Source of the DNA: Ignavibacteriales bacterium
Lineage (GTDB): Bacteria > Bacteroidota > Ignavibacteria > Ignavibacteriales > Ignavibacteriaceae
Assembly (NCBI GenBank): GCA_015709675.1
Contig: CP054182.1
Coordinates: forward strand, 1,343,448-1,407,447
Direction of reading: 5' to 3'
DNA: 64,000 nt
The notes beneath the pieces were generated by a model. It had not been told where the DNA came from and ran no database searches. It saw only the letters and a list, made by a program, of their open reading frames with translations. The translations under genes and the position numbers were made by a program. Numbering within the stretch: the stretch's first letter is position 1; the number at the start of each line of letters is the position of its first letter. Below, piece after piece: positions 1 through 64,000 of the stretch.

Positions 1-1
1 C

Positions 2-1030
2 GGCGGTAACAACGTTAAACACGGTGATCTTGAAACCGAGTTGTTCGCCACTACCAGGGATATTGACGTGCACATGGGTATTGATGCCAGCAATCTGAGC
101 TGTGTTGACTGCCATACCGCGGAAAACCATCAGATGAAAGGAAAGGTTTTTTCACTTTCATCAATGAATAAAGACAGGTCAGAGTGCGAAACGTGTCATT
201 CCAATCTGCCGCATGAAAACCCGGTTCTGAATGAACATACGCAGAAAGTTGCCTGCCAGACCTGCCATATACCCCTCTATGCAAAGGCTAATCCTACCAA
301 GATGACCTGGGACTGGTCAACCGCCGGAAAACTTAAGGATGGCAAGCCCTATGTTGAGCTTGATGAATTCGGCAAAGAGGCATATACCAGTCTGAAGGGA
401 AATTTTACCTGGGCGAAGAATGTTGAACCGGAGTATATATGGTTCAACGGAACCGCTTCACACTATCTGCTGGGTGATACTCTTGATCCCGGTCAGACAC
501 TGCAGCTTAACCGGCTCTACGGAAGTTATAATGACCCGATGGCTAAAATTATTCCGGTTAAGATACACCGTGCCAAGCAGATTTATGATGCGGAACATAA
601 ATATCTCATTCAGCCAAAGACAGTTTCAAACTTTGAAGGAGACGGCGGTTTCTGGAGAGAATTTGACTGGAACAGAGCTTCTGAAGAAGGCATGAAACGG
701 CTAAACCTGCCGTATAGCGGCAGCTACGACTTTGTAAAAACAGAAATGACCTGGCCTCTGAACCACATGGTTGCGCCTAAAGAGCAGTCACTTGCATGTG
801 CTGACTGCCACACCCGTGAAAACAGCAGACTTGCATCACTGACTGACTTCTATCTGCCGGGAAGAGATTACTCCCCCGCGGTTGATACTCTGGGAGCAGG
901 TGTTATTTTCTTTACGGCTCTTGGCATTATTACTCACGCTGTCGCCCGCATTATGAAGTGGAGAAAGAAGAAGGAAGGGAACAAAGTGGCAGCAGAAAAA
1001 AATGAGGAGCAGGAAAATGAAAAGTCATAA
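2..1030 (+). CDS. Octaheme tetrathionate reductase-family cytochrome c (3' part)
   Basis: The reading frame is open to the left window edge, so the N-terminus lies outside and the codon at 41 is not the start. Four CxxCH haem-binding motifs are visible (CVDCH at 101-115, CETCH at 185-199, CQTCH at 254-268, CADCH at 797-811); a full octahaem protein would have the others upstream. The haem part is followed by one C-terminal membrane helix (about 880-950) and a Lys/Glu-rich cytoplasmic tail. Known Otr proteins are extracytoplasmic and reduce tetrathionate, and in vitro nitrite or hydroxylamine. The downstream membrane cytochrome b would supply quinol electrons (inference). The family call rests on overall resemblance and the CxxCH spacing; a different multihaem reductase with the same fold is possible. 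Confidence 0.72.
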   Translation, partial: GGNNVKHGDLETELFATTRDIDVHMGIDASNLSCVDCHTAENHQMKGKVFSLSSMNKDRSECETCHSNLPHENPVLNEHTQKVACQTCHIPLYAKANPTKMTWDWSTAGKLKDGKPYVELDEFGKEAYTSLKGNFTWAKNVEPEYIWFNGTASHYLLGDTLDPGQTLQLNRLYGSYNDPMAKIIPVKIHRAKQIYDAEHKYLIQPKTVSNFEGDGGFWREFDWNRASEEGMKRLNLPYSGSYDFVKTEMTWPLNHMVAPKEQSLACADCHTRENSRLASLTDFYLPGRDYSPAVDTLGAGVIFFTALGIITHAVARIMKWRKKKEGNKVAAEKNEEQENEKS

Positions 1031-1715
1031 GAAAAAAGAAAAGGTTTATGTATATCGTTCATATGAACGGTTCTGGCACTGGACCCAGGCGCTGCTGATG
1101 ATTATTCTGATGGTTACCGGGTTTGAAATCCACGGCAATATATCATTCTTCGGATTTGAATATGCGGTCTCCATACACAGCACTTCGGCAATAATACTGG
1201 TGGTGCTTACGGTATTCACTATCTTCTGGCATCTGAGCACCGGTGAGTGGAGGCAGTATATACCCACGCGGCAGAATATTAAAGCACAGCTTCATTATTA
1301 CGTATTCGGTATCTTTGAAGATGCCCCGCATCCGTTCCGCAAGACCAAACTGAGCAAGCTGAATCCTTTGCAGAAGCTGGTTTATGCAGGTCTGAAGGTG
1401 TTTATCATTCCCCTGATGATACTTACGGGACTTGCGTATATGTATTACCGCTACCCTCATTATAACAAAATCGCTCAGCTTAATATAGCCGGCCTGAAAG
1501 TAATTGCACTTCTGCATACGTTCGGTGCCTTTCTTTTGGTTGCGTTTTTCCTGGCTCATTTATATCTGATGACAACAGGCGAAACGGTTACCTCCAATCT
1601 GAAGGCGATGGTTACCGGTTATGAAGAGCTTGAAACGGACGAGAGCAAAGAAGACAAACATGTGATTATTTCTGAAAAGCAGGAGACGCTTTCAGAGAAA
1701 GAAGCAGTATCATGA
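1017..1715 (+). CDS. Membrane cytochrome b (b561/formate dehydrogenase gamma-like)
   Basis: This is a di-haem-type integral membrane cytochrome b of about 232 residues with four to five membrane helices. Candidate haem-ligand histidines are visible in WHW near the N-terminus, in the SIHSTS helix, and in the last helix pair (LLHTF and LAHLYL). Such proteins anchor periplasmic reductases and pass electrons from the quinol pool. It overlaps the end of the multihaem cytochrome gene by 14 bases, and the next gene starts inside its stop, so the group is translationally coupled. An ATG at 1002 is also in frame, but ATG 1017 has AGGAG seven bases upstream and is preferred. The C-terminal tail is acidic and cytoplasmic. 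The assignment as electron donor to the upstream cytochrome is inferred from context. Confidence 0.78.
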   Translation: MKSHKKKEKVYVYRSYERFWHWTQALLMIILMVTGFEIHGNISFFGFEYAVSIHSTSAIILVVLTVFTIFWHLSTGEWRQYIPTRQNIKAQLHYYVFGIFEDAPHPFRKTKLSKLNPLQKLVYAGLKVFIIPLMILTGLAYMYYRYPHYNKIAQLNIAGLKVIALLHTFGAFLLVAFFLAHLYLMTTGETVTSNLKAMVTGYEELETDESKEDKHVIISEKQETLSEKEAVS

Positions 1716-2224
1716 AAACAAAATACATGAATCCTTATCTGGCAGGATTTCTTCTCGGACTCCTGCTCATCGGAACATTTTATATATCAGGCCGCGGACT
1801 TGGCGCAAGCGGGGCAATCAAGGCAGTAACCGTTCATACGGTAAATGTGGTTGCGCCTGAACACTCACAGGGAAACGGATTTTACGCGGCATTCAACTCA
1901 TCCCGTGCCGGCAACCCGCTGCGAGACTGGCTGGTTCTGGAAGTATTCGGCGTTATTATCGGTGCATTCATTTCGGGACTGATCTCTGACCGGCTGAAAT
2001 TTACTACCGAGGGAGGACCGCGGGTAAAGAACGGCATGAGGCTGATATTTGCTTTTGCCGGAGGTCTTCTTTTCTCATTCGGCGCGCAGTTTGCAAGAGG
2101 ATGCACCAGCGGCGCTGCTCTGACCGGTATGGCAATTCTTTCAACTGCCGGATTTGTTACCATGATGGCGATATTCGGCACCGGTTATGCTATCGCTTAT
2201 TTCTTCAGAAAATTGTGGATATAG
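1712..2224 (+). CDS. YeeE/YedE family sulfur transport protein, first subunit
   Basis: A 170-residue membrane protein with about four helices (roughly residues 8-27, 70-92, 108-128, 140-162). It contains the GLGASG and ARGCTSG motifs (Cys131) typical of the YeeE/YedE (DUF395) family, whose studied members import thiosulfate or related sulfur compounds using conserved cysteines. ATGA overlap with the preceding cytochrome b gene and only nine bases to the next YedE gene show an operon. Half-size proteins of this kind usually work as pairs (PmpA/PmpB-like), and the next gene supplies the partner. The exact sulfur compound cannot be read from sequence; thiosulfate or sulfur released by the reductase is the plausible cargo (inference). 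Confidence 0.82.
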   Translation: MKTKYMNPYLAGFLLGLLLIGTFYISGRGLGASGAIKAVTVHTVNVVAPEHSQGNGFYAAFNSSRAGNPLRDWLVLEVFGVIIGAFISGLISDRLKFTTEGGPRVKNGMRLIFAFAGGLLFSFGAQFARGCTSGAALTGMAILSTAGFVTMMAIFGTGYAIAYFFRKLWI

Positions 2225-2233
2225 GAGGAAAAT

Positions 2234-3421
2234 ATGGGACCATTAGTACCTGATTTTATCGGTGAAGAGTTCAATCTGATTGCGGCGCTTATTATCGGCA
2301 TTGCATTCGGATATATACTTGAGCAGGCGGGCTTTTCATCTTCAAAGCGGCTTGCCGGAGTTTTCTACGGATATGATTTTACCGTGCTCCGGGTGTTCTT
2401 TACCGCCGGAGTTACCGCTGTAGTCGGAATCATTCTGCTTGAGCAGTTCAGTCTTATTGATGCGGATTTTATTTTCATTAATCCAACCTGGTTATATCCT
2501 GCAATCGCGGGAGGAGTGGTTATGGGATTCGGATTTATCCTTGGGGGTTACTGTCCCGGGACTAGTATTTGTGCGGCAGCCATAGGCAAAAAGGATGCTA
2601 TGATATTTGTTCTTGGTGCCCTTGCCGGTGTATTTCTGTTCGCTGAACTCTTTCCTTATCTCGCGGAGTTTTATGATTCAAGTTACCTTGGAGCAGTTAA
2701 GGTATATGAATCGCTGAGTATCTCACGCGGACTATTTATCATAATTCTTATACCGGTTGCGGTTGCAGCTTTCTATTTTACAACGAAGATTGAGAAGAAA
2801 GTCAGCAGGGATGCTGACGGGCACTCATTCAAGAGCGGACGGCACTTTGGTTTTGCTGCTGTGCTGATAGCCATAACACTGGTTCTTGCACTGCTTCCTG
2901 AAAAACGGGAACAGCTGATGGAGGAAGCAAAAACACTGGCAGCCGACCCGGCATCTGCTTATCCGGTTATGGATAGTGATGAACTTGCATTCCGCATTCT
3001 GGAGGAGGATCATACCATGCATGTATTTCATATTACGACGGAAGACTCCAAAGACACCATGATGCTCCCCGGCTCAGAACAGATCGGGCTGAACATGATT
3101 GCGGCAAAAGAGGGAAGTGTTCTTCTGGGAAGCACATTTGCCAAAAAGATTCTGGTGGCAGAGGATGAAAATACAGAAAAAGTTGCATATCAGCTTGCCT
3201 CACTTATGGGGTTTAATAATTTGTATATACTAAAGGGGGGGATGGCTGAATTCCGCAACTCCATCTTTGCCAGGGAGAACATTGAACTGGTTCGCCAGAG
3301 TGATGTTGTGCTGGCGGATTTCCGGGCTGATGCCTGCACACGAATAGAAAAGATGATTCTTGCGGCTCAGTCAGGACCAGTAAAAACTGCTTCGGTTAAA
3401 AAAGTAAAAGGCGGCTGTTAA
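2234..3421 (+). CDS. YeeE/YedE family protein with C-terminal rhodanese-like domain
   Basis: The first 180 residues are a YeeE/YedE permease half with about five helices and the signature GGYCPGTSIC (Cys107 and Cys113). A further helix at about 205-222 leads to an extra C-terminal domain of about 150 residues. That domain resembles a rhodanese fold at its end (GFNNLYILKGGMAEF, like the usual nvy.LkGG segment), but where rhodaneses carry the active Cys loop it reads VAEDENTEK, with no cysteine. It is therefore probably catalytically inactive or a binding domain. AGGAGG just upstream of ATG 2234 supports the start. As the last gene of the sulfur operon it completes the two-part transporter. The rhodanese call for the tail is moderately sure; the permease call is strong. 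Confidence 0.78.
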   Translation: MGPLVPDFIGEEFNLIAALIIGIAFGYILEQAGFSSSKRLAGVFYGYDFTVLRVFFTAGVTAVVGIILLEQFSLIDADFIFINPTWLYPAIAGGVVMGFGFILGGYCPGTSICAAAIGKKDAMIFVLGALAGVFLFAELFPYLAEFYDSSYLGAVKVYESLSISRGLFIIILIPVAVAAFYFTTKIEKKVSRDADGHSFKSGRHFGFAAVLIAITLVLALLPEKREQLMEEAKTLAADPASAYPVMDSDELAFRILEEDHTMHVFHITTEDSKDTMMLPGSEQIGLNMIAAKEGSVLLGSTFAKKILVAEDENTEKVAYQLASLMGFNNLYILKGGMAEFRNSIFARENIELVRQSDVVLADFRADACTRIEKMILAAQSGPVKTASVKKVKGGC

Positions 3422-3455
3422 AACTCGTTGGATTTGTAACAAGAACCCCTGCTTT

Positions 3456-3490
3456 GTCCGGCGGATGTGAACCCGATACACCCGCCGGAC
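3456..3490 (+). terminator. Hairpin after the sulfur operon
   Basis: GTCCGGCGG (3456-3464) pairs perfectly with CCGCCGGAC (3482-3490), 35 bases after the YedE stop. There is no T-run, so this may be a 3' stabilising hairpin or a Rho-independent terminator of weak type. Confidence 0.4.
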
Positions 3491-3618
3491 AGCTTATTCA
3501 CTTCTTTTTATCACCCTCGTCCTCCATCAGCCGATAAGCAGAGCGCTGAGTAATGGCTCTTTTCCCTTACCGGTTTTACCCCTATTTTATCATGATTGTT
3601 TAATAAAATTATGGCAAT

Positions 3619-4047
3619 ATGAAACTTTTATTAATTGTACTCGGCTTTTTTATAATGCCAGCAGAAGGAGTATTTGCCCAAATGACTGATGCAGACCTCA
3701 TAGCACAAGCTCTTCACAAGAGCGCTGACGACTGGAACAGGGGAGATATTGAGGCATATATGAATGCTTATCATAAATCCGATTCTCTCCTCTTTGTAGG
3801 ATCAAAAGGGCTGACTTTTGGCTGGCATCAAACATTAGCGAACTATAAGAAAAGTTATCCGGATGCTGAAACTATGGGGCAGCTTGCATTCACCATTCAT
3901 AAACTTGAAGTGCTTGATGCCTCGTCAGCGTTTTTGCTGGGGGGATGGAAGCTCACAAGAAAGAAAGGTGATGTGAGCGGTTACTTTACACTCCTCTGGA
4001 AAAAGATTGACGGGGAGTGGGTGATAGTTATAGACCACTCTTCATAA
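3619..4047 (+). CDS. Secreted NTF2-like (DUF4440/SnoaL-type) protein
   Basis: A 142-residue protein starting with a cleavable signal peptide (MKLLLIVLGFFIMP followed by a FAQ cleavage site). The mature part has the layout of the small NTF2-like cone fold: an N-terminal helix with DWNRGDIEAYMNAYH, then a beta sheet ending in LLWKKIDGEWVIVIDHS. This is typical of DUF4440/YybH-type proteins, a family with few characterised functions (ligand binding or small enzymes). It stands 197 bases after the sulfur operon and 39 bases before the GxGYxYP gene, with which it could be co-transcribed. No specific ligand can be proposed. Confidence 0.75.
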   Translation: MKLLLIVLGFFIMPAEGVFAQMTDADLIAQALHKSADDWNRGDIEAYMNAYHKSDSLLFVGSKGLTFGWHQTLANYKKSYPDAETMGQLAFTIHKLEVLDASSAFLLGGWKLTRKKGDVSGYFTLLWKKIDGEWVIVIDHSS

Positions 4048-4086
4048 CTGAGATTAATAATTCTTTCTGGTTTTACCGTGTTGCTT

Positions 4087-6135
4087 ATGAAACTGTATAC
4101 AACGTTATTGATTCTGGTAATTTTATCATCTTCCTCCCGTGCAGAAAATCCCGTCCTCTTCAGGGGGAGCGGGCTTGCCTACGCAGACAAAATGCTGGTG
4201 ATGACCCTTGCCGGAATTGTGAACCGCGACGCTGCCCGGTTATATCTCTGGAATGTGTATGAAACCTGGTCATTCAAAAACACGGATGAAACCTGGGGTG
4301 ATATATACCGCCAGAGGGGAGGAGTGGTTTTCGATACAATCAGCACGGTCAGCCAGCTGGTGAACAGATTCCGCGCCAGGATTAACGGAGGTGTGGTGTA
4401 TGACTTTAACAGGTTTTACGGGAACTTCAGCGGACAGAGTTTTAACTGGCAGGCAGAATATGCATCTTTGATAGGCGGATTAACCAACAGACTTCCTGTC
4501 ACCACAACTCTGGCTGCTGCATATAATTTACAGATAAGTGACTCTGTTCTGGCGCATGATTCATTTGACGGCGACAGTTCACGTTATCTGCCGGGGCGTC
4601 TTGAACAGCCGCAGCATCCCTGGAACAATACTTCGCTGACCGAAGAGCAGCGATACCTGGCACTAATTGACTGGGGAATAAGGAATATCCTGCCGCTATG
4701 CAATCCCGCTAAATTCTATATACGCGAACTAACGGATTTTACGGTGAAGGAGAGAATGTTTCAGGTAAATCTTGCCGGAACGGAGGATCTGAACTTTAAC
4801 TCACTGCCGGCAGCAAAAGCTGAACTGATTGAGCGGCTGCTGGTTTTTATGCAGGGAAAAAATCCCAATGATATTTTTCATATATACGGCTGGATGAGGC
4901 CTGAACCGCTTACGCAGTGGTTTGCGACGTATAATGCATCATTTCATGAAACGCTGCTGGGTAATCTTTCCTGGCATACCTCTTTCCGGGTTCCTGATGA
5001 GACGCTGGTGCTGAGAGCTAAAGTTAATGGAGATACGGTTGAAGTGAGGAATAAATTTTATCTCCTGCTGATAAGCAGTGAAGGAGATGCATCGAACTGG
5101 GTGGTGGGGCTGCAGTCAGGCGCATGGGTTTCATCTGACCGTGGTTCGGTTCCGTTTGGATGGGGCATTAATCTGCATCTGCTTTCCATGATGCCTTTTA
5201 TAGCAAAGTATTATTACGATACTGCCACAGAGAAAGATGGTTTTATCAGTGTAACCTCTCCGCTGGGCTATGCATATCCTGATCTCTGGACTGCTGCAGC
5301 GCTGCCTTCGGCTCACGCTGCTTCAATTGAACTGATGAATCATTTCAGCCTGAAAGAAATCTACGGCTATAAGCATTATGCATCATCCGGTTCGGTGATT
5401 TACCGTGGAAGAACAATTAATAACAGTTTTAACTTTCAGAAGTATGGTCAGTTTCAAAAGAATATCGGGGCTGAGATAACATTCCTTTTTGATCCGATGC
5501 TGGCAACACAGACGCCAAACCAATCATACGGATCGCTGCTGTTTAACCATGTGAATGACGGTACCTTTTACGGCAGCGCAACAGATATACCGGCAATGGC
5601 GGCAAGGATTAAAACAGCGGTGCAGAATAAAACAAAGCCGTACTTTTATCTGGCAGGTTACCAGCGTATGCGCCATAACAGTGCGTCTCTGATAAACTCC
5701 CCCGGGTCGTCTGATATCACACCGCAGAAACTGAAGCAGTTGCATGATATATTAAAATCAGATCCGGATATTGGTGCCGATATTGAATTTGTAACACCGC
5801 AGTATTTTTCTGCTTTGCTCAGAAAAAAGCTTGGGCTTACCGGAGCGGAGGATGAAAATATTATGACGATATCTGATTACGGCCTCCGGAATTATCCGAA
5901 TCCGTTTAACAGCAGTACCCGGATACAGATTGAGATGCCTGAAAGCGGTTATGCAGAACTTGTGATATATAATATGGCCGGTGAGTTACAAGAGGTTCTT
6001 CACCGGGGCGGGCTTGAAAAGGGAAAACACTATATGAATCTGGATGCTGCCGGTTATCCATCAGGAATATATTTTGCGATGCTGAAGAGTGGTACGGGAA
6101 TTAAGAAAACAGCAAAGCTTCTGCTGATGAAATAA
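4087..6135 (+). CDS. GxGYxYP domain secreted protein with T9SS sorting domain
   Basis: About 682 residues starting at ATG 4087; this start gives a clean signal peptide (MKLYTTLLILVILSSSSRA), whereas GTG 4078 would add three residues. The body matches the GxGYxYP family: an N-terminal domain with LVMTLAGIVNR and the SPLGYAYPDLW segment that names the family. These are putative carbohydrate-active proteins, but the activity is not established. Residues about 600-682 form a T9SS type A C-terminal domain (NYPNPFNSSTRI, then YPSGIYFAMLKSG, ending TAKLLLMK), so the protein is expected to cross the outer membrane and be released or anchored at the surface. The hairpin array begins 19 bases after the stop. 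Confidence 0.82.
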   Translation: MKLYTTLLILVILSSSSRAENPVLFRGSGLAYADKMLVMTLAGIVNRDAARLYLWNVYETWSFKNTDETWGDIYRQRGGVVFDTISTVSQLVNRFRARINGGVVYDFNRFYGNFSGQSFNWQAEYASLIGGLTNRLPVTTTLAAAYNLQISDSVLAHDSFDGDSSRYLPGRLEQPQHPWNNTSLTEEQRYLALIDWGIRNILPLCNPAKFYIRELTDFTVKERMFQVNLAGTEDLNFNSLPAAKAELIERLLVFMQGKNPNDIFHIYGWMRPEPLTQWFATYNASFHETLLGNLSWHTSFRVPDETLVLRAKVNGDTVEVRNKFYLLLISSEGDASNWVVGLQSGAWVSSDRGSVPFGWGINLHLLSMMPFIAKYYYDTATEKDGFISVTSPLGYAYPDLWTAAALPSAHAASIELMNHFSLKEIYGYKHYASSGSVIYRGRTINNSFNFQKYGQFQKNIGAEITFLFDPMLATQTPNQSYGSLLFNHVNDGTFYGSATDIPAMAARIKTAVQNKTKPYFYLAGYQRMRHNSASLINSPGSSDITPQKLKQLHDILKSDPDIGADIEFVTPQYFSALLRKKLGLTGAEDENIMTISDYGLRNYPNPFNSSTRIQIEMPESGYAELVIYNMAGELQEVLHRGGLEKGKHYMNLDAAGYPSGIYFAMLKSGTGIKKTAKLLLMK

Positions 6136-6153
6136 TCAGCTCGGGCTTTGCAA

Positions 6154-6780
6154 CTGAACCCGCATGGCGGGTGACCGGTTAATAGGAAAGTCATCAAACG
6201 ACAAACCCTGAACCCGCATCGCGGGTGTCCGGTTAATAGGAAGGCAAGGAAAACGCGTCCCTGAACCCGCATCGCGGGCGACCGGTTAATAGGAAAGCAA
6301 TCAAGTGACAATCCCTGAACCCGCATCGCGGGCGACCTGTTAATAGGAAAGCAATCTAACGACAAAGCCCTGAACCTGCATCGCGGGTGACCTGTTAATA
6401 GGAAAGCAATCAAACGACAAACCCTGAACCCGCATCGCGGGTGACCTGTTAATAGGAAAGTCATCAAACGACAAACCCTGAACCCGCATCGCGGGCGACC
6501 CGTTAATAGGAAAGCAATCAAACGACAAACCCTGAACCCGCATCGCGGGCGACCCGTTAATAGGAAGGCAAGGAAAACGCGTCCCTGAACCCGCATCGCG
6601 GGTGTCCGGTTAATAGGAAAGTAATCAAACGACAAAACCCTGAACCCGCATGGTGGGTGACCTGTTAATAGAAAATCAATCAAACGACAAAACCCTGAAC
6701 CCGCATCGCGGGTATCCGGTTAATAGGAAAGCAATCAAACGACAAAACCCTGAACCCGCATTGCGGGTGACCCGTTCTGA
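6154..6780 (-). repeat. Tandem array of 12 hairpin repeats, 53-55 bp period (upstream of tnpA)
   Basis: Twelve units start at 6154, 6208, 6261, 6315, 6370, 6424, 6478, 6532, 6585, 6640, 6695 and 6750. Each has a core hairpin ACCCGC-ATN-GCGGGT followed by TGACC and a spacer with TTAATAGGAAAGCAATCAAA. The six-base-pair stem is kept in all units; units 5 and 10 have changes that leave G-T pairs. The loop is ATC in most units, ATG or ATT in others. Two units (2 and 8) share a variant spacer AGGAAGGCAAGGAAAACGCG. Read on the minus strand the core is GGGTCACCCGC-GAT-GCGGGTT, nearly the same as the array downstream of the transposase gene, but inverted. It is not CRISPR: the spacers are repeats themselves. 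Confidence 0.93.
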
Positions 6781-6869
6781 CCTGAATAAAATTCCAGATT
6801 TGAATTCAATCAAAATTCATATTTTTGAGCAACGCTATAGCTTTTTCTGCAAAATGAATTGAGAAAATC

Positions 6870-7331
6870 ATGGCAAACACATATACGCAACTCTACATTC
6901 ATATTATCTTTGCAACAAAAACACGCATGGGTGTAATTTCGCCGCAATGGCAAGAAGATTTATACAAATACATTTCTGGTATTATTAAGAACCGGAAGCA
7001 AAAGTTATACATTATTAACGGAATGACGGATCATATCCATATACTGGTCAGTATGTCTCCAGACCTTTCGGTTTCGGATTTGGTCAGAGATGTTAAAGCA
7101 GTCTCGTCTAAATATATTAATGAAAATAAGCTTGTTGCAGGCCGTTTTGAATGGCAGCGGGGATTTGGGGCGTTTTCGGTGAGTCCATCCAAGCTGGAGT
7201 CGGTAATTGATTATATAAAGGATCAGGAAGAGCATCATCGGATAAAGTCATTCAGAGAGGAATATGAATGGCTGTTGAAAGCGCATGCAGTTGATTATGA
7301 TCCGCGGTATATAATTGATTCTGAGGAATAG
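6870..7331 (+). CDS. tnpA: IS200/IS605-family Y1 (HUH) transposase, RAYT-like
   Basis: A 153-residue single-domain Y1 transposase. It begins with the usual YTQLYIHIIFATKTR segment. The metal-binding HUH motif is DHIHIL (around residues 54-59) and the catalytic tyrosine lies in VIDYIKDQEEHHR (around residue 118), followed by the conserved HHR and SF residues. These enzymes cut and rejoin single-stranded DNA next to hairpins. The length and a single catalytic tyrosine fit TnpA, or a REP-associated transposase (RAYT), which is domesticated. No TnpB or other element gene is beside it. Instead of simple left and right ends it is bracketed by 12 hairpin repeats upstream and 7 inverted ones downstream. 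The gene looks intact. Confidence 0.88.
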   Translation: MANTYTQLYIHIIFATKTRMGVISPQWQEDLYKYISGIIKNRKQKLYIINGMTDHIHILVSMSPDLSVSDLVRDVKAVSSKYINENKLVAGRFEWQRGFGAFSVSPSKLESVIDYIKDQEEHHRIKSFREEYEWLLKAHAVDYDPRYIIDSEE

Positions 7332-7345
7332 GCGAAATTTGTGAT

Positions 7346-7705
7346 GGGTCACCCGCTCCGCGGGTTTAGGGAGTGGTGCAATAGGTTTGATTTTATTAAC
7401 GGGTCACCCGCTCCGCGGGTTTAGGGAGTTGTGCAATAGGTTTGGTTTTATTGACGGGTCACCCGCTCCGCAGGTTCAGGGAGTTGTGCGATAGGTTTGA
7501 TTTTATTAACGGGTCACCCGCTCCGCGGGTTTAGGGAGTGATGCAATAGGTTTGGTTTTATTAACGGGTCACCCGCTCCGCGGGTTTAGGGAGTGGTGCA
7601 ATAGGTTTGGTTTTATTAACGGGTTACCCGCTCCGCGGGTTCAAGGAGTGGTGCAATAGCTTTAACTTTATTAACGGGTTACCCGCTCCGCGGGTTTAGG
7701 GGAAA
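7346..7705 (+). repeat. Tandem array of 7 hairpin repeats, exact 55 bp period (downstream of tnpA)
   Basis: Units start at 7346, 7401, 7456, 7511, 7566, 7621 and 7676, always 55 bases apart. The core is GGGTCACCCGC-TCC-GCGGGTTTAGGG; the spacer includes GTGCAATAGGTTTG and ends TTTTATTAAC before the next GGGT. The six-base-pair stem is intact in all but unit 3, where one C-A mismatch occurs. The last two units read GGGTTACCC. The core equals the upstream array in inverted orientation except for the loop triplet (TCC here, GAT there on the minus strand), while spacers differ apart from the shared TATTAAC. Confidence 0.93.
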
Positions 7706-7783
7706 TGTGTTTATGAAAAATTGCTGATGGTGTATATCATTGCGTTGCCCCTCAATTAATTACTCAGGTAAAGCTCTGTAGAA

Positions 7784-7799
7784 ACACGCCGCGGCGTGT
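7784..7799. repeat. Dispersed palindrome ACACGCCGCGGCGTGT, copy 1
   Basis: A perfect 16-base palindrome extended by GTAGAA on the left and CTCTAC on the right, making an almost complete long hairpin. Three more copies occur in this window (44040, 44213, 63772), all between genes. It may also act as the 3' hairpin of the helicase transcript, which ends at 7872 on the minus strand. Confidence 0.85.
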
Positions 7800-7871
7800 C
7801 TCTACGAAGTTTAAGTGTTTGGAGAAATCAGGCTAGGGATTTGAGTAAAGCGTAAATGATGAGTAATTCAT

Positions 7872-9437
7872 CTAAACCGTCTTTACGTCCAGCTTCTTTC
7901 CTTTGAGTTTTTTGCCTCTTACTGAACGGACTACTTTTTCAGCTAAAGAAGCAGGTACTTCAAGATAACTGATTCTGTCCTGAATGGTGATATCCCCGAT
8001 AAGTTTTCCGGAAATATTTGCTTCTCCGGCAAAAGTACCGAGCAGGTCTCCCGGTTTTATTCTGTCCTTGCGGCCGATATTAACCGATATGGTTACGTTA
8101 CCATCACCTGAACTGATTTCTTCCGGTGCAGAAGAAGCAGCCTTCTTAGCCAGGCCGAATTTTTCCTTCATCAGGTAAGCTGCCACATCAAGTGATGTAA
8201 TCTCATCATCAAGCAGGTTCTCGACCATTTTAATATATTTTGGTGCATCTTTGGCTTTAGAAGCTTCGCGGACGCTTTTTGCCAGCGACTGTATCTTCAT
8301 ATCCTCAATATCACCGAAACTGGGAATTTTGCCCAGCTTCATTTTGTGATTGATATATCTCTGCAGGTTTTTCATTTTCTGGAAATCACCTCCGGAGACA
8401 AAAGTAAACGCCTTGCCTTCTTTGCCGGCACGGCCGGTTCTGCCGATACGGTGTACGTATGCTTCTTCATCCTGCGGCATATCGTAATTAAATACCGCTT
8501 CCACATCATCAATATCAAGACCGCGCGCGGCAACATCCGTGGCAACAAGAATTTCCAGCGTTCCTTTTCTGAATCTGCCGAGTACTTTTTCGCGCATACC
8601 CTGACTCATATCGCCGTGCAGACCGTCAACGGAATATCCGCGTGCACGGAGCTGCTCAACCAGTTCATCAACATAACGCTTCGTATTGCAGAACACCATT
8701 GAAAGTTTCAGGTTATGGAAATCAATCAGGCGGGTGAGTGATTCAATCTTATCTTTTCCGCGAACTTCAAAATACACCTGCTCAGTTTTTGGAACCGTCA
8801 GTACCTCATGTGCGATTCTGATATGCTCCGGATCTTTCTGATACTTTCTGGTCAGGTCAAGGATTGGTTTTGGCATGGTTGCGGAAAACATAACAGTCTG
8901 CCGTTCCTGAGGCGCCGAGCGGAGGATTTTTTCGATATCATCTCTGAAGCCCATGTTGAGCATCTCATCGGCTTCATCAAGCACTACCATGCTCACTTTG
9001 CTGATATCCAGGGTTCCGCGGTCAAGGTGATCCATAATACGGCCAGGGGTGCCGATGATGATGCGGACTCCCTTTTTCAGGGCGGTTATCTGCCGTTCAA
9101 TAGGCTGTCCGCCATAAACCGGGAGAATGGTTGCAAATTTTTTGTATTTGGCAAGCTTTGCCATTTCTTCAGCTACCTGGAGAGCAAGCTCCCTGGTCGG
9201 GCACATGATAAGGGTGTGAACATGTTTCCCCTCATGAGGCATCAGCTCAAGGGAGGGAATTCCGAAGGCGGCGGTTTTTCCAGTGCCGGTCTGGGCCTGG
9301 CCGATGATGTCTTTACCAGCGAGAACACGGGGGATAGATTCGGTCTGTATTGGGGTTGCCTCTTCGTAGCCAAGATCTTCAATGGCTTTCTGCATATCTT
9401 TAGAGAGGCCGAATTCTGTGAACCGGATTTTATTCAT
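7872..9437 (-). CDS. DEAD-box ATP-dependent RNA helicase (DeaD/CshA-like)
   Basis: A 521-residue DEAD-box helicase. Visible motifs: Q motif with ATPIQTESIP (28-37), Walker A AQTGTGKT (48-55), PTRELA (80-85), DEAD (154-157), SAT (185-187), and HRIGRTGR in the second RecA domain. After a linker of about 80 residues, the last 75 residues (ending GKKLDVKTV) look like a DbpA-type RNA-binding domain, as in DeaD/CsdA proteins. Such enzymes unwind short RNA duplexes in ribosome assembly and mRNA decay, often at low temperature. The gene stands alone; the hairpin palindrome at 7784 lies 72 bases past its stop. The family call is secure, the exact substrate is not. Confidence 0.95.
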   Translation of the reverse strand: MNKIRFTEFGLSKDMQKAIEDLGYEEATPIQTESIPRVLAGKDIIGQAQTGTGKTAAFGIPSLELMPHEGKHVHTLIMCPTRELALQVAEEMAKLAKYKKFATILPVYGGQPIERQITALKKGVRIIIGTPGRIMDHLDRGTLDISKVSMVVLDEADEMLNMGFRDDIEKILRSAPQERQTVMFSATMPKPILDLTRKYQKDPEHIRIAHEVLTVPKTEQVYFEVRGKDKIESLTRLIDFHNLKLSMVFCNTKRYVDELVEQLRARGYSVDGLHGDMSQGMREKVLGRFRKGTLEILVATDVAARGLDIDDVEAVFNYDMPQDEEAYVHRIGRTGRAGKEGKAFTFVSGGDFQKMKNLQRYINHKMKLGKIPSFGDIEDMKIQSLAKSVREASKAKDAPKYIKMVENLLDDEITSLDVAAYLMKEKFGLAKKAASSAPEEISSGDGNVTISVNIGRKDRIKPGDLLGTFAGEANISGKLIGDITIQDRISYLEVPASLAEKVVRSVRGKKLKGKKLDVKTV

Positions 9438-9716
9438 AAACGTTGTAGTAATAGTCTTTCTTCTGCCCGAGCGGGCAAATAGTTGTTAAAAAAGCTGCAG
9501 GAAGAACATCCGCAATGAAAAACATCATCTTTGTGAGAATCGTCTGACTGGGGTGAAAACCGAAGTATCAAGCTGGAATCTGCCGGCAAGCTGACGCACA
9601 GAAAGCGTCAGAATCAGTTGCCAAAGATAAGGAAAAAGAATATCTTTACCGAATGATTTTCATGGGGGTAGAACCCCGGGAATCCTGACCGGAGTAAAAC
9701 AAGAGCAGATCCGAAA
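9438..9716. other. Divergent intergenic region, nothing recognised
   Basis: This 279-base gap separates the divergently transcribed helicase and creatininase genes and must hold both promoters. I see no consensus Bacteroidota promoter, no RNA gene and no repeat that I could defend. Confidence 0.5.
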
Positions 9717-10511
9717 ATGAAGACTACAGCAAACCCTGCCGGTTCAACCGCACTGGCCGATGGCACTTATAAAGAACTCAGGGAGCAGACCTTTACCACG
9801 GTTATCCTCCCCTGGGGGGCAACCGAACCCCATAACTACCACCTCCCCTACGGCACCGATATTTTTGAAAGTGAATATATATCACGCCATGCGGCCGATT
9901 ACGCTTCCTCCCTCGGGGCCAGGATTGCAGTGCTGCCGGTCATTCCGTTTGGTGTGAACACCGGGCAGCTTGATCTGCCGTACACCATTAATATAAATCC
10001 CTCAACGCAGATGATGATTCTGAAAGATATACTCAGTTCTCTTCAGCCGCACGGCGTTAAGAAGTTTTTTATCCTTAACAGCCACGGCGGCAACGATTTT
10101 AAGCAGATACTCAGAGAACTGCAGCCGCAGTTTCCGGGTATACTGCTGGGATATATCAACTGGTTCCGTATGAAAGGGCAGGATGAATTCTTTGAAGAAA
10201 AAGACGATCACGCCGGAGAGATGGAAACAAGCATTATGATGTATATACGCCCGGAGCTGGTTCTGCCGCTTAGTGAGGCAGGGGAAGGAAAAGCCCGCCC
10301 CTTTGCTCTGAAGCAGCTTCATGAAGGATGGGCATGGACGCAGCGTGAGTGGACAAAAGCAACTACAGATACCGGAGCCGGGAATCCGAAAAAAGCTTCC
10401 GCGGAAAAAGGCAAACGCTTTCTGGAGTATCTGATTAAGCAGACGGGAGACTTCCTGTATCAGCTTGATGCCACTCCTCATGAAAAGATCTACGCAAAGG
10501 AGGCTGAGTGA
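9717..10511 (+). CDS. Creatininase family protein
   Basis: A 264-residue amidohydrolase of the creatininase/FAPy-deformylase/MftE family. Metal and catalytic residues are visible: GATEPHNYHLPYGTD supplies Glu37, His39, His42 and Asp48; NSHGGN supplies His124; DHAGEMETS supplies His166, Glu169 and Glu171. Family members hydrolyse cyclic amides or formamides, or trim peptide cofactors, as cytosolic metal enzymes. The usual EQHG signature is EPHN here, a variation that may alter specificity. The stop overlaps the ATG of the next gene by one base (TGATG), so the two are coupled. The natural substrate cannot be told from sequence. Confidence 0.87.
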   Translation: MKTTANPAGSTALADGTYKELREQTFTTVILPWGATEPHNYHLPYGTDIFESEYISRHAADYASSLGARIAVLPVIPFGVNTGQLDLPYTININPSTQMMILKDILSSLQPHGVKKFFILNSHGGNDFKQILRELQPQFPGILLGYINWFRMKGQDEFFEEKDDHAGEMETSIMMYIRPELVLPLSEAGEGKARPFALKQLHEGWAWTQREWTKATTDTGAGNPKKASAEKGKRFLEYLIKQTGDFLYQLDATPHEKIYAKEAE

Positions 10512-11785
10512 TGCGCATTCTCCTGGTTTTACTGATAACCGCGGCGTCATTCGGTCAGGAAATTGTTTATAATGAGTTTATTGCTCTTGATTATTACCGC
10601 GTTAAAATAAAGATCCGGATTTCCGGTGCTGATACATCCCTCTATATACCCACAGAAGAAACGCGGTCAAAAAAGATCAGCGAAACCAATGCTGCATGTT
10701 ATATCCGCTCGCGATGGGTTTCTTCGTCGGGATTTGAATTCCATTTTCCCGTATCGGTCAGAATATCAGAGCAGATCGAAAGCCGTACTGCGCCTCCCCT
10801 TTATACGGTAAGGAAAAGTGAAATTCCCGCTGAAGCGGATCTCCTTTTCCGTCTACCGGCAGTCAGTCATGAAAAGAAAATCTTTATCCTCGGGGAGTGG
10901 CATAATATACCGGTTCATCCGAAACTGACATCCGAACAGAAGAATACTGAACTGCTTCTTGCTGCAGGAGACCGTGATTTTGCAGAAGGGAATTACCGGC
11001 AAGCACTCATGCATTATCTGCAGATCATCCAGCTGGACAAAGGCCGATATGACGAGATAGCCCTTAAAGCGGCTTATGCACAAACGGAACTGGGGAGTGA
11101 ATATCTTGCGGAGGGTAAAACTGATGATGCATATATTATGCTCAGCAGTGCTCATGAAGCGATGCAAAAAGTGAGCAAAGAGCGAATCAGCAGGACAGAC
11201 AGCCTGCTTGGGCTCTGCCTTAAGGCAATGGGGGAAAAGAGTTTTGCCCGGAATCTGCCCGGCGAATCACTCTATTATCTGCAGGAAAGCATGAAATATA
11301 ATCCGGGGCAGGAACTGCAGGAACGTATATCATATATACAGAGCACCAAACGCTCCCGGTGGGTGCTGGGCCTTACTGGTGTTCTGCCGGGGGTAGGACA
11401 GTTTTATAAAGGGGAGTACGCAAAAGGCACCATCATGGCAGGACTTTTTACCGCAGGTATAGCCATTATGAGCATCAATTTTGCTGAAGCGGATAAAAAT
11501 GAGAGAGAGGCAGATGAATATGCGGCGCTGCTTCCCGATGCCATAGGGAACGACCGTATTGCATTTCGCAGGCTTGAATTCGCCAAAAGGGATGAGGCGA
11601 GGAGGAAAAACCAGATAGCTTATACGGCTCTTGCGGTTAGCTGTGTAACGCTTTTCTGGAGCATTTATGACGGTATATATACCGAGGATGAGCTCTACCG
11701 GGTGAAGAAACCGGAACGGGGATTTGATCTTACCGCGGGTTTTCTGAATGATAATCCCGCTCTGCAGATGGTCTTCCGGTTTTAG
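10511..11785 (+). CDS. TPR-containing membrane protein (DUF5683-like)
   Basis: About 424 residues from ATG 10511, which follows the creatininase stop by one-base overlap and opens a signal peptide (MRILLVLLITAASFGQ). The middle (roughly residues 145-285) has helical repeats of TPR type (FAEGNYRQALMHYLQIIQL and similar). The end holds two hydrophobic segments, the first with LPGVGQFYKGEYAKGT, a pattern found in DUF5683/TM2-like membrane proteins; the second lies near IAYTALAVSCVTLFWSIYDG. The function is unknown. The coupling to the creatininase gene may only be transcriptional. I would describe it as an envelope protein presenting TPR repeats to the periplasm. Confidence 0.6.
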   Translation: MRILLVLLITAASFGQEIVYNEFIALDYYRVKIKIRISGADTSLYIPTEETRSKKISETNAACYIRSRWVSSSGFEFHFPVSVRISEQIESRTAPPLYTVRKSEIPAEADLLFRLPAVSHEKKIFILGEWHNIPVHPKLTSEQKNTELLLAAGDRDFAEGNYRQALMHYLQIIQLDKGRYDEIALKAAYAQTELGSEYLAEGKTDDAYIMLSSAHEAMQKVSKERISRTDSLLGLCLKAMGEKSFARNLPGESLYYLQESMKYNPGQELQERISYIQSTKRSRWVLGLTGVLPGVGQFYKGEYAKGTIMAGLFTAGIAIMSINFAEADKNEREADEYAALLPDAIGNDRIAFRRLEFAKRDEARRKNQIAYTALAVSCVTLFWSIYDGIYTEDELYRVKKPERGFDLTAGFLNDNPALQMVFRF

Positions 11786-11791
11786 AGGCGA

Positions 11792-13765
11792 TTATTTTTC
11801 GCGAGGCTTTTTAACCGGCAGGGTAAAACAAAATGTGGCGCTGCTGCCGGGTTCGTTTTCAGCCCATAACTTTCCCTCATTCAGTTCGATCATGTCACGG
11901 CAGAAAATAAGGCCGAGGCCTGTGCCGGTTTCTCCTTTTGTACCAGGTGTTGAAGGAAGGCTGTTTTCAATGTAGGTCACACCTTCCGGAAGGTTTTTTA
12001 TTCCATCACCTGTGTTCTTTACGCTGACCTTAAGAAAATCACCAACTTCTTCCGCGCTCAGGAGGATTGCTCCCTGAGGAGGGGTGAATTTGACTGCGTT
12101 TGAAACCAGATTGTGCATCACGCTTGAAAGCGCGGAGCGGTCAGCATAGACCGTGAAATCACTGCTGATATTGTTATAAACACTGATCTGTTTAGCGCGT
12201 ATATTATCCTCTGAAACCTTTATTGCGCCAAGCGCGGTTTCAAGGAATATATACTCTTCCGGGTTGGGTTTTATCTTGCCAAGCTGAAGGGAAGCCCACT
12301 CAAGCAGATCCTTAAGCATCTTGTTAATCTTATTCATGGAAGCATGAATACGGCTGAGCGCTTCCTGTTTCTCTGCTTCTTCCATGTGCTGATGTTCCTT
12401 CATCAGAATTTCGGTATATGCAGTGACACCCCAGATGGGACTTTTAAGGTCATGCGCAACGATGGAGAAGAGCTTATCCTTTGCCTTATTGGCGGCTTCT
12501 GCTTCCTGGTGCTGTTTTTTGGTTAGCAGGTTCTGCTCCTGCAGATCCTGGTTAAGCCGTTTTAGCTGATTTCTTTGTCTGATACTCAGCCAGAGTACCA
12601 GCAGGGCGGTAAACAGAATTCCGGCAAAGGTGATGATAACAAACAGCGTTTTATTCTTTTCATACAGGATGCGCTCCCGGTTCCGTTCGATTTCCATTTC
12701 AATGCGGGAGTTCATGATATCCGTTGCTACGGGATTTTTACTGGTTTCCCGGAACTGACTATAAGCTATTTTAAGATATTCGAGGGCTTTTTCCTTATCA
12801 CCGGCCATCTCATAATAATCAGCCAGGCGGAAAGCGGTTTCATGTGTATATACACCACCGGAATCAGGGTTAACCAGTGCATCCGATTCAATTATCATAT
12901 TTATCGCGAGCGCATACCTGCCGCTCTTTGCGTAATTACCGGAAGCATTGCGGAGAAATTCAACCAATGAGGAGACTGAGTTAACTGACCGCGCAAGGCG
13001 GATGCCGTCTTCAAAGAGCCGTGAGGCTTCTTCATACTCAGTAAGAAAGGATTTCCATGAAGCAATGATATTAAGACTGGAGAGCATTAAAGGAGTATTC
13101 TGCAGCAGTGCCGCTCCCTCCATTGATCGCCGGGCATTTGCCATCAGCGAATCCGCATCATTCCGGTATATCCGGACGTTTGCTTTCTTGTTAAAATAGA
13201 TATCGGCGGAAGAATCAGGTGTTCCTCTGCCATAGAGACTGAAATGGATGGTTTTTTCAAAATAGACCGCGGCAAGACGGTTTTCGCTTCGTATATATCC
13301 CTCAGTATCTCCCGCAGCAGCTGAGACGGCACGGGCATTATGCAAAACAGTAATGGCTTCGGAGAATTTACCCTGCACGCGTTTAACTTCCCCTATATGC
13401 CGCAGTACTTTTGATTCTCTGACAGGGTCTTTAAACCGGCGCGCAACAGCAAGCGCATAACCCTCATACTTCTCGGTATTGGGATGATTGTTAATAGCTT
13501 TCCACAAGTTTGCCAGGCGGAACGAAAGGAAAAATATGCTGGTGTCGGCCGGGTTTTCTTCTGCTATTGAAAGGCCAAGTTCGGCAATCAATACCTGATT
13601 AACCACATCTTCGCCGGAAGTTTTTTGTTTAAGCTCCTGAAGAATAAATTCCAGTTTATCTTTGTCGGCAGAATGTTCTTCTATCCGGATAAAGAGGGAG
13701 TCAAACGAGGCAAATACCTGGGGTGTAAGAATCAGGAAAATCAGCAGGCGGATTATGAATACCAT
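11792..13765 (-). CDS. TPR-domain sensor histidine kinase
   Basis: About 657 residues. The likely start is ATG 13765, which begins a signal peptide (MVFIIRLLIFLILTPQVFA); the in-frame ATG at 13804 adds 13 residues of non-signal sequence. Periplasmic part (about 20-370): TPR-like helical repeats. A membrane helix at about 374-394 is followed by a coiled-coil linker, a HisKA domain with AHDLKSP (phospho-acceptor His about 438), an N box (HNLVSNAVKF) and a G box (GTGLGL) of the ATPase domain. This class (TPR sensor plus kinase) is common in Bacteroidota and senses unknown periplasmic cues. No response regulator is adjacent, so it is an orphan kinase. It converges with the TPR membrane protein gene, six bases apart. 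Confidence 0.88.
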   Translation of the reverse strand: MVFIIRLLIFLILTPQVFASFDSLFIRIEEHSADKDKLEFILQELKQKTSGEDVVNQVLIAELGLSIAEENPADTSIFFLSFRLANLWKAINNHPNTEKYEGYALAVARRFKDPVRESKVLRHIGEVKRVQGKFSEAITVLHNARAVSAAAGDTEGYIRSENRLAAVYFEKTIHFSLYGRGTPDSSADIYFNKKANVRIYRNDADSLMANARRSMEGAALLQNTPLMLSSLNIIASWKSFLTEYEEASRLFEDGIRLARSVNSVSSLVEFLRNASGNYAKSGRYALAINMIIESDALVNPDSGGVYTHETAFRLADYYEMAGDKEKALEYLKIAYSQFRETSKNPVATDIMNSRIEMEIERNRERILYEKNKTLFVIITFAGILFTALLVLWLSIRQRNQLKRLNQDLQEQNLLTKKQHQEAEAANKAKDKLFSIVAHDLKSPIWGVTAYTEILMKEHQHMEEAEKQEALSRIHASMNKINKMLKDLLEWASLQLGKIKPNPEEYIFLETALGAIKVSEDNIRAKQISVYNNISSDFTVYADRSALSSVMHNLVSNAVKFTPPQGAILLSAEEVGDFLKVSVKNTGDGIKNLPEGVTYIENSLPSTPGTKGETGTGLGLIFCRDMIELNEGKLWAENEPGSSATFCFTLPVKKPREK

Positions 13766-14111
13766 GCACCCCTCAGGATAATTCTGGAAAAACAAAGCTG
13801 CCAAATCTCTGCAGCATGAAAAGGTGTAATCCGGGCAGTATTCATTTCAATTTTATGTAAAACCAACCGAAATATAACCAGTAATGGTGAAGAAGGAAAC
13901 CCGTTCAGCATTTATTAGGAATTTACCTTATATGCCGGTCACTTGCCGGAAGAGGGATAACAAAACTCAGGTAAACGCGCTTAATGTACCGCGATTTACC
14001 CAGGAGACCCTTCCGGCACAGAAATGTATTGCATAACGATGGCAGATAAATTTTTGTCTTACTGATCTGGCCGGAAAGAGAGGATAATCTTAAACGGCAG
14101 AGGTAAAACTA
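13766..14111. other. Intergenic region with a nested inverted-repeat element
   Basis: Between two minus-strand genes. Positions 13944-14018 form a nested structure: TGCCGGAA (13944-13951) pairs with TTCCGGCA (14011-14018), and inside it GGTAAACGCG (13970-13979) pairs with CGCGATTTACC (13990-14000) with one mismatch. No T-run follows. The rest shows no gene or repeat that I recognise; it must contain the promoter of the TPR kinase. Confidence 0.5.
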
Positions 14112-14990
14112 TTATTCATCAAGTCTGCCAAATTTACCGTTCTGGAAATCCTGAAATGCCTCAAACACTTCCCGGCGTGTATTCATCACGAACGGTCCGT
14201 GGGCAGCAATGGGTTCGTTAATCGGCTCACCGCTCAGGATAAGGACAACAGAGTTCTCTGATGCTTCAATGGTAAATTGCTCCCCCTTGTTTTCAAACAG
14301 CACGAAATGATCAGCCGGTGCCTGCTCCTGGCCATTAACGGTGATGCTGCCTTCAATAACCAAAAGCGCAGTATTATACTGAGCAGGGAATGAAAAATCA
14401 GCTTTTGCACCTGAGTGCAGTTTTGCATTCATCAGGTGAACCGGCGTAAAGGTTGAAGCAGCACCCTTTACTGCTTTATATTCTCCCACAATCACTTCAA
14501 TCTCTCCGTCATTGTTTTCAAGTATATACCGTCCGAACTGACTGTTTGCCAGCGCCTGATATTTTGGCGGAGACATTTTATCCTTTGCAGGCAGGTTTAC
14601 CCACAACTGAACCATCTGAAACTCACCGCCGGTTTTGCTCCACTCTTCTTCATGGTACTCTTTGTGCAGAACTCCCGATGCAGCCGTCATCCATTGCACG
14701 TCACCTTCTCCGATTACACCGCCTCCCCCGCTGCTATCATGATGGGCAACACGGCCTTTGTAAGCGATGGTAACCGTTTCAAATCCGCGGTGAGGATGCA
14801 CACTCACACCCCGGGGTTTGTCTGACGGAGGAAAATGATGCTTTGAGTTATAGTCCAGCATGATAAAAGGATTCATGCGCTCCATCTCAAGATGGAATCC
14901 GCCCGGGATAAAATTATGCACCCGGAATCCGTCCCCCACCCAGTGAAACTGCGGCGGGGCAGCAATCAATTCGACTTTTTTGGTATTCAT
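14112..14990 (-). CDS. Pirin family protein
   Basis: A 292-residue bicupin of the pirin/YhhW family. The N-terminal cupin carries the metal-binding pattern HPHRGFETVTI and later WMTAASGVLHKEYHEEE, giving the expected His, His, His and Glu ligands. The C-terminal half (about 170-285) is the shorter, metal-free pirin C domain with VLILSGEPINEPIAAHGPFV. Some bacterial pirins oxidise quercetin, while others bind regulators or pyruvate dehydrogenase; which applies here is unknown. It is a single-gene unit between an intergenic hairpin region and the acetyltransferase gene. Confidence 0.93.
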   Translation of the reverse strand: MNTKKVELIAAPPQFHWVGDGFRVHNFIPGGFHLEMERMNPFIMLDYNSKHHFPPSDKPRGVSVHPHRGFETVTIAYKGRVAHHDSSGGGGVIGEGDVQWMTAASGVLHKEYHEEEWSKTGGEFQMVQLWVNLPAKDKMSPPKYQALANSQFGRYILENNDGEIEVIVGEYKAVKGAASTFTPVHLMNAKLHSGAKADFSFPAQYNTALLVIEGSITVNGQEQAPADHFVLFENKGEQFTIEASENSVVLILSGEPINEPIAAHGPFVMNTRREVFEAFQDFQNGKFGRLDE

Positions 14991-15156
14991 AACTTATTTC
15001 CTTCTTTTTTATGAGGTAAATTAGGCAAAGGATGGAGCGGAAAAGTTAATGTAGGTTAAGAAATTGAGGGGGCAGTTTACACATACTTGATACCCGCTGC
15101 ACTTAACACAGGAAAAAGGTAAACACGCCCTGACATTCTCTACGGTTACAAGGATT

Positions 15157-15699
15157 TTATCGGGACATAATCTTTACCATGACCACAGCATCATGGTAAT
15201 CCGGGGTAAAATCTTCCGGGAGCCAATCGGTTTCAACAAATCCTGCTTTTTTGTATGCTTTGATTGCGTTACTATTTCGTTTTGATGGGGCTATGATTAT
15301 TGTTTTACATTTCAGCTCTTTATGAAGGTAATCACACAACAGAATAATTGCTTCTGTGCCAAGACCCTTTCCGGTAAACTTCCTGTCAGAGAGCCAGATA
15401 TCAATTTCAGTTGAATTTGATTGTGTATCAATTTCATTATAATTAATCTGCCCGATTTCCTCCTGGTTATGTAAAATTATAAAACAGCGTCCGCTTAGCG
15501 GCTGCGAACCGTCAAAATAGTAATCTAAATAATCCTGATCAAACTCCTCCCACGTTGGCGCGGGTGCGTCAGGAAAGTGGGGCGGTCCAAGCATTTCAGC
15601 CGTCAGGTTTGAGTGAGCCAGCCAGTTGTATAAATTTCTTTTATCCTGTATGGAAGCAGGTCTGAGAGTTACTCTCTCTGATGATAATTTGTTTTGCAT
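15157..15699 (-). CDS. GNAT family N-acetyltransferase
   Basis: A 180-residue protein of the RimJ/AAC(6')-like branch of GNAT acetyltransferases. It begins with LRPASIQDKRNLYNWL, has the beta-4/alpha-3 acetyl-CoA loop around DRKFTGKGLGTEAIILLCDYL (the R/Q-x-x-G-x-G/A signature as KGLGTE) and ends with SNAIKAYKKAGFVETDWL. Enzymes of this shape acetylate aminoglycosides, ribosomal protein N-termini or small amines; the substrate is not predictable. The layout with the conserved Trp-rich first segment (WLAHSNL, WEEFDQDYLDYYF) resembles AAC(6')-type proteins, so an aminoglycoside role is possible but unproven. Confidence 0.85.
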   Translation of the reverse strand: MQNKLSSERVTLRPASIQDKRNLYNWLAHSNLTAEMLGPPHFPDAPAPTWEEFDQDYLDYYFDGSQPLSGRCFIILHNQEEIGQINYNEIDTQSNSTEIDIWLSDRKFTGKGLGTEAIILLCDYLHKELKCKTIIIAPSKRNSNAIKAYKKAGFVETDWLPEDFTPDYHDAVVMVKIMSR

Positions 15700-15908
15700 A
15701 AAAAAATAATTAATTAATAATGTATTAATAAATCCTGATGTAAGGTAAACTGTTCAATTTACCTGAGAAGTAACGACTTATAAAAAACACTCCGGAAAAC
15801 CATGCTTGCCTGTGTCATCGAACGATATTTTATACACATTTAAGCAGTATATCTGTGTTTTGGTAAGTTCATTTTCAGAAAAGAACATTCGTATTCTGTC
15901 TGCGGACA

Positions 15909-16463
15909 CTACACCGGCTTCAGCGGCTGATAGCATAGCAACACAGCCCCGCCTGAAAATGTTTTTAAATTGACAAGAGCAAACTTTGAACGGATATTTA
16001 AATCTTCAAACAGCATTTGACCCGTTCCGGCAGCGACAGGATGTATGCAGAGCTGAAGTTCATCAATCAGATTAAGATTCAACAAACCGACGATGATGCT
16101 TCTGCTGCTTACCAGAATATCTCTGCCTGGCATCTGTCTGAGCGCCAGAACTTCATCCCTGAGCCCCTGTTTGGCAATGGAAGCTGAATGCCATCCGGTA
16201 TGGGTCAGTGTTTTTGAAAATACAATTTTCTGAATTCCATCAATAGCGAGGGCAAAATCATCCATCGCTTTATTGCCGGAAGGGTTCTGAAGTAATGTCT
16301 GCCAGTAGGTCATGAGCTGGTAGGTAATTCTGCCGAAAAGCGCGGTGTCTGCATTTTTCAACTGTTCAGAGTAATGGTTATGAATTTCTTCATCAGGATC
16401 AACCGCAGTGTGGTCGAATCTGCCATCCAGCGTCATGTTTATTCCCGCGATTAATTTTCTCAT
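15909..16463 (-). CDS. Dihydrofolate reductase family protein (RibD C-terminal-like)
   Basis: A 184-residue stand-alone DHFR-fold protein of the RibD_C group. It begins MRKLIAGINMTLDGRFD, with LFGRITYQLM (NADPH loop) and GRDILVSSRSIIVGLLNLNLIDEL, then the typical HPVAAGTGQMLFED segment. Such proteins (YyaP/YwjB type) are NADPH-dependent reductases of unknown substrate and are not the main folate enzyme. The gene stands alone, with a 209-base gap to the acetyltransferase gene and a 99-base gap to the lipoprotein gene upstream. The call at family level is secure. Confidence 0.88.
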   Translation of the reverse strand: MRKLIAGINMTLDGRFDHTAVDPDEEIHNHYSEQLKNADTALFGRITYQLMTYWQTLLQNPSGNKAMDDFALAIDGIQKIVFSKTLTHTGWHSASIAKQGLRDEVLALRQMPGRDILVSSRSIIVGLLNLNLIDELQLCIHPVAAGTGQMLFEDLNIRSKFALVNLKTFSGGAVLLCYQPLKPV

Positions 16464-16562
16464 GTGTGTATACTCTTCAATTTATTCGTCATATAAAACC
16501 AGAGGATTCCTTTCTCAGCAAAAGTGGATGACTAAAGAATATTTTGTAAAGAAATAGTACAA

Positions 16563-17774
16563 TTAATTTTGCTTGGGTTTTTCAGCGTCAAAATACTCAT
16601 TTTTTGATGCGTCAAGCTGTGCCGTGATGCGTTCGAAGTTCTGATCGCCTGGTTTCAGGTTTACAAATTTTTCTATCAGCCGGCTGCGTTTGAAGAGGAA
16701 GAAAGTGTTTTCCGCCTGAGGATTGATTTTATTCAGATCAACTTCAGATTCACTGTCTGTAAAAGAGGGAACATACGTTAATGCGACATGTTTAATTTTC
16801 AGCTCTCTGCCAATTTCTGACAATTCCTCTTCTCTCCGGCTTTTACTGTAATCTTTTTCATTGCCGTAAATAAAATATACTTTAAGATACTTCCCCCGTT
16901 TGCTGCTTTCATTTTCCAGGAAGATAAGCCATTGTCTGATTTCGTTCCAGTCAGGATTATCACCAACAAAATAAAGGATTCCATGATACCATCCATATTT
17001 ACAGACCGGGCAGGTGCGGGTTCCTTTGTCGGGACCCCATGCGTGATACGGGATGAACGAAAAGATATCCTCTCCGACCTGTATCCCGGACTGATACCCT
17101 GTTTCATGTTTAACTGGATAGTCGGGGATGTTTAATCCAAGAATGATATTCCTTTCACCAACCTGCAGTTCTCCCTGTTGAACAAAGCGCAGCACACCAC
17201 TGCCGCAGCGGTTTTCCAGACGCTTTCTTCTTGCAGTGGTCAGAAGCGGGTCATCATCAAATACATAATCATCAATGTAGTATTCGTTTATATCGTTGGG
17301 TTCTTTTACGGTCAGATGTATATGAGCAGGTTCATCTGCCGCGGGGTAGGCGCCCGGGCGTGTTGTATATATAGAGTATTTCCCATCAGCATCTGTTTTT
17401 ACCCATCCGCGGATATAGCCGTGAGTCTGCCCAAGATTATTCGGAGTCATGCTTCTGCTCTCCTCCGGTTTATGAAGATACCTGCCTTCAGTGTTGGTCT
17501 GATAGTAATAGAGGAGGACATCCGGCGCCGGAGTTTTTCCGTCACGCTGATATACAACTCCGGTCAGCAGAATTTTTTGACCGCCATGGTTCCACGCAGG
17601 ACTGGTATCAACCGCACTGATGCTTTTTGGGATGCCATAATACGTGAATTCACTATTTTCGAATGCTCCTCCGACCGTCTTGCCGGAATGAGAGTTCTGA
17701 TTTGTCTGCCCATTGCAACTGACTACAAAACTGCAGAGGAAAAGGAGAAATCCGATCTGGTACGAGTGCTTCAT
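16563..17774 (-). CDS. Lipoprotein with intradiol dioxygenase-like and thioredoxin-like domains
   Basis: A 403-residue predicted lipoprotein: signal sequence ending FVVSC with Cys20 as the lipidated residue. Residues about 65-185 resemble the intradiol ring-cleavage dioxygenase fold: YIRGWVKTDADGKYSIYT, RPGAYP (Tyr143) and PAHIHLTV (His151, His153), which supply a Tyr and two His of the usual non-haem iron site. Residues about 245-395 form a second domain with TRTCPVCKYGW (CPVC at 255-258) followed by ILYFVG and later ALTYVPSF, consistent with a thioredoxin-like fold. The fusion of a cupin-like oxygenase and a redox-type domain on the outside of the cell is unusual, and the substrate is unknown. 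Confidence 0.72.
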   Translation of the reverse strand: MKHSYQIGFLLFLCSFVVSCNGQTNQNSHSGKTVGGAFENSEFTYYGIPKSISAVDTSPAWNHGGQKILLTGVVYQRDGKTPAPDVLLYYYQTNTEGRYLHKPEESRSMTPNNLGQTHGYIRGWVKTDADGKYSIYTTRPGAYPAADEPAHIHLTVKEPNDINEYYIDDYVFDDDPLLTTARRKRLENRCGSGVLRFVQQGELQVGERNIILGLNIPDYPVKHETGYQSGIQVGEDIFSFIPYHAWGPDKGTRTCPVCKYGWYHGILYFVGDNPDWNEIRQWLIFLENESSKRGKYLKVYFIYGNEKDYSKSRREEELSEIGRELKIKHVALTYVPSFTDSESEVDLNKINPQAENTFFLFKRSRLIEKFVNLKPGDQNFERITAQLDASKNEYFDAEKPKQN

Positions 17775-17995
17775 AAATCCTTGGTGATAATTTGAACAAC
17801 TGGCTGTCTGCCCCCCGGGGAAACGAAAGAATTGTTAGGGTGAAGATTCGAAAATATGAGGAAAATCGGGAAAAAACAATATATCAGAAGGTGAGAAAAA
17901 AGGGGAGGTTATAAGCGCCTTAAACAAAGATGCAGCAAGGGAAGGAACGGAGGGTCTTTCTTTCGCCATACCGACACTTCAGAAACCTGCATCCC

Positions 17996-19351
17996 TTAGC
18001 GAAGCAGCAACAATCTTATAGTCGAAGAAAAACCATCGGCCGTCATTTTGCAGAAGTATACTCCGCTCATCTCTGCTGATGCATTCCATCGTGCGGTGTA
18101 GCTGCCAGCGGCTCTTTCTTCATTCACCAGAACTGCCACCTCACGCCCGAGAACATCGTAAACAGCAAGTTTAACTCTGCTCTGTTCCGCAATCTGAAAA
18201 TCAAACTGCGTTTCGGGATTAAACGGATTCGGGAAATTTTGAGAGAGGGCAAATTTATCAGGGAAATCGGCCTTTTCTGTGTATATAACATTTGTTGAAG
18301 GAGCAATTACCTGATTCAGGCGTTCCCAAATCTGGTTGTTTAATGTTGTCGGTACAAGAGAGTTGTCAGGTGAATCACCCATGCGGATGGTTACAATCCC
18401 GAGACTTGGTACGATATTCAATATTTGACCATTTTTGCCCAATGCAGAGAACATATCCTTTGGGGCTTGAGGAGACAAGTATCCGGGGAATACCAGTTGA
18501 GAAGTTGGGAGCATATGTGATGATTTTCCGTTGAGCCACCAGAGATAACCGTATGACAGGTTAATGTTTTGAGATGTGTTTGTCATGGCAGAAAAATATC
18601 CGGTATCGCTCAATACAGCCGTATTCTCCCACCGCCCCCGGTTTAGCATGAGCAATCCAAACCGTGCCATACTTCTGGGGGTTGTATATAACACATTATT
18701 GTAGCTGCCCGAGCGAATGAATAAACCATTCATGCCAATCTTAGTGCGTACGCGGGAGAAATAGAATTGATTCAGTGTCTCGCCGGTTGATTTATATATA
18801 ACAGAATCAAGCAGGGTGTATGGTGCATTATGGTAAGCCCATCTGGTTCCTGCGTCTGCCTTGTAGATCAGGCAGGATGGAAGAGTGCAGTCATCGTCAG
18901 CAACGCCGTCATCCAGTCCGGTTGTCATGGTCAGCTGATTCCATACGGTGATTCTTTTTTCCTTCTCCGGAGGCAGGCTGGTCCATCCGCTGCCAAGCCA
19001 TTTTGATGAGGTATCGGAAAGAGAGAGGAAACCCTCCTTCTGTGCGATTCCCACAAGTACCGCTGTCATCGTTTTTCCGGCAGAAGCCCAGTACCAGAGA
19101 CTATCCTTTGTGAAGGTCCCGAAATATTTTTCAAGCGCTATTTTCCCATCTTTCAAAACAATAAATGCCCGCGTATTATTGTTTTCCAGAAATGAGTAAA
19201 GCGGAGGTAACTGTTCAATGTTCCACCCCAGACCCGAAAGCGACACGGTATCCCATTGACTGCCGCTCAGCGGAGGGAAGTAATAATTTTGAGCGTTAAG
19301 CGGTAAGCAATAAAAGATGGTAGAAAAGATTAAAACTCGTAACAATTTCAA
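17996..19351 (-). CDS. Secreted class C beta-lactamase-like serine hydrolase with T9SS sorting domain
   Basis: A 451-residue protein. The start is a TTG at 19351: it directly opens the signal peptide MKLLRVLIFSTIFYCLPLNA and no ATG is available before the catalytic motif. The serine hydrolase domain (about 40-345) has SAGK (Ser90, Lys93) and YHN (Tyr173, Asn175), the SxxK and YxN motifs of the beta-lactamase/D-alanyl-carboxypeptidase family. Residues about 370-451 are a T9SS sorting domain (NFPNPFNPETQF, then SGVYFCKM, ending IRLLLLR). It is therefore a secreted esterase, amidase or peptidase. Resistance to beta-lactams is not implied, since most such proteins act on other substrates. Confidence 0.87.
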   Translation of the reverse strand: MKLLRVLIFSTIFYCLPLNAQNYYFPPLSGSQWDTVSLSGLGWNIEQLPPLYSFLENNNTRAFIVLKDGKIALEKYFGTFTKDSLWYWASAGKTMTAVLVGIAQKEGFLSLSDTSSKWLGSGWTSLPPEKEKRITVWNQLTMTTGLDDGVADDDCTLPSCLIYKADAGTRWAYHNAPYTLLDSVIYKSTGETLNQFYFSRVRTKIGMNGLFIRSGSYNNVLYTTPRSMARFGLLMLNRGRWENTAVLSDTGYFSAMTNTSQNINLSYGYLWWLNGKSSHMLPTSQLVFPGYLSPQAPKDMFSALGKNGQILNIVPSLGIVTIRMGDSPDNSLVPTTLNNQIWERLNQVIAPSTNVIYTEKADFPDKFALSQNFPNPFNPETQFDFQIAEQSRVKLAVYDVLGREVAVLVNEERAAGSYTARWNASAEMSGVYFCKMTADGFSSTIRLLLLR

Positions 19352-19494
19352 AATGGTAATCTCAATTAGTTTTTATCATAGACCAAATATGTACTGTAAA
19401 AGTTTAACCGGAACTTTGATCTGTCAGCCGGGGATAGAATTCCGGAGAATGAAATCAGATAGTGATCTCTCAGCTTACTGCCTTTTCACTCATA
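19352..19494. other. Upstream region of the serine hydrolase gene
   Basis: AT-rich, 143 bases, between the TTG start of the serine hydrolase and the decayed nuclease copy. No promoter consensus that I trust is visible. Confidence 0.4.
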
Positions 19495-19665
19495 ACTTTG
19501 GATTTTCATGATTTGAGTTTCAGTTCGCCCTTATGAACTTAAGTTCTGTCAGGGAATTCTTTTGTGAAAACAATCCTCCAGGAGCGGTAACGGGAGGTGA
19601 AGTCCTTCCCAATGTTATTATGGAATTCTAACCTCCTGTCGGGGTTTTCTGACATGCTGGTATAA
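19495..19665 (-). pseudogene. Decayed GIY-YIG nuclease gene fragment
   Basis: By hand alignment this segment matches the intact GIY-YIG gene at 22342-22599 with 93 of 118 identical bases over the best part and no gap. It covers the middle and C-terminal coding region (SENPDRRLEFHN to LKLKS). In frame it has a TAA in place of the Ser codon after PDRT and a TGA in place of the Trp codon after LKS, and it lacks the first 18 or so codons. Both copies lie on the minus strand and bracket the restriction-modification genes as direct repeats. Confidence 0.75.
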
Positions 19666-19666
19666 T

Positions 19667-19837
19667 AGCACTAAAGTAGTCAGAAATGCATCAACAAGTA
19701 AATTCGTCATTATTGAAAGAATCAACAAAGCCCTTGATTTTGTGAGCGTTCTTTCTGATATAGAATTTGCATCTCTGCAAAGTCAAGGAAAAACGGACTA
19801 TATATATTCTATTCGTATAGATTGGATATTAGCTTAG
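19667..19837 (+). pseudogene. Possible HigB/RelE-type toxin remnant
   Basis: An open frame without a start codon reads about 56 residues to the TAG at 19835, including RINKALDFVSVLSDIEF and YSIRIDWIL. The order (hydrophobic helix, LxSQGK, YSIRI..W) resembles the end of HigB-type toxins, which usually carry GQYSIRINDQWR. It starts exactly where the homology to the GIY-YIG copy ends. No antitoxin is visible downstream. This is a weak call from a short stretch. Confidence 0.3.
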
Positions 19838-20039
19838 GATGGCTGATTACCTCATTGGAGAGAATTAAATATTTGTTGGGTTGTCTTTTGTAAAATAACA
19901 GTTAAATGTAGAAATGCAAAACATGTTAATTTTAACAACAAAGGATTTTAGCTAAAGATATCAAAACATTTTGCCAGAAAACACTATATATCAATACATC
20001 TTATTCTACTAATTGTAAAAGGGATTTAAATTTTCTCTT
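19838..20039. other. AT-rich intergenic DNA
   Basis: About 200 bases between the toxin-like remnant and the methylase stop. Strongly AT-rich; nothing else recognised. Confidence 0.5.
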
Positions 20040-20948
20040 CTAGGTAATATTAAGATATTCATCTGTGGAATTTGTCCACCATTCAAAATTGTCAGAGATA
20101 ATAATCTCATTTTTCTTTAAGTGGTGTGTTGTTTTCATTGCAATTGTTCGGAAGTTTAAACAGTATTTATTTGCTAATAATCTTATCTCTTCTGTATCAT
20201 CATAAGTCAACATAAATTTACCTTTTATTTTTGATATCGAATAAAACAGTTTTTCGTGGTCGATATCAAAATATGTATAAAGGCGCTTGCCGGCCTTTGT
20301 ATAAGGAGGGTCTATAAAAAAGTAAGCTTCCTCAACGTTGCACTTCTCTTCAATTACCTTAAATGCATCGGTCTGCAAAAAACTGATTTTGTTTTTTACG
20401 AAATTTATTGCTCTAATTCGCTCGGCAAGAGTTTTGGGATACCATCTCGAAGCTATGCCCTTTCCATTCTCACCGTGCTTTAACATTCCTGAGCCTTTAG
20501 CGATAATGCCACCGTGAAATACTCTGTTTTTGAGAATAGTACAAAAAGCCAAATCATTAGTTCCCTTATGAGGGTTGCTTAGCTCTTCATTTACATTTTT
20601 GTGTGATAGCTCAAACATTAAAATTTTGTTGGCAAGCCATTCGTTGTTTCCATTGATTATTACTTCCCAAACAGCAGCAATTTCTTCATCTAATTCAACC
20701 ATTGTAATGTGTTCAGCAAGATTCTCAAATGCCGCAGTTAAACTAACTATACCGCCACCAGCAAATGGTTCAATAAGCTCTTTGATTTTTTTTTCTTGGC
20801 GCAACCATTCTCTGACCGTCGGTATTAACCAGGTTTTTCCGCCGGGATAACGAAACGGGCTTCTTTGTGGCACTGAAGCAACATTGACTACTTTTGCATG
20901 TTTGCTATGAACTATATTTTTTCCAAATATTGCTAGCTGTTCAGCCAT
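20040..20948 (-). CDS. D12-class DNA adenine N6-methyltransferase (Dam-like), modification subunit
   Basis: A 302-residue methyltransferase of the D12/Dam class. Motifs in order: RYPGGK (33-38), PFAGGG (61-66, the AdoMet-binding motif I), and DPPY (213-216, catalytic motif IV), followed by YTYFDIDHEKLF. It transfers a methyl group to N6 of adenine at a specific site. The start codon lies one base after the stop of the upstream gene, a NotI-like endonuclease, so the two form a restriction-modification unit with the endonuclease gene first. The pair is clearly more AT-rich than the surrounding genes, which suggests acquisition by transfer. Confidence 0.92.
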   Translation of the reverse strand: MAEQLAIFGKNIVHSKHAKVVNVASVPQRSPFRYPGGKTWLIPTVREWLRQEKKIKELIEPFAGGGIVSLTAAFENLAEHITMVELDEEIAAVWEVIINGNNEWLANKILMFELSHKNVNEELSNPHKGTNDLAFCTILKNRVFHGGIIAKGSGMLKHGENGKGIASRWYPKTLAERIRAINFVKNKISFLQTDAFKVIEEKCNVEEAYFFIDPPYTKAGKRLYTYFDIDHEKLFYSISKIKGKFMLTYDDTEEIRLLANKYCLNFRTIAMKTTHHLKKNEIIISDNFEWWTNSTDEYLNIT

Positions 20949-20949
20949 T

Positions 20950-21837
20950 TTAACTGCTAATTATATCTGTTAAGCTTGGGGTATCAGGAGAGTTACCTTC
21001 TAATCTTTCGTCCAGTCGATCCTGAAGCAGATTAACAAAATCTTCAATATTACCGGGTTCAGGAGTAGTTACCTTAAATAAGGCAGCTTCAAATTCAGTA
21101 TAAACAATTTCAACTAATGTTAAATTGTATTGGCTGGTGGTTTTATCTAGAACCAAGTCATATAAAAACCATGCTATCTCTGCTTTCTCTCGACTAACAG
21201 TTGGAAGTTTTGGTAAGGTGTCAAAAAATGATTTCTGAAGTGCAACGGTCTGTTTCTTTTTCCAGGTTTGAAAAATCCCACCTTTGTATAGCATCTGAGG
21301 AATTAGCCGCTTTCTTGAAGAAGACAAGTAGTCGGGCTTTGGTGAATTATAGCCAGTTCCCCAATTGAAGCTACTTGTCGGCTTATTGATGTAGGCGTCA
21401 AAGGGATTACGTAGATTACCGGAGATGTAAACACCTTGAACTTCAAGCGATGCAAAGTCTGAAAGATGTCCCTTATCGTTGTATGAAACTAAAACGAAGT
21501 CAATATTGCCGGCAGATTGTCCGTTTTTGTCTAGTAGTCTAATTTCTGAAAGTGAAGTCCATTTAGTTTTCTCGTCAAAAGCAAATTTAGCAGCATTTTC
21601 AATTATCAGCCATTCCTCTCTGAATCTTGTTGGGCAAGTAATCACCGGGGTATCGTTGTAAAAAACACTACAAACACCTAAAGGGTCATTTGCTTTATCT
21701 TTGGTGCAATTAGGAACCTTGTTGTTAAATGGGCACAACTTTTGGCTGCGGTAACGTTTTGCTTTTGCCGATTGATTAATGATTGGGAAACCAAAAACCT
21801 CTGCTAAAGGATTGTTATTCTTTTTGTTTGTCACCAT
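20950..21837 (-). CDS. NotI-like type II restriction endonuclease
   Basis: A 295-residue protein resembling NotI-family endonucleases. The N-terminus has AEVFGFPIINQSAKAKRYR and four cysteines, Cys35, Cys44, Cys56 and Cys68 (in LCPFNNK, PNC, GVC, ITC), matching the Cys4 metal site that NotI uses for a structural iron. A PD-(D/E)xK-type core follows: Asp113 in NIDFVLV and Glu132 with Gln134 in LEVQGVY, where Gln takes the usual Lys place. It would cut double-stranded DNA at a palindromic site. The partner next to it is an adenine methylase, so the site is expected to contain an A. That differs from NotI itself (GCGGCCGC). Confidence 0.8.
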   Translation of the reverse strand: MVTNKKNNNPLAEVFGFPIINQSAKAKRYRSQKLCPFNNKVPNCTKDKANDPLGVCSVFYNDTPVITCPTRFREEWLIIENAAKFAFDEKTKWTSLSEIRLLDKNGQSAGNIDFVLVSYNDKGHLSDFASLEVQGVYISGNLRNPFDAYINKPTSSFNWGTGYNSPKPDYLSSSRKRLIPQMLYKGGIFQTWKKKQTVALQKSFFDTLPKLPTVSREKAEIAWFLYDLVLDKTTSQYNLTLVEIVYTEFEAALFKVTTPEPGNIEDFVNLLQDRLDERLEGNSPDTPSLTDIISS

Positions 21838-22175
21838 ATCACAAATTTACAAAATCTTTCTTTGGACTGAAAGGTTTTTGTCCATCTTTTTATACTTGTA
21901 GATAGCTTTTTCAGTTTGCGTTCACATAATTTGGCTTACTGTAAGGGGGAGGGTATCGCACAACCAAAAATGCGCTGAAAAAAATAAGAAAAATAAACGG
22001 CTTTCCCCACTTTAATACATCTAAGACAAAATCAGAGTTTCAAAGCTATAAATATTCGCAATTTTAAAGATTTAGGAGTTCTTTAAACACCTAAGTGATT
22101 TATCGTGGATTATCAAAATACATCCCTTTTTAAAATATGCAACAAAAAACCTCCTAATAGGTCGGGATTTCGTTG
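21838..22175. other. AT-rich region upstream of the restriction genes
   Basis: The restriction operon promoter must lie here. TAAATTTG (minus strand, 21849-21842) fits the Bacteroidota -7 pattern TAnnTTTG but is only about five bases before the start codon, which would mean a leaderless message, so I do not rely on it. The right end (22161-22175) carries a partial GTCGGGA palindrome arm that belongs to the repeat array. Confidence 0.4.
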
Positions 22176-22335
22176 TCTCCGTCCCGACAAGTTGGGAAAC
22201 TTGTATCCCGACGAGTCGGGATCACAGCCGAATGCTTTAAAAACAAAAAATCCCGAACTAGTCGGGGTTACATTTGCTCCGTCCCGACAAGTCGGGAAAC
22301 TTGCATCCCGACAAGTCGGGATAACAGCCGAACGC
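22176..22335 (-). repeat. tRNA-Asn-derived palindromic repeat, copies 1 and 2
   Basis: Two 60-base units (22176-22235 and 22276-22335), exactly 100 bases apart. In plus-strand order each has TCCG, the palindrome TCCCGACAAGTCGGGA (or close variant), AACTTGCA, a second palindrome of the same kind, then TAACAGCCGAATGC. The non-palindromic parts equal the corresponding parts of the true tRNA-Asn gene at 22862. Between the two units is TCCCGAACTAGTCGGGG, like the tRNA terminator hairpin. Copy 2 ends six bases before the stop codon of the GIY-YIG gene. Confidence 0.85.
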
Positions 22336-22341
22336 TGATTT

Positions 22342-22599
22342 TCACAGGATAATTTCTCCTGAAATAACCCTTTCCATTATAATTTTAGATTTCCAAGATT
22401 TGAGCTTCAATTCGACCTTATGAGCTGAAGTTCTATCCGAGAATTCTTTGGTGTAAACAATCTTCCAGGGACGGTATCTTGAAGTAAAGCCCTTCTCAAG
22501 GGTGTTATGAAATTCCAGCCTCCTGTCGGGGTTTTCAGAAATCCCGATGTAATACTTGCCAGAGGATTCGGATTGAAGAATGTAAACGAAACATTTCAT
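22342..22599 (-). CDS. Small GIY-YIG endonuclease-domain protein
   Basis: An 85-residue GIY-YIG nuclease domain protein of the UPF0213 type. It has FVYILQS (Tyr6), YYIGIS as the GIY-YIG pair, PDRRLEFHN with the catalytic Arg27, and HKVELKLKSWKSK with the conserved Glu. ATG 22599 is chosen because the frame upstream runs through repeat DNA and would only add low-complexity residues. Such proteins are widespread, and most have no known role; some act as DNA nucleases. The gene sits between copies 2 and 3 of the tRNA-derived repeat. A decayed copy lies at 19495-19665. Confidence 0.85.
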   Translation of the reverse strand: MKCFVYILQSESSGKYYIGISENPDRRLEFHNTLEKGFTSRYRPWKIVYTKEFSDRTSAHKVELKLKSWKSKIIMERVISGEIIL

Positions 22600-22647
22600 G
22601 AGTGCAATTAAAATAAAAAAGCCCCGGTTTACACTGAGGCTTTGATT

Positions 22648-22820
22648 GCTCCGTCCCGACAAGTCGGGCAACTTGCACTCCGTCCCGAATGCTTTCGGGA
22701 TCGGAGTAACAGCCGAATGCCTAAAAACAAAAAAAGCCCCAGTAATACTGTGGCTCTGATTGCTCCGTCCCGACAAGTCGGGAAACTTGCATCCCGACAA
22801 GTCGGGATAACAGCCGAATT
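22648..22820 (-). repeat. tRNA-Asn-derived palindromic repeat, copies 3 and 4
   Basis: Copy 3 (22648-22720) has the first palindrome GTCCCGACAAGTCGGG, then ACTTGC, and in place of the second palindrome a larger one (ACTCCG tCCCGA atgctt TCGGGA tCGGAGT), then TAACAGCCGAATGC. Copy 4 (22762-22820) has the standard form. Each is preceded on the left by a GC-rich hairpin and T or A run (for example GCCCC around 22737), so every unit seems to carry its own terminator-like hairpin. Confidence 0.83.
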
Positions 22821-22835
22821 CATTAAAACAAAAAA

Positions 22836-22852
22836 CCCCGAACAAGTCGGGG
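22836..22852 (-). terminator. Intrinsic terminator of tRNA-Asn
   Basis: CCCCGA (22836-22841) pairs with TCGGGG (22847-22852). It is flanked by an A-run on the left and a T-run on the right, so it can act in both directions. It lies seven bases past the CCA end of the tRNA. Confidence 0.8.
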
Positions 22853-22858
22853 TTTTTT

Positions 22859-22933
22859 TGGCTCCGCGAGCAAGACTCGAACTTGCAACCCTTCGGTTAA
22901 CAGCCGAATGCTCCACCATTGAGCTATCGCGGA
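22859..22933 (-). tRNA. tRNA-Asn (GTT)
   Basis: The minus strand from 22933 to 22859 folds as a tRNA: acceptor TCCGCGA/TCGCGGA, D arm GCTC..GAGC, anticodon arm TTCGG-CTGTTAA-CCGAA with anticodon GTT, T arm GCAAG-TTCGAGT-CTTGC, discriminator G and an encoded CCA (22861-22859). All stems are perfect. It is followed at once by a terminator and preceded by a damaged partial copy of itself. Confidence 0.96.
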
Positions 22934-22950
22934 ATTTCAAACTTTTTTCC

Positions 22951-23007
22951 TGCATCTCTTCGGTTAACATCCCGACGAGTCGGGATCCACCATTGAACTA
23001 TCGCGGA
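22951..23007 (-). pseudogene. Disrupted partial tRNA-Asn copy carrying a palindrome
   Basis: On the minus strand this begins like the tRNA-Asn (TCCGCGATAGTTCAATGGTG) with the same upstream flank, then GCATTCGGC is replaced by the palindrome TCCCGACTCGTCGGGA, after which TGTTAACCGAAGAGATGCA resumes. The T arm and acceptor 3' side are missing. It cannot fold as a functional tRNA. Confidence 0.85.
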
Positions 23008-23169
23008 ATTTAAATTCCTGATCGGAATTTGTCGAATTAGAACAACAATATTACTGATTTTTTGGCTGTCAGTCAAGATTGCGGAGGAGAAAATTTTCAG
23101 GATAAGTTTTTTCTTGCGGGATCCGGATAAAAATATTAACTTTGAAATAAAAAGTACTTTGTTTTTGAA

Positions 23170-23781
23170 ATGAAAGAAACCCAAGATTACCTCCGCGATT
23201 TAGCTGAAATCCGTTCTATGATGGAGCGGTCTTCAAAGTTTTTATCACTTTCGGGCTGGGCGGGCATTATGGCCGGTCTTTATGCTCTGGCCGGGGCGCA
23301 TATTGCCTTCTGGTACCTGAATTTCAAACCGGCTGAGGTTTTTTACACTACTGATCCGGCTGCTCTCAGGAATGTCATTATTCTTGGAATCGCCGTTCTT
23401 GTGCTGGCAATAACCAATGCGGTTTTTGTTTCAAAGCAGAAAGCCAGGAAGAAGGGAGAGAGCGCCTGGAACCCGGTTTCCCGGAAAATGCTGGCTGATA
23501 TGGCAGTGCCTTTGGTCACGGGAGGTTTGCTCCTTCTGATATTCATCAGTCAGGGAATGCTCGGGCTGCTTATTCCTGTAACGCTTATTTTTTACGGTCT
23601 CGCATTGCACAGCGGAGGAAGATATACCTTTACCGAGATAGGATATATGGGGCTGGTGCAGATTCTGCTTGGAGTGTTAAGCATTCTTTTTATTGAGTAC
23701 AGTATTTTTATCTGGGCAGCGGGTTTTGGAGGGGTGCACATTCTGTATGGCGTATATATGTTTACCAGGTACGGAAAATGA
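23170..23781 (+). CDS. Polytopic membrane protein of unknown function, wHTH-linked
   Basis: A 203-residue membrane protein with about six hydrophobic helices (around residues 25-50, 70-88, 112-130, 133-148, 158-175 and 180-198) and a short soluble N-terminus (KETQDYLRDLAEIRSMMERS). I do not recognise a characterised family. The last four bases overlap the start of a winged-helix regulator gene, so the two are translationally coupled. The protein may signal to that regulator (inference from position). TAACTTTG at about 23134 resembles the Bacteroidota -7 box TAnnTTTG and may be the promoter. Confidence 0.6.
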   Translation: MKETQDYLRDLAEIRSMMERSSKFLSLSGWAGIMAGLYALAGAHIAFWYLNFKPAEVFYTTDPAALRNVIILGIAVLVLAITNAVFVSKQKARKKGESAWNPVSRKMLADMAVPLVTGGLLLLIFISQGMLGLLIPVTLIFYGLALHSGGRYTFTEIGYMGLVQILLGVLSILFIEYSIFIWAAGFGGVHILYGVYMFTRYGK

Positions 23782-24080
23782 AAGCAGTGATTGATGGGCT
23801 GCATAAGGCATTTGAAAGCCGCGTGCGGCTGGGTATTATGTCGGCGCTTTCGGTAAACGATTCGCTCGATTTTAACGCGCTGAAAGAGTATCTTGATGTT
23901 ACAGACGGCAATCTGGCAAGTCATATCAAAGCGCTTGAGAAGGAAAAGTTTATTGGCGTAAGAAAATCATTTATTGATAAACGCCCTAACACACAGTATC
24001 ATATAACAGATGAAGGACGGGTTGCATTTTCCCTGCATCTTGCCGCACTCGAAAAACTGATTCTTTCACAAAAGAACTGA
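23778..24080 (+). CDS. Winged helix-turn-helix transcriptional regulator
   Basis: A 100-residue single-domain DNA-binding protein. The helix-turn-helix spans LDFNALKEYLDVTDGNLASHIKAL (two consecutive quotes: LDFNALKEYLDV and TDGNLASHIKAL), followed by the wing with GVRKSFIDKRPNTQYHIT and a C-terminal dimer helix. It belongs to the small MarR/PadR-like wHTH proteins that in Bacteroidota often lie beside CreD. ATGA overlap with the membrane protein gene upstream, then 92 bases to the next membrane protein gene. It probably controls this cluster, including creD (inference). Confidence 0.85.
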   Translation: MKAVIDGLHKAFESRVRLGIMSALSVNDSLDFNALKEYLDVTDGNLASHIKALEKEKFIGVRKSFIDKRPNTQYHITDEGRVAFSLHLAALEKLILSQKN

Positions 24081-24172
24081 TATTTTTTTACCCTTTCACT
24101 TTGAATTTCAAAGTGAAAAAACTATAAAAGATGTAATTAACAAACAGTATACATTAAAGAGGATATACTAAC

Positions 24173-24739
24173 ATGAACGGCCGGAAAACCGTGTATTTAT
24201 ACTATACAGCAATTGCCACTCCGCTTCTCCTGTGGATGATACTTAATCCGCCGGCTGAAGCACTCTCTAACGGTGATATAGTGGGATGGATGACCATATG
24301 GATGGCAGGGAGCATTATTGCTGCTGCTGTATTCACGTTTCTCACCAACAGAGGAAAACCAAATGAATATCTGCTGGCTGCAGGTATTGCCCTCACCGGC
24401 TCCTTATTTATAACCGTTTCGAATGGAGCAGTGGGAATTATGGGCTCGGAAGACAATCCGGAGAACCTTATATATTCCGCGATGCTCATTGGTGCGCTCG
24501 TCACCTTAGGGATCTGCCGTTTTGAAGCAAAGAAACTTTCAAGAGCGATGTATCTGCTTGCCGCGGGATTTGCATTTCTTGCCATAATTGCACTGGCGGG
24601 AATGTTAGTGGACGAAAGTCAGGCAGAATTCAGCCGGCTTGCTGTATATATGGCCATTCACACAGTGTTTGTGTTTACTTTTGCTCTGCCCGGATATTTA
24701 TTCAATCTGTCAGAAAAGAAAATCCTGACTAATCCTTAA
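24173..24739 (+). CDS. Hypothetical membrane protein
   Basis: A 188-residue protein with about six membrane helices (YLYYTAIATPLLLWMIL, IWMAGSIIAAAVFTFL, LLAAGIALTGSLFITV, LIYSAMLIGALVTLGI, MYLLAAGFAFLAIIAL, MAIHTVFVFTFALPGYLF). No family is recognised. It lies between the wHTH regulator and creD in the same direction, with 92- and 135-base gaps, so it is likely part of the same regulated group. Confidence 0.6.
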   Translation: MNGRKTVYLYYTAIATPLLLWMILNPPAEALSNGDIVGWMTIWMAGSIIAAAVFTFLTNRGKPNEYLLAAGIALTGSLFITVSNGAVGIMGSEDNPENLIYSAMLIGALVTLGICRFEAKKLSRAMYLLAAGFAFLAIIALAGMLVDESQAEFSRLAVYMAIHTVFVFTFALPGYLFNLSEKKILTNP

Positions 24740-24874
24740 CACTATTCTTTTGAGATCATGAATATGAATCTTCAGCGTATGGTAAAACAGCTATCCGCTT
24801 TAATTAAGACAAAAGACCGGTAAAAAAGGACTACGGTCAGTATCAGCTTTATAAAAAAGAAGGAAATTACTCCT

Positions 24875-26236
24875 ATGGAAAAAGAAGAAAAATCAGTTGT
24901 AGAAACAATAACAAATTTTATAAGAGGGTCGGTTTCACTCAAACTGATCTCGGTATTTATTCTCATGCTTATGCTCATGATTCCCATGCAGTTCGTCCAC
25001 TCACTCATTTCTGAACGGCAGGGGCTGCGGCAGTCAGCAGTAAAAGAAGTGAGCGACAAATGGTCGGGAAGTCAGGATATATATGGTCCGATCCTCACAC
25101 TCCCGTACAACAGGAGTTATACTGAAGATGGCAAGGTAAAAGTCCTCAGGGAAGAGATGCACATCCTGCCTTCCATGCTGCGGGTAAAGGGAAACATCAC
25201 ACCTGAAACACTCCGCCGTGGTATTTATGAAGTAGTAGTGTACAATTCAACGATTGCAGTTTCCGGCAGTTTTGAAGGAGCAGGGCGATATGCAGAAGAA
25301 CAGGGCGGTGACAAAATCCTTTGGAACGAAGCATTTATAACAGTGCATATATCAGACCTGCGCGGAATTAAAGAGCGGGTTACAATGATGCTGAATGATA
25401 ATAAATTTCAGGCAGACCCCGGGACTCAGATACCCGGACTGGTTGCCTCTGGTATTACTGTTAAAAATATTTTTACGGGTGTGCAGAACCTGAATGAACT
25501 TTCCTTTTCATTCGACCTTGTGCTGCAGGGGAGCAGTCATCTTGGCTTCGCGCCTCTTGGTAAAGAGACTCATGTTGAGCTCAGTTCCTCCTGGGGTGAT
25601 CCAAGTTTCTCTGGTGCATTCCTGCCGGATGACAGAGAAATTCGCGATAACGGATTCACCGCCTCGTATAAGATACTTGAACTTAACAGAAACTATCCGC
25701 AGTACTGGATAGGTGAGGCCAACAGCCCCGGTGTGCAGAAAAGTATATTCGGTGTTGAATTGCTTCTGCCGGTTGATGATTATCTTATGACCACACGCTC
25801 AGCTAAATATGCATTGCTGGCCATTGTGCTTACGTTTCTGACATTCTTCCTGACAGAAATTTTCAGCAGCAAAAGAGTGCATCCGTTTCAGTATCTAATC
25901 ATAGGCCTTGCCTTGGTGCTTTACTATACCCTGCTGATTTCGATTTCAGAGCATACGAACTTTACCACAGCATATAGTATAGCGAGTATTGCGATAATCG
26001 GGATGATTGGTCTGTATGCCAAGGCAATATTAAAGAATCCCAAACAGACGGGAATACTTGTTCTGGTGCTGGCGCTTACATACACCTTCGTATATATTAC
26101 TTTGCAGCTTCAGGACTATGCTTTGCTCATCGGAAGCATCGGTCTGACTGCCATACTCGGGTTTACGATGTACATCACCAGGAATGTGAATTGGTATAAT
26201 CTGGGAGCGGGAAAAAATACTGTATCTGAAAAATAA
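24875..26236 (+). CDS. creD: CreD-like inner membrane protein
   Basis: A 453-residue CreD family protein. After a short cytoplasmic N-terminus comes a helix (about 25-45) and then a large extracytoplasmic domain beginning with the conserved segment KWSGSQDIYGPILTLPY. The C-terminal part has about five helices (from LLAIVLTFLTFFLTEIF onward), as in E. coli CreD, which affects envelope integrity and colicin E2 tolerance. ATG 24875 follows AAGGAAATTACTCCT. In this group CreD is commonly joined with a small wHTH regulator, as here. A terminator follows at 26272. Confidence 0.92.
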   Translation: MEKEEKSVVETITNFIRGSVSLKLISVFILMLMLMIPMQFVHSLISERQGLRQSAVKEVSDKWSGSQDIYGPILTLPYNRSYTEDGKVKVLREEMHILPSMLRVKGNITPETLRRGIYEVVVYNSTIAVSGSFEGAGRYAEEQGGDKILWNEAFITVHISDLRGIKERVTMMLNDNKFQADPGTQIPGLVASGITVKNIFTGVQNLNELSFSFDLVLQGSSHLGFAPLGKETHVELSSSWGDPSFSGAFLPDDREIRDNGFTASYKILELNRNYPQYWIGEANSPGVQKSIFGVELLLPVDDYLMTTRSAKYALLAIVLTFLTFFLTEIFSSKRVHPFQYLIIGLALVLYYTLLISISEHTNFTTAYSIASIAIIGMIGLYAKAILKNPKQTGILVLVLALTYTFVYITLQLQDYALLIGSIGLTAILGFTMYITRNVNWYNLGAGKNTVSEK

Positions 26237-26271
26237 CTGCTGACAGCTAAGCAGTAATTCAAATCCGCCAT

Positions 26272-26317
26272 AACCCGGTGAGTATGTTTTCTAAAGAACA
26301 GCTTGCCGGGTTTTTTT
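26272..26317 (+). terminator. Intrinsic terminator after creD
   Basis: AACCCGG (26272-26278) pairs with CCGGGTT (26306-26312) across a 27-base loop, followed by a T-run. It ends the wHTH-creD group. Confidence 0.6.
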
Positions 26318-26337
26318 ATTCAGCCAAAGGAAGAGTT

Positions 26338-26430
26338 TCCCGCAGATTACGCAGAATTTAGCAGATAAAGAAAATAGGGGCAAATAACAAAGTTTCCCGC
26401 AGATCAAACAGATTTTCGCAGAATACTTCG
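26338..26430. repeat. CCCGCAGATT-type dispersed repeats
   Basis: Two related stretches, starting at about 26338 and 26395, both reading TTTCCCGCAGAT and followed by further CGCAGA elements. A similar stretch is found at 50421-50450. They look like remnants of one dispersed intergenic repeat family. Confidence 0.6.
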
Positions 26431-26518
26431 ATAGTGCTTATTTTGAGGAATGAATTTGTTCTTTGTTTTGTTTTCAGATGTATAAGTAAGAAAATCTTGT
26501 ATTAAAGGAATTAGTATC

Positions 26519-27580
26519 ATGAAAAAAGTTTATGGATATGCAGCCCCTTCTCCAACAGAGGATCTTGGTCCTTATCATTTTGAACGGAGAGATCCGCGCC
26601 CTGATGATGTGGTGATTGAGATACTCTACTGCGGAGTGTGTCATTCAGATCTGCACACTGCCAGGAATGACTGGGGCGGGACACGCTATCCCGTTGTTCC
26701 CGGGCATGAAATCGTGGGAAAAGTAACGGAGACCGGAAGCGCGGTAACCCGATTCAAAACTGGTGACTTCGTGGGTGTCGGCTGTATGGTGGACTCCTGC
26801 GGAAAATGTTCTTCCTGTTCTCACGGGGAGGAGCAGTACTGCGAAAAAGGGGCAACCTATACCTATAACAGTATTGACCCAAAAGATATGCTGAAAACCT
26901 TTGGCGGCTATTCCGATATGATAACCGTTACTGAAAAATTCGTTCTCAAGATGCCGGAAGGGCTTGATCTTAAGGGTGCTGCTCCGCTTCTTTGCGCGGG
27001 CATTACCACCTGGTCACCGCTGAAGCACTGGAAGATAGGGAAGGGGAGTAAAGTTGCTGTGGCAGGGCTTGGCGGACTTGGACACATGGCTCTTAAATTA
27101 GCAAAAGCACTTGGAGCAGAAGTTACCCTTTTTACAAGAAGTAAAGGGAAGGAAGAAGATGCATTCCGGCTGGGAGCGGATAAAGTTATATACTCCACGG
27201 ATGAGAAACAAATGACATCAGTAAAACTCGCTTATGATCTTATCATAGATACCATTCCAAATCATCATGATCTGAACCCATATATACCAACACTGAATGT
27301 TAATGGCAGCCTGGTGCTTGTCGGCTTTCTCGGCAAACTGGAAATGCTTAACACCGGACCGTTAGTTTCCCGCCGCAGGGCAGTTGTTGGTTCCCTCATC
27401 GGGGGAATACCTGAAACACAGGAGATGCTTGATTTCTGCGGAAAGCACGGTATTACATCCGACATTGAAGTAATCAGGATGCAGGATATTAATCAGGCAT
27501 ACGAGCGGATGATTAAGAGCGATGTTAAATACCGCTTTGTGATTGATATGGCTTCAGTTAAGGAAGAAAGTAAGGCTTAG
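26519..27580 (+). CDS. Zinc-dependent NAD(P) alcohol dehydrogenase (YahK/cinnamyl type)
   Basis: A 353-residue medium-chain dehydrogenase. Catalytic zinc ligands: Cys41 in CGVCHSDLH, His63 and Glu64 in PGHE, and Cys159 in LLCAGITTW. Structural zinc: Cys94, Cys97, Cys100 and Cys108. The Rossmann nucleotide motif is GLGGLG (183-188). The sequence pattern is that of the broad-specificity aldehyde reductases (YahK, Adh of the cinnamyl alcohol group), which use NADPH to reduce aldehydes in the cytosol. It stands alone; the start ATG follows AAAGGAATTAGTATC. Confidence 0.93.
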   Translation: MKKVYGYAAPSPTEDLGPYHFERRDPRPDDVVIEILYCGVCHSDLHTARNDWGGTRYPVVPGHEIVGKVTETGSAVTRFKTGDFVGVGCMVDSCGKCSSCSHGEEQYCEKGATYTYNSIDPKDMLKTFGGYSDMITVTEKFVLKMPEGLDLKGAAPLLCAGITTWSPLKHWKIGKGSKVAVAGLGGLGHMALKLAKALGAEVTLFTRSKGKEEDAFRLGADKVIYSTDEKQMTSVKLAYDLIIDTIPNHHDLNPYIPTLNVNGSLVLVGFLGKLEMLNTGPLVSRRRAVVGSLIGGIPETQEMLDFCGKHGITSDIEVIRMQDINQAYERMIKSDVKYRFVIDMASVKEESKA

Positions 27581-27701
27581 GAATCTGATAAGTTATGGAG
27601 ACGGATTGGCATCTGTCTCCATGCTGAATACTTGCTGGCTGATTTTTTTTCTCAGGGAATCAATACTCTTTTACCCAAACAGGGCAGAAGGATTTTTCAT
27701 G

Positions 27702-30700
27702 TTACTGATTATTTATGATTCCTTCTTTGACCGGCTGAAGCGCCGCTATCGCAGATTCGAAATCATAATTGCCGAGATGGCTTTTTACTTCAGAGAAGGC
27801 ACCGGAATATATATGAGCGCCGGGGAGTGACTCAAGTTCAGTGAATCTTTTGGCGGCACTGATATCGGCATACTGAAGCAGGCTCATAACTTCATCAAGC
27901 TTTTCCCGGAACTGCTCTTTATCAAGCTGCCCATCGCCCGGTTTATGGTGATCTTTCTTTGAAGAAAACCAGTTTTCCAGTTCATTGATGATGGGTGCTA
28001 AAGTTTGCTCAAGATCATGCAGAGCAGCAGAAAATTCTTCATTGTTAGTTTCTTTCAGAACCATTTCAAGAGAAGCGGCTTTTTCACGAAGTGTTTCCAT
28101 ACCAAGATTTGCCGCTACTCCTTTCAGCGTATGGGCAAGCCGGACAGCAAGTTCAGTTTCTCCGCTTTGATACGCCAGTTCAATTCTTCCGCAGAGATCT
28201 TTATTACCCTCATGGAATTTTTCAAGAAGTGTTATCAGTAATGCATGATTGCCTCTCAGTCTCCGGAGCGAGTCATGCATATCAATAAATGAAAAAGCGG
28301 GAATTGCATCTGTGTTAATTTCAGGAGCTGCTTTTGGAATTTCAGGGATATAGCTTTCCCTAGTAATGCTTTCGGGGGAAATCCACTTGCGGAGCGTTTT
28401 AAAGACCTCATCAGGATTAACCGGTTTTGTAATAAAGCCGTTCATTCCAATAGCAAGACAGCGCTCCCGGACACCCTGCATTACATCAGCAGTCATGGCA
28501 ATGATGGGGATTTTCCCAAGACCGATGAGTTTGCGTATTTCCTCAGCCGATGTATATCCATCCATTACCGGCATCTGCAGATCCATAAAAATAAGATGAT
28601 ACTTAGATGGGAAGCCTGAATCCCTGACCATATCAAGAGCTATTTTACCGTTCCCGGCAACGTCGACTTTTATTCCCTGCTGAGTGAGCATTTCAACTAT
28701 GATGTGCTGGTTTATTTCATTATCCTCGGTAAGCAGAATATGCGCACCGCGGATGGATGAAAGATCCTCGCTGAGCGGGTTAGATTTAGAATCAGCCTTT
28801 TTCCGTTTTACTTTTTTATGTAAAACGTCCAGAATTGAGTTAAATAAAAGTGATTGGCTTACCGGCTTTGCGAGGTAGGCATGTATACCGGATTCTCCGG
28901 CTGCTGCAATAATTTCCTCATTAGCAAAAGCAGAAAGCATGATAACCGGGGGAAGCGCTGTACCGAACGTATCCTTCATAACAGACATTGTTTCTATGCC
29001 GTCAAGCCCGGGCATGCGCCAGTCAAGGAGGATAAGTTTAAATTGCTCCGGAAATTCTTTCAGCAGATTGATTGCCTCAACTCCTGAATTTACGGTGGTT
29101 ACCCTAAATGAAAAGGATTCGAGAATCTCTGTCAGAATCATTCTGCTTGTGTCATTATCATCAACAACCAGGACGGGAAGATTTTGTAAATCAGGAATTT
29201 CCGGAAGTTCTTTTGACTTTTGAGAAATTTGTTTCCCGAAGACACCGGAGAAATAAAATGTGCTTCCTTTTCCCTCTGTACTTTCAGCCCATGTTTTGCC
29301 ATTCATCATATCAGCTATTCTGCGGCAGATGGCAAGTCCGAGACCGGTACCGCCATACTTTCTGGTTGTGGAAGCATCAGCCTGTTCAAATGCGTGAAAA
29401 AGACTTTCCATCTGTGTTTCATTCATACCGATTCCGGTATCCTTAACAGAGAAGAGCAATTCAGCCTCTGTATCATTTTGTCTGATAACACTTACCGTCA
29501 TCAGGATTTCTCCTTCAGAAGTAAATTTTAATGCGTTGCTGCAGTAATTCGTAAGAACCTGAGCCAAACGTAGCGGGTCGCCGATCAGATTAAAGGGAAC
29601 ATCCTGCTCAAGCCGGATGGCATACTCCAGCCCCTTTTCATGTGCTTTTGATGAAATGAAATTCGTAACTGTATCAAGAACATGTTCGATGTCGAAATCA
29701 ATATATTCAATGTTTAGTTTACCGGCTTCAATTTTTGAAAAGTCAAGGATATCATTAATAATTCCGAGCAGAGCATGCGCGGAGCGGTCAATTTTTTTAA
29801 GATAACCCGACTGCTTCTCATTCAATCCGGTTTTTGAAAGGAGATTAGTGAGGCCTATTATGCCGTTCATTGGTGTTCTTATTTCATGAGACATGGTTGC
29901 CATGAACTGGCTTTTAACGGCGGCAGCCTTTTCAGCTGCCTCTTTAGCGGCCGCAAGTTCCTGCTGTTTGAGCCGTTCGGATATATCTCGCAGTGAAAGC
30001 ACAGCGGTAACGGTTTTATTGATACGGAAATACGCGGCAGAAATTTCCACCGGGAAACGGGTGCCATCCTTTTTAATGGCATATACAATTGTCGCGGGGA
30101 GATCTTCAAACTGCTTTTCTTCAAATTTCTTTTTATGACCGGAAAGAAATTCATGAATGTCATCAGAAAAAACCCTGGACAGGTTTCGGTTCTGCAGTTC
30201 ACTTTCATAATAGCCGAAGAGCCGGGCTGCCTTTGTGTTGAGTGCGCTGATATCCCCTTTTAAATTAACGGCAAGCAGAGGATCGGGAGAAGACTCCCAG
30301 AAACTTCTGATGTTATCGCTTGCGTCAACAATCTCAGAGATATCAGTGATCGTTCCGATTATACGGAGCGGTTTCTTATTATTATCAAATTCGGCTGCAA
30401 TGGCATGAATTTCAGTCCAGAGCAGAGAACCGTCTTTTTTGCGAAGTTCTATACGGTTGCTGAAGCGGGAGGAGATGAGCAGTCCGGCATATATATCCAT
30501 GATGCTGAACCCGGTGGCGGAAGAAGGGAAGAGACGTTCAAGAGAGTGAACATCAGGCTGAAACTCTCCCTGCTTATAGCCGGAAATTTCAAACATCCTC
30601 TCACTGAAGTAAAGGGAACCTGTCCGGATGTTCCAGTCAAAAATTCCGTCATTGGAGGCATGAATGGCATGATCAAACCGCAGATTCAGTTCTTTAAGTT

Positions 30701-31829
30701 TCTCCGTTTTGCGGATAAGCCTTTCTGACATCTGATTGAATGCTGCAGCAAGTGTTCCGGTCTCATCTTTTGATGTGACGCTTACAAGTCCCGGAGTGCC
30801 GGATGAAATAATGTTATTTATATCGCCGGTAAGTCTTTTGATCGGGCGTGTGATAACCGCGGCAGCCAAAGAGCCGAGCAGAATAGCTCCAAGCAGAAGA
30901 ATTACTCCGCTCTGAAAATTTGAGGCAAGCTCTGCATTAGCCTTTCTCAGAGCATCTCTATCTTCTACCGAGACACAAATGCTCCACATGTCTGAGTTCA
31001 GCGGTTTATAAAAAACCCAGAGTTCCCCTTCACCGTCCCGTTTAGCCAGGGAGGCATTTCCGGTGATTCCGGAAGTCATTGCAGAGCTGAGCAGTATCCG
31101 GTCAGCATGTGAAAGGTGAACAGTCGAGTCTTCAGCAAAATTCAGAAAGGGATTCAGTGTGCCGGACTTATATATATATTTCCCCTCACCGCTCAGGATA
31201 AACCAGGAGAACGAACTGAAATCCTGATTGTTGGTTTCAAAAGAAATTTTGCTTAAATCGAGTAAAACGGAAACCACACCGTAAAACGTTCCGTTTTTAA
31301 TAATGGGAGCGGAATACCTTACAGTAAAAAGGCCGGTTTCGCGGTCAAAAAAGGGATCTTCCCAATGCGGAATCAGATCTTCTTTTGCCTTGTTATACCA
31401 TGACTCCTCCGGTCTGGTATGGTCAATTAAACCGGAAATATTTCCGGCGAGTATGATGGTATCTTTTCTTGCGGCGGAAACCAGGAATTTTTTACCTCCG
31501 GCGGCGGCAGGCTCCAAAGCAATACGGCAGCTGGCCAGATAGGGCTGATTGCGAAAAAATGAACGGAGAAACAGGCCCGCTTCATCTTCTGATATATAAT
31601 CTGAGGCATTTACAAACTCTGCACCGGTTGAAGCAAGCAGTTCGGCTGAATGAATCTGAAGTTCAACATATCCTGTAAGTTTATCAGATTCATAGGCAAT
31701 AAAACTCTGCAGTGTATTCTTCAGCTCATCCCGGTGTCCGAGATAGTGAATGAACATAGTGGTGAAAAACACCAGATTAAGAGGAATAAGTGCAAAAAAG
31801 ATTATTTTATTTCTGACACTGCTTTTCAT
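27702..31829 (-). CDS. Hybrid sensor histidine kinase: dCache, HAMP, 2 PAS, HisKA, 2 REC, Hpt
   Basis: A 1375-residue hybrid kinase. Order: membrane helix (8-28), periplasmic dCache-like sensor (about 29-300), second helix (about 305-325), HAMP (about 325-375), two PAS domains (about 385-500 and 505-620), HisKA with SHEIRTP (His about 648), ATPase domain ([19 protein letters not shown]), REC1 (DWRMPG, Asp about 936), REC2 (MDLQMP, Asp about 1086), and an Hpt domain ([10 protein letters not shown], His about 1234) with a C-terminal tail of about 75 residues. All phosphorelay residues appear present, so a His-Asp-His relay to an external regulator is expected. No partner is encoded beside it. 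It is the largest signal protein in the window. Confidence 0.93.
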
Positions 31830-32330
31830 CGTGAGTATAGAAGTCTATTTCATTGGTTTACTGAAAGACCGCTGCGTTAAAGTACGGGGATTACAAGTGC
31901 AGGGATGCAGACGGCATTGTCTTTGAACAGTATTTTAAGTTGAACGGTGAAATTTAGGGTAACAAAGTACCTGACAGAATAGATTTTCGGCCAGTCTGAA
32001 AATTATTATGGCAGGCGATAAATAAATACGGTAAAAAATGATTATGCTCGTTTAGCTGATTCTCCTTGATGATTTTAATCCGCCTGAGCTTACCGCCCTG
32101 ATTATTTGTTTACCGCAGAGATTGGTTTTACGCAAAAAAATATTTATAAATAACAGTATATTCAGTATTGTTTGAATTTGGCGATGTAGTATATTTCATA
32201 AAGATGTTGAAAATTGATATGCAGTTCTTTCATTTGTTGTTTGTTACTAGTCTGTTCATAAATCTGACTGCATAGAGAAAAAGTGCTTCATAGAGAGCTA
32301 CGATTCTTTCACTAAAAACGCTTTGTGTTC
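31830..32330. other. Divergent promoter region between two sensor kinases
   Basis: A 501-base gap between the start of the hybrid kinase (minus) and the next kinase (plus). Moderately AT-rich. No RNA gene, repeat or convincing consensus promoter is visible. Confidence 0.5.
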
Positions 32331-35300
32331 ATGCGGTTGACTGAAAACCAGTTTGTGTCCCTGTTCGATTCCCTTCCTACCGGGGTGATATATTGCTCCG
32401 CAGTGGGTGAAGTTGTATATCTTAACCGTTCTGCGGCTGCCTGGCTTGGGATAAGTAAGGAGTCAGCAATGGATAAAACCCTTGCGGAACTTGGTTTGCA
32501 GCCCGCTGCCGGGCCGGGTTCAGAGTTTCCTTTTCAATCTGTTCTTTCCGGGCGCAAACCGGTCACATCCTGCGGAATTGAATCGGTAATCAGCGGCCAA
32601 AGCGCTCAGGCAGATTTTTACCCTCAGTTTGATTCATCCGGACGTATCGTAACAGGAGTAACGGTCTGCCTTGCTGAAGGAAAGGATGTACCAGATAATG
32701 GGAGTAAACTCCCGGCAAAAGTACTGCGGAAGAATGAAAGCAAATGTGGTACCAAGGAAGATTTTGTAAACCGTGTAAATAAAATAATAGCTGAATGTTC
32801 ATCAATAGATCAGCTGCGGTCAGGGCTGATCTCAGAAATCGCCCGTTTCTTCAACTGGGATTATGGAACATTCTGGTGCATGAGTGATAATGGGAATGCA
32901 CTGACCAATTCCGAGAATTATTTTAATCCTGCGGTTGTTTCTAATCTGTTTCAGAGTAATTTTCAAAAAAGACCACTCTTCCCCGGAGAAGGTCTGGCGG
33001 GTAAAGCATGGCAGCAAGGCCGGCCATTTAAGATGGCCCCTGTTGATATCATGCAGTTCCACTGGTGTGAGTATCTTAAGAAGCCGGATTTAGTTTCAGC
33101 GTACGCTTTTCCGGTATATACTGAAATGGGACTTGCCGGTGTGATGGAGTTTCTTTCACGTTTCAGCATGCCCGATGCCGAGGAACTTTCTGAGTTTTTC
33201 GAGAAAATCAGCGGTCCGTTGGGATTATTTATAGGAAGGGTTTACGCTGAGGACAAACTCAGAGTAAGTGAAGCAAGAAAATCGGGAATTCTTGATTCAG
33301 CACTTGACTGCATTATCACTATTGACAAAGACAGCAGAGTAATTGACTTTAATACGGCTGCCGAGCGGACGTTTGGCTATACGGCAGAGGATGTGATTGG
33401 ACAGAGTCTTTCAGATCTCATTGTACCGGAAGCGTATCGTGAAGCACATAAAAAGGGTATGGACCGTTTTCTCAGAACGGGTCAGGGTTCAGTGCTGAAT
33501 AAGCGAATAGAGATGCCGGCAATGCGGGCGGATGGTACTGAAATTCAGGTTGAGCTGGCAATATCAGTGGTTACTGCCGGGGACGGGCCTCTATTTACCG
33601 CCTATCTGCGTGATATTTCAGACAGGAAAGAGACAGAAAAAAGAATTAAGCGGCTTTCTTCATTTCCGGAGCTGAGTCCTAACCCGGTTATGGAAATTGA
33701 CAGTCTCGGGACCGTGCTGTATGCCAATGATGCCGCATATATGGCTCTGGTTAAAACCGGATCGAAACATCTGAGCGTGTTTTTTCCCGATAACTGGAAA
33801 ACCCTCTTCGATTCACCAGAAAAGGAAGCAAATTACCGGCAGAGTCAGGTAAAAAAAATCGGGGAGTGGTATTTTACCGTTTCCTGCAATTATATCCCTG
33901 AATTCGGAACGGTTCGTATATATACGTCAGATGTCACTGAGGAAATTCTGGTAAAACAGGAACTCCTAAGAGAAAGGGCATTTGCAGACCGGCTGATTGA
34001 AAGCGCACCGGAGGCAATGGTTATTACCGACCCGGACGAATCCATCATCAAGATTAACCGCCAGTTTACGTATCTGTTCGGATATACCGAGGAAGAGTGC
34101 CGCGGAAGAAAAATTAATAATCTGGTAGTGCCTGCCTCGAAAACACCGGAAGGGCAGAGCATTACACAGAAATCAGATTCATCAAAGGTCGTATCGGTTG
34201 AAACGATCCGCAAAAGAAAAGACGGAACGCTAATAGACGTAATTGTCTCAGTTGCTCCTGTTATTGTTGACGGGAAACAAACGGGAAAAGTGGGTTTGTA
34301 CCGGGATATAACCGACCGCAAAAAACTGATTACGGATCTGATTGCGTCAAAGCAAAAAGCAGAAGAAATGAACAGGGTGAAATCATATTTCTTCAATAAT
34401 ATGAACCATGAGCTCAGAACTCCGTTTGTAGGAATCCTCGGATTCGCGGAGCTGCTTGAACAGATGGTTGCATCTCCAAAAGAACTTGAACTTATCCGGG
34501 GCATTATTACCTCCTCAACAAGAATGATTGAGACTCTTAACAGTCTCCTCGCACTTACAAAAATGGAAATTGAACCTCTTATCAGGAAAGATGGAAAAAT
34601 GAACGTTCAACAGGCAATTAATGAAACCTGCCAGCTTTTTACTCCGGCCATACTCAGAAAAAATCTTGCATTTAATGTAAAACTGCCAGAAGGAACCCTC
34701 TTTATTCAGACAGATGAGCCCCTGTTCAGGGAGGTAATTTCAAGCCTCCTGAGCAATGCTGTCAAGTATACAGATACCGGAAAAATTGAGGTGAGCTGTT
34801 TTACAGATAATACGGTATATCCGGAAGTGCTTAGAGTGAGAATCTGTGATACCGGAATCGGAATACCCGCAGAGAAGAATAAACTGATTTTTGAGGAATT
34901 CCGCCAGGCCAGTGAGGGGCGGAGCAGGAATTTTGAGGGAATGGGGCTTGGCCTGACTCTTGCCAATAAATATATTGAACTTCTCGGAGGTGAGATTCAG
35001 CTTGAACATAATCCCAACGGAGGATCCATCTTCACGGTATCACTCCCGCTTTTTAAGGTGCAGAGTGATGAAGACCGGGCTGCTGCTGAAAAAGCAAAGA
35101 GAATGCAGACAGGAGCAGAAACTTCTTCAGACATGAAGAGACTGCTTCTTGTTGAAGATGATGAATTCTCCCAGAAAGTGATTTCGCTGATTCTGGAATC
35201 TGTATATACAATTGATATTGCCGCTGATGCCGATGCCGCGCTTGAAATGGTAAAAAGCCATGTGTATGACGGCCTGCTGCTTGATATCAATCTACGGCAC

Positions 35301-35510
35301 GGTATTGATGGCGTTGATCTTATGGAGCTTCTTCGCAAGAGACCTGAGTATAAGGAAACGCCTATTATTGCTATTACTGCATTCGCTGCTGATCATGACA
35401 GGGATGAATTTTTGTCAAGAGGATTCAGTTACTATATGTCAAAGCCGTTCACCCGTGCCGAACTGATGCATCTGATTGAAACAGCAATACCTCCGAAAAA
35501 GGGGAAGTAG
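32331..35510 (+). CDS. Multi-PAS/GAF hybrid histidine kinase with C-terminal receiver
   Basis: About 1059 residues. ATG 32331 is preferred over GTG 32325. Soluble, with no membrane helix. Order: PAS (1-115), GAF (about 143-305), PAS (318-435), weak PAS (435-540), PAS (545-665), HisKA with MNHELRTP (His about 690), ATPase domain (NAVKY, GMGLGLTLANKYIELLGGE), and REC (about 935-1055; LLLVEDDEF, LLDI, SKPF). It probably senses a cytoplasmic ligand or redox state. The third and fifth modules closely resemble modules in the kinase at 37123, but in the opposite order. No output regulator is next to it. Confidence 0.92.
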   Translation: MRLTENQFVSLFDSLPTGVIYCSAVGEVVYLNRSAAAWLGISKESAMDKTLAELGLQPAAGPGSEFPFQSVLSGRKPVTSCGIESVISGQSAQADFYPQFDSSGRIVTGVTVCLAEGKDVPDNGSKLPAKVLRKNESKCGTKEDFVNRVNKIIAECSSIDQLRSGLISEIARFFNWDYGTFWCMSDNGNALTNSENYFNPAVVSNLFQSNFQKRPLFPGEGLAGKAWQQGRPFKMAPVDIMQFHWCEYLKKPDLVSAYAFPVYTEMGLAGVMEFLSRFSMPDAEELSEFFEKISGPLGLFIGRVYAEDKLRVSEARKSGILDSALDCIITIDKDSRVIDFNTAAERTFGYTAEDVIGQSLSDLIVPEAYREAHKKGMDRFLRTGQGSVLNKRIEMPAMRADGTEIQVELAISVVTAGDGPLFTAYLRDISDRKETEKRIKRLSSFPELSPNPVMEIDSLGTVLYANDAAYMALVKTGSKHLSVFFPDNWKTLFDSPEKEANYRQSQVKKIGEWYFTVSCNYIPEFGTVRIYTSDVTEEILVKQELLRERAFADRLIESAPEAMVITDPDESIIKINRQFTYLFGYTEEECRGRKINNLVVPASKTPEGQSITQKSDSSKVVSVETIRKRKDGTLIDVIVSVAPVIVDGKQTGKVGLYRDITDRKKLITDLIASKQKAEEMNRVKSYFFNNMNHELRTPFVGILGFAELLEQMVASPKELELIRGIITSSTRMIETLNSLLALTKMEIEPLIRKDGKMNVQQAINETCQLFTPAILRKNLAFNVKLPEGTLFIQTDEPLFREVISSLLSNAVKYTDTGKIEVSCFTDNTVYPEVLRVRICDTGIGIPAEKNKLIFEEFRQASEGRSRNFEGMGLGLTLANKYIELLGGEIQLEHNPNGGSIFTVSLPLFKVQSDEDRAAAEKAKRMQTGAETSSDMKRLLLVEDDEFSQKVISLILESVYTIDIAADADAALEMVKSHVYDGLLLDINLRHGIDGVDLMELLRKRPEYKETPIIAITAFAADHDRDEFLSRGFSYYMSKPFTRAELMHLIETAIPPKKGK

Positions 35511-35786
35511 TCTTTTCCCTTGTGATATCGGGCCTGCAGCCGTGTGGTAATCCGATGCTTAGGATTCATGCGGCTGCCGCGGAAGAAATTGTGAGTGATC
35601 ATTATGATTTGTACTCGTAATTCTTATTCAACTGTGGAGGGTAAGAGTTGCGTATCTGTGAAGGGAGTTTTTCTGTTGAACTGGATAGAGAGACAGAGGA
35701 TATCAGTCATAATTTAAGCGCACGCGTCAGTTATACTTTTAAAATATATTGCGGAACTCATCTCCTTTCAGCTGTGTTTTCCGGAT
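35511..35786. other. Intergenic region with hairpin after kinase gene
   Basis: GCAGCCG (35536-35542) pairs with CGGCTGC (35571-35577) and inside it AATCC (35549-35553) with GGATT (35562-35566), forming one long hairpin 25 bases after the kinase stop. There is no T-run, so it may be a weak terminator. The rest shows nothing. Confidence 0.4.
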
Positions 35787-36032
35787 ATGAATATGTTATC
35801 ACAGAAAGATATTAACCGCATTATAGAAATGGCCTGGGAGGACCGCACTCCGTTTGAGGCGATTGAACATCAGTTTGGTTTAAAAGAAAATGATGTCCGC
35901 AGGATAATGCGAACTGAAATGAAAAGATCAAGTTTCATGATGTGGCGGAAGAGGGTCAGCGGCAGGAAGACCAAACATCTTGAACTTCGTCCCAAATCGG
36001 TTAACCGGTTTAAAAGCAGTAATCAGAAATAA
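35787..36032 (+). CDS. TIGR03643/DUF2805 family small protein
   Basis: An 81-residue basic protein. It has a helix-turn-helix-like core: DINRIIEMAWEDRTPFEAIE and QFGLKENDVRRIMRTEMK, ending SFMMWRKRVSGRKTKH, the conserved layout of the TIGR03643 (DUF2805) family, which is found in Bacteroidota and in marine bacteria. The function is unknown; the basic charge and helical arrangement suggest nucleic acid binding (inference). ATG 35787 and ATG 35793 are both possible starts. It stands alone, converging with a methyltransferase gene. Confidence 0.85.
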   Translation: MNMLSQKDINRIIEMAWEDRTPFEAIEHQFGLKENDVRRIMRTEMKRSSFMMWRKRVSGRKTKHLELRPKSVNRFKSSNQK

Positions 36033-36084
36033 ATTCTGACTGTTAACCGGGTCTCAGGAACCGCCTTCTTTTAACCATCTCCCG

Positions 36085-36816
36085 CTATGGCTTTCCCTTA
36101 TAACATACCCCTATCATATCCTGGGTCCAGATGGATATTCCCCCTCCGCTTTCGATAGTTTTCAGGAGGTTGAGGAATACTTTTAAGAGACGCCATGCAG
36201 CAAGTCTTAATCTTCCCTTTATATCTTTAGGCACCGGACCGGTTTCAAAGACCTCAATCCCGGTGAATCCAGCCGAACCAAATAACTGAACAATTGAATT
36301 TGGATTAAAAATGGTCAAATGTGTCAGATCGCCATGGATGATCCGGTTGGGAAACAGCCCCTGTGCATTTGGAGTGTGTAAGAGCAGCATTCCCCCCGGG
36401 GCAAGCGCGTTATAAATATCCCTGCTCAGTATAATGAGTTCATCTTTTGAGAAATGCTCAATGAAATCAAAAGCGAGGATAATGTCATAATCATTGCTGC
36501 AGGATTTAAGAAACTGCAGAGCATCCCCCGCGATGGCTTTTACCCCTCTTTTGTCAGCAAATGCAATCTGCTCTTCTGAAAAGTCAATCCCCAGGGCATT
36601 ATCGTATCCCCTGTTTTTCAGGTATTCCAGGAAAAAACCGGGGCCGCAGCCGATTTCAAGAATTTTAGCGTCTTTCGGATATTTCTGAAGCAATTGCAGA
36701 TATTTATAATCGGCCCATTCCCACTGTTTTTTAACATCCTCATCGCTGTAAGAAGCGATTTTCGATTTAAAGACGCTTACATAGGTTTTATAGAGTTCAG
36801 CACGGAAATCATTCAT
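36085..36816 (-). CDS. Class I SAM-dependent methyltransferase
   Basis: A 243-residue methyltransferase. The AdoMet motif I is EIGCGPG (54-60), followed by GIDFSEEQIAFA (motif post I), ILAFDFIEHF (motif II, with Asp) and LLLHTPNAQG (motif III). This matches the UbiE/COQ5-like Methyltransf_11/23 type used for small molecules or sugars. FDFIEHF and the PNRIIHGDLTHLTIF segment resemble enzymes from polysaccharide clusters, but no such cluster is here. The substrate is not known. The gene converges with the DUF2805 gene. Confidence 0.88.
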   Translation of the reverse strand: MNDFRAELYKTYVSVFKSKIASYSDEDVKKQWEWADYKYLQLLQKYPKDAKILEIGCGPGFFLEYLKNRGYDNALGIDFSEEQIAFADKRGVKAIAGDALQFLKSCSNDYDIILAFDFIEHFSKDELIILSRDIYNALAPGGMLLLHTPNAQGLFPNRIIHGDLTHLTIFNPNSIVQLFGSAGFTGIEVFETGPVPKDIKGRLRLAAWRLLKVFLNLLKTIESGGGISIWTQDMIGVCYKGKP

Positions 36817-37122
36817 GCAATAGTCAGTACAATAAATTTATGATTTAAACCATCAAGATCAGTAAAAGTAGTGATAAGCGCAACTGATCGGTGAAATTAC
36901 AAATTCTTCATTTTACAGGCGAAAAGGCTCGGTGAACGATAAATAATCAGGGCGGCGGTCTTGATTTTTATTGTTAAAGTAAACTCAGAGGCATATTTTT
37001 AGTTTAGAATTTCATTGTGACAATCGAATTTTCCACATACCGGGAGGATTCGTCAGTCTACCGGTCAGATCAGCTAATTCACTTAAAATAAATCAGTAAT
37101 AAAAACATAACCAGGCGGTTTC
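36817..37122. other. Divergent intergenic region
   Basis: 306 bases between the methyltransferase (minus) and the next kinase (plus). AT-rich towards the right. Nothing recognised beyond the expected promoters. Confidence 0.45.
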
Positions 37123-39960
37123 ATGGGTAAAAGGCAGTCTGAAAAAAAGTCTGCGGCAGGGCAAAACCATATATATGCAGAAACAGCGGCAAGTGATAGT
37201 TCTCCTGCGGGTGAAGTATATTTTTCCGCTATTTCTGAGTTGACTCCTGATCTGATATTCTCATTCAACAGTCAGGGGGAGCTGCTCTTCTCCAATCCCG
37301 CGGGGAATCAGGTTCTTGCAGAGGAGCAAAGCCAGTTTTCTAATCCTGCATTTGGGAAAAAAATCTTTACCGCAGTAATGGAAAACCGGGACTATGAGCA
37401 GATTATTGAGGCGGGCAAATCAGCGTACAGAATCAGCGGGGTGATTACTGACTCTGAAAAAGCGGTTTTAGTTTATGGAAGAGAAGTTCCGCGTGATGTA
37501 TCCCTAAAAGCTGAACTAAACCGGTCGAATCAGCTGCTGGAACTTCTTACCAATGCCCAGAAAGAGTTTGTGATTAAAGACAGGGGAAAAGCAGGATTTG
37601 ATCTGCTGCTGAACGGCTTGCTGAAGGTCACGGAAAGTGAATATGGCTTTATCGGCGAGGTTTTTTATAAAGCAGACGGCAGCCCCTATCTGAAATCTCA
37701 TTCGATAACTAATATTGCCTGGAATCAGGAAACGCGTGATTTTTATGATCAGCATGCGGCTCAGGGGATGGAATTCCACAATCTGAATACGCTGTTTGGG
37801 TCGGTTATGGTGACCGGGGATATTGTTATTGCAAATAACCCTTACCAAGATCCGAGGAGGGGCGGTCTTCCGCATGGTCATCCTGCGCTTAATGCTTTTC
37901 TCGGAGTGCCGATGTTCCGCGATGATTTGATGATCGGAATGTATGGAATCGCCAACAGGCCAGGGGGATATAACAATGAGATTATCGAATTTCTTAAACC
38001 ATTTACTGCCACCTGTTCTCAGCTTATACTTGCATATCAGGCAATTCAGCAGAAGAAAAAGGCGGAAGATGAGCTGAGAGAAAGCGAAGTAAAATACCGC
38101 AATATTGTAGAAACCGCGCAGGAGGGTATCTGCACAATTAATCCCGAAGGCATACTATCATATGTAAATGAACGGCTTGCCGTCATGCTTGGATATACCG
38201 TTGCTGAAATGACTGGTGCTCCTCTCAGTCAGTTCCTTGATAATGAAATAAAGAGTGAGGCGGAAAAGTATTTTCCGGTTAAAAATAATACTCTGTCTGA
38301 AAAAATAGAAATAAAACTTCTCCGCAAGGATGGAAGCAATATTTATGTATCCGTATCAGCGGGGCAGATTCACAATGAAAAGGGGAAGGTAATCTCTGTT
38401 CTGGGTATGATAAGTGACATCACGGAGAAGAAAATCTCTGAAGAAGCACTCAGAAAAGAACGGGCCTTTCTTGATCAGATAATTGAACGGTCGCCCGAGC
38501 CGACAGCTATTCTTGACTACGATGATAAAATTCTGCGGGTAAATGAAAGATTCCGTGAGTTCTTCGGATATACCTCTGAAGAAATTGAAGGAAGGCAGAT
38601 AAACTCCGTAATAGTTCCTGCTCATTTGCGGGATCAGGCGGAAGAATATACCATGCAGGCAACAAGCGGAAACTCCATTAATGCTGATACAATCAGGATG
38701 AAAAAAGACGGCAGTCTTATTGATGTTGAACTCTCGGCGGCGCCGGTGGTGCTTGAGGGCAGGCAGGTTGGCATTATTGCGATATATAAGAATATTACTG
38801 AACGCAAGAGGATTGTTACCGAACTTATTGAGTCCAAAGAAAAAGTGGAACAGGAGCTGCTGCTCAGCCAGGCACGCAGGGAGGGGATGTTTCAGATGGC
38901 GCTCGATGCAATTATAACGGTTGATAAAAAGGGGGACATCGTGGACTTCAATCCGGCCGCTGAACGGATATTCGGCTATACACAGCAGGAGGTGACCGGC
39001 AGGGAACTTTCGCAGTTTATCGTGCCGGCTGAGTATCGTGAAGCACACCAGAAGGGAATGGAACGATATATGAGCACCGGAGAAGCACACGTCCTTAATA
39101 AACGAATAGAGATGACCGCAATGCGTTCTGACGGCTCAGAATTCCCTGCCGAACTTGCGATAACTGCTATCGGAACCAGGGAAGATCCTCTCTTTACCGC
39201 ATATATACGGGATATTACCGAGTCAAAAAGAATCCGCCAGGCCATGCAGGAAAATCTCGAAAAGGAAAAAGCCCTCAGCCAGCTTAAATCACGGTTTATC
39301 GCAACCACGTCGCATGAATTCCGTACGCCGCTGACATCAATATATTCCTCCTCAGAACTGCTTGAACATTATGGTGAAAACTGGCCGGCTGAAAAGAAGA
39401 AGTATCACCTGAAAAAAATGCAGCGTCTGGTGACGCATCTGAAAGGTATGCTGAATGATGTGCTTCTGATAGAAAGAGTGGAGAGCGGTAATGTTCATTT
39501 TGATCCGTTCCCGCTGAATATAGCGGAATACTGCAATGATCTGATTGAAGAGTTTGAGCATAATAAACTGGAGACCATTTCGCTTCAGCAGGAGATATCC
39601 TGTCTCAGGCAGGAATATCTGGTTGATGAAAAACTTTTCGGGCAGATTATCCGCAATCTTCTCAGCAACGCGTTTAAATATTCCCCGGACGGAGGAACGG
39701 TAAAGTTCTCACTTAAGGCGGATGACCGTTCCATTGAGATCTCAGTTGCTGACCAGGGAATCGGTATATCTGAGCAGGATATTCCTCACCTCTTTGAACG
39801 GTTTTTCAGAGGGGAGAATACCGCAGGCATTGAAGGCACCGGACTGGGACTCCCCATTGTGAAGAATGCCGTGGATATGCACGGAGGTACCATACACGTT
39901 GCCAGTACCGTGGGGCATGGATCGGTTTTTACTGTTACTTTGCCTGCACGGAATAAATGA
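37123..39960 (+). CDS. Multi-PAS/GAF sensor histidine kinase
   Basis: 945 residues, soluble. Order: weak PAS (about 30-130), GAF (150-315, with GFIGEVF and ALNAFLGVPMF), PAS (325-445), PAS (445-565), PAS (585-705), HisKA with TTSHEFRTP (His about 731), and an ATPase domain (NLLSNAFKYSP, GTGLGLPIV) to the end. There is no receiver. The last PAS (DAIITVDKKGDIVDFN, IVPAEYREAH) and the preceding one (ERAFLDQIIERSPEP) are close relatives of modules in the kinase at 32331 but in swapped order, showing module shuffling. No regulator is adjacent, so the kinase is an orphan. Confidence 0.92.
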   Translation: MGKRQSEKKSAAGQNHIYAETAASDSSPAGEVYFSAISELTPDLIFSFNSQGELLFSNPAGNQVLAEEQSQFSNPAFGKKIFTAVMENRDYEQIIEAGKSAYRISGVITDSEKAVLVYGREVPRDVSLKAELNRSNQLLELLTNAQKEFVIKDRGKAGFDLLLNGLLKVTESEYGFIGEVFYKADGSPYLKSHSITNIAWNQETRDFYDQHAAQGMEFHNLNTLFGSVMVTGDIVIANNPYQDPRRGGLPHGHPALNAFLGVPMFRDDLMIGMYGIANRPGGYNNEIIEFLKPFTATCSQLILAYQAIQQKKKAEDELRESEVKYRNIVETAQEGICTINPEGILSYVNERLAVMLGYTVAEMTGAPLSQFLDNEIKSEAEKYFPVKNNTLSEKIEIKLLRKDGSNIYVSVSAGQIHNEKGKVISVLGMISDITEKKISEEALRKERAFLDQIIERSPEPTAILDYDDKILRVNERFREFFGYTSEEIEGRQINSVIVPAHLRDQAEEYTMQATSGNSINADTIRMKKDGSLIDVELSAAPVVLEGRQVGIIAIYKNITERKRIVTELIESKEKVEQELLLSQARREGMFQMALDAIITVDKKGDIVDFNPAAERIFGYTQQEVTGRELSQFIVPAEYREAHQKGMERYMSTGEAHVLNKRIEMTAMRSDGSEFPAELAITAIGTREDPLFTAYIRDITESKRIRQAMQENLEKEKALSQLKSRFIATTSHEFRTPLTSIYSSSELLEHYGENWPAEKKKYHLKKMQRLVTHLKGMLNDVLLIERVESGNVHFDPFPLNIAEYCNDLIEEFEHNKLETISLQQEISCLRQEYLVDEKLFGQIIRNLLSNAFKYSPDGGTVKFSLKADDRSIEISVADQGIGISEQDIPHLFERFFRGENTAGIEGTGLGLPIVKNAVDMHGGTIHVASTVGHGSVFTVTLPARNK

Positions 39961-40084
39961 CGGGTCAGATGCTCTCAGAAAGGTGCATAAAGCGGCTGAC
40001 CCCATTGTGACTGGCGCTTATTGGCTGTAAATGAATTAATTGGTAATTTTCAGGATTACAGTTCAGTAGTTATCCGGTTTATCA

Positions 40085-42442
40085 ATGATTCTTCCGTTAG
40101 TACTTCTTTTCCTTTTTCTAACCACGCTTCATCCCCAGGGGCTTAGCGAAAATAGCGGCTATTTCCTCCGGCCGGTTAAAACACCTTCAGGTATAGTCTT
40201 TACCGATAATTTTGGATCGGGTGTTTATACTATACGGAATGGTTCAGTGCACAAGCTGCTGAGTGCTCCCGGGTCCGGAAATTATTTTACCATAAGTCCG
40301 GGGGGAGAAAGTATCATCGCAAAGATTACTGAACCAAGAGGTCAGAAACTCATCTCAGTTTCGCTTCTGACCGGTCTTAAGAGGGAGATTACGGAATTCT
40401 CTGAAACAATCGGACAGGGCTCCTTTGCAAATCAGGGGGCATTCGCCAATACAGAGGGAAATTACTTTATTCTGCGGGAGAATGATACTGACCGCCGATT
40501 CCGGCTTCCTGCTTATGCCAACCTTGCTCCGATTTCTCCTGACGGGAGTTTTGCAGTTTACAATGACCAGAATGACCAGTTATATCTGTTGGAACTCAAA
40601 AGCGGCTCTTCCGAAATGATAACTTCAGGCGAAAAAGGATACTTTTATCCGCAGTGGTCTCCTGACGGCAGATATATTCTCTTCAGTTCTCTGGATGCCG
40701 GACTTTATATCTATTCTCCTTCAGAGAAGAAAGAAATATTTATTGCCAGAGGTTTTAATCCGTCCTGGAGCAGCAACGGCACGGAAATTCTATTTGAGAC
40801 CAGAGAAGAAATCAACGGAGTTTTCGGAAATTCTGACGTAAGCATCTATACCATAGCATCGGCTCAGCAGCTTCGTCTGACGGCAACTCCGGAGGTTTCT
40901 GAAATGACACCGTCCCTTTCATCAGATGGCACATTGCTCTATGCTGTCCGTGAAGAAAAAGCGGTATATCAGGCACGATATATACCATCGGCCGGTGTGA
41001 CCTCAGCGGTCAGGCTGATTTCAGCGGAGATAGATTATATTGAACGCAGCAGAGAGGAATTATCTTTTGCCCCTCCTACAGAAAGCATGAATATCCCGTA
41101 TGTGCATCAGGTGTGGGACAGCCCTGACTGGTTTAACGGTCACTCTGCCTGCGGTGCGGGAACGGCAATTATGCTCATCGCCTACTGGAATCTGCTCCCC
41201 CCTTATGAAGGATGGTGTTCATGGCCAGCACCCGGCCACTATAACTACTATGGAAGATATATTGCCGACAGATACAGATTCCGTCAGGTGGATTATCAGT
41301 TCACCGCAAATGATCCTAACGGCAAGCCGTCTTTCGGAGGTTACGGATATATGTGGAACGGCAGTTACAGCCCTTACTCCCGCATGGTTTCCTACTATAG
41401 TAATCATGGTATCAGTGCAGTACGGGAAGAAGCACCCACATTCGCGAAAGCTGAAGCACAGATTAGCGCAGGTAATCCGTATACTATCTGCAATGGTCTT
41501 ACCACTGCAGGGCATATTGTTCTGGCACACGGAGTGAATGCAGTTAACAGAACTGTTACCGTGAACGACCCTTACGGCAATAAGAATACGCCGGGATATC
41601 CGAGTTATGATGGCAAGAATGCAGTATATGACTGGCCCGGTTATAATAACGGATTTCAGAATTTGAATACCGTTTACTGGTGCGTGAATACTTCTTATAC
41701 GGTACCTGCGCACGGAGATACGATAATTGATGATCTTGATTTTAACCGCGGCTTTTATCTGCATAACCGCCACGGTGCAAATATGCTCCACTACCGTGAT
41801 ATGACTCAGGGATATAAAGGGCATTTCTGGTATACTACCACCAGGAACGGCATGAATGATACCTGCTACGCAACCTGGAAGCCCAATCTGGCTTCAGACG
41901 GGATGTATGAAGTGAAAGTATATATTCCTTTTTCAAACGCGACTGACGCTGTCTACCGCGTGGTGCGAAACGGGGGTATTACTGATGTGCCGCTCAATCA
42001 GAAACTTTATTCAAATCAGTGGGTAAGTCTTGGAGTGCATCCGTTTAAGGCAGGATCTTCTGGATATCTCCGCCTTGGGGATAAATCCTCAGTGACAGGG
42101 CAGGAACTTGTGTTTGATGCTGCTCAATGGAACCTTATTGATCCTGTTCTCAGTGCTGGGGATGAGCAGGGCAGTCCATCCCTGTTTGGTATCACGGCAA
42201 ATTATCCTAATCCGTTTAATCCTTCAACGCAAATTTCGTTTACTCTTAGCGAAAGCGGTTTTAGCCGTCTGGCCATATATAACATTCTCGGGGGTTTGGA
42301 AACGGTTCTGGTGAACGGGCAGCTTGAGTCAGGCAGGCATACGGTAGAGTTTTCCGCGGGAAATATGCCTTCGGGAGCCTACTTCGCCGTCTTGCAGTCA
42401 GGCGGCAGAGTCTCTGTGCATAAACTGACCCTGATTAGATAA
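40085..42442 (+). CDS. Secreted PD40 beta-propeller/C39-like peptidase with T9SS domain
   Basis: 785 residues with a signal peptide (first 18 residues). Residues about 20-320 form WD40/PD40-type repeats (ISPDGSFAVYND, WSPDGRYILF). Residues about 325-540 look like a C39-type papain-fold peptidase: Cys356 in HSACGAGTA, His477 in GHIVLAHG, Asp495 in VNDPYG. Next (545-690) is a golvesin C-terminal-like beta domain (GHFWYTTT, YRVVRNGG), and then a T9SS sorting domain (NYPNPFNPSTQISF, ending VHKLTLIR). It is probably a surface or secreted cysteine peptidase or binding protein. It overlaps the next kinase gene by one base. Confidence 0.82.
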   Translation: MILPLVLLFLFLTTLHPQGLSENSGYFLRPVKTPSGIVFTDNFGSGVYTIRNGSVHKLLSAPGSGNYFTISPGGESIIAKITEPRGQKLISVSLLTGLKREITEFSETIGQGSFANQGAFANTEGNYFILRENDTDRRFRLPAYANLAPISPDGSFAVYNDQNDQLYLLELKSGSSEMITSGEKGYFYPQWSPDGRYILFSSLDAGLYIYSPSEKKEIFIARGFNPSWSSNGTEILFETREEINGVFGNSDVSIYTIASAQQLRLTATPEVSEMTPSLSSDGTLLYAVREEKAVYQARYIPSAGVTSAVRLISAEIDYIERSREELSFAPPTESMNIPYVHQVWDSPDWFNGHSACGAGTAIMLIAYWNLLPPYEGWCSWPAPGHYNYYGRYIADRYRFRQVDYQFTANDPNGKPSFGGYGYMWNGSYSPYSRMVSYYSNHGISAVREEAPTFAKAEAQISAGNPYTICNGLTTAGHIVLAHGVNAVNRTVTVNDPYGNKNTPGYPSYDGKNAVYDWPGYNNGFQNLNTVYWCVNTSYTVPAHGDTIIDDLDFNRGFYLHNRHGANMLHYRDMTQGYKGHFWYTTTRNGMNDTCYATWKPNLASDGMYEVKVYIPFSNATDAVYRVVRNGGITDVPLNQKLYSNQWVSLGVHPFKAGSSGYLRLGDKSSVTGQELVFDAAQWNLIDPVLSAGDEQGSPSLFGITANYPNPFNPSTQISFTLSESGFSRLAIYNILGGLETVLVNGQLESGRHTVEFSAGNMPSGAYFAVLQSGGRVSVHKLTLIR

Positions 42443-44007
42443 TGCTGAGAAGACTTCCGGTATCACTTTTAAGATCAGGCATGGGGGGAGTTCTTCTGGT
42501 ATTTTTACTGGTTATCCTGCTTCCCCTCTCGGTATATACAGTATTCCAGGCCGTATCTTCAGCGTCAGCGGAAGAAGAAGCAGATGAGCTTTACCGTCAG
42601 CAGCTTGAGACGGTGCTTTTTTCGGTAAATCAGAATTCTGAGGATGTAACGGCAAACCTGACATCAAGAATTAACGGTGCGTATCTTCGATTCTCTTCTG
42701 TAAATGAACTTGCCGGGCGGCTTCAGCAGATTGTGAACGAAACGGGATTTATCTACTCAATTTCAATCATTGATTCACTTGGGAGAGAAACTGTAACCGT
42801 ACCAAGCGGTTTGATGCCAGCTGCTTCAGTGGAAACATACACCCTGATTACCGGTTCAGCTGCGGTTAAAAGACTATTTGAATATATACAGTCAGGATAC
42901 CGTAAGGTTGAAACGTTCAGCGGAAAAGGGGATGAAATGAACTTCGTCTTCGTGGCGGACAGTCATGACGGTACTCATGCGCTGTGTATTATATCTTTTT
43001 CATTACAAAAGTATATCAGTTCGGTACTTGGCCCAAAGATCAGGACTGTGGCCGGAAGCCGCTACTCAATGCTCATCCGGCATGCACCTTCCGGCGTCAG
43101 GGTTTTTAACCATGGTGATGGGAATTTTACTCCGGATGCAGTAAAACCGCTCTGGCTTCTGAGTGATTATGAGATCGGGATAAAAGCGAGCGGTGTAACT
43201 CTTACAGATGCTGTAAAAGAACGTACTGCCATGAATCTGCGGCTTTTAATCCTGCTGAATCTGTCATTGATGATAGGCGCTTTCCTGATCGGCTATATTA
43301 TCAGGCGGGAAATGAAGCTCACAAAGCTGAAGTCCGATTTTGTGGCAAATGTCTCGCATGAACTCCGGACTCCTCTCTCACTTATCTCAATGTTTTCCGA
43401 ATCACTCATGCTCGGAAGGGTAAAGAGTGATGAGAAACGAAATGAATACTATCGTATCATTCATGGTGAAACTGACCGCCTGAGCGGAATGGTAAATAAA
43501 ATCCTCAGCTTTTCGAAAATGGAGGCCGGTAAAAAAACGTACACCTTTGCTGAACTGAGTCTCACGCATCATCTCAGCCGCATATATAACAGTTATGAAT
43601 ATCATCTGGAGCAGAAAGGATTTACCTCAGAACTGATACTTCCTGAAGACGAAGTGATTGTGAGCGGTGATGAACATGCTTTAGAAGAAGTGATAATCAA
43701 TCTGCTTGACAATGCCATTAAATACAGTACTGATAAAAAATTTGTGTCGGTCGTGCTTAAAACGGAAGAGAGTAAAGCGCTGCTCTCCGTAACAGACAGG
43801 GGAATTGGTATTTCAAAAGAGGATCAAAAGCGTGTATTTGAGAAATTCTTCAGAGCCGGCAGTTCGGAAGTGCATACAACAAAAGGAACGGGACTCGGAC
43901 TTTCGATCGTCCGGCAGATAGTGGAATCACACAAAGGAGAGATCACGGTTCTGAGTGAGCAGGGTAAAGGAAGCACATTTACAGTAATTTTGCCCTTAAT
44001 TCAATAA
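42442..44007 (+). CDS. Membrane sensor histidine kinase (PhoR-like)
   Basis: 521 residues with helices at 14-38 and 267-287 enclosing a periplasmic sensor of about 225 residues. HisKA: NVSHELRTP (His306). ATPase domain: NLLDNAIKYS, DRGIGISKEDQ and GTGLGLSIVRQIVESHKGE, as in PhoR/ResE-type kinases. HAMP seems lacking or reduced to a short linker (RREMKLTKLK). The ATG overlaps the stop of the secreted C39-type gene (TAATG), so the two are translationally coupled, and the kinase may monitor the export or activity of that protein (inference). No response regulator follows. Confidence 0.9.
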   Translation: MLRRLPVSLLRSGMGGVLLVFLLVILLPLSVYTVFQAVSSASAEEEADELYRQQLETVLFSVNQNSEDVTANLTSRINGAYLRFSSVNELAGRLQQIVNETGFIYSISIIDSLGRETVTVPSGLMPAASVETYTLITGSAAVKRLFEYIQSGYRKVETFSGKGDEMNFVFVADSHDGTHALCIISFSLQKYISSVLGPKIRTVAGSRYSMLIRHAPSGVRVFNHGDGNFTPDAVKPLWLLSDYEIGIKASGVTLTDAVKERTAMNLRLLILLNLSLMIGAFLIGYIIRREMKLTKLKSDFVANVSHELRTPLSLISMFSESLMLGRVKSDEKRNEYYRIIHGETDRLSGMVNKILSFSKMEAGKKTYTFAELSLTHHLSRIYNSYEYHLEQKGFTSELILPEDEVIVSGDEHALEEVIINLLDNAIKYSTDKKFVSVVLKTEESKALLSVTDRGIGISKEDQKRVFEKFFRAGSSEVHTTKGTGLGLSIVRQIVESHKGEITVLSEQGKGSTFTVILPLIQ

Positions 44008-44021
44008 AGGGAAATAGTAAT

Positions 44022-44170
44022 TTCTTCGGCTTCGTAAAGACACGCCGCGGCGTGTCTCTACAAATTTAATATCCTCTAAAACTCAGTTGCTTCGCATTGA
44101 TTAAAAGATTTGTACGGGTGTTCTCTGAACATGTGAGATGGTTATGTTCGACAGATTGTCATCTGTCGGT
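44022..44170. repeat. Composite palindromic element, copy 1
   Basis: Contains CTTCGTAAAG, the palindrome ACACGCCGCGGCGTGT (44040-44055), CTCAGTTGCTT, GATTAAAA, and a second palindrome CGACAGAT-TGTC-ATCTGTCG (44149-44168). The same parts in the same order form copy 2 just downstream. Confidence 0.8.
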
Positions 44171-44201
44171 ACGAAGACTTATTGCTCAAGTATTTCCCTT
44201 G

Positions 44202-44345
44202 GCTTCGTACAGACACGCCGCGGCGTGTCTGTATAAACTTTCGATTTTCTAAAATTCAGTTGCTTTACAGTGATTAAAACGATCCGTGCTGGAGTGCTTT
44301 ACACATTTGATATCGTTGTATGCGACAGATTATTATCTGTCGGTA
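44202..44345. repeat. Composite palindromic element, copy 2
   Basis: CTTCGTACAG, ACACGCCGCGGCGTGT (44213-44228), TTCAGTTGCTT, GATTAAAA and CGACAGAT-TATT-ATCTGTCG (44323-44342) repeat copy 1 in order, diverged by roughly a quarter by eye. The two palindromes keep their stems, with different loops. Confidence 0.8.
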
Positions 44346-44368
44346 CGTTCCTCAGTCGTTTATAAAAA

Positions 44369-44392
44369 AAGGCCTCCTTTTCAGGAGGCCTT
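44369..44392 (-). terminator. Bidirectional intrinsic terminator
   Basis: AAGGCCTCC (44369-44377) pairs with GGAGGCCTT (44384-44392) around a six-base loop, with an A-run on the left and T-rich DNA on the right. It ends the minus-strand secreted protein gene at 44414. Confidence 0.85.
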
Positions 44393-44413
44393 TTATTTTC
44401 AGGGAAACAGAAA

Positions 44414-45979
44414 TTATTTAATAAGGGTCAGTTTCTTTGTGCTGTTAAATCCTGGTGCTGAAAGGGTATAGAAATATACGCCTGAGCTGAGACCTGAAGC
44501 ATCAAACTGAACGGTATATGAACCTGCCTGCTGAACGCCGTTTACCAGTTCTGCAACCTGATTACCGGTGAAGTCATAGACTCTGAGGGTAACATTTCCG
44601 TCAAACTTAATTGCATAAGAAATGGTGGTTGAAGGGTTGAACGGATTCGGATAGTTCTGGCTGAGTTCAAACTTTTCAGGAGTGGTTACATTCACTTCTA
44701 TTTCATCGGAATAAGCATAACGTCCGTCATAATCAACCTGCTTAATTCTGTAGTTATAGAGACCTGCAGTTACATCCAGATCGCTGAAAGAATAGTTTCT
44801 TGCTTCAAGGGTTGTTCCGGCGCCTTCAACAAACGCGAGGGTTATATATTCACCGTCAGCAGCTTTTCTTTCAACTTCAAAACCGCGGTTATTCTTTTCA
44901 GTAGCGGTTGTCCAGTTGATGGTTACTTTATTCATGGTAACATTAGCTGAAAGAGCCGTGAATTCAACCGGAAGAGCCGGGCCATTCCACTTGCGGATTT
45001 CACCGCCGTTGCCTGCTGCCCAGGGGATACCGTTAAAAGCACCAACGGTATATAATACTGTAGTGTTGATTCCTTCAATCGGAGTCCAGGTTACTCCGCC
45101 GTCATAGGTAATCCAGGAAGCACCTGCGCTGCCGACTGCAACATAACGGTTTGTTCCTCTGAGGTTGACCACTGCACGGAAACCGGCACCGGTAACTGAA
45201 GATGTTGTCCAGGTAGCGCCGCCGTCAGTTGTTCTTGCGGTTGTACCGTTAAGGGCAACCAATACACCTCTCTGCTCATTTTCAAATGCAATGTAGGAAG
45301 AACCGGAGGTTCCATTAACGGACGGAACATCAGTTCTTGTCCAGTTAAGACCTTTGTTGGTTGATTTATAAACTGCAAAAGGTGTGCCTGCAACGCCTGA
45401 ATAACCCGTGAACCAAACGGTATTACCTACAACTTCGATTGAAGTGGCTGTGCCATATTCGCCATTTGCGCTGTCTGCACCGGGGAAGTTAGCTCTGGGA
45501 ACACGTGTCCAGGTGGTACCGCCGTTTGAGGTTGTAAGAATTTCCCAGTTGGTTGATGGATAAGGATCCGGATCGCCGTAATAAACGCCGTCATTGGCAT
45601 TAAAGAACCGGACAGCATCACCAAAGCTGTTAGGATTATTATACTGGGAGACCCAGGTGGCGCCGCCATCCGTGGTTTTCCAGATGGACACATTAATCGA
45701 GCCGCCTTCAGTGCCGGTTACCCACGCTGTTGTGGCATCAAATGCCTCAACGGTATAGTTAACGGCGGTTGCAGAAGTGACTGTTATGGTCCAGGTTAAT
45801 CCTCCGTCAGTTGACTTATACACTTTGCCGGCATTTCCGCAACCCCATATCAGCGATGCGCTTACTGGTTTAATATAGCGGAGACGGTCAGTTGAGCCGC
45901 TTGGAACAAGCACCCACTGGGCAAATGAAGATACACTTAGGAGGACAAAAACGAAGAGGGAAAGGGAACGAAGACGCAT
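44414..45979 (-). CDS. Secreted Ycf48-like BNR-repeat protein with T9SS sorting domain
   Basis: About 521 residues from ATG 45979; this ATG follows AGGAGCATAAT and opens the signal peptide MRLRSLSLFVFVLLSVSSFAQ. The in-frame ATG 78 bases upstream gives non-signal sequence. The body is a beta-propeller of BNR/Ycf48-type repeats, seen as repeating STDGGLTWT, TTDGGATWV, TSNGGTTWT and TYDGGVTW. Then a fibronectin-like segment (TINWTTATEKNNRGFEVER) and a T9SS sorting domain (NYPNPFNPSTTISY, SSGVYFYTLS, ending TKKLTLIK). It is expected at the cell surface or outside; the ligand is unknown. Confidence 0.88.
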   Translation of the reverse strand: MRLRSLSLFVFVLLSVSSFAQWVLVPSGSTDRLRYIKPVSASLIWGCGNAGKVYKSTDGGLTWTITVTSATAVNYTVEAFDATTAWVTGTEGGSINVSIWKTTDGGATWVSQYNNPNSFGDAVRFFNANDGVYYGDPDPYPSTNWEILTTSNGGTTWTRVPRANFPGADSANGEYGTATSIEVVGNTVWFTGYSGVAGTPFAVYKSTNKGLNWTRTDVPSVNGTSGSSYIAFENEQRGVLVALNGTTARTTDGGATWTTSSVTGAGFRAVVNLRGTNRYVAVGSAGASWITYDGGVTWTPIEGINTTVLYTVGAFNGIPWAAGNGGEIRKWNGPALPVEFTALSANVTMNKVTINWTTATEKNNRGFEVERKAADGEYITLAFVEGAGTTLEARNYSFSDLDVTAGLYNYRIKQVDYDGRYAYSDEIEVNVTTPEKFELSQNYPNPFNPSTTISYAIKFDGNVTLRVYDFTGNQVAELVNGVQQAGSYTVQFDASGLSSGVYFYTLSAPGFNSTKKLTLIK

Positions 45980-46092
45980 ATTATGCTCCTTGTAAAGTTG
46001 AAGTTTTTGTTTAAGAGAGTGCTGAAACTTAGGGGATTTTTTTGGTACTGTCAACAACTATTTTCGACTGACCAGAGGTAATTTAAAACAAA

Positions 46093-46116
46093 AAACCCGC
46101 GGTTTTCCGCGGGTTT
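46093..46116 (-). terminator. Intrinsic terminator of the metallophosphoesterase gene
   Basis: AAACCCGCGG (46093-46102) pairs perfectly with CCGCGGGTTT (46107-46116); on the minus strand it is followed by TTTTGTTTT. It lies 27 bases past the stop. Confidence 0.85.
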
Positions 46117-46143
46117 AAGGGTTTCTAACCTGTTAACGCCCGA

Positions 46144-47967
46144 TTATCTGAGACTGAAAACCAGTATTTTACCGTCAATGTTTGACGCGGCAAACACGCC
46201 CGGACTAATCTGCTGAACCGTATGCGCGCGCGCAGTACCTGCATACAGCACCGGTAGGGTTTCTTTTTTCAGATGATCTGCCATATATATCACTCCGTGT
46301 TTTCCGGTAAAAAGCACTTTTCCGTCATACTCCATCAGTTCGACGGGCATAGTGTCAAGTCCGGACTTCATATCAGACTCCATAATCATTTTCCCCGTCG
46401 CTGCATCTGCCATAAAAAACTTGTTATGAGTTGCCTTAATAAACACTCTTTTCCCGTCCTGAGAGATGCCGATGGATTCCCATGCGTCAAAACTTTTATT
46501 CCGCCAGATGGTTTTGCCGAGCATCAGATCGATTGCAGAGACATGTTTGTCCGGAACTGATATATATACCGCGTTTCCGTCAGTAACCGGAACAGCGGCA
46601 GCAGGGGAGTAGTAAAAATTCTGATTCTCCGTCCAGCGCCAGTTCAACGTGCCTGTAGCAGCATCAACGCAATAGAGGTAATTATCCCATGCACCGTACA
46701 GGATGCGGTCTTTCACAAAAAGCGGACGCGTTTCGATCATTGCTTTGGCTGAGGTGTTTTCCCAGATCAGATTCAGAAAGAAGAGATCATAGTTATAGAG
46801 AGTGCCGTCTGATGTTCCGAAAACCACTCCCAGAGTTTTCTCTCCCTGATATACAGAATTAATGATGGTAAACTGCGATGTGATTTTCTTCTCAAGCCCT
46901 ATGCTCTGAATAAGCGCCCCGGTGGTTGCATTATAGGTAAGCAGTTCTCCTTCAGCCGTGCCCACCGCAAGGATATTGGAGGCTGCTGCGGGTCTTGAGA
47001 CAATTGTCCCGAAAGCAGTATTTGTCCAGAGCAGTCTGCCGTTTGCGTCAAAGCAGCGAATGGTGCCGTCATAAAACGCAGCATAGATTTTCTTATCGTA
47101 TATAAGAAGCGGAGCCGAAAGGGTTGAATGAAATTCTTTGCTCCAGAGAAGATTAGCGTTATATGCAATCGTCTGAAGTGAATCTACAGAGGCAAGCGGC
47201 GCGGAGGTGCGTTTATCAATCATCCCCCATCTTTTAAGTGTTGTATCACCATTTGCTTCATAGAGGACGATGGAATCAGCATAGCTGTCTGCAATGGTAT
47301 ATCCCCAGACGGTTTTTCCTTTAAGGGTGGACCTTCCCATTGCGCCCGGTATGCCATGAATGGTTTTCAGCCGGTTGTTATGACCGTGGCCCCAGAAAAA
47401 CGCTTTTATATTTCCTTTTCTCAGGATGTTTGCGGCCTTAAACCAGTTATGAACATCTCCATCCAAAGGATGATGTGAATAAAAGTAGAGTTCAAAACCT
47501 TTGGATTCTTTGTTTACTATTGAATCAAGCCATACAAGATCTTCAGCGGTAAAATGACCCCCGCCTCCCCGCCAATAAACACCGCTGTTGATTCCGATGT
47601 GCGCGGTTCTTCCCTTCCGGAAATAAAACTTATCATCTTTCCAGAGCTGCTTAAAGATGGTGTTGCCGCTTTCACTCCATTTGGTATCGTGATTGCCGGG
47701 GATAATATAATAAGGTACTTTAAGCTGGTCAAGTATCTCTTTTGCTTTGGTGAGTTCGGCATCTCTTCCTTTTTCGGCAATATCGCCGGTTGCCACAACA
47801 AAAGAAATGGTGGATCGTTTATTAATATCCTGCACACAGCTTAGTAAATCTTCCTCTGCCCCGGGGGCGCCGATGTGGATATCGGTCAGCCAGGCGAAGG
47901 AATAGTCCTGTGCGTTAAGTGAGAATGAAAGAAGAAAAACGAGAGTTATTAAACGCTTGGTAAACAT
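46144..47967 (-). CDS. Secreted metallophosphoesterase fused to a PQQ-type beta-propeller
   Basis: 607 residues with a signal peptide (MFTKRLITLVFLLSFSLNAQ). Residues about 21-235 form a calcineurin-like metallophosphoesterase: Asp29 and His31 (TDIH), Asp62 (GDIAEKG), Asn92 and His93 (GNHD), then YSHHPLDG and GHGHNN. Residues about 270-605 hold PQQ-like propeller repeats (KIYAAFYDGTIRCFDANGRL, ILAVGTAEGELLTYNATTG, YLYCVDAATGTLNWRW). The enzyme half would hydrolyse phosphoesters in the periplasm or outside, with the propeller binding a ligand or partner. No sorting domain is visible. The architecture is known from secreted phosphodiesterase-like proteins, but the substrate is not clear. Confidence 0.87.
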   Translation of the reverse strand: MFTKRLITLVFLLSFSLNAQDYSFAWLTDIHIGAPGAEEDLLSCVQDINKRSTISFVVATGDIAEKGRDAELTKAKEILDQLKVPYYIIPGNHDTKWSESGNTIFKQLWKDDKFYFRKGRTAHIGINSGVYWRGGGGHFTAEDLVWLDSIVNKESKGFELYFYSHHPLDGDVHNWFKAANILRKGNIKAFFWGHGHNNRLKTIHGIPGAMGRSTLKGKTVWGYTIADSYADSIVLYEANGDTTLKRWGMIDKRTSAPLASVDSLQTIAYNANLLWSKEFHSTLSAPLLIYDKKIYAAFYDGTIRCFDANGRLLWTNTAFGTIVSRPAAASNILAVGTAEGELLTYNATTGALIQSIGLEKKITSQFTIINSVYQGEKTLGVVFGTSDGTLYNYDLFFLNLIWENTSAKAMIETRPLFVKDRILYGAWDNYLYCVDAATGTLNWRWTENQNFYYSPAAAVPVTDGNAVYISVPDKHVSAIDLMLGKTIWRNKSFDAWESIGISQDGKRVFIKATHNKFFMADAATGKMIMESDMKSGLDTMPVELMEYDGKVLFTGKHGVIYMADHLKKETLPVLYAGTARAHTVQQISPGVFAASNIDGKILVFSLR

Positions 47968-48168
47968 AGTCCGGGAAATTTGTTTTTGTACAGGTGCAAA
48001 AATACGGAAAAAGGGGGGAAGAACCGGAGCGTATAAATAAAGAAGGCTTCGCCGCTAATTCTTCGGTTTCCCGGCTATTGGAAGAAGAACGCGGCTGAAG
48101 CCAGCAAAAGAGAGGGTGCTCTTATGCTGGATTATACGGACAGGGGATTTATCCGGATTTAAACAAAA

Positions 48169-48195
48169 CACGCGGATTCAGAAAAAATCCGCGTG
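48169..48195 (-). terminator. Intrinsic terminator of the S9 peptidase gene
   Basis: CACGCGGATT (48169-48178) pairs perfectly with AATCCGCGTG (48186-48195), followed on the minus strand by TTTTGTTT. It lies 19 bases past the stop at 48215. Confidence 0.82.
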
Positions 48196-48214
48196 CTTTG
48201 AGGGAAAAAATTAT

Positions 48215-50251
48215 TTATTCGTAAGAAGAGAAATCAATAATCATCGGGGGCATTTTATCTTTCGGATTATTGCCGGTCAGATAATACTTAAACCAGTCCA
48301 TGGTACGCACCAGATAGTCAAGGCGGGAGGTATTCTTCCGGTTGCCGTGCCCTTCGCCCGGGTACATTACAAAGCGGACGGGTGCCTTGCTGTGGAGTTT
48401 AAGCGTGCGGTAGAGTTCCATGCTCTGCCCCATCGGCACTCGTGGATCATCCTTGCCGTGAAGGATAAGAGTAGGGGTTTTGCTCTGCTGTGAGTAGGAG
48501 ACAGGGCTTCTTTCCATATATAACGCAAAGTTCTCGTAAGGCCAGATGCCCCAGTGAACCAGATAATCTTCATAAGCGATATCGGTTGTGTGGGCTTTTG
48601 AAATCTGGTTTGAAACACCTACAAACGCAACTGAAGCGGCAAAGTGCTCGGTCTGTTTGGTTGCGCCCCAGGCAGCGAAGTAACCGCCGTAGGAGCCGCC
48701 GCCGATGCCGACTCTGCTCCGGTCAACCCATCCTTTTTTAACAAGGTAGTCAATACCGTCAAGCACATCTTCAAACTCAGGACCAACCAGATCCATCCGG
48801 TCAGCTTTCGCGAAAGCGATGCCGCGGCCGGCACTGGCGCGGTAGTTAGGAATGAAAACAAAGAATCCTTCGGAGGCAGCGAACTGTCCCCAGGTGCCAT
48901 AATTGGTTACCCATCCGTTCGGAACTGAAGACTCAGGTCCGCCGTGGATTGAGCAGATAAGGGGATACTTTGTGCCTTCCTTAAAATCGAGCGGATATAT
49001 AAGCACACCATCTATGCGGAGGCCGTCACGCGCGCTGTAGGAAATTTTCTCCTGCTTTGCCAGTTTTATATCACCGAGCCAGCGGTTCAGCCAGCTGATC
49101 TTGGTGAGCTTCTTTTCTTTCAGATCAAACTCAAACACATCTGCGGGATGCTCCCATGTTGAACCGGCGAATGCTGCTTTGCCTGCCGCAACAGAGAAAT
49201 CATTAAAAGCAGCAGCACCTCCTTTAAGGAGCAGTTCAGATTTGTCTGAACCCATCTTAACGGAGCGGAGTGTTATATCCACGCTCTCATCTGAATTATA
49301 AAGAACAGTCTGATTGTCCATCCACGCAACGGACTTAACGGAGCCCTCAAAGGTGAGTGTGTAGTTTTTCAGATCTTTCAGGTTTTTCTGCTCGTTAACA
49401 TCAGCGATAAAGAGTGAGCCGGAAACCGGGTCGTATATATCAGAGCCGGCAACAATTGCCAGATGTTTCCCGTCGGGGCTGTAGCTGATTTTAGTGATTT
49501 TGCCAAGGTTATCAACAATCTTTCTTGTTTCGCCAGTTGCAAGGTCAACGATATATATCCGTTTGAACATATAGGAGTCATCAACCAGATTTTTTTCTGC
49601 GATGGTTGCTGCTGCAAATTTGCCGTCCGGGCTTACTTCAAAATCAAACACGGAAACACCTTTGGTGACCTGCTTAATTTCTTTTGTGGCGAGGTTCATG
49701 GTGTAAAGGGCCAGATCAGGATAGGTCTCCTCAAAAAATTCTGCGTCAAAACCCTTGGATTTCAGCCCTTTCAGTTCAGGGAAGCGGTCCAGCTCTGCAA
49801 CATATACCAGATGTTTTCCGTCCGGTGTGAACTGATACTGCTGGAATGAACCTTCAAACTCGGTCACAAGCTGCGGCTCTCCTCCATCCGGGGATATTTT
49901 ATAGATCTGCGGGCGGGGGTTTTTGTCTAATTTAGCGCGGAAGGTAATAGCCGAACCATCAGGCAGCCAGACAGGGGAGCCGATTGATACTTTACCCTGC
50001 TGAAGGGGTTTGGAGCGTTTGGCTTCCAGACTGTACACAAAAAGTTCGCGGTAGTCTCCGCCTGCTCCGTCTTTCAGGGGGCGGGGGACGTTTACCGTAT
50101 AAGCAATAAATTTTCCGTCCGGTGAAAGCACCGCGTCAACGGCGGTCTGAATCCGGAACATATCCTTCGGGGTCAGACCTGTCTGCTGAGCCGGCAGCAT
50201 CTGAACCAGGAAGATCAGGAGCAGAGAAATCTGCATCATTTGTTTTCTCAT
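48215..50251 (-). CDS. S9 family prolyl oligopeptidase-like peptidase
   Basis: About 678 residues from ATG 50251, which starts a signal peptide (MRKQMMQISLLLIFLVQMLPAQQ). The longer in-frame start at 50362 would include 14-bp microrepeat DNA and is rejected. The N-terminal half is a seven-bladed beta-propeller with PD40-type repeats (VLSPDGKFIAYTV, FTPDGKHLVYVA). The C-terminal hydrolase carries the triad: Ser520 in GGGSYGGYF, Asp601 or Asp602 in LHGKDDPRVP, and His635 in PGEGHG. It belongs to the dipeptidyl/acylaminoacyl peptidase group, probably working in the periplasm on oligopeptides. A perfect Bacteroidota -7 box lies 32 bases upstream. Confidence 0.93.
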   Translation of the reverse strand: MRKQMMQISLLLIFLVQMLPAQQTGLTPKDMFRIQTAVDAVLSPDGKFIAYTVNVPRPLKDGAGGDYRELFVYSLEAKRSKPLQQGKVSIGSPVWLPDGSAITFRAKLDKNPRPQIYKISPDGGEPQLVTEFEGSFQQYQFTPDGKHLVYVAELDRFPELKGLKSKGFDAEFFEETYPDLALYTMNLATKEIKQVTKGVSVFDFEVSPDGKFAAATIAEKNLVDDSYMFKRIYIVDLATGETRKIVDNLGKITKISYSPDGKHLAIVAGSDIYDPVSGSLFIADVNEQKNLKDLKNYTLTFEGSVKSVAWMDNQTVLYNSDESVDITLRSVKMGSDKSELLLKGGAAAFNDFSVAAGKAAFAGSTWEHPADVFEFDLKEKKLTKISWLNRWLGDIKLAKQEKISYSARDGLRIDGVLIYPLDFKEGTKYPLICSIHGGPESSVPNGWVTNYGTWGQFAASEGFFVFIPNYRASAGRGIAFAKADRMDLVGPEFEDVLDGIDYLVKKGWVDRSRVGIGGGSYGGYFAAWGATKQTEHFAASVAFVGVSNQISKAHTTDIAYEDYLVHWGIWPYENFALYMERSPVSYSQQSKTPTLILHGKDDPRVPMGQSMELYRTLKLHSKAPVRFVMYPGEGHGNRKNTSRLDYLVRTMDWFKYYLTGNNPKDKMPPMIIDFSSYE

Positions 50252-50282
50252 GAAGAGTACCCTTTCATTTAATTTAACTTTG

Positions 50283-50290
50283 CAAAAATA
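50283..50290 (-). promoter_or_regulatory. Bacteroidota-type -7 promoter box of the S9 peptidase gene
   Basis: The minus strand reads TATTTTTG, the exact consensus for the Bacteroidota primary sigma -7 element (TAnnTTTG), 32 bases before ATG 50251. The upstream -33 TTG element is not clear because the microrepeat follows. Confidence 0.5.
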
Positions 50291-50298
50291 GGGCAACA

Positions 50299-50335
50299 AG
50301 TATGAAGTATGAATTATGAAGTATGAATTATGAAT
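50299..50335. repeat. 14-bp microrepeat TTCATAATTCATAC, locus 1
   Basis: About two and a half tandem copies of the 14-base unit (reverse orientation) right at the promoter of the S9 peptidase gene. The same unit occurs at 50771 and at 57674. Confidence 0.8.
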
Positions 50336-50367
50336 TTGGGGGGAGATTTTTGACCCAAACATAGGCC

Positions 50368-50500
50368 GCGGATTTTAAACGGATGCAAGCAGCACGGATG
50401 ATCACGGATCGGAAAAAATTTCCCGCAGATTCCGCAGATTAACGCAGATGATCTTCTTTGCACCTTGGCGTCTTTGCGCGAACTTGTGCTGAAGCACCGC
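50368..50500. repeat. Composite dispersed repeat: GGATTTTAAACGGATG / CGCAGATT / TTGGCGTCTTTGCGCGAA
   Basis: Three parts follow each other: A (50372-50411), B (CCCGCAGATTCCGCAGATTA, 50421-50450) and C (CTTTGCACCTTGGCGTCTTT, 50458-50480). Similar parts A and C, in the inverted order expected for the other strand, occur at 63714-63908, and B at 26338. They are intergenic repeat remnants. Confidence 0.65.
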
Positions 50501-50686
50501 GGATCGAAATCAATTTAGAATGAGCAATGTACAATTCGAAAACTCTGAACCTTTTATTTTCTATCTGGCTAACCCAATATCCCCAGAGTCACCATTGTCC
50601 CCAAAACCAACAAAAAAATCAAATTATTACCTGCGAATTGACGCAGATAAAATCCTTTGCACGAACTTTTGACTTACCTTAAATAA

Positions 50687-50714
50687 AAAAGCCCCGGCGG
50701 ATGCCGGGGCTTTT
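50687..50714 (-). terminator. Intrinsic terminator of the giant secreted protein gene
   Basis: AAAAGCCCCGGC (50687-50698) pairs perfectly with GCCGGGGCTTTT (50703-50714). On the minus strand a T-run follows. It lies 81 bases past the stop at 50795. Confidence 0.85.
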
Positions 50715-50770
50715 AATCAGAATGTAAGAACTACAAATCAGATCAGGTTTATGAAGTTATCAGCAAACCT

Positions 50771-50794
50771 GAGTTCATAATTCATACCTCATAA
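50771..50794. repeat. 14-bp microrepeat TTCATAATTCATAC, locus 2
   Basis: Nearly two copies of the unit, ending at the stop codon of the giant secreted protein gene. Confidence 0.6.
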
Positions 50795-53700
50795 TTATTT
50801 AAGCATGACCATCTTCTTTGTCTCTACAAAGTTCTTTCCGCTGCCCATTTCGACTGCGGTCATTCTGTAGAAGTAGATGCCCGATGCAAGACCGTAGCTT
50901 CCGGCTGACAGATCGAATGCATAGTATCCGGCTGTGAGTTCAGCGTTAACCAGGGATGCTACTCTCTGACCTGTTACATCAAAGAGTTCCAGAGTAACGC
51001 GTGCATCAGCAGGAACCTGATACTGAATCTTTGTCGTCGGGTTGAACGGGTTCGGATAGTTCTGGCTCAGACCAAAGGTCATCGGCAGTCCGACTTCAAC
51101 TTCAACAACACTGCTATACTGGAAAGTACCATCAAGATCAATCTGTTTCAGACGATACTGATACTTCGCGGTATTCAGGTTTCTGTCAACGAAAGTATAG
51201 GTCTGCTCATCTGTGGTTGTACCGGCAGCGCGGACTGAACCAACTGCTGACCAGTTAGCTGAACCAAGCACGGTTCTTTCAACCAGGAATGAAGCACTGT
51301 TTGTTTCGGTTGCGGTTGTCCAGGTGAGAACTACATCGCGGTCCTGTGATTTTGCTGTGAATGCAGTGAATTCAACAGGAATGTTGCGGGTGGTTCTGTA
51401 GGAACCGATACCGTTATTGGTAGCCATAACAAAGATGGTGCTGCTTCCGTCTGCATTACGTTTTACAGCAACATCGCCTGTACCGTTACCATTAGAATTT
51501 GCACCCAGCGAAGGACTTACGCCATAGGTAAGTGCCAGAGTCGGGTCGCCGTTCGGAACTTCAACAACGCGTACGTTATTATTGCCAGCGCCGAATTGGA
51601 ATGTTGCAAAGAACTCAGAGCCATTCTGTGTGCCGACAAACTTAATTGCATTGCTTCCGGTTGCAACAATTGTTCCCGGAACGATACCAATCAATGTGCC
51701 GTTAGCAGAATATTTTCTTGCGCTCTGTCCGCCCGCATTCCAGTAGAAGCTTCCGTTATAAAGCGGTCCGACTGCTGCTGAATTGATTCCGGTTGAGATT
51801 GCATCACTTAAGGTGATAACAGTCGGAACCTGATTGAATGAATCTAATCCTGCAATCTTTGTCCACTTATATACTTTTGGCTGTCCTGTGGTTGCACTTG
51901 CAGCCCAGACAGCGGTAGCGTTTGAAGCTGAGTCAAACTCAACTGAGAATTTGTCGCCGAGGCGTACAGCATCACCAATATAGCTGATAGCAACTTCAGG
52001 AGCGGCACCGGTATTCTTCCATCTGTAAACCTTGAATGCAGAAGCAGAAGCATCTGTTACAAGATTTGCAGCGAAGATATGACCAAGGTAGTCAACTTCA
52101 GCATCGTTAACGGTAAAAGTACCGCCTGAGATGCCATTGATATCAAGGTCACCGATATCCGCACCGGTTGAGTCGTCAAGCACTTTCATATAGGTGCCTG
52201 CGTTTCTTGAAGGAACGATTACTCTTCCTGCAAGGGTATTATTCGGAAGCATTACTCTGCCCCATGCGAAACCGCGCTCGGTGCTGCCAGTCGGGCTGAA
52301 CCAGCCGGGGAGAGTTGTGTTTGCTGCTGAACGCTCCCAGTTGATAACCAGTGGCGGCTGAACGGTAAGGGTACCGGATACATTGGTTGTTCCGTTCCAC
52401 TGACCGCCTCCGTTGGTGCTGTAACCGCCGTAGTAGTATGCACCGCCGTAGAGCTGGTATCTGTAAGCATAATAATAAGTACCAGGAGCAAGATTCATTC
52501 CGATACTTGCCATATACTCATCATTGTTTCCTGCGTCAACGTTATAGGTTGCAGGAACCCAGTTTGTCCATCCGCTCGGATCATCGTTGGTTGTGTTGTA
52601 GCCAACCCATGCGCTGATGCCAGGTGCCTGACCAGGAGGTGTGGTTACACCGTCAACCCAGATCTGGCCGTAAACGGTATTTGAACCGCCTACATTAATG
52701 GTAGCAGCCGGCGGCCACTGGAGGTTTGCCCAGCCGATAGTCACGCCAACCGGGAACTCATAAGCGCCCATGGAAGGTGTTGCAGTTCTGGTATCACCGT
52801 CAAAGTCGGTGGTGATGCCCGGAATGGTCTGACCTGCGAAATAAACACCTGATCCTGCCAGTGGACGGAGGTTTAAGGTGTCTGTGTAGTTCGGATTAAC
52901 TGCCTTTGAGTTAGCATCTTTACCTGTAGCTGCCTGCCATGCTGCTAAGTCTGCATAAGCCGTGCCGCCGAGGTAGTTAAATGCTGAATCTTCACCCACA
53001 GACCAGTAGTCGTTCGAGTTAATGTCAGCGAAGGTTGTGTTGGCACCGACACTATAGAAAGCATAGGTCTTACCAAGCGTGCCGACAAAGGTCTGAGAGT
53101 TTCTCAGTACGTTATTGCGGATATCAAGATTGGTCACTGAAACACCATTAACCAGGATAGCGGCAGAACCAGCCGCAGAAGCACCTGCGTAATTGATTGC
53201 ACCGTACATATTGATGGAGTTAAAGTAAATCTGATAACCTGCACCCTGGCTCATGAAAATACCAACCGGGTTGAATCCAACACCTGCATCACCGTCACCA
53301 AGAATGTCGGTAATTACGTTGTTGTATATTTTCAGATTTGAGCTGGTGATTGCAGTGGTACCTGCAAGACGAATACCGTATGCACCATAAGCTGCAGTAC
53401 CAATGCCGGTGTGTTTTACATTTTTGATGTAGTTGTTGTAAACACTGCCGTCCATAAGACTATCACCGGTTGCTGTAACACCAAGTACAATACCTGCTGT
53501 ACTGCTGGTAGCTGCTCTTCTGAGACCTGAAATATAGTTATCCTTTATTTCAAAGTTTCTTGTTGAGAGCGCTGCAATACCGATATTCTGTATCATATCA
53601 AGAGTATCAGCTGCACCGATGAAATTGTTTTTAACAACAGATCCGTTTGACCAGCCCTGAAGCTGAATGCCGAGGGTTGTTCTGCGGATGTCGTTGTTTT

Positions 53701-56700
53701 CGATAACGCCGTTAAGCGCTGCATTAAATACGATACCGTATCCTGCAGTCGGGTTGAGAGCAAAACCGGTAACATTCTTGATGGTACCGTAAGCTGCCTG
53801 GAAGAATGCAACGCCTGCTGAAGCGCCTGCGTTTGTGTTTTCAATGATCATGTTTCTTGTAGTGCCGCCAACGGTGTTAGAACCGTCAATGGTTACATAA
53901 TCATTAACAACGACAAATGCCGGGCTGGTTGAGTTAGCGGTGATTCTGGTGTTTACGCCGCTTGCTGGCTTAAAGGTAACGGTTCTGTTTGCATTGGTAA
54001 CAGAATCATATCCGATAAGAATCTGCAGGGTAGCGGTTGTATATAGAGTATCAGCAAGCAGGAAGGTAACATGGCCTGAAACTCCGCGAAGGTTAAGGTC
54101 GGTTACTGCTGCTGCTAATGACGGATATACTGATTCAATATTTGCCTCAAGAAGACCCTGAGCTTTTGCGTTTTCAACAACAGTCTGATTCAGTGATCTG
54201 CTTCCGCGGTACGGAGCATTTCCTTCATACAGAACTTCATACTGCTGAACATGGGTCTCGTCAAGAACCTGTTCAATCGGGTTGCCGTCTTTGTCTGTAA
54301 GATCCGCTTCAAGCTGTGCAAAAGGAGCAGGACCGGCAACGATGCGTTCAAAGGTGCGTGATTCGATATTCTTGCCCAGGAGGCGGTTGAATACCGGAGC
54401 ACTGATGGTATATACACCATTGAGGGGAGCACCGTTGATCAGGTAGGAACGTGGTGCTGCAGGTGGTGTGGTTCCCGGAGGAGTAGCACCGCTTCCGCCT
54501 GCAGGATTGGTGCCAGCGATTCCGTTTGCATCCTGTGCTGCTACATAATAGAAAATGGTATCACCTGGAGCCACTGAACCGCCCGGAAGGAAGTCAGGGC
54601 GGATGGTGAAGGTGAATTCATCTCCGTTCACGCCTGAAGCTGTTGTAGATATGTAGGTGTCGTTGACTGATTTTTTGAAATACAATCTGGGAATACCTTG
54701 TAAACCGGTTCCAAGACCGCTCGGATCAGTAATCGTAGCGGTTAACGTACGGTTGCTGGTGAAATGGGTATTGGACAGATTTGTATAGCTAATAAGTGGC
54801 GGATTGTTGTCAATCGCGATACCAGCGAATTCATATGCACCGATATCAGGGAAGTCTGCATTTCTTGCAGTTCCTGCATAGTCGGTGGTGATGCCTGCAA
54901 CAGGCTGTCCGCCGCTTTCAGCCTGGGTGCCGACTGTGGTCTGCATGTTCAGGTTGTAAGGGCTGACTGCGCTGACAAACGGAGGCATTTCGGTAACGGA
55001 GAGAACTTCTCTCGGTCCGCCGGTTGCAACTGCAGTTTTGTAGGCCTCAATGGTCTGATATCCGGTTGCGCCATCCCATGCAATAAGTGCGTTGGCAGCC
55101 GGAGTGCCGCCATAGTACAGATTGTTGTTGGAAGCAGCTGATAAACGGAGGAGGTTTGCGTTTGAAGTGGCATAAAGAGCCGCAGCCCGCAGGGTGCTTG
55201 CCATATTGTTAATAACAATATTGTTCTTCAGTTCAAGCACTGATGTTCCGTAGTTGCCCCAGTATATACCAGATGACTGGTTGGTGGCAGCAGTCGGAGG
55301 AACAGCATTGTCAAGAAGAACGGTATTGTAGCTCATATATGTGTTAAGCGTTCCGCCGGGGGAGTTCTGAATATCATATGCTCTGATACCGGGTGTTCCG
55401 GTTGATCTCGGAGCACGGATGTCATACACCAGGTTGTTATATATATAAGCATTTGTGGTAGCTCCGGTTCCGGCGCCTGCATTGATTGCTATACCGCGGG
55501 CAAGAGAAGTTGTGCTGCCGTTGGTATAAAGGTCGCTTACGGATACATTGCTGATGGTATAGGAGGAGTTGGCTCCGATACGCAGAAGTTCCATACCAAC
55601 AACACCCGCAGAGGTTGCCTGTGTCTGCTGGAGTTCAAGATTCCAGATATTAACATCTCTGATAACGAGATTGCCGCTGTTAAAGTCGGTAGAGCTGTTT
55701 GCAGGGTTATATCTGAAACCGCTCAGGACGTTTGTTGTCCAGCCGGTGCTGGTTACAATCAGGTCGTGTATATCAGTTTTTTCAACCAGAAAATCAAACT
55801 GGCAGTATGCTTCAACTGCGCGTACATCTGATCCGCCTGCAGTAATATTGACGTTCTTGAAAGCATTTCTTCCGGTAACTGCGGTCACTTTATTACCGCG
55901 GTCAGGGTTAAGACCTGAAAAACCGTAGGTGAAGAATGCTGCACGCCAGAAATCTTCAATGGTGATATCCTGGAAGGTATTATAGCTGTTTGCTGCAGAG
56001 GTATCAGTAATACTTGTACCGGTGGTACCCATTCTGATACCGATTGATCCGGCGCCGCCGGTTGCTAATGCACCAAACGCATTCATATCAATGGAGACAT
56101 TTTTAACAACGTTAAAACGCGCGCCCCAGGTGGTTATGCCTGCGGTTGTGTTTACAATTGCGTTGCCAAGGAAGATACCCATTTCATACTTATGGATAGC
56201 AGTTGCCATTGTTGCGTCTGCAATCAGTTTGAGACCGTCAATGGTGACATACTGCGAACCATCAAGACGGATGATTGCATCACCAAGAGTTGATGACGGA
56301 GCAGTAGTGGATGCGCTTCCGTATTTCGGCTGGAGGATAACCTCGCCGCTTTCCGGCTTAATCATGATTGGGTTGCCTGATGACTGCCCGTTAATATATA
56401 ACAGGTGGAACACATCATCGTAAGTGCCCGGACGGATATTCAAGGTGATATCACCATTAATTCCGTTCAGGTTCAGAGCCATAGCTGCTTCACTGAGTGT
56501 TGCAAAACTTGGAGTGGCTCCGCCCACAGTGTACGTTCCTGCCATTGGAACCGGGGTATGAGGAGTAAAGGTAAAGGTCTGGCCATTATCAGGAGCCAGA
56601 GAAACACCGGTAAACTCAGAACCCATTGTCTGATGGGTAGCTCTGCTTCCGGCATCACCGGTCAGGTTGATTGACAAATGATGGCCTGTTGCCTGGTTTG

Positions 56701-57277
56701 CAGTTGTTACAGGCAGTGTTCCGTTGAGACCGATGGAGGCTGAAAAGGTAGAAAGAACAGTACCGAAAGCACCGTACTTAAATACAATGTTTCCATTCTC
56801 ATGCAGTTCTGCAGAGAAAACGGCATTTGGCACTGCTGAAGAGAAGCTCCATTTCATCGCTTTCCACTCAACTTTGAAAACGCGGTTTGGTGCACTGCCT
56901 TCAAGAGAGTAAACGATGTTGTTGAGGGAGTCCGCAACCGCCAGGTCGTCCCAGAGAGGAGCAATTATCTGCCTCAGTGTGCCGCGTAAAGCGTTTGCGC
57001 TGGTAGTAGCTGTTCTGTCGGTACCAAGGCGGATAAAACCGTCTGTGGAAACCTGAAGAGAGTCAAATGTTACGCCGTCATAGGTGAAGGGAAACCCAAT
57101 GGCTGTGGCGGTCGTAATATTTCCGTCCAGACTGGTACCTGTCCAGGTGAATGCCTGTCCTGAGGCAATCGGGGTATAGGTACCGGAGCCGGGGGTCATC
57201 TTATATTTTAACTGGGGAAAGAGTGTACCCGTCAAAATAAAAGACAACATGAAAAGAATCTGTAGTGATTTTTTCAT
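50795..57277 (-). CDS. Giant secreted parallel beta-helix protein with T9SS sorting domain
   Basis: About 2160 residues from ATG 57277, which opens a signal peptide (MKKSLQILFMLSFILTGTLFP); the ATG at 57334 precedes a non-signal stretch. Part 1 (about 25-240) is a beta-rich domain typical of these surface proteins (AIGFPFTYDGVTFDSLQVSTDG). Parts at about 250-830 and 1075-1600 are right-handed parallel beta-helices (GDITLNIRPGTYDD, YVTIDGLKLIADA, GVIENNDIRRTTLGIQLQGW, LDIRNNVLRN). A propeller-like part (about 1750-2010) follows, then a fibronectin-like segment (VVLTWTTATETNSASFLVER) and the T9SS domain (NYPNPFNPTTKIQYQV). It is a surface adhesin- or glycan-lyase-like protein; its target is unknown. 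Confidence 0.9.
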   Translation of the reverse strand: MKKSLQILFMLSFILTGTLFPQLKYKMTPGSGTYTPIASGQAFTWTGTSLDGNITTATAIGFPFTYDGVTFDSLQVSTDGFIRLGTDRTATTSANALRGTLRQIIAPLWDDLAVADSLNNIVYSLEGSAPNRVFKVEWKAMKWSFSSAVPNAVFSAELHENGNIVFKYGAFGTVLSTFSASIGLNGTLPVTTANQATGHHLSINLTGDAGSRATHQTMGSEFTGVSLAPDNGQTFTFTPHTPVPMAGTYTVGGATPSFATLSEAAMALNLNGINGDITLNIRPGTYDDVFHLLYINGQSSGNPIMIKPESGEVILQPKYGSASTTAPSSTLGDAIIRLDGSQYVTIDGLKLIADATMATAIHKYEMGIFLGNAIVNTTAGITTWGARFNVVKNVSIDMNAFGALATGGAGSIGIRMGTTGTSITDTSAANSYNTFQDITIEDFWRAAFFTYGFSGLNPDRGNKVTAVTGRNAFKNVNITAGGSDVRAVEAYCQFDFLVEKTDIHDLIVTSTGWTTNVLSGFRYNPANSSTDFNSGNLVIRDVNIWNLELQQTQATSAGVVGMELLRIGANSSYTISNVSVSDLYTNGSTTSLARGIAINAGAGTGATTNAYIYNNLVYDIRAPRSTGTPGIRAYDIQNSPGGTLNTYMSYNTVLLDNAVPPTAATNQSSGIYWGNYGTSVLELKNNIVINNMASTLRAAALYATSNANLLRLSAASNNNLYYGGTPAANALIAWDGATGYQTIEAYKTAVATGGPREVLSVTEMPPFVSAVSPYNLNMQTTVGTQAESGGQPVAGITTDYAGTARNADFPDIGAYEFAGIAIDNNPPLISYTNLSNTHFTSNRTLTATITDPSGLGTGLQGIPRLYFKKSVNDTYISTTASGVNGDEFTFTIRPDFLPGGSVAPGDTIFYYVAAQDANGIAGTNPAGGSGATPPGTTPPAAPRSYLINGAPLNGVYTISAPVFNRLLGKNIESRTFERIVAGPAPFAQLEADLTDKDGNPIEQVLDETHVQQYEVLYEGNAPYRGSRSLNQTVVENAKAQGLLEANIESVYPSLAAAVTDLNLRGVSGHVTFLLADTLYTTATLQILIGYDSVTNANRTVTFKPASGVNTRITANSTSPAFVVVNDYVTIDGSNTVGGTTRNMIIENTNAGASAGVAFFQAAYGTIKNVTGFALNPTAGYGIVFNAALNGVIENNDIRRTTLGIQLQGWSNGSVVKNNFIGAADTLDMIQNIGIAALSTRNFEIKDNYISGLRRAATSSTAGIVLGVTATGDSLMDGSVYNNYIKNVKHTGIGTAAYGAYGIRLAGTTAITSSNLKIYNNVITDILGDGDAGVGFNPVGIFMSQGAGYQIYFNSINMYGAINYAGASAAGSAAILVNGVSVTNLDIRNNVLRNSQTFVGTLGKTYAFYSVGANTTFADINSNDYWSVGEDSAFNYLGGTAYADLAAWQAATGKDANSKAVNPNYTDTLNLRPLAGSGVYFAGQTIPGITTDFDGDTRTATPSMGAYEFPVGVTIGWANLQWPPAATINVGGSNTVYGQIWVDGVTTPPGQAPGISAWVGYNTTNDDPSGWTNWVPATYNVDAGNNDEYMASIGMNLAPGTYYYAYRYQLYGGAYYYGGYSTNGGGQWNGTTNVSGTLTVQPPLVINWERSAANTTLPGWFSPTGSTERGFAWGRVMLPNNTLAGRVIVPSRNAGTYMKVLDDSTGADIGDLDINGISGGTFTVNDAEVDYLGHIFAANLVTDASASAFKVYRWKNTGAAPEVAISYIGDAVRLGDKFSVEFDSASNATAVWAASATTGQPKVYKWTKIAGLDSFNQVPTVITLSDAISTGINSAAVGPLYNGSFYWNAGGQSARKYSANGTLIGIVPGTIVATGSNAIKFVGTQNGSEFFATFQFGAGNNNVRVVEVPNGDPTLALTYGVSPSLGANSNGNGTGDVAVKRNADGSSTIFVMATNNGIGSYRTTRNIPVEFTAFTAKSQDRDVVLTWTTATETNSASFLVERTVLGSANWSAVGSVRAAGTTTDEQTYTFVDRNLNTAKYQYRLKQIDLDGTFQYSSVVEVEVGLPMTFGLSQNYPNPFNPTTKIQYQVPADARVTLELFDVTGQRVASLVNAELTAGYYAFDLSAGSYGLASGIYFYRMTAVEMGSGKNFVETKKMVMLK

Positions 57278-57754
57278 ATTTGTTCTTCCGATGTTTGTGA
57301 ATGAATACGTGAAGTAAAAAAAGTTATAACACATTACTTTTTTGTCACGAAAAGCTAATGTTTTTACTTCATCCGGGCAACAAAAATCGGTGTGATTTGA
57401 GGCAATTTAATAGAATTTTTTGCCGGACGGCAAGCGCTCAAAAGTACTGATTTTATTGACTTTGGAGCCGGTCGGGGGGGCATCGGAAATGGTTATAAAA
57501 CGGATATTTCGGTACTTGAACAATCGCAAAAACCGCCGGGGTGCAATTTACCGTTTACAATGTACAAAGGGCAAAGTACAACAAATATATTATGTTATGC
57601 AATTCTTTGCGGGGATGAATGCGCCGGCTGGTTGTACTGAGTTATATAAAGAGAATAACCTAAAACAATTCTTACTTCATAATTCATACTTCATAATTCA
57701 TACTTCATAATTCATACTTCCCCCGGTTTTATTGTCTGAAAGTGAGTATATAAA
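57278..57754. other. Intergenic region upstream of the giant protein gene
   Basis: Contains the promoter of the giant protein gene, not recognised by consensus. It also contains the 14-bp microrepeat at 57674-57720 and low-complexity stretches such as ATGTACAAAGGGCAAAGTAC. No gene is seen. Confidence 0.5.
57674..57720. repeat. 14-bp microrepeat TTCATAATTCATAC, locus 3
   Basis: Three perfect tandem units ACTTCATAATTCAT (57674-57715) plus five bases. Same unit as at 50299 and 50771. Confidence 0.88.
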
Positions 57755-57781
57755 AAAAGCCGCCCTTACAGAGCGGCTTTT
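57755..57781 (-). terminator. Intrinsic terminator of the NHL-like secreted protein gene
   Basis: AAAAGCCGC (57755-57763) pairs with GCGGCTTTT (57773-57781), with an A-run on the left (T-run on the minus strand). It lies 23 bases past the stop at 57805. Confidence 0.83.
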
Positions 57782-57804
57782 GAGTAATATATATCCGTCT
57801 GAAA

Positions 57805-59208
57805 TTACTTCATCAGAATCATTTTGCGGGTCAGTTTGCCTGACGGAGTGGTGATGCTGTAGAAGTAAATGCCGCTGGTCATGCCTGCTGCGTTAAAAAC
57901 GTGGCTGTGCTTTCCGGAGGATTTTGTCCCTTCAAAAAGTACTGCAACTTCCTGCCCGATAGCGTTTGCAACCGCAACACGTACTTTTGTTTCCTTCGGC
58001 AGTGAATAGCTGATGATGGTTGACGGGTTGAACGGATTAGGATAGTTCTGGTCAAGCGCAAAGGCGCGGACAGAGGTAATCTCTTCCTTAACATCAACAG
58101 TCGGTTCTTCATACTTAAAACGGAAGACTTTTCCTGAACCGCCGTCAGCAACATATGCGGTAAGAGCATCAGGTGAAAGAGCTACATCTGACGGGCCGGT
58201 CATTGGGGCGCCTTCCGCATTCGGGTTGTTCGGATCGTTCTGAGAAGGAAGCTCATACATATTCTGGGCAAAGTTGATCAGAACTGTGTAACCTTTTACC
58301 CATCTTTTGCTGGTATCGGTTCCTGCTACCCAGAGGATACCGTTTTTATCAACGGTAATGCCGTAAGGAATAGCACGGTCGAATGTTAATTCACCTGCTG
58401 CGTCAGATACTCTTGTACCGGTATAACTCGAAGGGTTAAGCTGGTCGCCGCCGGTCCAGACAGCAATACCGCCTGTCACCTGTGTGCTGGAAACAGAATT
58501 TCTTGAGGTATAGAAAGGAGTTTCAGGCAGGTTATAATTTGCGCCCGGAACGGTTGCCACATCGCGGATAACATCAACGCCGCCAGTGTGAGGTCCGCCC
58601 GGTTCCATCGGAGCGGTCGTTGCCATTGGTACCCATGATCCTCTTGCGGGAGTGCTAACGCCGTAACTGAAATTATAAAAACGGAATGACGTTCCAAAAG
58701 GAATACCGGTCATAAGGATGGTATCCTTTGTTGCGGCAAGTCCGTTGATATAAGTTCCGTATCCCGCACCGGTAAGACCGAATCCGAATTTCTCAACGAG
58801 AAGTGTATCACCGTTAGGATAACGGTACTGTGCAGCTACTGTATTCGGAGCAGTTCTTGGATAGGGGATATTTGAATTAATGTAAACATCGGTGCCGATT
58901 GTGGTGATACCTCTGATAGCGCCAACGTTCCCCTGCAGGGTGTCTGAGTCACCGTTAAGGTCAAAGTTAATGAGCATTTTAAATACGGTATCGCCTGAAT
59001 CAGCATACAGAATAGCATTATAAGCTCTGCTGTTGGTAACTTTTGATGAAGCCAGATAAAGCCGTCCGTTAACATCGGTGGTAACCATAAAGGGTTCAAT
59101 CAGTGAGTCAGCTACAGGGTAAGCAATTTCCCCTTTGTATTTCCATTCTGCCTGGCCATAGATCATTCCGGTCAGGAGCATAACCATAAAAAGTACAGTT
59201 CTTTTCAT
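57805..59208 (-). CDS. Secreted beta-propeller protein (NHL/SMP30-like) with T9SS sorting domain
   Basis: 467 residues with a signal peptide (MKRTVLFMVMLLTGMIYGQ) and a good ribosome binding site GAGGAAATA before ATG 59208. The body (about 20-375) is beta-rich, with repeated motifs such as DVNGRLYLASS, YGITVDKNGILWVAGT and DVALSPDALTAYVADG, as in NHL- or SMP30-type propellers. The end (about 385-467) is a T9SS sorting domain (NYPNPFNPSTIISYSL, SGIYFYSIT, ending TRKMILMK). It is expected outside the cell or on its surface. I do not see catalytic residues; ligand binding is more likely than enzyme activity. Confidence 0.85.
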   Translation of the reverse strand: MKRTVLFMVMLLTGMIYGQAEWKYKGEIAYPVADSLIEPFMVTTDVNGRLYLASSKVTNSRAYNAILYADSGDTVFKMLINFDLNGDSDTLQGNVGAIRGITTIGTDVYINSNIPYPRTAPNTVAAQYRYPNGDTLLVEKFGFGLTGAGYGTYINGLAATKDTILMTGIPFGTSFRFYNFSYGVSTPARGSWVPMATTAPMEPGGPHTGGVDVIRDVATVPGANYNLPETPFYTSRNSVSSTQVTGGIAVWTGGDQLNPSSYTGTRVSDAAGELTFDRAIPYGITVDKNGILWVAGTDTSKRWVKGYTVLINFAQNMYELPSQNDPNNPNAEGAPMTGPSDVALSPDALTAYVADGGSGKVFRFKYEEPTVDVKEEITSVRAFALDQNYPNPFNPSTIISYSLPKETKVRVAVANAIGQEVAVLFEGTKSSGKHSHVFNAAGMTSGIYFYSITTPSGKLTRKMILMK

Positions 59209-59442
59209 TATTTCCTCAGGATGTGGTAGTGTTTGATTTTTTTAAAATCTGAATTTCTAATTTAATACAATAATGCGAATTAATCAGACTGGAAAGAGTG
59301 CTCCGGAAAGCGGTTTTAAGGGGAGACACAAATCAGCCGTTCATCCTCACGATGACGGGATTTCATCAGCAGAGGAATGTTTTACTAATTAACAGTACGG
59401 TAACTGAACTAAATAGGGTTGCGGACTGGTGTATATATATAC

Positions 59443-59470
59443 GCGGATGCCCGGAAATCCGGACATCCGC
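59443..59470 (-). terminator. Hairpin downstream of fabF
   Basis: GCGGATGCCCGG (59443-59454) pairs with CCGGACATCCGC (59459-59470) around a four-base loop, with one C-A mismatch. It lies 15 bases past the fabF stop. No T-run follows, so it is a weak terminator or a stabilising hairpin. Confidence 0.5.
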
Positions 59471-59484
59471 CTTATGCGGGAAAA

Positions 59485-60738
59485 TTATGCCTGATATTTT
59501 GAGAAAATGACGGTAGTATTATGACCGCCGAAACCAAAGGCGTTGCTCAGCGCGTAATTTACAGTCTTTTTCTGCGGTTTGTTGAACGTATAGTTCAGAT
59601 CGCATTCAGGATCAGGGTGCTCAAAGTTAATGGTCGGGGGAACGGTATCATTCACCACCGCGAGTATGGAGGCGATTGCTTCCACTGCACCTGCAGCACC
59701 AAGCAGATGGCCGGTCATGCTCTTGGTTGATGATACATTCATCTTGTATGCCTGTTCGCCAAAGACTGCCTTGATAGCTTTGGTCTCAGCGATATCACCG
59801 AGTCCGGTTGAAGTACCGTGCATATTGATATAATCAATATCCGATGTCTTCAGATTCGCATCCTTAAGAGCACGGGTCATGGCAAGTTTTGCGCCCACGC
59901 CGTCGGGATCAGGAGCGGTAATATGATAAGCATCGGCTGAAAGTCCGACACCTACGAGTTCAGCATAAATCCGTGCACCCCGCTTCTTTGCATGCTCAAG
60001 TTCTTCAAGGAAAAGTGCTCCGCCTCCTTCACCCATAACGAAGCCATCACGGGTTGAGTCAAACGGACGGCTTGCTGTTTTCGGAGAATCATTCCGGGTG
60101 GAGAGCGCGCGGGCTGAGTTAAAACCTCCCATACCGATCTCGCAGATACTTGCTTCGCTTCCGCCGGTGAGCACGGCATTTACCATACCGTTTTTGATAA
60201 GAAGATATGAGTCAATAATGCAGTTGTTCGCGGTCGCGCATGCTGAAACGATACAATGGTTCGGCCCCTTAAAGCCGTACTGTATGGAAATTTGTCCGCC
60301 TGCGATATCAGGAATAAGCATGGGGATAAAGAAAGGGGAGATTCTGTTGGGTCCCTGAGTGTGATTTATAACCGCCTGCTGGCTGAAAGTCTGAATACCT
60401 CCGATGCCGCTTCCCATGATCACACCAATGCCTTCTTTTTCTTCGCTGCTCAATTTGGCTGGATCAATACCGGCATCATCAAGAACGAGTTTTGCTGCTG
60501 CCATGGCGTACTGAGCGAAAGGATCCATTCTTCTTGCGGCCTTTTTATCCATATAATTGCCTGAATCATAGCCCTTAAGCTCGCAGGCAAATTTTGTTTC
60601 AACTTTGGAAGTATCAAACTGTTTAATGTAATCACTGCCGCTTACACCGTTCATCATGGCCTCCCAGAACGACTCAACGGTCAGTCCAATGGGGGTGAGG
60701 GCGCTCATGCCGGTAACAACAACTCGTTTATTGGTCAT
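59485..60738 (-). CDS. fabF: Beta-ketoacyl-[acyl-carrier-protein] synthase II
   Basis: A 417-residue FabF. Catalytic triad: Cys167 in VSACATA, His307 in NMHGTST, His344 in MTGHLLGAAG. The enzyme condenses malonyl-ACP with acyl-ACP in fatty acid elongation in the cytosol. The segment after the active Cys reads SACATANNCIIDS where most FabF proteins have TACATG. This is a small variation in the pocket, not a loss. AAAGGA precedes ATG 60738; CATTTTTG (minus strand, 60790-60783) resembles a -7 promoter box with one mismatch. No acpP or fabG is adjacent, so this may be a second or isolated copy. Confidence 0.95.
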   Translation of the reverse strand: MTNKRVVVTGMSALTPIGLTVESFWEAMMNGVSGSDYIKQFDTSKVETKFACELKGYDSGNYMDKKAARRMDPFAQYAMAAAKLVLDDAGIDPAKLSSEEKEGIGVIMGSGIGGIQTFSQQAVINHTQGPNRISPFFIPMLIPDIAGGQISIQYGFKGPNHCIVSACATANNCIIDSYLLIKNGMVNAVLTGGSEASICEIGMGGFNSARALSTRNDSPKTASRPFDSTRDGFVMGEGGGALFLEELEHAKKRGARIYAELVGVGLSADAYHITAPDPDGVGAKLAMTRALKDANLKTSDIDYINMHGTSTGLGDIAETKAIKAVFGEQAYKMNVSSTKSMTGHLLGAAGAVEAIASILAVVNDTVPPTINFEHPDPECDLNYTFNKPQKKTVNYALSNAFGFGGHNTTVIFSKYQA

Positions 60739-60984
60739 ACAAATCCTTTCGGCTAATATCCTGAATAGTATCTCATTCGCGTCAAAAATGAATCTTCCGT
60801 GGTAAAATTTGTTTTCTAGAGCAGGTAATCCCTGTAAAACAGGCTGAAATCAGCGTTTTTTACCCAAAATAGGAAGATTCTGTTATATAATATGCTAAAC
60901 GGGGGGTAAACTTACAAAACCGCTTATCATCAGGGAAAGGGGCTTGGTGGAGTTATTCCCATTTTGGGATATATGCTGGTTTTG

Positions 60985-61255
60985 GTCTCCTCGGCTCCGC
61001 TCGGAGACCAGCTCGGAGACCAGAGGGTGGCTTCCGAGCGATCCTCGACTTCGCTCGGATACCGGAGGGTGGTCCCCGAGCGGAGTCGAGGGTGAACCCG
61101 CAACCGAATCGAGGACGGTCCCCGAACGGAGTCAAGGGTGAACCCGCAACCGAATCGAGGACGGTCCCCGGGCGGAGTCGAGGGCGGTCCCCAGGCGGAG
61201 TCGAGGGCGGTCCCCGAGCGGAGTCGAGGGCGGTCCCCGAGCGGAGTCGAGGGGA
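60985..61255. repeat. GAGCGGAGTCGAGGG-type repeat cluster, first part
   Basis: GC-rich and palindromic. It contains GGTCTCC..GGAGACC inverted repeats near 60985-61023, two copies of TGAACCCGCAACCGAATCGA, and seven units or variants of GGTCCCCGAGCGGAGTCGAG, the last three at 23-base spacing up to 61252. It is intergenic between fabF and the downstream group. Confidence 0.85.
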
Positions 61256-61480
61256 AATTGTGTTAATCATGTTTTCTACCAATTTGCAATTCCTCCGGAA
61301 TTGAATCCGGAGGATTCACAAGCTGGTAGAAAGGAAGAATCATTGTGAAGACGTACCCGAATCCGGAGGATTCGCAGGTTATGGGGTGGTTAATGAGGAT
61401 TTAGCAGGAAATATGCGGCTGCTTTGCATTTGGGGGGAATGTTTTCGTTTATTGTTCTCTACCAATTTTCGACTCCTCCG
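61256..61480. repeat. TCCTCCGGA palindrome elements between the repeat arrays
   Basis: At 61277-61330 an element reads CTACCAATTTGC, the palindrome AATTCCTCCGGAATT, GAATCCGGAGGATTC and TGGTAGA, so its ends are inverted. GAATCCGGAGGATTC returns near 61360. At about 61460 CTACCAATTTTC is followed by GACTCCTCCGGAGTC, where both arms of the palindrome have changed together. Confidence 0.7.
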
Positions 61481-61490
61481 GAGTCGAGGG

Positions 61491-61582
61491 CGGTCCCCGA
61501 GCGGAGTCGAGGGCGGTCCCCGAGCGGAGTCGAGGGCGGTCCCCGAGCGGAGTCGAGGGCGGTCCCCGAGCGGAGTCGAGGG
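61491..61582. repeat. Four perfect 23-bp tandem repeats
   Basis: Units at 61491-61513, 61514-61536, 61537-61559 and 61560-61582 are identical; each includes GGTCCCCGAGCGGAGTCGAG. They end 40 bases before the next gene. Perfect identity suggests recent expansion. Confidence 0.92.
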
Positions 61583-61622
61583 GGGATTTTTGTATTTTTA
61601 ACTTTCATTTTTATAATTATTT

Positions 61623-62153
61623 GTGACTAAAGAAAACAAAGAAAAACTCATCATAGCGGCACTCAGCATCCTTTTTACGGCTGCGGTTATTATCTGGTTT
61701 TATGATCTGGTGCGATACGCAATAGCAGGGTGGCTCTACAGCGAACCTGAGGGAGCATTGCAATTCAGCGGTATATTTCTTGAAAAGATGGATCTGAAAA
61801 AACTTTCATCCGGTTCAGCCCTCTTTGTTCTTCTGCTGCCTTATCTGACTGTCATTATCACATCAGAACTTTCAGTTTGGCTTCTCCGCCTCAGGAAATC
61901 ATTCCGCACGGGGGCGGCAGTTATCATTTTTAATTTACTGAATCTGCTCTTCCTTTTTGTGAGTATGTTTTATCTGATGGGTACCGTTGCACTTGATATA
62001 TCAGGCAATGAACTTTGGACTGCATTCTTTAAGTCCCAGGGACTGAAGCCGCAGGAGCAGTATCTTTACATCTTTCTGGGAACTGCCCTCACATTTTTTT
62101 ACAGCACGTTTGCTACTACAAGAATTAAACATTTATTAACCGAGTTATTTTAA
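61623..62153 (+). CDS. Hypothetical membrane protein
   Basis: 176 residues starting at GTG 61623; there is no upstream ATG, and the first helix begins right after a short Lys-rich head (TKENKEKL). About four membrane helices are visible (IIAALSILFTAAVIIWFY, ALFVLLLPYLTVIITSEL, AAVIIFNLLNLLFLFVSM, YLYIFLGTALTFFYSTF). I do not recognise a family. It is followed six bases later by the SDR gene, so it belongs to a three-gene operon with two membrane proteins flanking a dehydrogenase. The promoter would lie in or just after the 23-bp repeat array. Confidence 0.6.
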   Translation: MTKENKEKLIIAALSILFTAAVIIWFYDLVRYAIAGWLYSEPEGALQFSGIFLEKMDLKKLSSGSALFVLLLPYLTVIITSELSVWLLRLRKSFRTGAAVIIFNLLNLLFLFVSMFYLMGTVALDISGNELWTAFFKSQGLKPQEQYLYIFLGTALTFFYSTFATTRIKHLLTELF

Positions 62154-62159
62154 GGAATC

Positions 62160-62939
62160 ATGAACCGACTTCAGAATAAAACCGTTCTTATTACCGGCGC
62201 TACATCGGGCATCGGACGCTCTTGCGCACGCTATTTTGCTTCAGAGGGAGCCAGTCTTATTTTATTCGCACGCAGGAAAAATCTGCTTGAGGAAGTGAAA
62301 GATGAACTGAAGAAACTGACCGCCGGCAATATATATACCGCAGCCTGTGATATCACCGTTTATGAAAACGTTAAACAGGCAGTGGCGGCAATTCCTGAGG
62401 AACTGAAGAAGATTGATATCCTGGTTAACAACGCCGGACTTGCAAAGGGGCTCGAACCGCTCGCTGACGGACTCCCCGAAAACTGGGATATTACCCTTGA
62501 TACCAACGTTAAAGGGCTGCTTTACGTCACTAAAGAAGTGGTGAAGGGAATGATTGAACGCAACGCGGGGCATGTCATCAATCTTGGTTCAACAGCCGGA
62601 CATGATGTATATCCCAACGGGAGCGTTTACTGCGCCAGCAAGTATGCCGTGAAAGCAATAACCCAGACCCTGCGCATTGAACTGGTGGCAACTGATATAC
62701 GGGTAACCACCATTGACCCCGGACTGGTTGAAACCAATTTTTCCAATGTCCGGTTTAACGGTGATACCGAAAGGGCAAAGAATGTGTATAAGGGAATAAC
62801 ACCCCTTACACCGGATGATGTGGCTGATGCAGTGCTTTATGCAGCGACCAGACCGCCTCATGTAAGCATTAATGAGATGATCCTGACACCGACAAATCAG
62901 GCCAACAGCAACTTTGTCCATAAGGTCAAAGCTGATTAA
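62160..62939 (+). CDS. SDR family NAD(P)-dependent oxidoreductase (YdfG-like)
   Basis: A 259-residue classical short-chain dehydrogenase. Cofactor motif GATSGIG (13-19), with ARRK after the second strand favouring NADP; NNAG (about 91); catalytic Ser in NLGSTAG and Tyr/Lys in YCASK. The segment DPGLVETNFSNVRFNGD and the C-terminal HVSINEMILTPTNQA are typical of YdfG-type serine/3-hydroxy acid dehydrogenases. It would oxidise small hydroxy acids or reduce the matching keto or aldehyde compounds in the cytosol. It is co-transcribed with the membrane protein genes on both sides. Confidence 0.92.
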   Translation: MNRLQNKTVLITGATSGIGRSCARYFASEGASLILFARRKNLLEEVKDELKKLTAGNIYTAACDITVYENVKQAVAAIPEELKKIDILVNNAGLAKGLEPLADGLPENWDITLDTNVKGLLYVTKEVVKGMIERNAGHVINLGSTAGHDVYPNGSVYCASKYAVKAITQTLRIELVATDIRVTTIDPGLVETNFSNVRFNGDTERAKNVYKGITPLTPDDVADAVLYAATRPPHVSINEMILTPTNQANSNFVHKVKAD

Positions 62940-62957
62940 TTATTGAAATAAGGTTCC

Positions 62958-63713
62958 ATGAAAAAAATACTAATCCTCTGGTTCGGGGCGTTTATTGTAA
63001 CATTTCTTGCCGGATATCTTAACAGCGTTACCGGTTCAGATTTCCCCTTCTCCGGCACGATCGGCAGCGGGAAGAAAAAAGTAACCTATTACTTTGAAAC
63101 CGTGTATAACGGTAAACAGCCGATGGAAATAATGATGCGGACTGATATCCCTGATCTTGAGGGGTATATTATAAACCGTACCGATGGCGCGGCTGACACT
63201 ATTCCAATGGTATATGCTGATAACCGGCTGACTGCGCAGTTTGACTCAGTGGCGCCAGGAACACTCCTGATCTATGACGTATATATCAATTATGAAGGCA
63301 AGTGGATTCAGGTTCCTGAGGAGATGACCGTTACCACAGAGATACTGGGTTTTCTGCCGAAGACAATCCGCATTCTGGTGTTTATCTGCCTCTTTGGAGG
63401 AGTTCTGCTGGCTGTGAGGAGCGGTATAGATTATTTTACTGAAAGGAGCAACCACCGGAAGAACGGATTTTTTGCCCTGATAGCGTTCAGCTGTTACTCG
63501 CTTATTGTAATGCCGGTAAAACTGAGTTATGAACTCGGACTGGTGAATTCCATGCAGAAGGTCTCGCCGGAGATCATATATACTCTGAAAGATATGTCAT
63601 TCTTTCTGGTGTGGACCGCGGTAATGATTACAGCGTTTAATGTGAAAAACTCAAAACTGGTTGTGGCAATAGGTGCGGGGGTTATTGTGATAATGACGGT
63701 TTTTCTGGGGTAA
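62958..63713 (+). CDS. Hypothetical membrane protein
   Basis: 251 residues. It has an N-terminal helix (ILILWFGAFIVTFLAGYL), an extracytoplasmic domain of about 110 residues (GKKKVTYYFETVYNGKQPMEIMM), and then four helices (IRILVFICLFGGVLLAV, FFALIAFSCYSLIVM, MSFFLVWTAVMITAF, LVVAIGAGVIVIMTVFL). No known family is recognised. It is 18 bases downstream of the SDR gene. The large loop has no cysteine and no obvious catalytic motif. Confidence 0.6.
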   Translation: MKKILILWFGAFIVTFLAGYLNSVTGSDFPFSGTIGSGKKKVTYYFETVYNGKQPMEIMMRTDIPDLEGYIINRTDGAADTIPMVYADNRLTAQFDSVAPGTLLIYDVYINYEGKWIQVPEEMTVTTEILGFLPKTIRILVFICLFGGVLLAVRSGIDYFTERSNHRKNGFFALIAFSCYSLIVMPVKLSYELGLVNSMQKVSPEIIYTLKDMSFFLVWTAVMITAFNVKNSKLVVAIGAGVIVIMTVFLG

Positions 63714-64000
63714 GAAGAGTTCGCGCAAAGACGCTAAGGCGCAAAGAGAATAAATACACAGCATTGCAGATACACGCCGCGGCGTGTATGTACGGGGTGG
63801 AATAGGGAATTTTTTAACGCAAAGTTAAACAAAGTTTACGCCAGGATCCGCAGAGTTCTCTGATCCGTTTTAGATCAGCGCTGCGAAGCATCCGTTTAAG
63901 ATCAGCGTACCATCAGCCCGGCATGAGAAATTACCGGACAGGTATAAAGTATATACCCATCCGGTATTCACTATATTATTTGAGGAGAGTAAACTTCCTG
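63714..64000. other. Intergenic DNA with dispersed repeats
   Basis: Carries TTCGCGCAAAGACGCTAAGG (63719-63738), the palindrome at 63772-63787, and a doubled GATCCGTTTTAGATCAGCG / CATCCGTTTAAGATCAGCG element (about 63861-63908). These match parts of the 50.4 kb composite repeat on the other strand. No gene is visible to the window end. Confidence 0.65.
63772..63787. repeat. Dispersed palindrome ACACGCCGCGGCGTGT, copy 4
   Basis: The same 16-base palindrome as at 7784, 44040 and 44213, here flanked by CAGAT and ATGTAC. Confidence 0.85.

Follow-up and report, generated by a model that had tools for sequence, protein, structure and literature searches.

Why a transposase gene should stand between two long tandem arrays of hairpins, and whether its product has anything to do with them, are the questions raised by a locus of an Ignavibacteriales bacterium (contig CP054182.1, within a genome of 4.21 Mb). 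We analysed this locus in a window of 64,000 nucleotides, i.e. the whole stretch of DNA in which the positions below are counted (Table 1).

Two outward-facing hairpin arrays flank an intact Y1 transposase gene

We recounted the 12 upstream units (period 53-55 nt) and 7 downstream units (period exactly 55 nt) described in an earlier note on this DNA, and reproduced both counts. The gene between them, described there as a Y1 transposase gene between inverted hairpin arrays, is indeed an intact open reading frame, and its product matches the Pfam family PF01797 (Y1_Tnp) with an E value of 1e-28, which places it in the TnpA-Y1 superfamily. The arrays were said to read toward each other, which is wrong: both read outward, away from tnpA, the upstream hairpins spanning 6157-6773 on the minus strand and the downstream hairpins 7346-7696 on the plus strand. 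The TRF scores of the upstream and downstream arrays are 877 and 593. As single-stranded DNA, the initial 31 bases of a unit fold into an identical 6-bp hairpin in both arrays, at −6.3 kcal/mol.

Table 1 Features of the tnpA locus, with positions counted in the window
Feature	Position	Strand	Description
Upstream array, 12 hairpins	6154..6776	-	Outward; core ACCCGC-NNN-GCGGGT; spacing 53-55 nt, with two variant units of 53 nt
Innermost upstream hairpin (hairpin A)	6753..6773	-	Without TATTAAC before the hairpin
tnpA, 153 aa	6870..7331	+	Subclass 1.2 marks: His55, His57, Tyr115, Gln119, His122-His123
Innermost downstream hairpin (hairpin A)	7346..7366	+	Without TATTAAC before the hairpin
Downstream array, 7 hairpins, loop TCC	7346..7701	+	Outward, 55 nt apart
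TTATTAAC, the first stretch with YTAY ahead of a downstream hairpin	7393..7400	+	Putative cut region; recurs in later units

Two finer claims held in part. The sequence TATTAAC precedes the later hairpins, as had been noted, and is absent only at the innermost one of each side and replaced by TATTGAC in one downstream unit. A single loop per array is found downstream (TCC in 7/7 units), but upstream GAT occupies 9/12 units only, with CAT in 2/12 and AAT in 1/12.

Most unit pairs within one array are 82-98% identical, spacers included; a CRISPR array was ruled out, as the spacers are near-identical between units and not unique. The two 53-nt variant units, which lie six units apart, are 74-81% identical to other units and 96% to each other, a pattern suggestive of the duplication of a block some six units long. 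The mean identity between upstream and downstream units is 61% and, therefore, each array seems to have grown independently of the other.

Two further repeats were seen in the window. A separate palindrome at 7766-7823 (GTAGAAACACGCCGCGGCGTGTCTCTAC and its surroundings), the source of many of the region's 60 matches in the sister genome, carries GTAG and CTAC at its two ends and is reminiscent of the class 2.4 'double foot' REPs. A G+C-rich unit of 23 nt, GAGGGCGGTCCCCGAGCGGAGTC and its rotations, is arrayed in tandem at 61065-61582.

The transposase fits subclass 1.2 of TnpA-Y1

The window TnpA carries YIKDQEEHH, WQ and DHIH and has a C-terminal helix at residues 128-138, and its catalytic residues His55, His57 and Tyr115 are invariant across 40 aligned proteins. 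The marks of subclass 1.2 given in the accessible part of Quentin et al. 2018 (PMC6006769), namely Y---Q--HH, WQ, DH[IV]H, a length of about 150 aa, a C-terminal extension and a low copy number with divergent copies, all apply to the window TnpA. A Pfam search gave four Y1 genes in the genome, the window's included, and these are divergent, the products of L011, L012 and L010 being 59%, 46% and 34% identical to the window TnpA. By signature and features, the protein thus fits subclass 1.2, which belongs to class 1.

A class 2 RAYT was ruled out by the subclass 1.2 marks, by hairpins that lack a GTAG foot and by the NCBIfam profile REP_Tyr_transpos, against which the protein scored 27.8 bits (cut-off 80). 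The NCBIfam IS200 profile was passed with 76.8 bits (cut-off 55). In a structure search with the predicted TnpA (mean pLDDT 91.4), the ISDra2 and IS608 transposases were the nearest and the REP transposase 4er8 stood at rank 30 (E 1.4e-5); the rmsd was large, 4.2 to 12.7 over the 30 matches at E ≤0.001, and the ranking alone was used.

Hairpin pairs about 50 nt apart flank most subclass 1.2 genes surveyed

Subclass 1.2 is tabulated as REP 'no' in the accessible part of PMC6006769, where the automatic REP search demanded GT[AG]G at the hairpin foot. We surveyed relatives of the window TnpA collected by protein alone, hairpins being ignored: the best 80 of at least 541 confirmed relatives, matches in the genomes of the family (63 of 80 have one) and additional loci that were fetched or listed. 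Removal of duplicates reduced the 205 loci with a match to 189, of which 174 scored at least 100, and the 158 of these with 260 nt on both sides form the survey, cyanobacterial subclass 1.2 genes being outside its scope. A pair was defined as two hairpins 45-58 nt apart, starting at most 160 nt from the gene.

By this strict rule, pairs were found on both sides of 58 genes, on one side of 55 and on neither side of 45; at least one flank thus carries a hairpin pair in 113/158 relatives, against the tabulated absence of REP. Control windows 1000-1260 nt away (n = 139) gave 0, 2 and 137, respectively, and no pair was detected beside the 12 subclass 1.1 (IS200-type) control genes. Other spacings yielded 2-4 both-sided and 18-25 one-sided cases, except that 95-108 nt, a distance close to two units, yielded 10 and 36, respectively. 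The distances between hairpins peak at 50-53 nt (170 of the 491 pairs up to 130 nt apart), whereas flanks shuffled with preservation of base composition only gave 3 pairs in all. When the two flanks were compared independently as mirror images, the score was at least 17 in 53/90 loci, compared with 3.4% of shuffled flank pairs.

Among named loci, with the phylum taken from record titles, many of them of metagenome bins, pairs on at least one side occur in Bacteroidota (41/51), Verrucomicrobia (10/11), Ignavibacteria (5/5), Poribacteria (3/3), Brocadia (1/1) and Acidobacteria (1/1). Just two hairpins are present on 159/187 paired sides in the strict count. Long arrays also occur outside the window, L165 having 18 hairpins by a loose count, which splits the window's arrays and leaves the window copy outside the 15 highest; the 12 and 7 hairpins given here come from direct counts.

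These data suggest that subclass 1.2 commonly has REP-like partner hairpins, despite its table entry, and that its basic end is usually a hairpin pair about 50 nt apart, here multiplied to 12 and 7. In the literature searched, with subscription papers largely outside it, we recognised no description of hairpins for this subclass.

Each gene has its own hairpin, and a YTAY motif precedes the outer one

A YTAY motif stands upstream of the outer hairpin on 152/187 sides, of the inner hairpin on 39/111, the denominator being smaller as inner hairpins less than 16 nt from the gene end were excluded, and of the third hairpin on 18/28. At the hairpin foot, AT-n-TC is common to inner and outer hairpins of the relatives, and the window has NGGTC, NGGAC and similar feet; GT[AG]G is not the foot in either. 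By analogy, YTAY would lie approximately where the cut-site tetranucleotide sits in an IS608-type end.

The closest 5-nt stem arms of the two flanks are identical in 24/33 genes, compared with 8/87 between different genes of one genome (genomes with several fetched subclass 1.2 genes). When the downstream flanks of 26 genes in 8 genomes were reassigned within genomes, the observed mean was attained in 0/20000 permutations, a result whose p-values are too small as the genomes compared are related. On these comparisons, each subclass 1.2 gene appears to have its own hairpin, unlike those of its sister genes. The loops tell a different story from the one proposed earlier, in which GAT and TCC might be left and right recognition forms: as a general rule this is not supported, since a loop is common to the two sides in 43 of the 64 genes that have a pair in each flank, and the loop spectra of left and right sides are alike.

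Hairpins are dispersed in the genome and vary in number in its sister

The genome search for the hairpin pattern, called for in the earlier note, gave 105 matches to GGGTCACCCGC-NNN-GCGGGTT with at most 2 mismatches (27 forward, 78 reverse); the reversed control pattern gave 0. Of the other three Y1 genes, those of L011 and L012 have their own, distinct hairpins on both sides (8 units and 1-2 in L011, 5 and 3-4 in L012), and that of L010 has hairpin repeats on one side only. Additionally, R1, a covariance model built for the outer hairpin, gave at least 109 hits in this genome at E up to 0.2; a covariation count was left out of the evidence, its rows having been chosen for stems that pair. All R1 counts are lower bounds, with up to 91 (family), 150 (this genome) or 29 (phylum) candidates scored per genome, and the model is narrow, failing on much of the hairpin type of the window itself and on the CCCCG-CTT type of the genomes G075 and G076.

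Most arrays of this genome stand away from any TnpA gene. In 40 fetched loci, many hairpins have stem arms (ACTCC, ACCGC, GCCGC, ACGCC) that occur next to none of the four TnpA genes and, therefore, hairpin families appear to outnumber TnpA genes. Only 9/117 motif hairpins lie inside putative ORFs, though these cover 71% of the same loci. In the solo arrays YTAY precedes 24/61 first hairpins and 98/116 later ones, a share biased by the choice of strand, since a strand was retained only if the motif preceded half or more of its later hairpins. One large solo array (L221, G000:C1:458000-462300), with no Y1 gene near, shows hairpins without and with YTAY in alternation, in a module of about 114 nt; the loop is mostly GCT in the former and mostly TCC in the latter, and the repeated module looks like the double hairpin itself.

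Two orthologous sites have 4 and about 6 hairpins in this genome (G000) and 2 each in that of the sister species (G001). In L237, the second array region was left out owing to poor alignment between the two genomes. As to the window locus in the sister, its left-flank contig ends about 120 bases inside the end of the upstream gene and its right-flank contig stops about 100 bases past its match.

Hairpins are associated with the transposase across genomes

In the genomes of the family, the median number of R1 hits is at least 25 with a close TnpA (E <1e-55, n = 34) compared with 3 in the others (n = 46), and at least 12 with any subclass 1.2 match (E <1e-20, n = 57) compared with 2 (n = 23). 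Over 247 genomes of the phylum, at least one hit was obtained in 66/111 with a strong Y1 match, a group set by Pfam E value that includes some subclass 1.1, in 24/65 with a weak one only and in 6/71 with none. The data support a statistical tie between the hairpins and the transposase across genomes, with p-values that overstate the significance as the genomes are related to each other.

The search for hairpins in genomes without the transposase, which the earlier note had named as counter-evidence, gave a divided picture. The tie to Y1 genes stands, and some genomes are nevertheless rich in hairpins without a TnpA match: at least 38, 13 and 19 R1 hits were found in G008, G052 and G065, at least 45 in G053, where the TnpA match is marginal only, and at least 26 in G286, which has no Y1. 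Conversely, the TnpA-bearing G043, G046, G075 and G076 gave no R1 hits, partly owing to the narrowness of the model.

A probable REPtron-like unit and the growth of its arrays

We conclude that the locus is probably a REPtron-like unit of a subclass 1.2 TnpA, whose double-hairpin ends have grown into tandem arrays. Cognate inverted hairpins flank the gene and are also dispersed between genes; the REP-RAYT-like unit suggested earlier is, thus, retained for its inverted flanking hairpins, their dispersal and their statistical link to the transposase, but not as a class 2 RAYT. The double hairpin is most likely the end structure recognised by subclass 1.2 TnpA, and the window shows its amplified form. 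What is directly observed is the layout of the locus, the correspondence between hairpin and gene, the association with the transposase over many genomes and the unequal unit numbers of sister species; the 45 relatives without a pair and the many arrays away from TnpA genes are counter-evidence.

In the mechanism we propose, each side of the gene carries TnpA-specific outward hairpins. The basic end consists of a hairpin A by the gene and a hairpin B about 50 nt further out, with YTAY before B and approximately AT-n-TC before both. By analogy with IS608 and ISDra2, TnpA would bind the hairpins on single-stranded DNA and would nick at YTAY, the bases at the hairpin foot serving as guide. Joining or re-copying of the interval of about 50 nt between cut sites would add whole units, and a two-hairpin end would become a tandem array, on each side separately. 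Copies would disperse between genes and may persist without a nearby gene. We infer the binding of the hairpins by TnpA, the position of the cut and the role of TnpA as driver of array growth.

For this last role there is a serious competitor, which may well be correct: the double hairpin would be the transposase substrate and the long arrays would grow passively, by replication slippage or unequal recombination, without TnpA catalysis. It agrees with arrays that are homogenised internally yet differ from each other, with 53-nt variants spaced as after duplication of a six-unit block, with the variation in unit number between species of arrays far from any TnpA, and with the large majority of paired sides that remain at two hairpins despite the presence of the gene. 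The spacing of 50 nt is, however, already set in the two-hairpin ends of several phyla and, therefore, the unit itself is no slippage product. As regards amplification, the data fit the TnpA route and passive slippage or recombination alike.

More tentatively, subclass 1.2 TnpA could itself be a builder of tandem arrays, a HUH enzyme with the two-hairpin module of about 50 nt (A, YTAY, B), cut internally, as natural substrate. If true, a single internal cut site would allow whole modules to be gained or lost, and tandem repeats would arise by a single-strand route, each gene having a private hairpin code, in records titled as six phylum-level groups.

It is improbable that the hairpins act mainly at the RNA level, as terminators, stabilisers of mRNA or regulators, with a merely secondary proximity to tnpA: their position mostly outside genes would suit such a role, but no Rfam match was obtained in 5900-7900 up to E 1, and neither the gene-specific cognacy nor the mirror symmetry around a transposase would be expected. 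More improbable still is an IS200/IS605 insertion sequence of the ordinary kind whose ends are slightly atypical, since, despite the IS200 profile and the structural nearness to ISDra2 and IS608, the window hairpins are mirror images facing outward, unlike IS608-type ends, which act on one strand, the other three Y1 genes are only 34-59% identical, near-identical mobile copies with same-strand ends were not found in the genome, and the subclass 1.1 controls lack hairpin pairs.

Comparison with known systems

The window protein has the same signature (Y---Q--HH, WQ, DHIH), length, C-terminal extension and low copy number as subclass 1.2 in the accessible part of PMC6006769; the subclass is tabulated there without REP, whereas here GTAG-less hairpin pairs flank most members examined. 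As far as described in the accessible parts of PMC8266576 and PMC6006769, the RAYT/TnpAREP REPtrons of class 2 likewise have cognate inverted hairpins around the gene and dispersed between genes, and BIMEs are frequently found as consecutive tandem copies (PMC8266576). The unit in the window differs from both by hairpins without a GTAG foot, by a class 1 protein under the REP cut-off and by a basic end whose two hairpins point the same way, with a spacing of about 50 nt and YTAY in between. With IS608 and ISDra2 (IS200/IS605, subclass 1.1), first in the structure search, it shares the HUH-Tyr fold, the catalytic residues and a tetranucleotide near the hairpin foot (general scheme, accessible part of PMC6006769), but not the mirror-image ends; near-identical copies of the element were not found, and 12/12 subclass 1.1 controls are without pairs at 45-58 nt. 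The TIRYT/TIRtron systems (Di Nocera et al. 2013, PMC3733652) likewise combine Y1 genes with inverted repeats that lack GTAG and of which some recur in the genome; in the accessible part of that paper, these repeats have GGGGWSAS in common or are mutually unrelated, and a 50-nt double hairpin or YTAY is absent from the description.

Tandem copies of REP pairs (BIMEs) are known already; the window shows a probable REPtron-like system with unusually long arrays in a subclass thought to be without one. The pairs provide a likely substrate for a transposase subclass reported to have none, and our results suggest that they were overlooked because GTAG is absent. They also offer many natural enzyme-hairpin pairs, several per genome, on how HUH enzymes read hairpins. 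The multiplication of a bacterial hairpin repeat becomes testable here because sister species differ in unit number and cutting is proposed at a motif of four bases.

Flanking sequences of other subclass members

Four loci of Flavobacterium or Flavobacteriales (L034, L040, L058 and L059) have the same gene start, ATGTTCCCATTACAAAGAGG, 3' of the downstream hairpins, in a gene that we take to resemble hemB; this common neighbour suggests vertical inheritance at one site. In the upstream flank of L110, hairpin pairs recur in copies 195 nt apart. Remoter members of the subclass, with lower profile scores (L128, L149, L154, L155 and L169), show other hairpin styles, with four-base loops (TGAA, TAAA) or GCCCT-TTC hairpins of different spacing.
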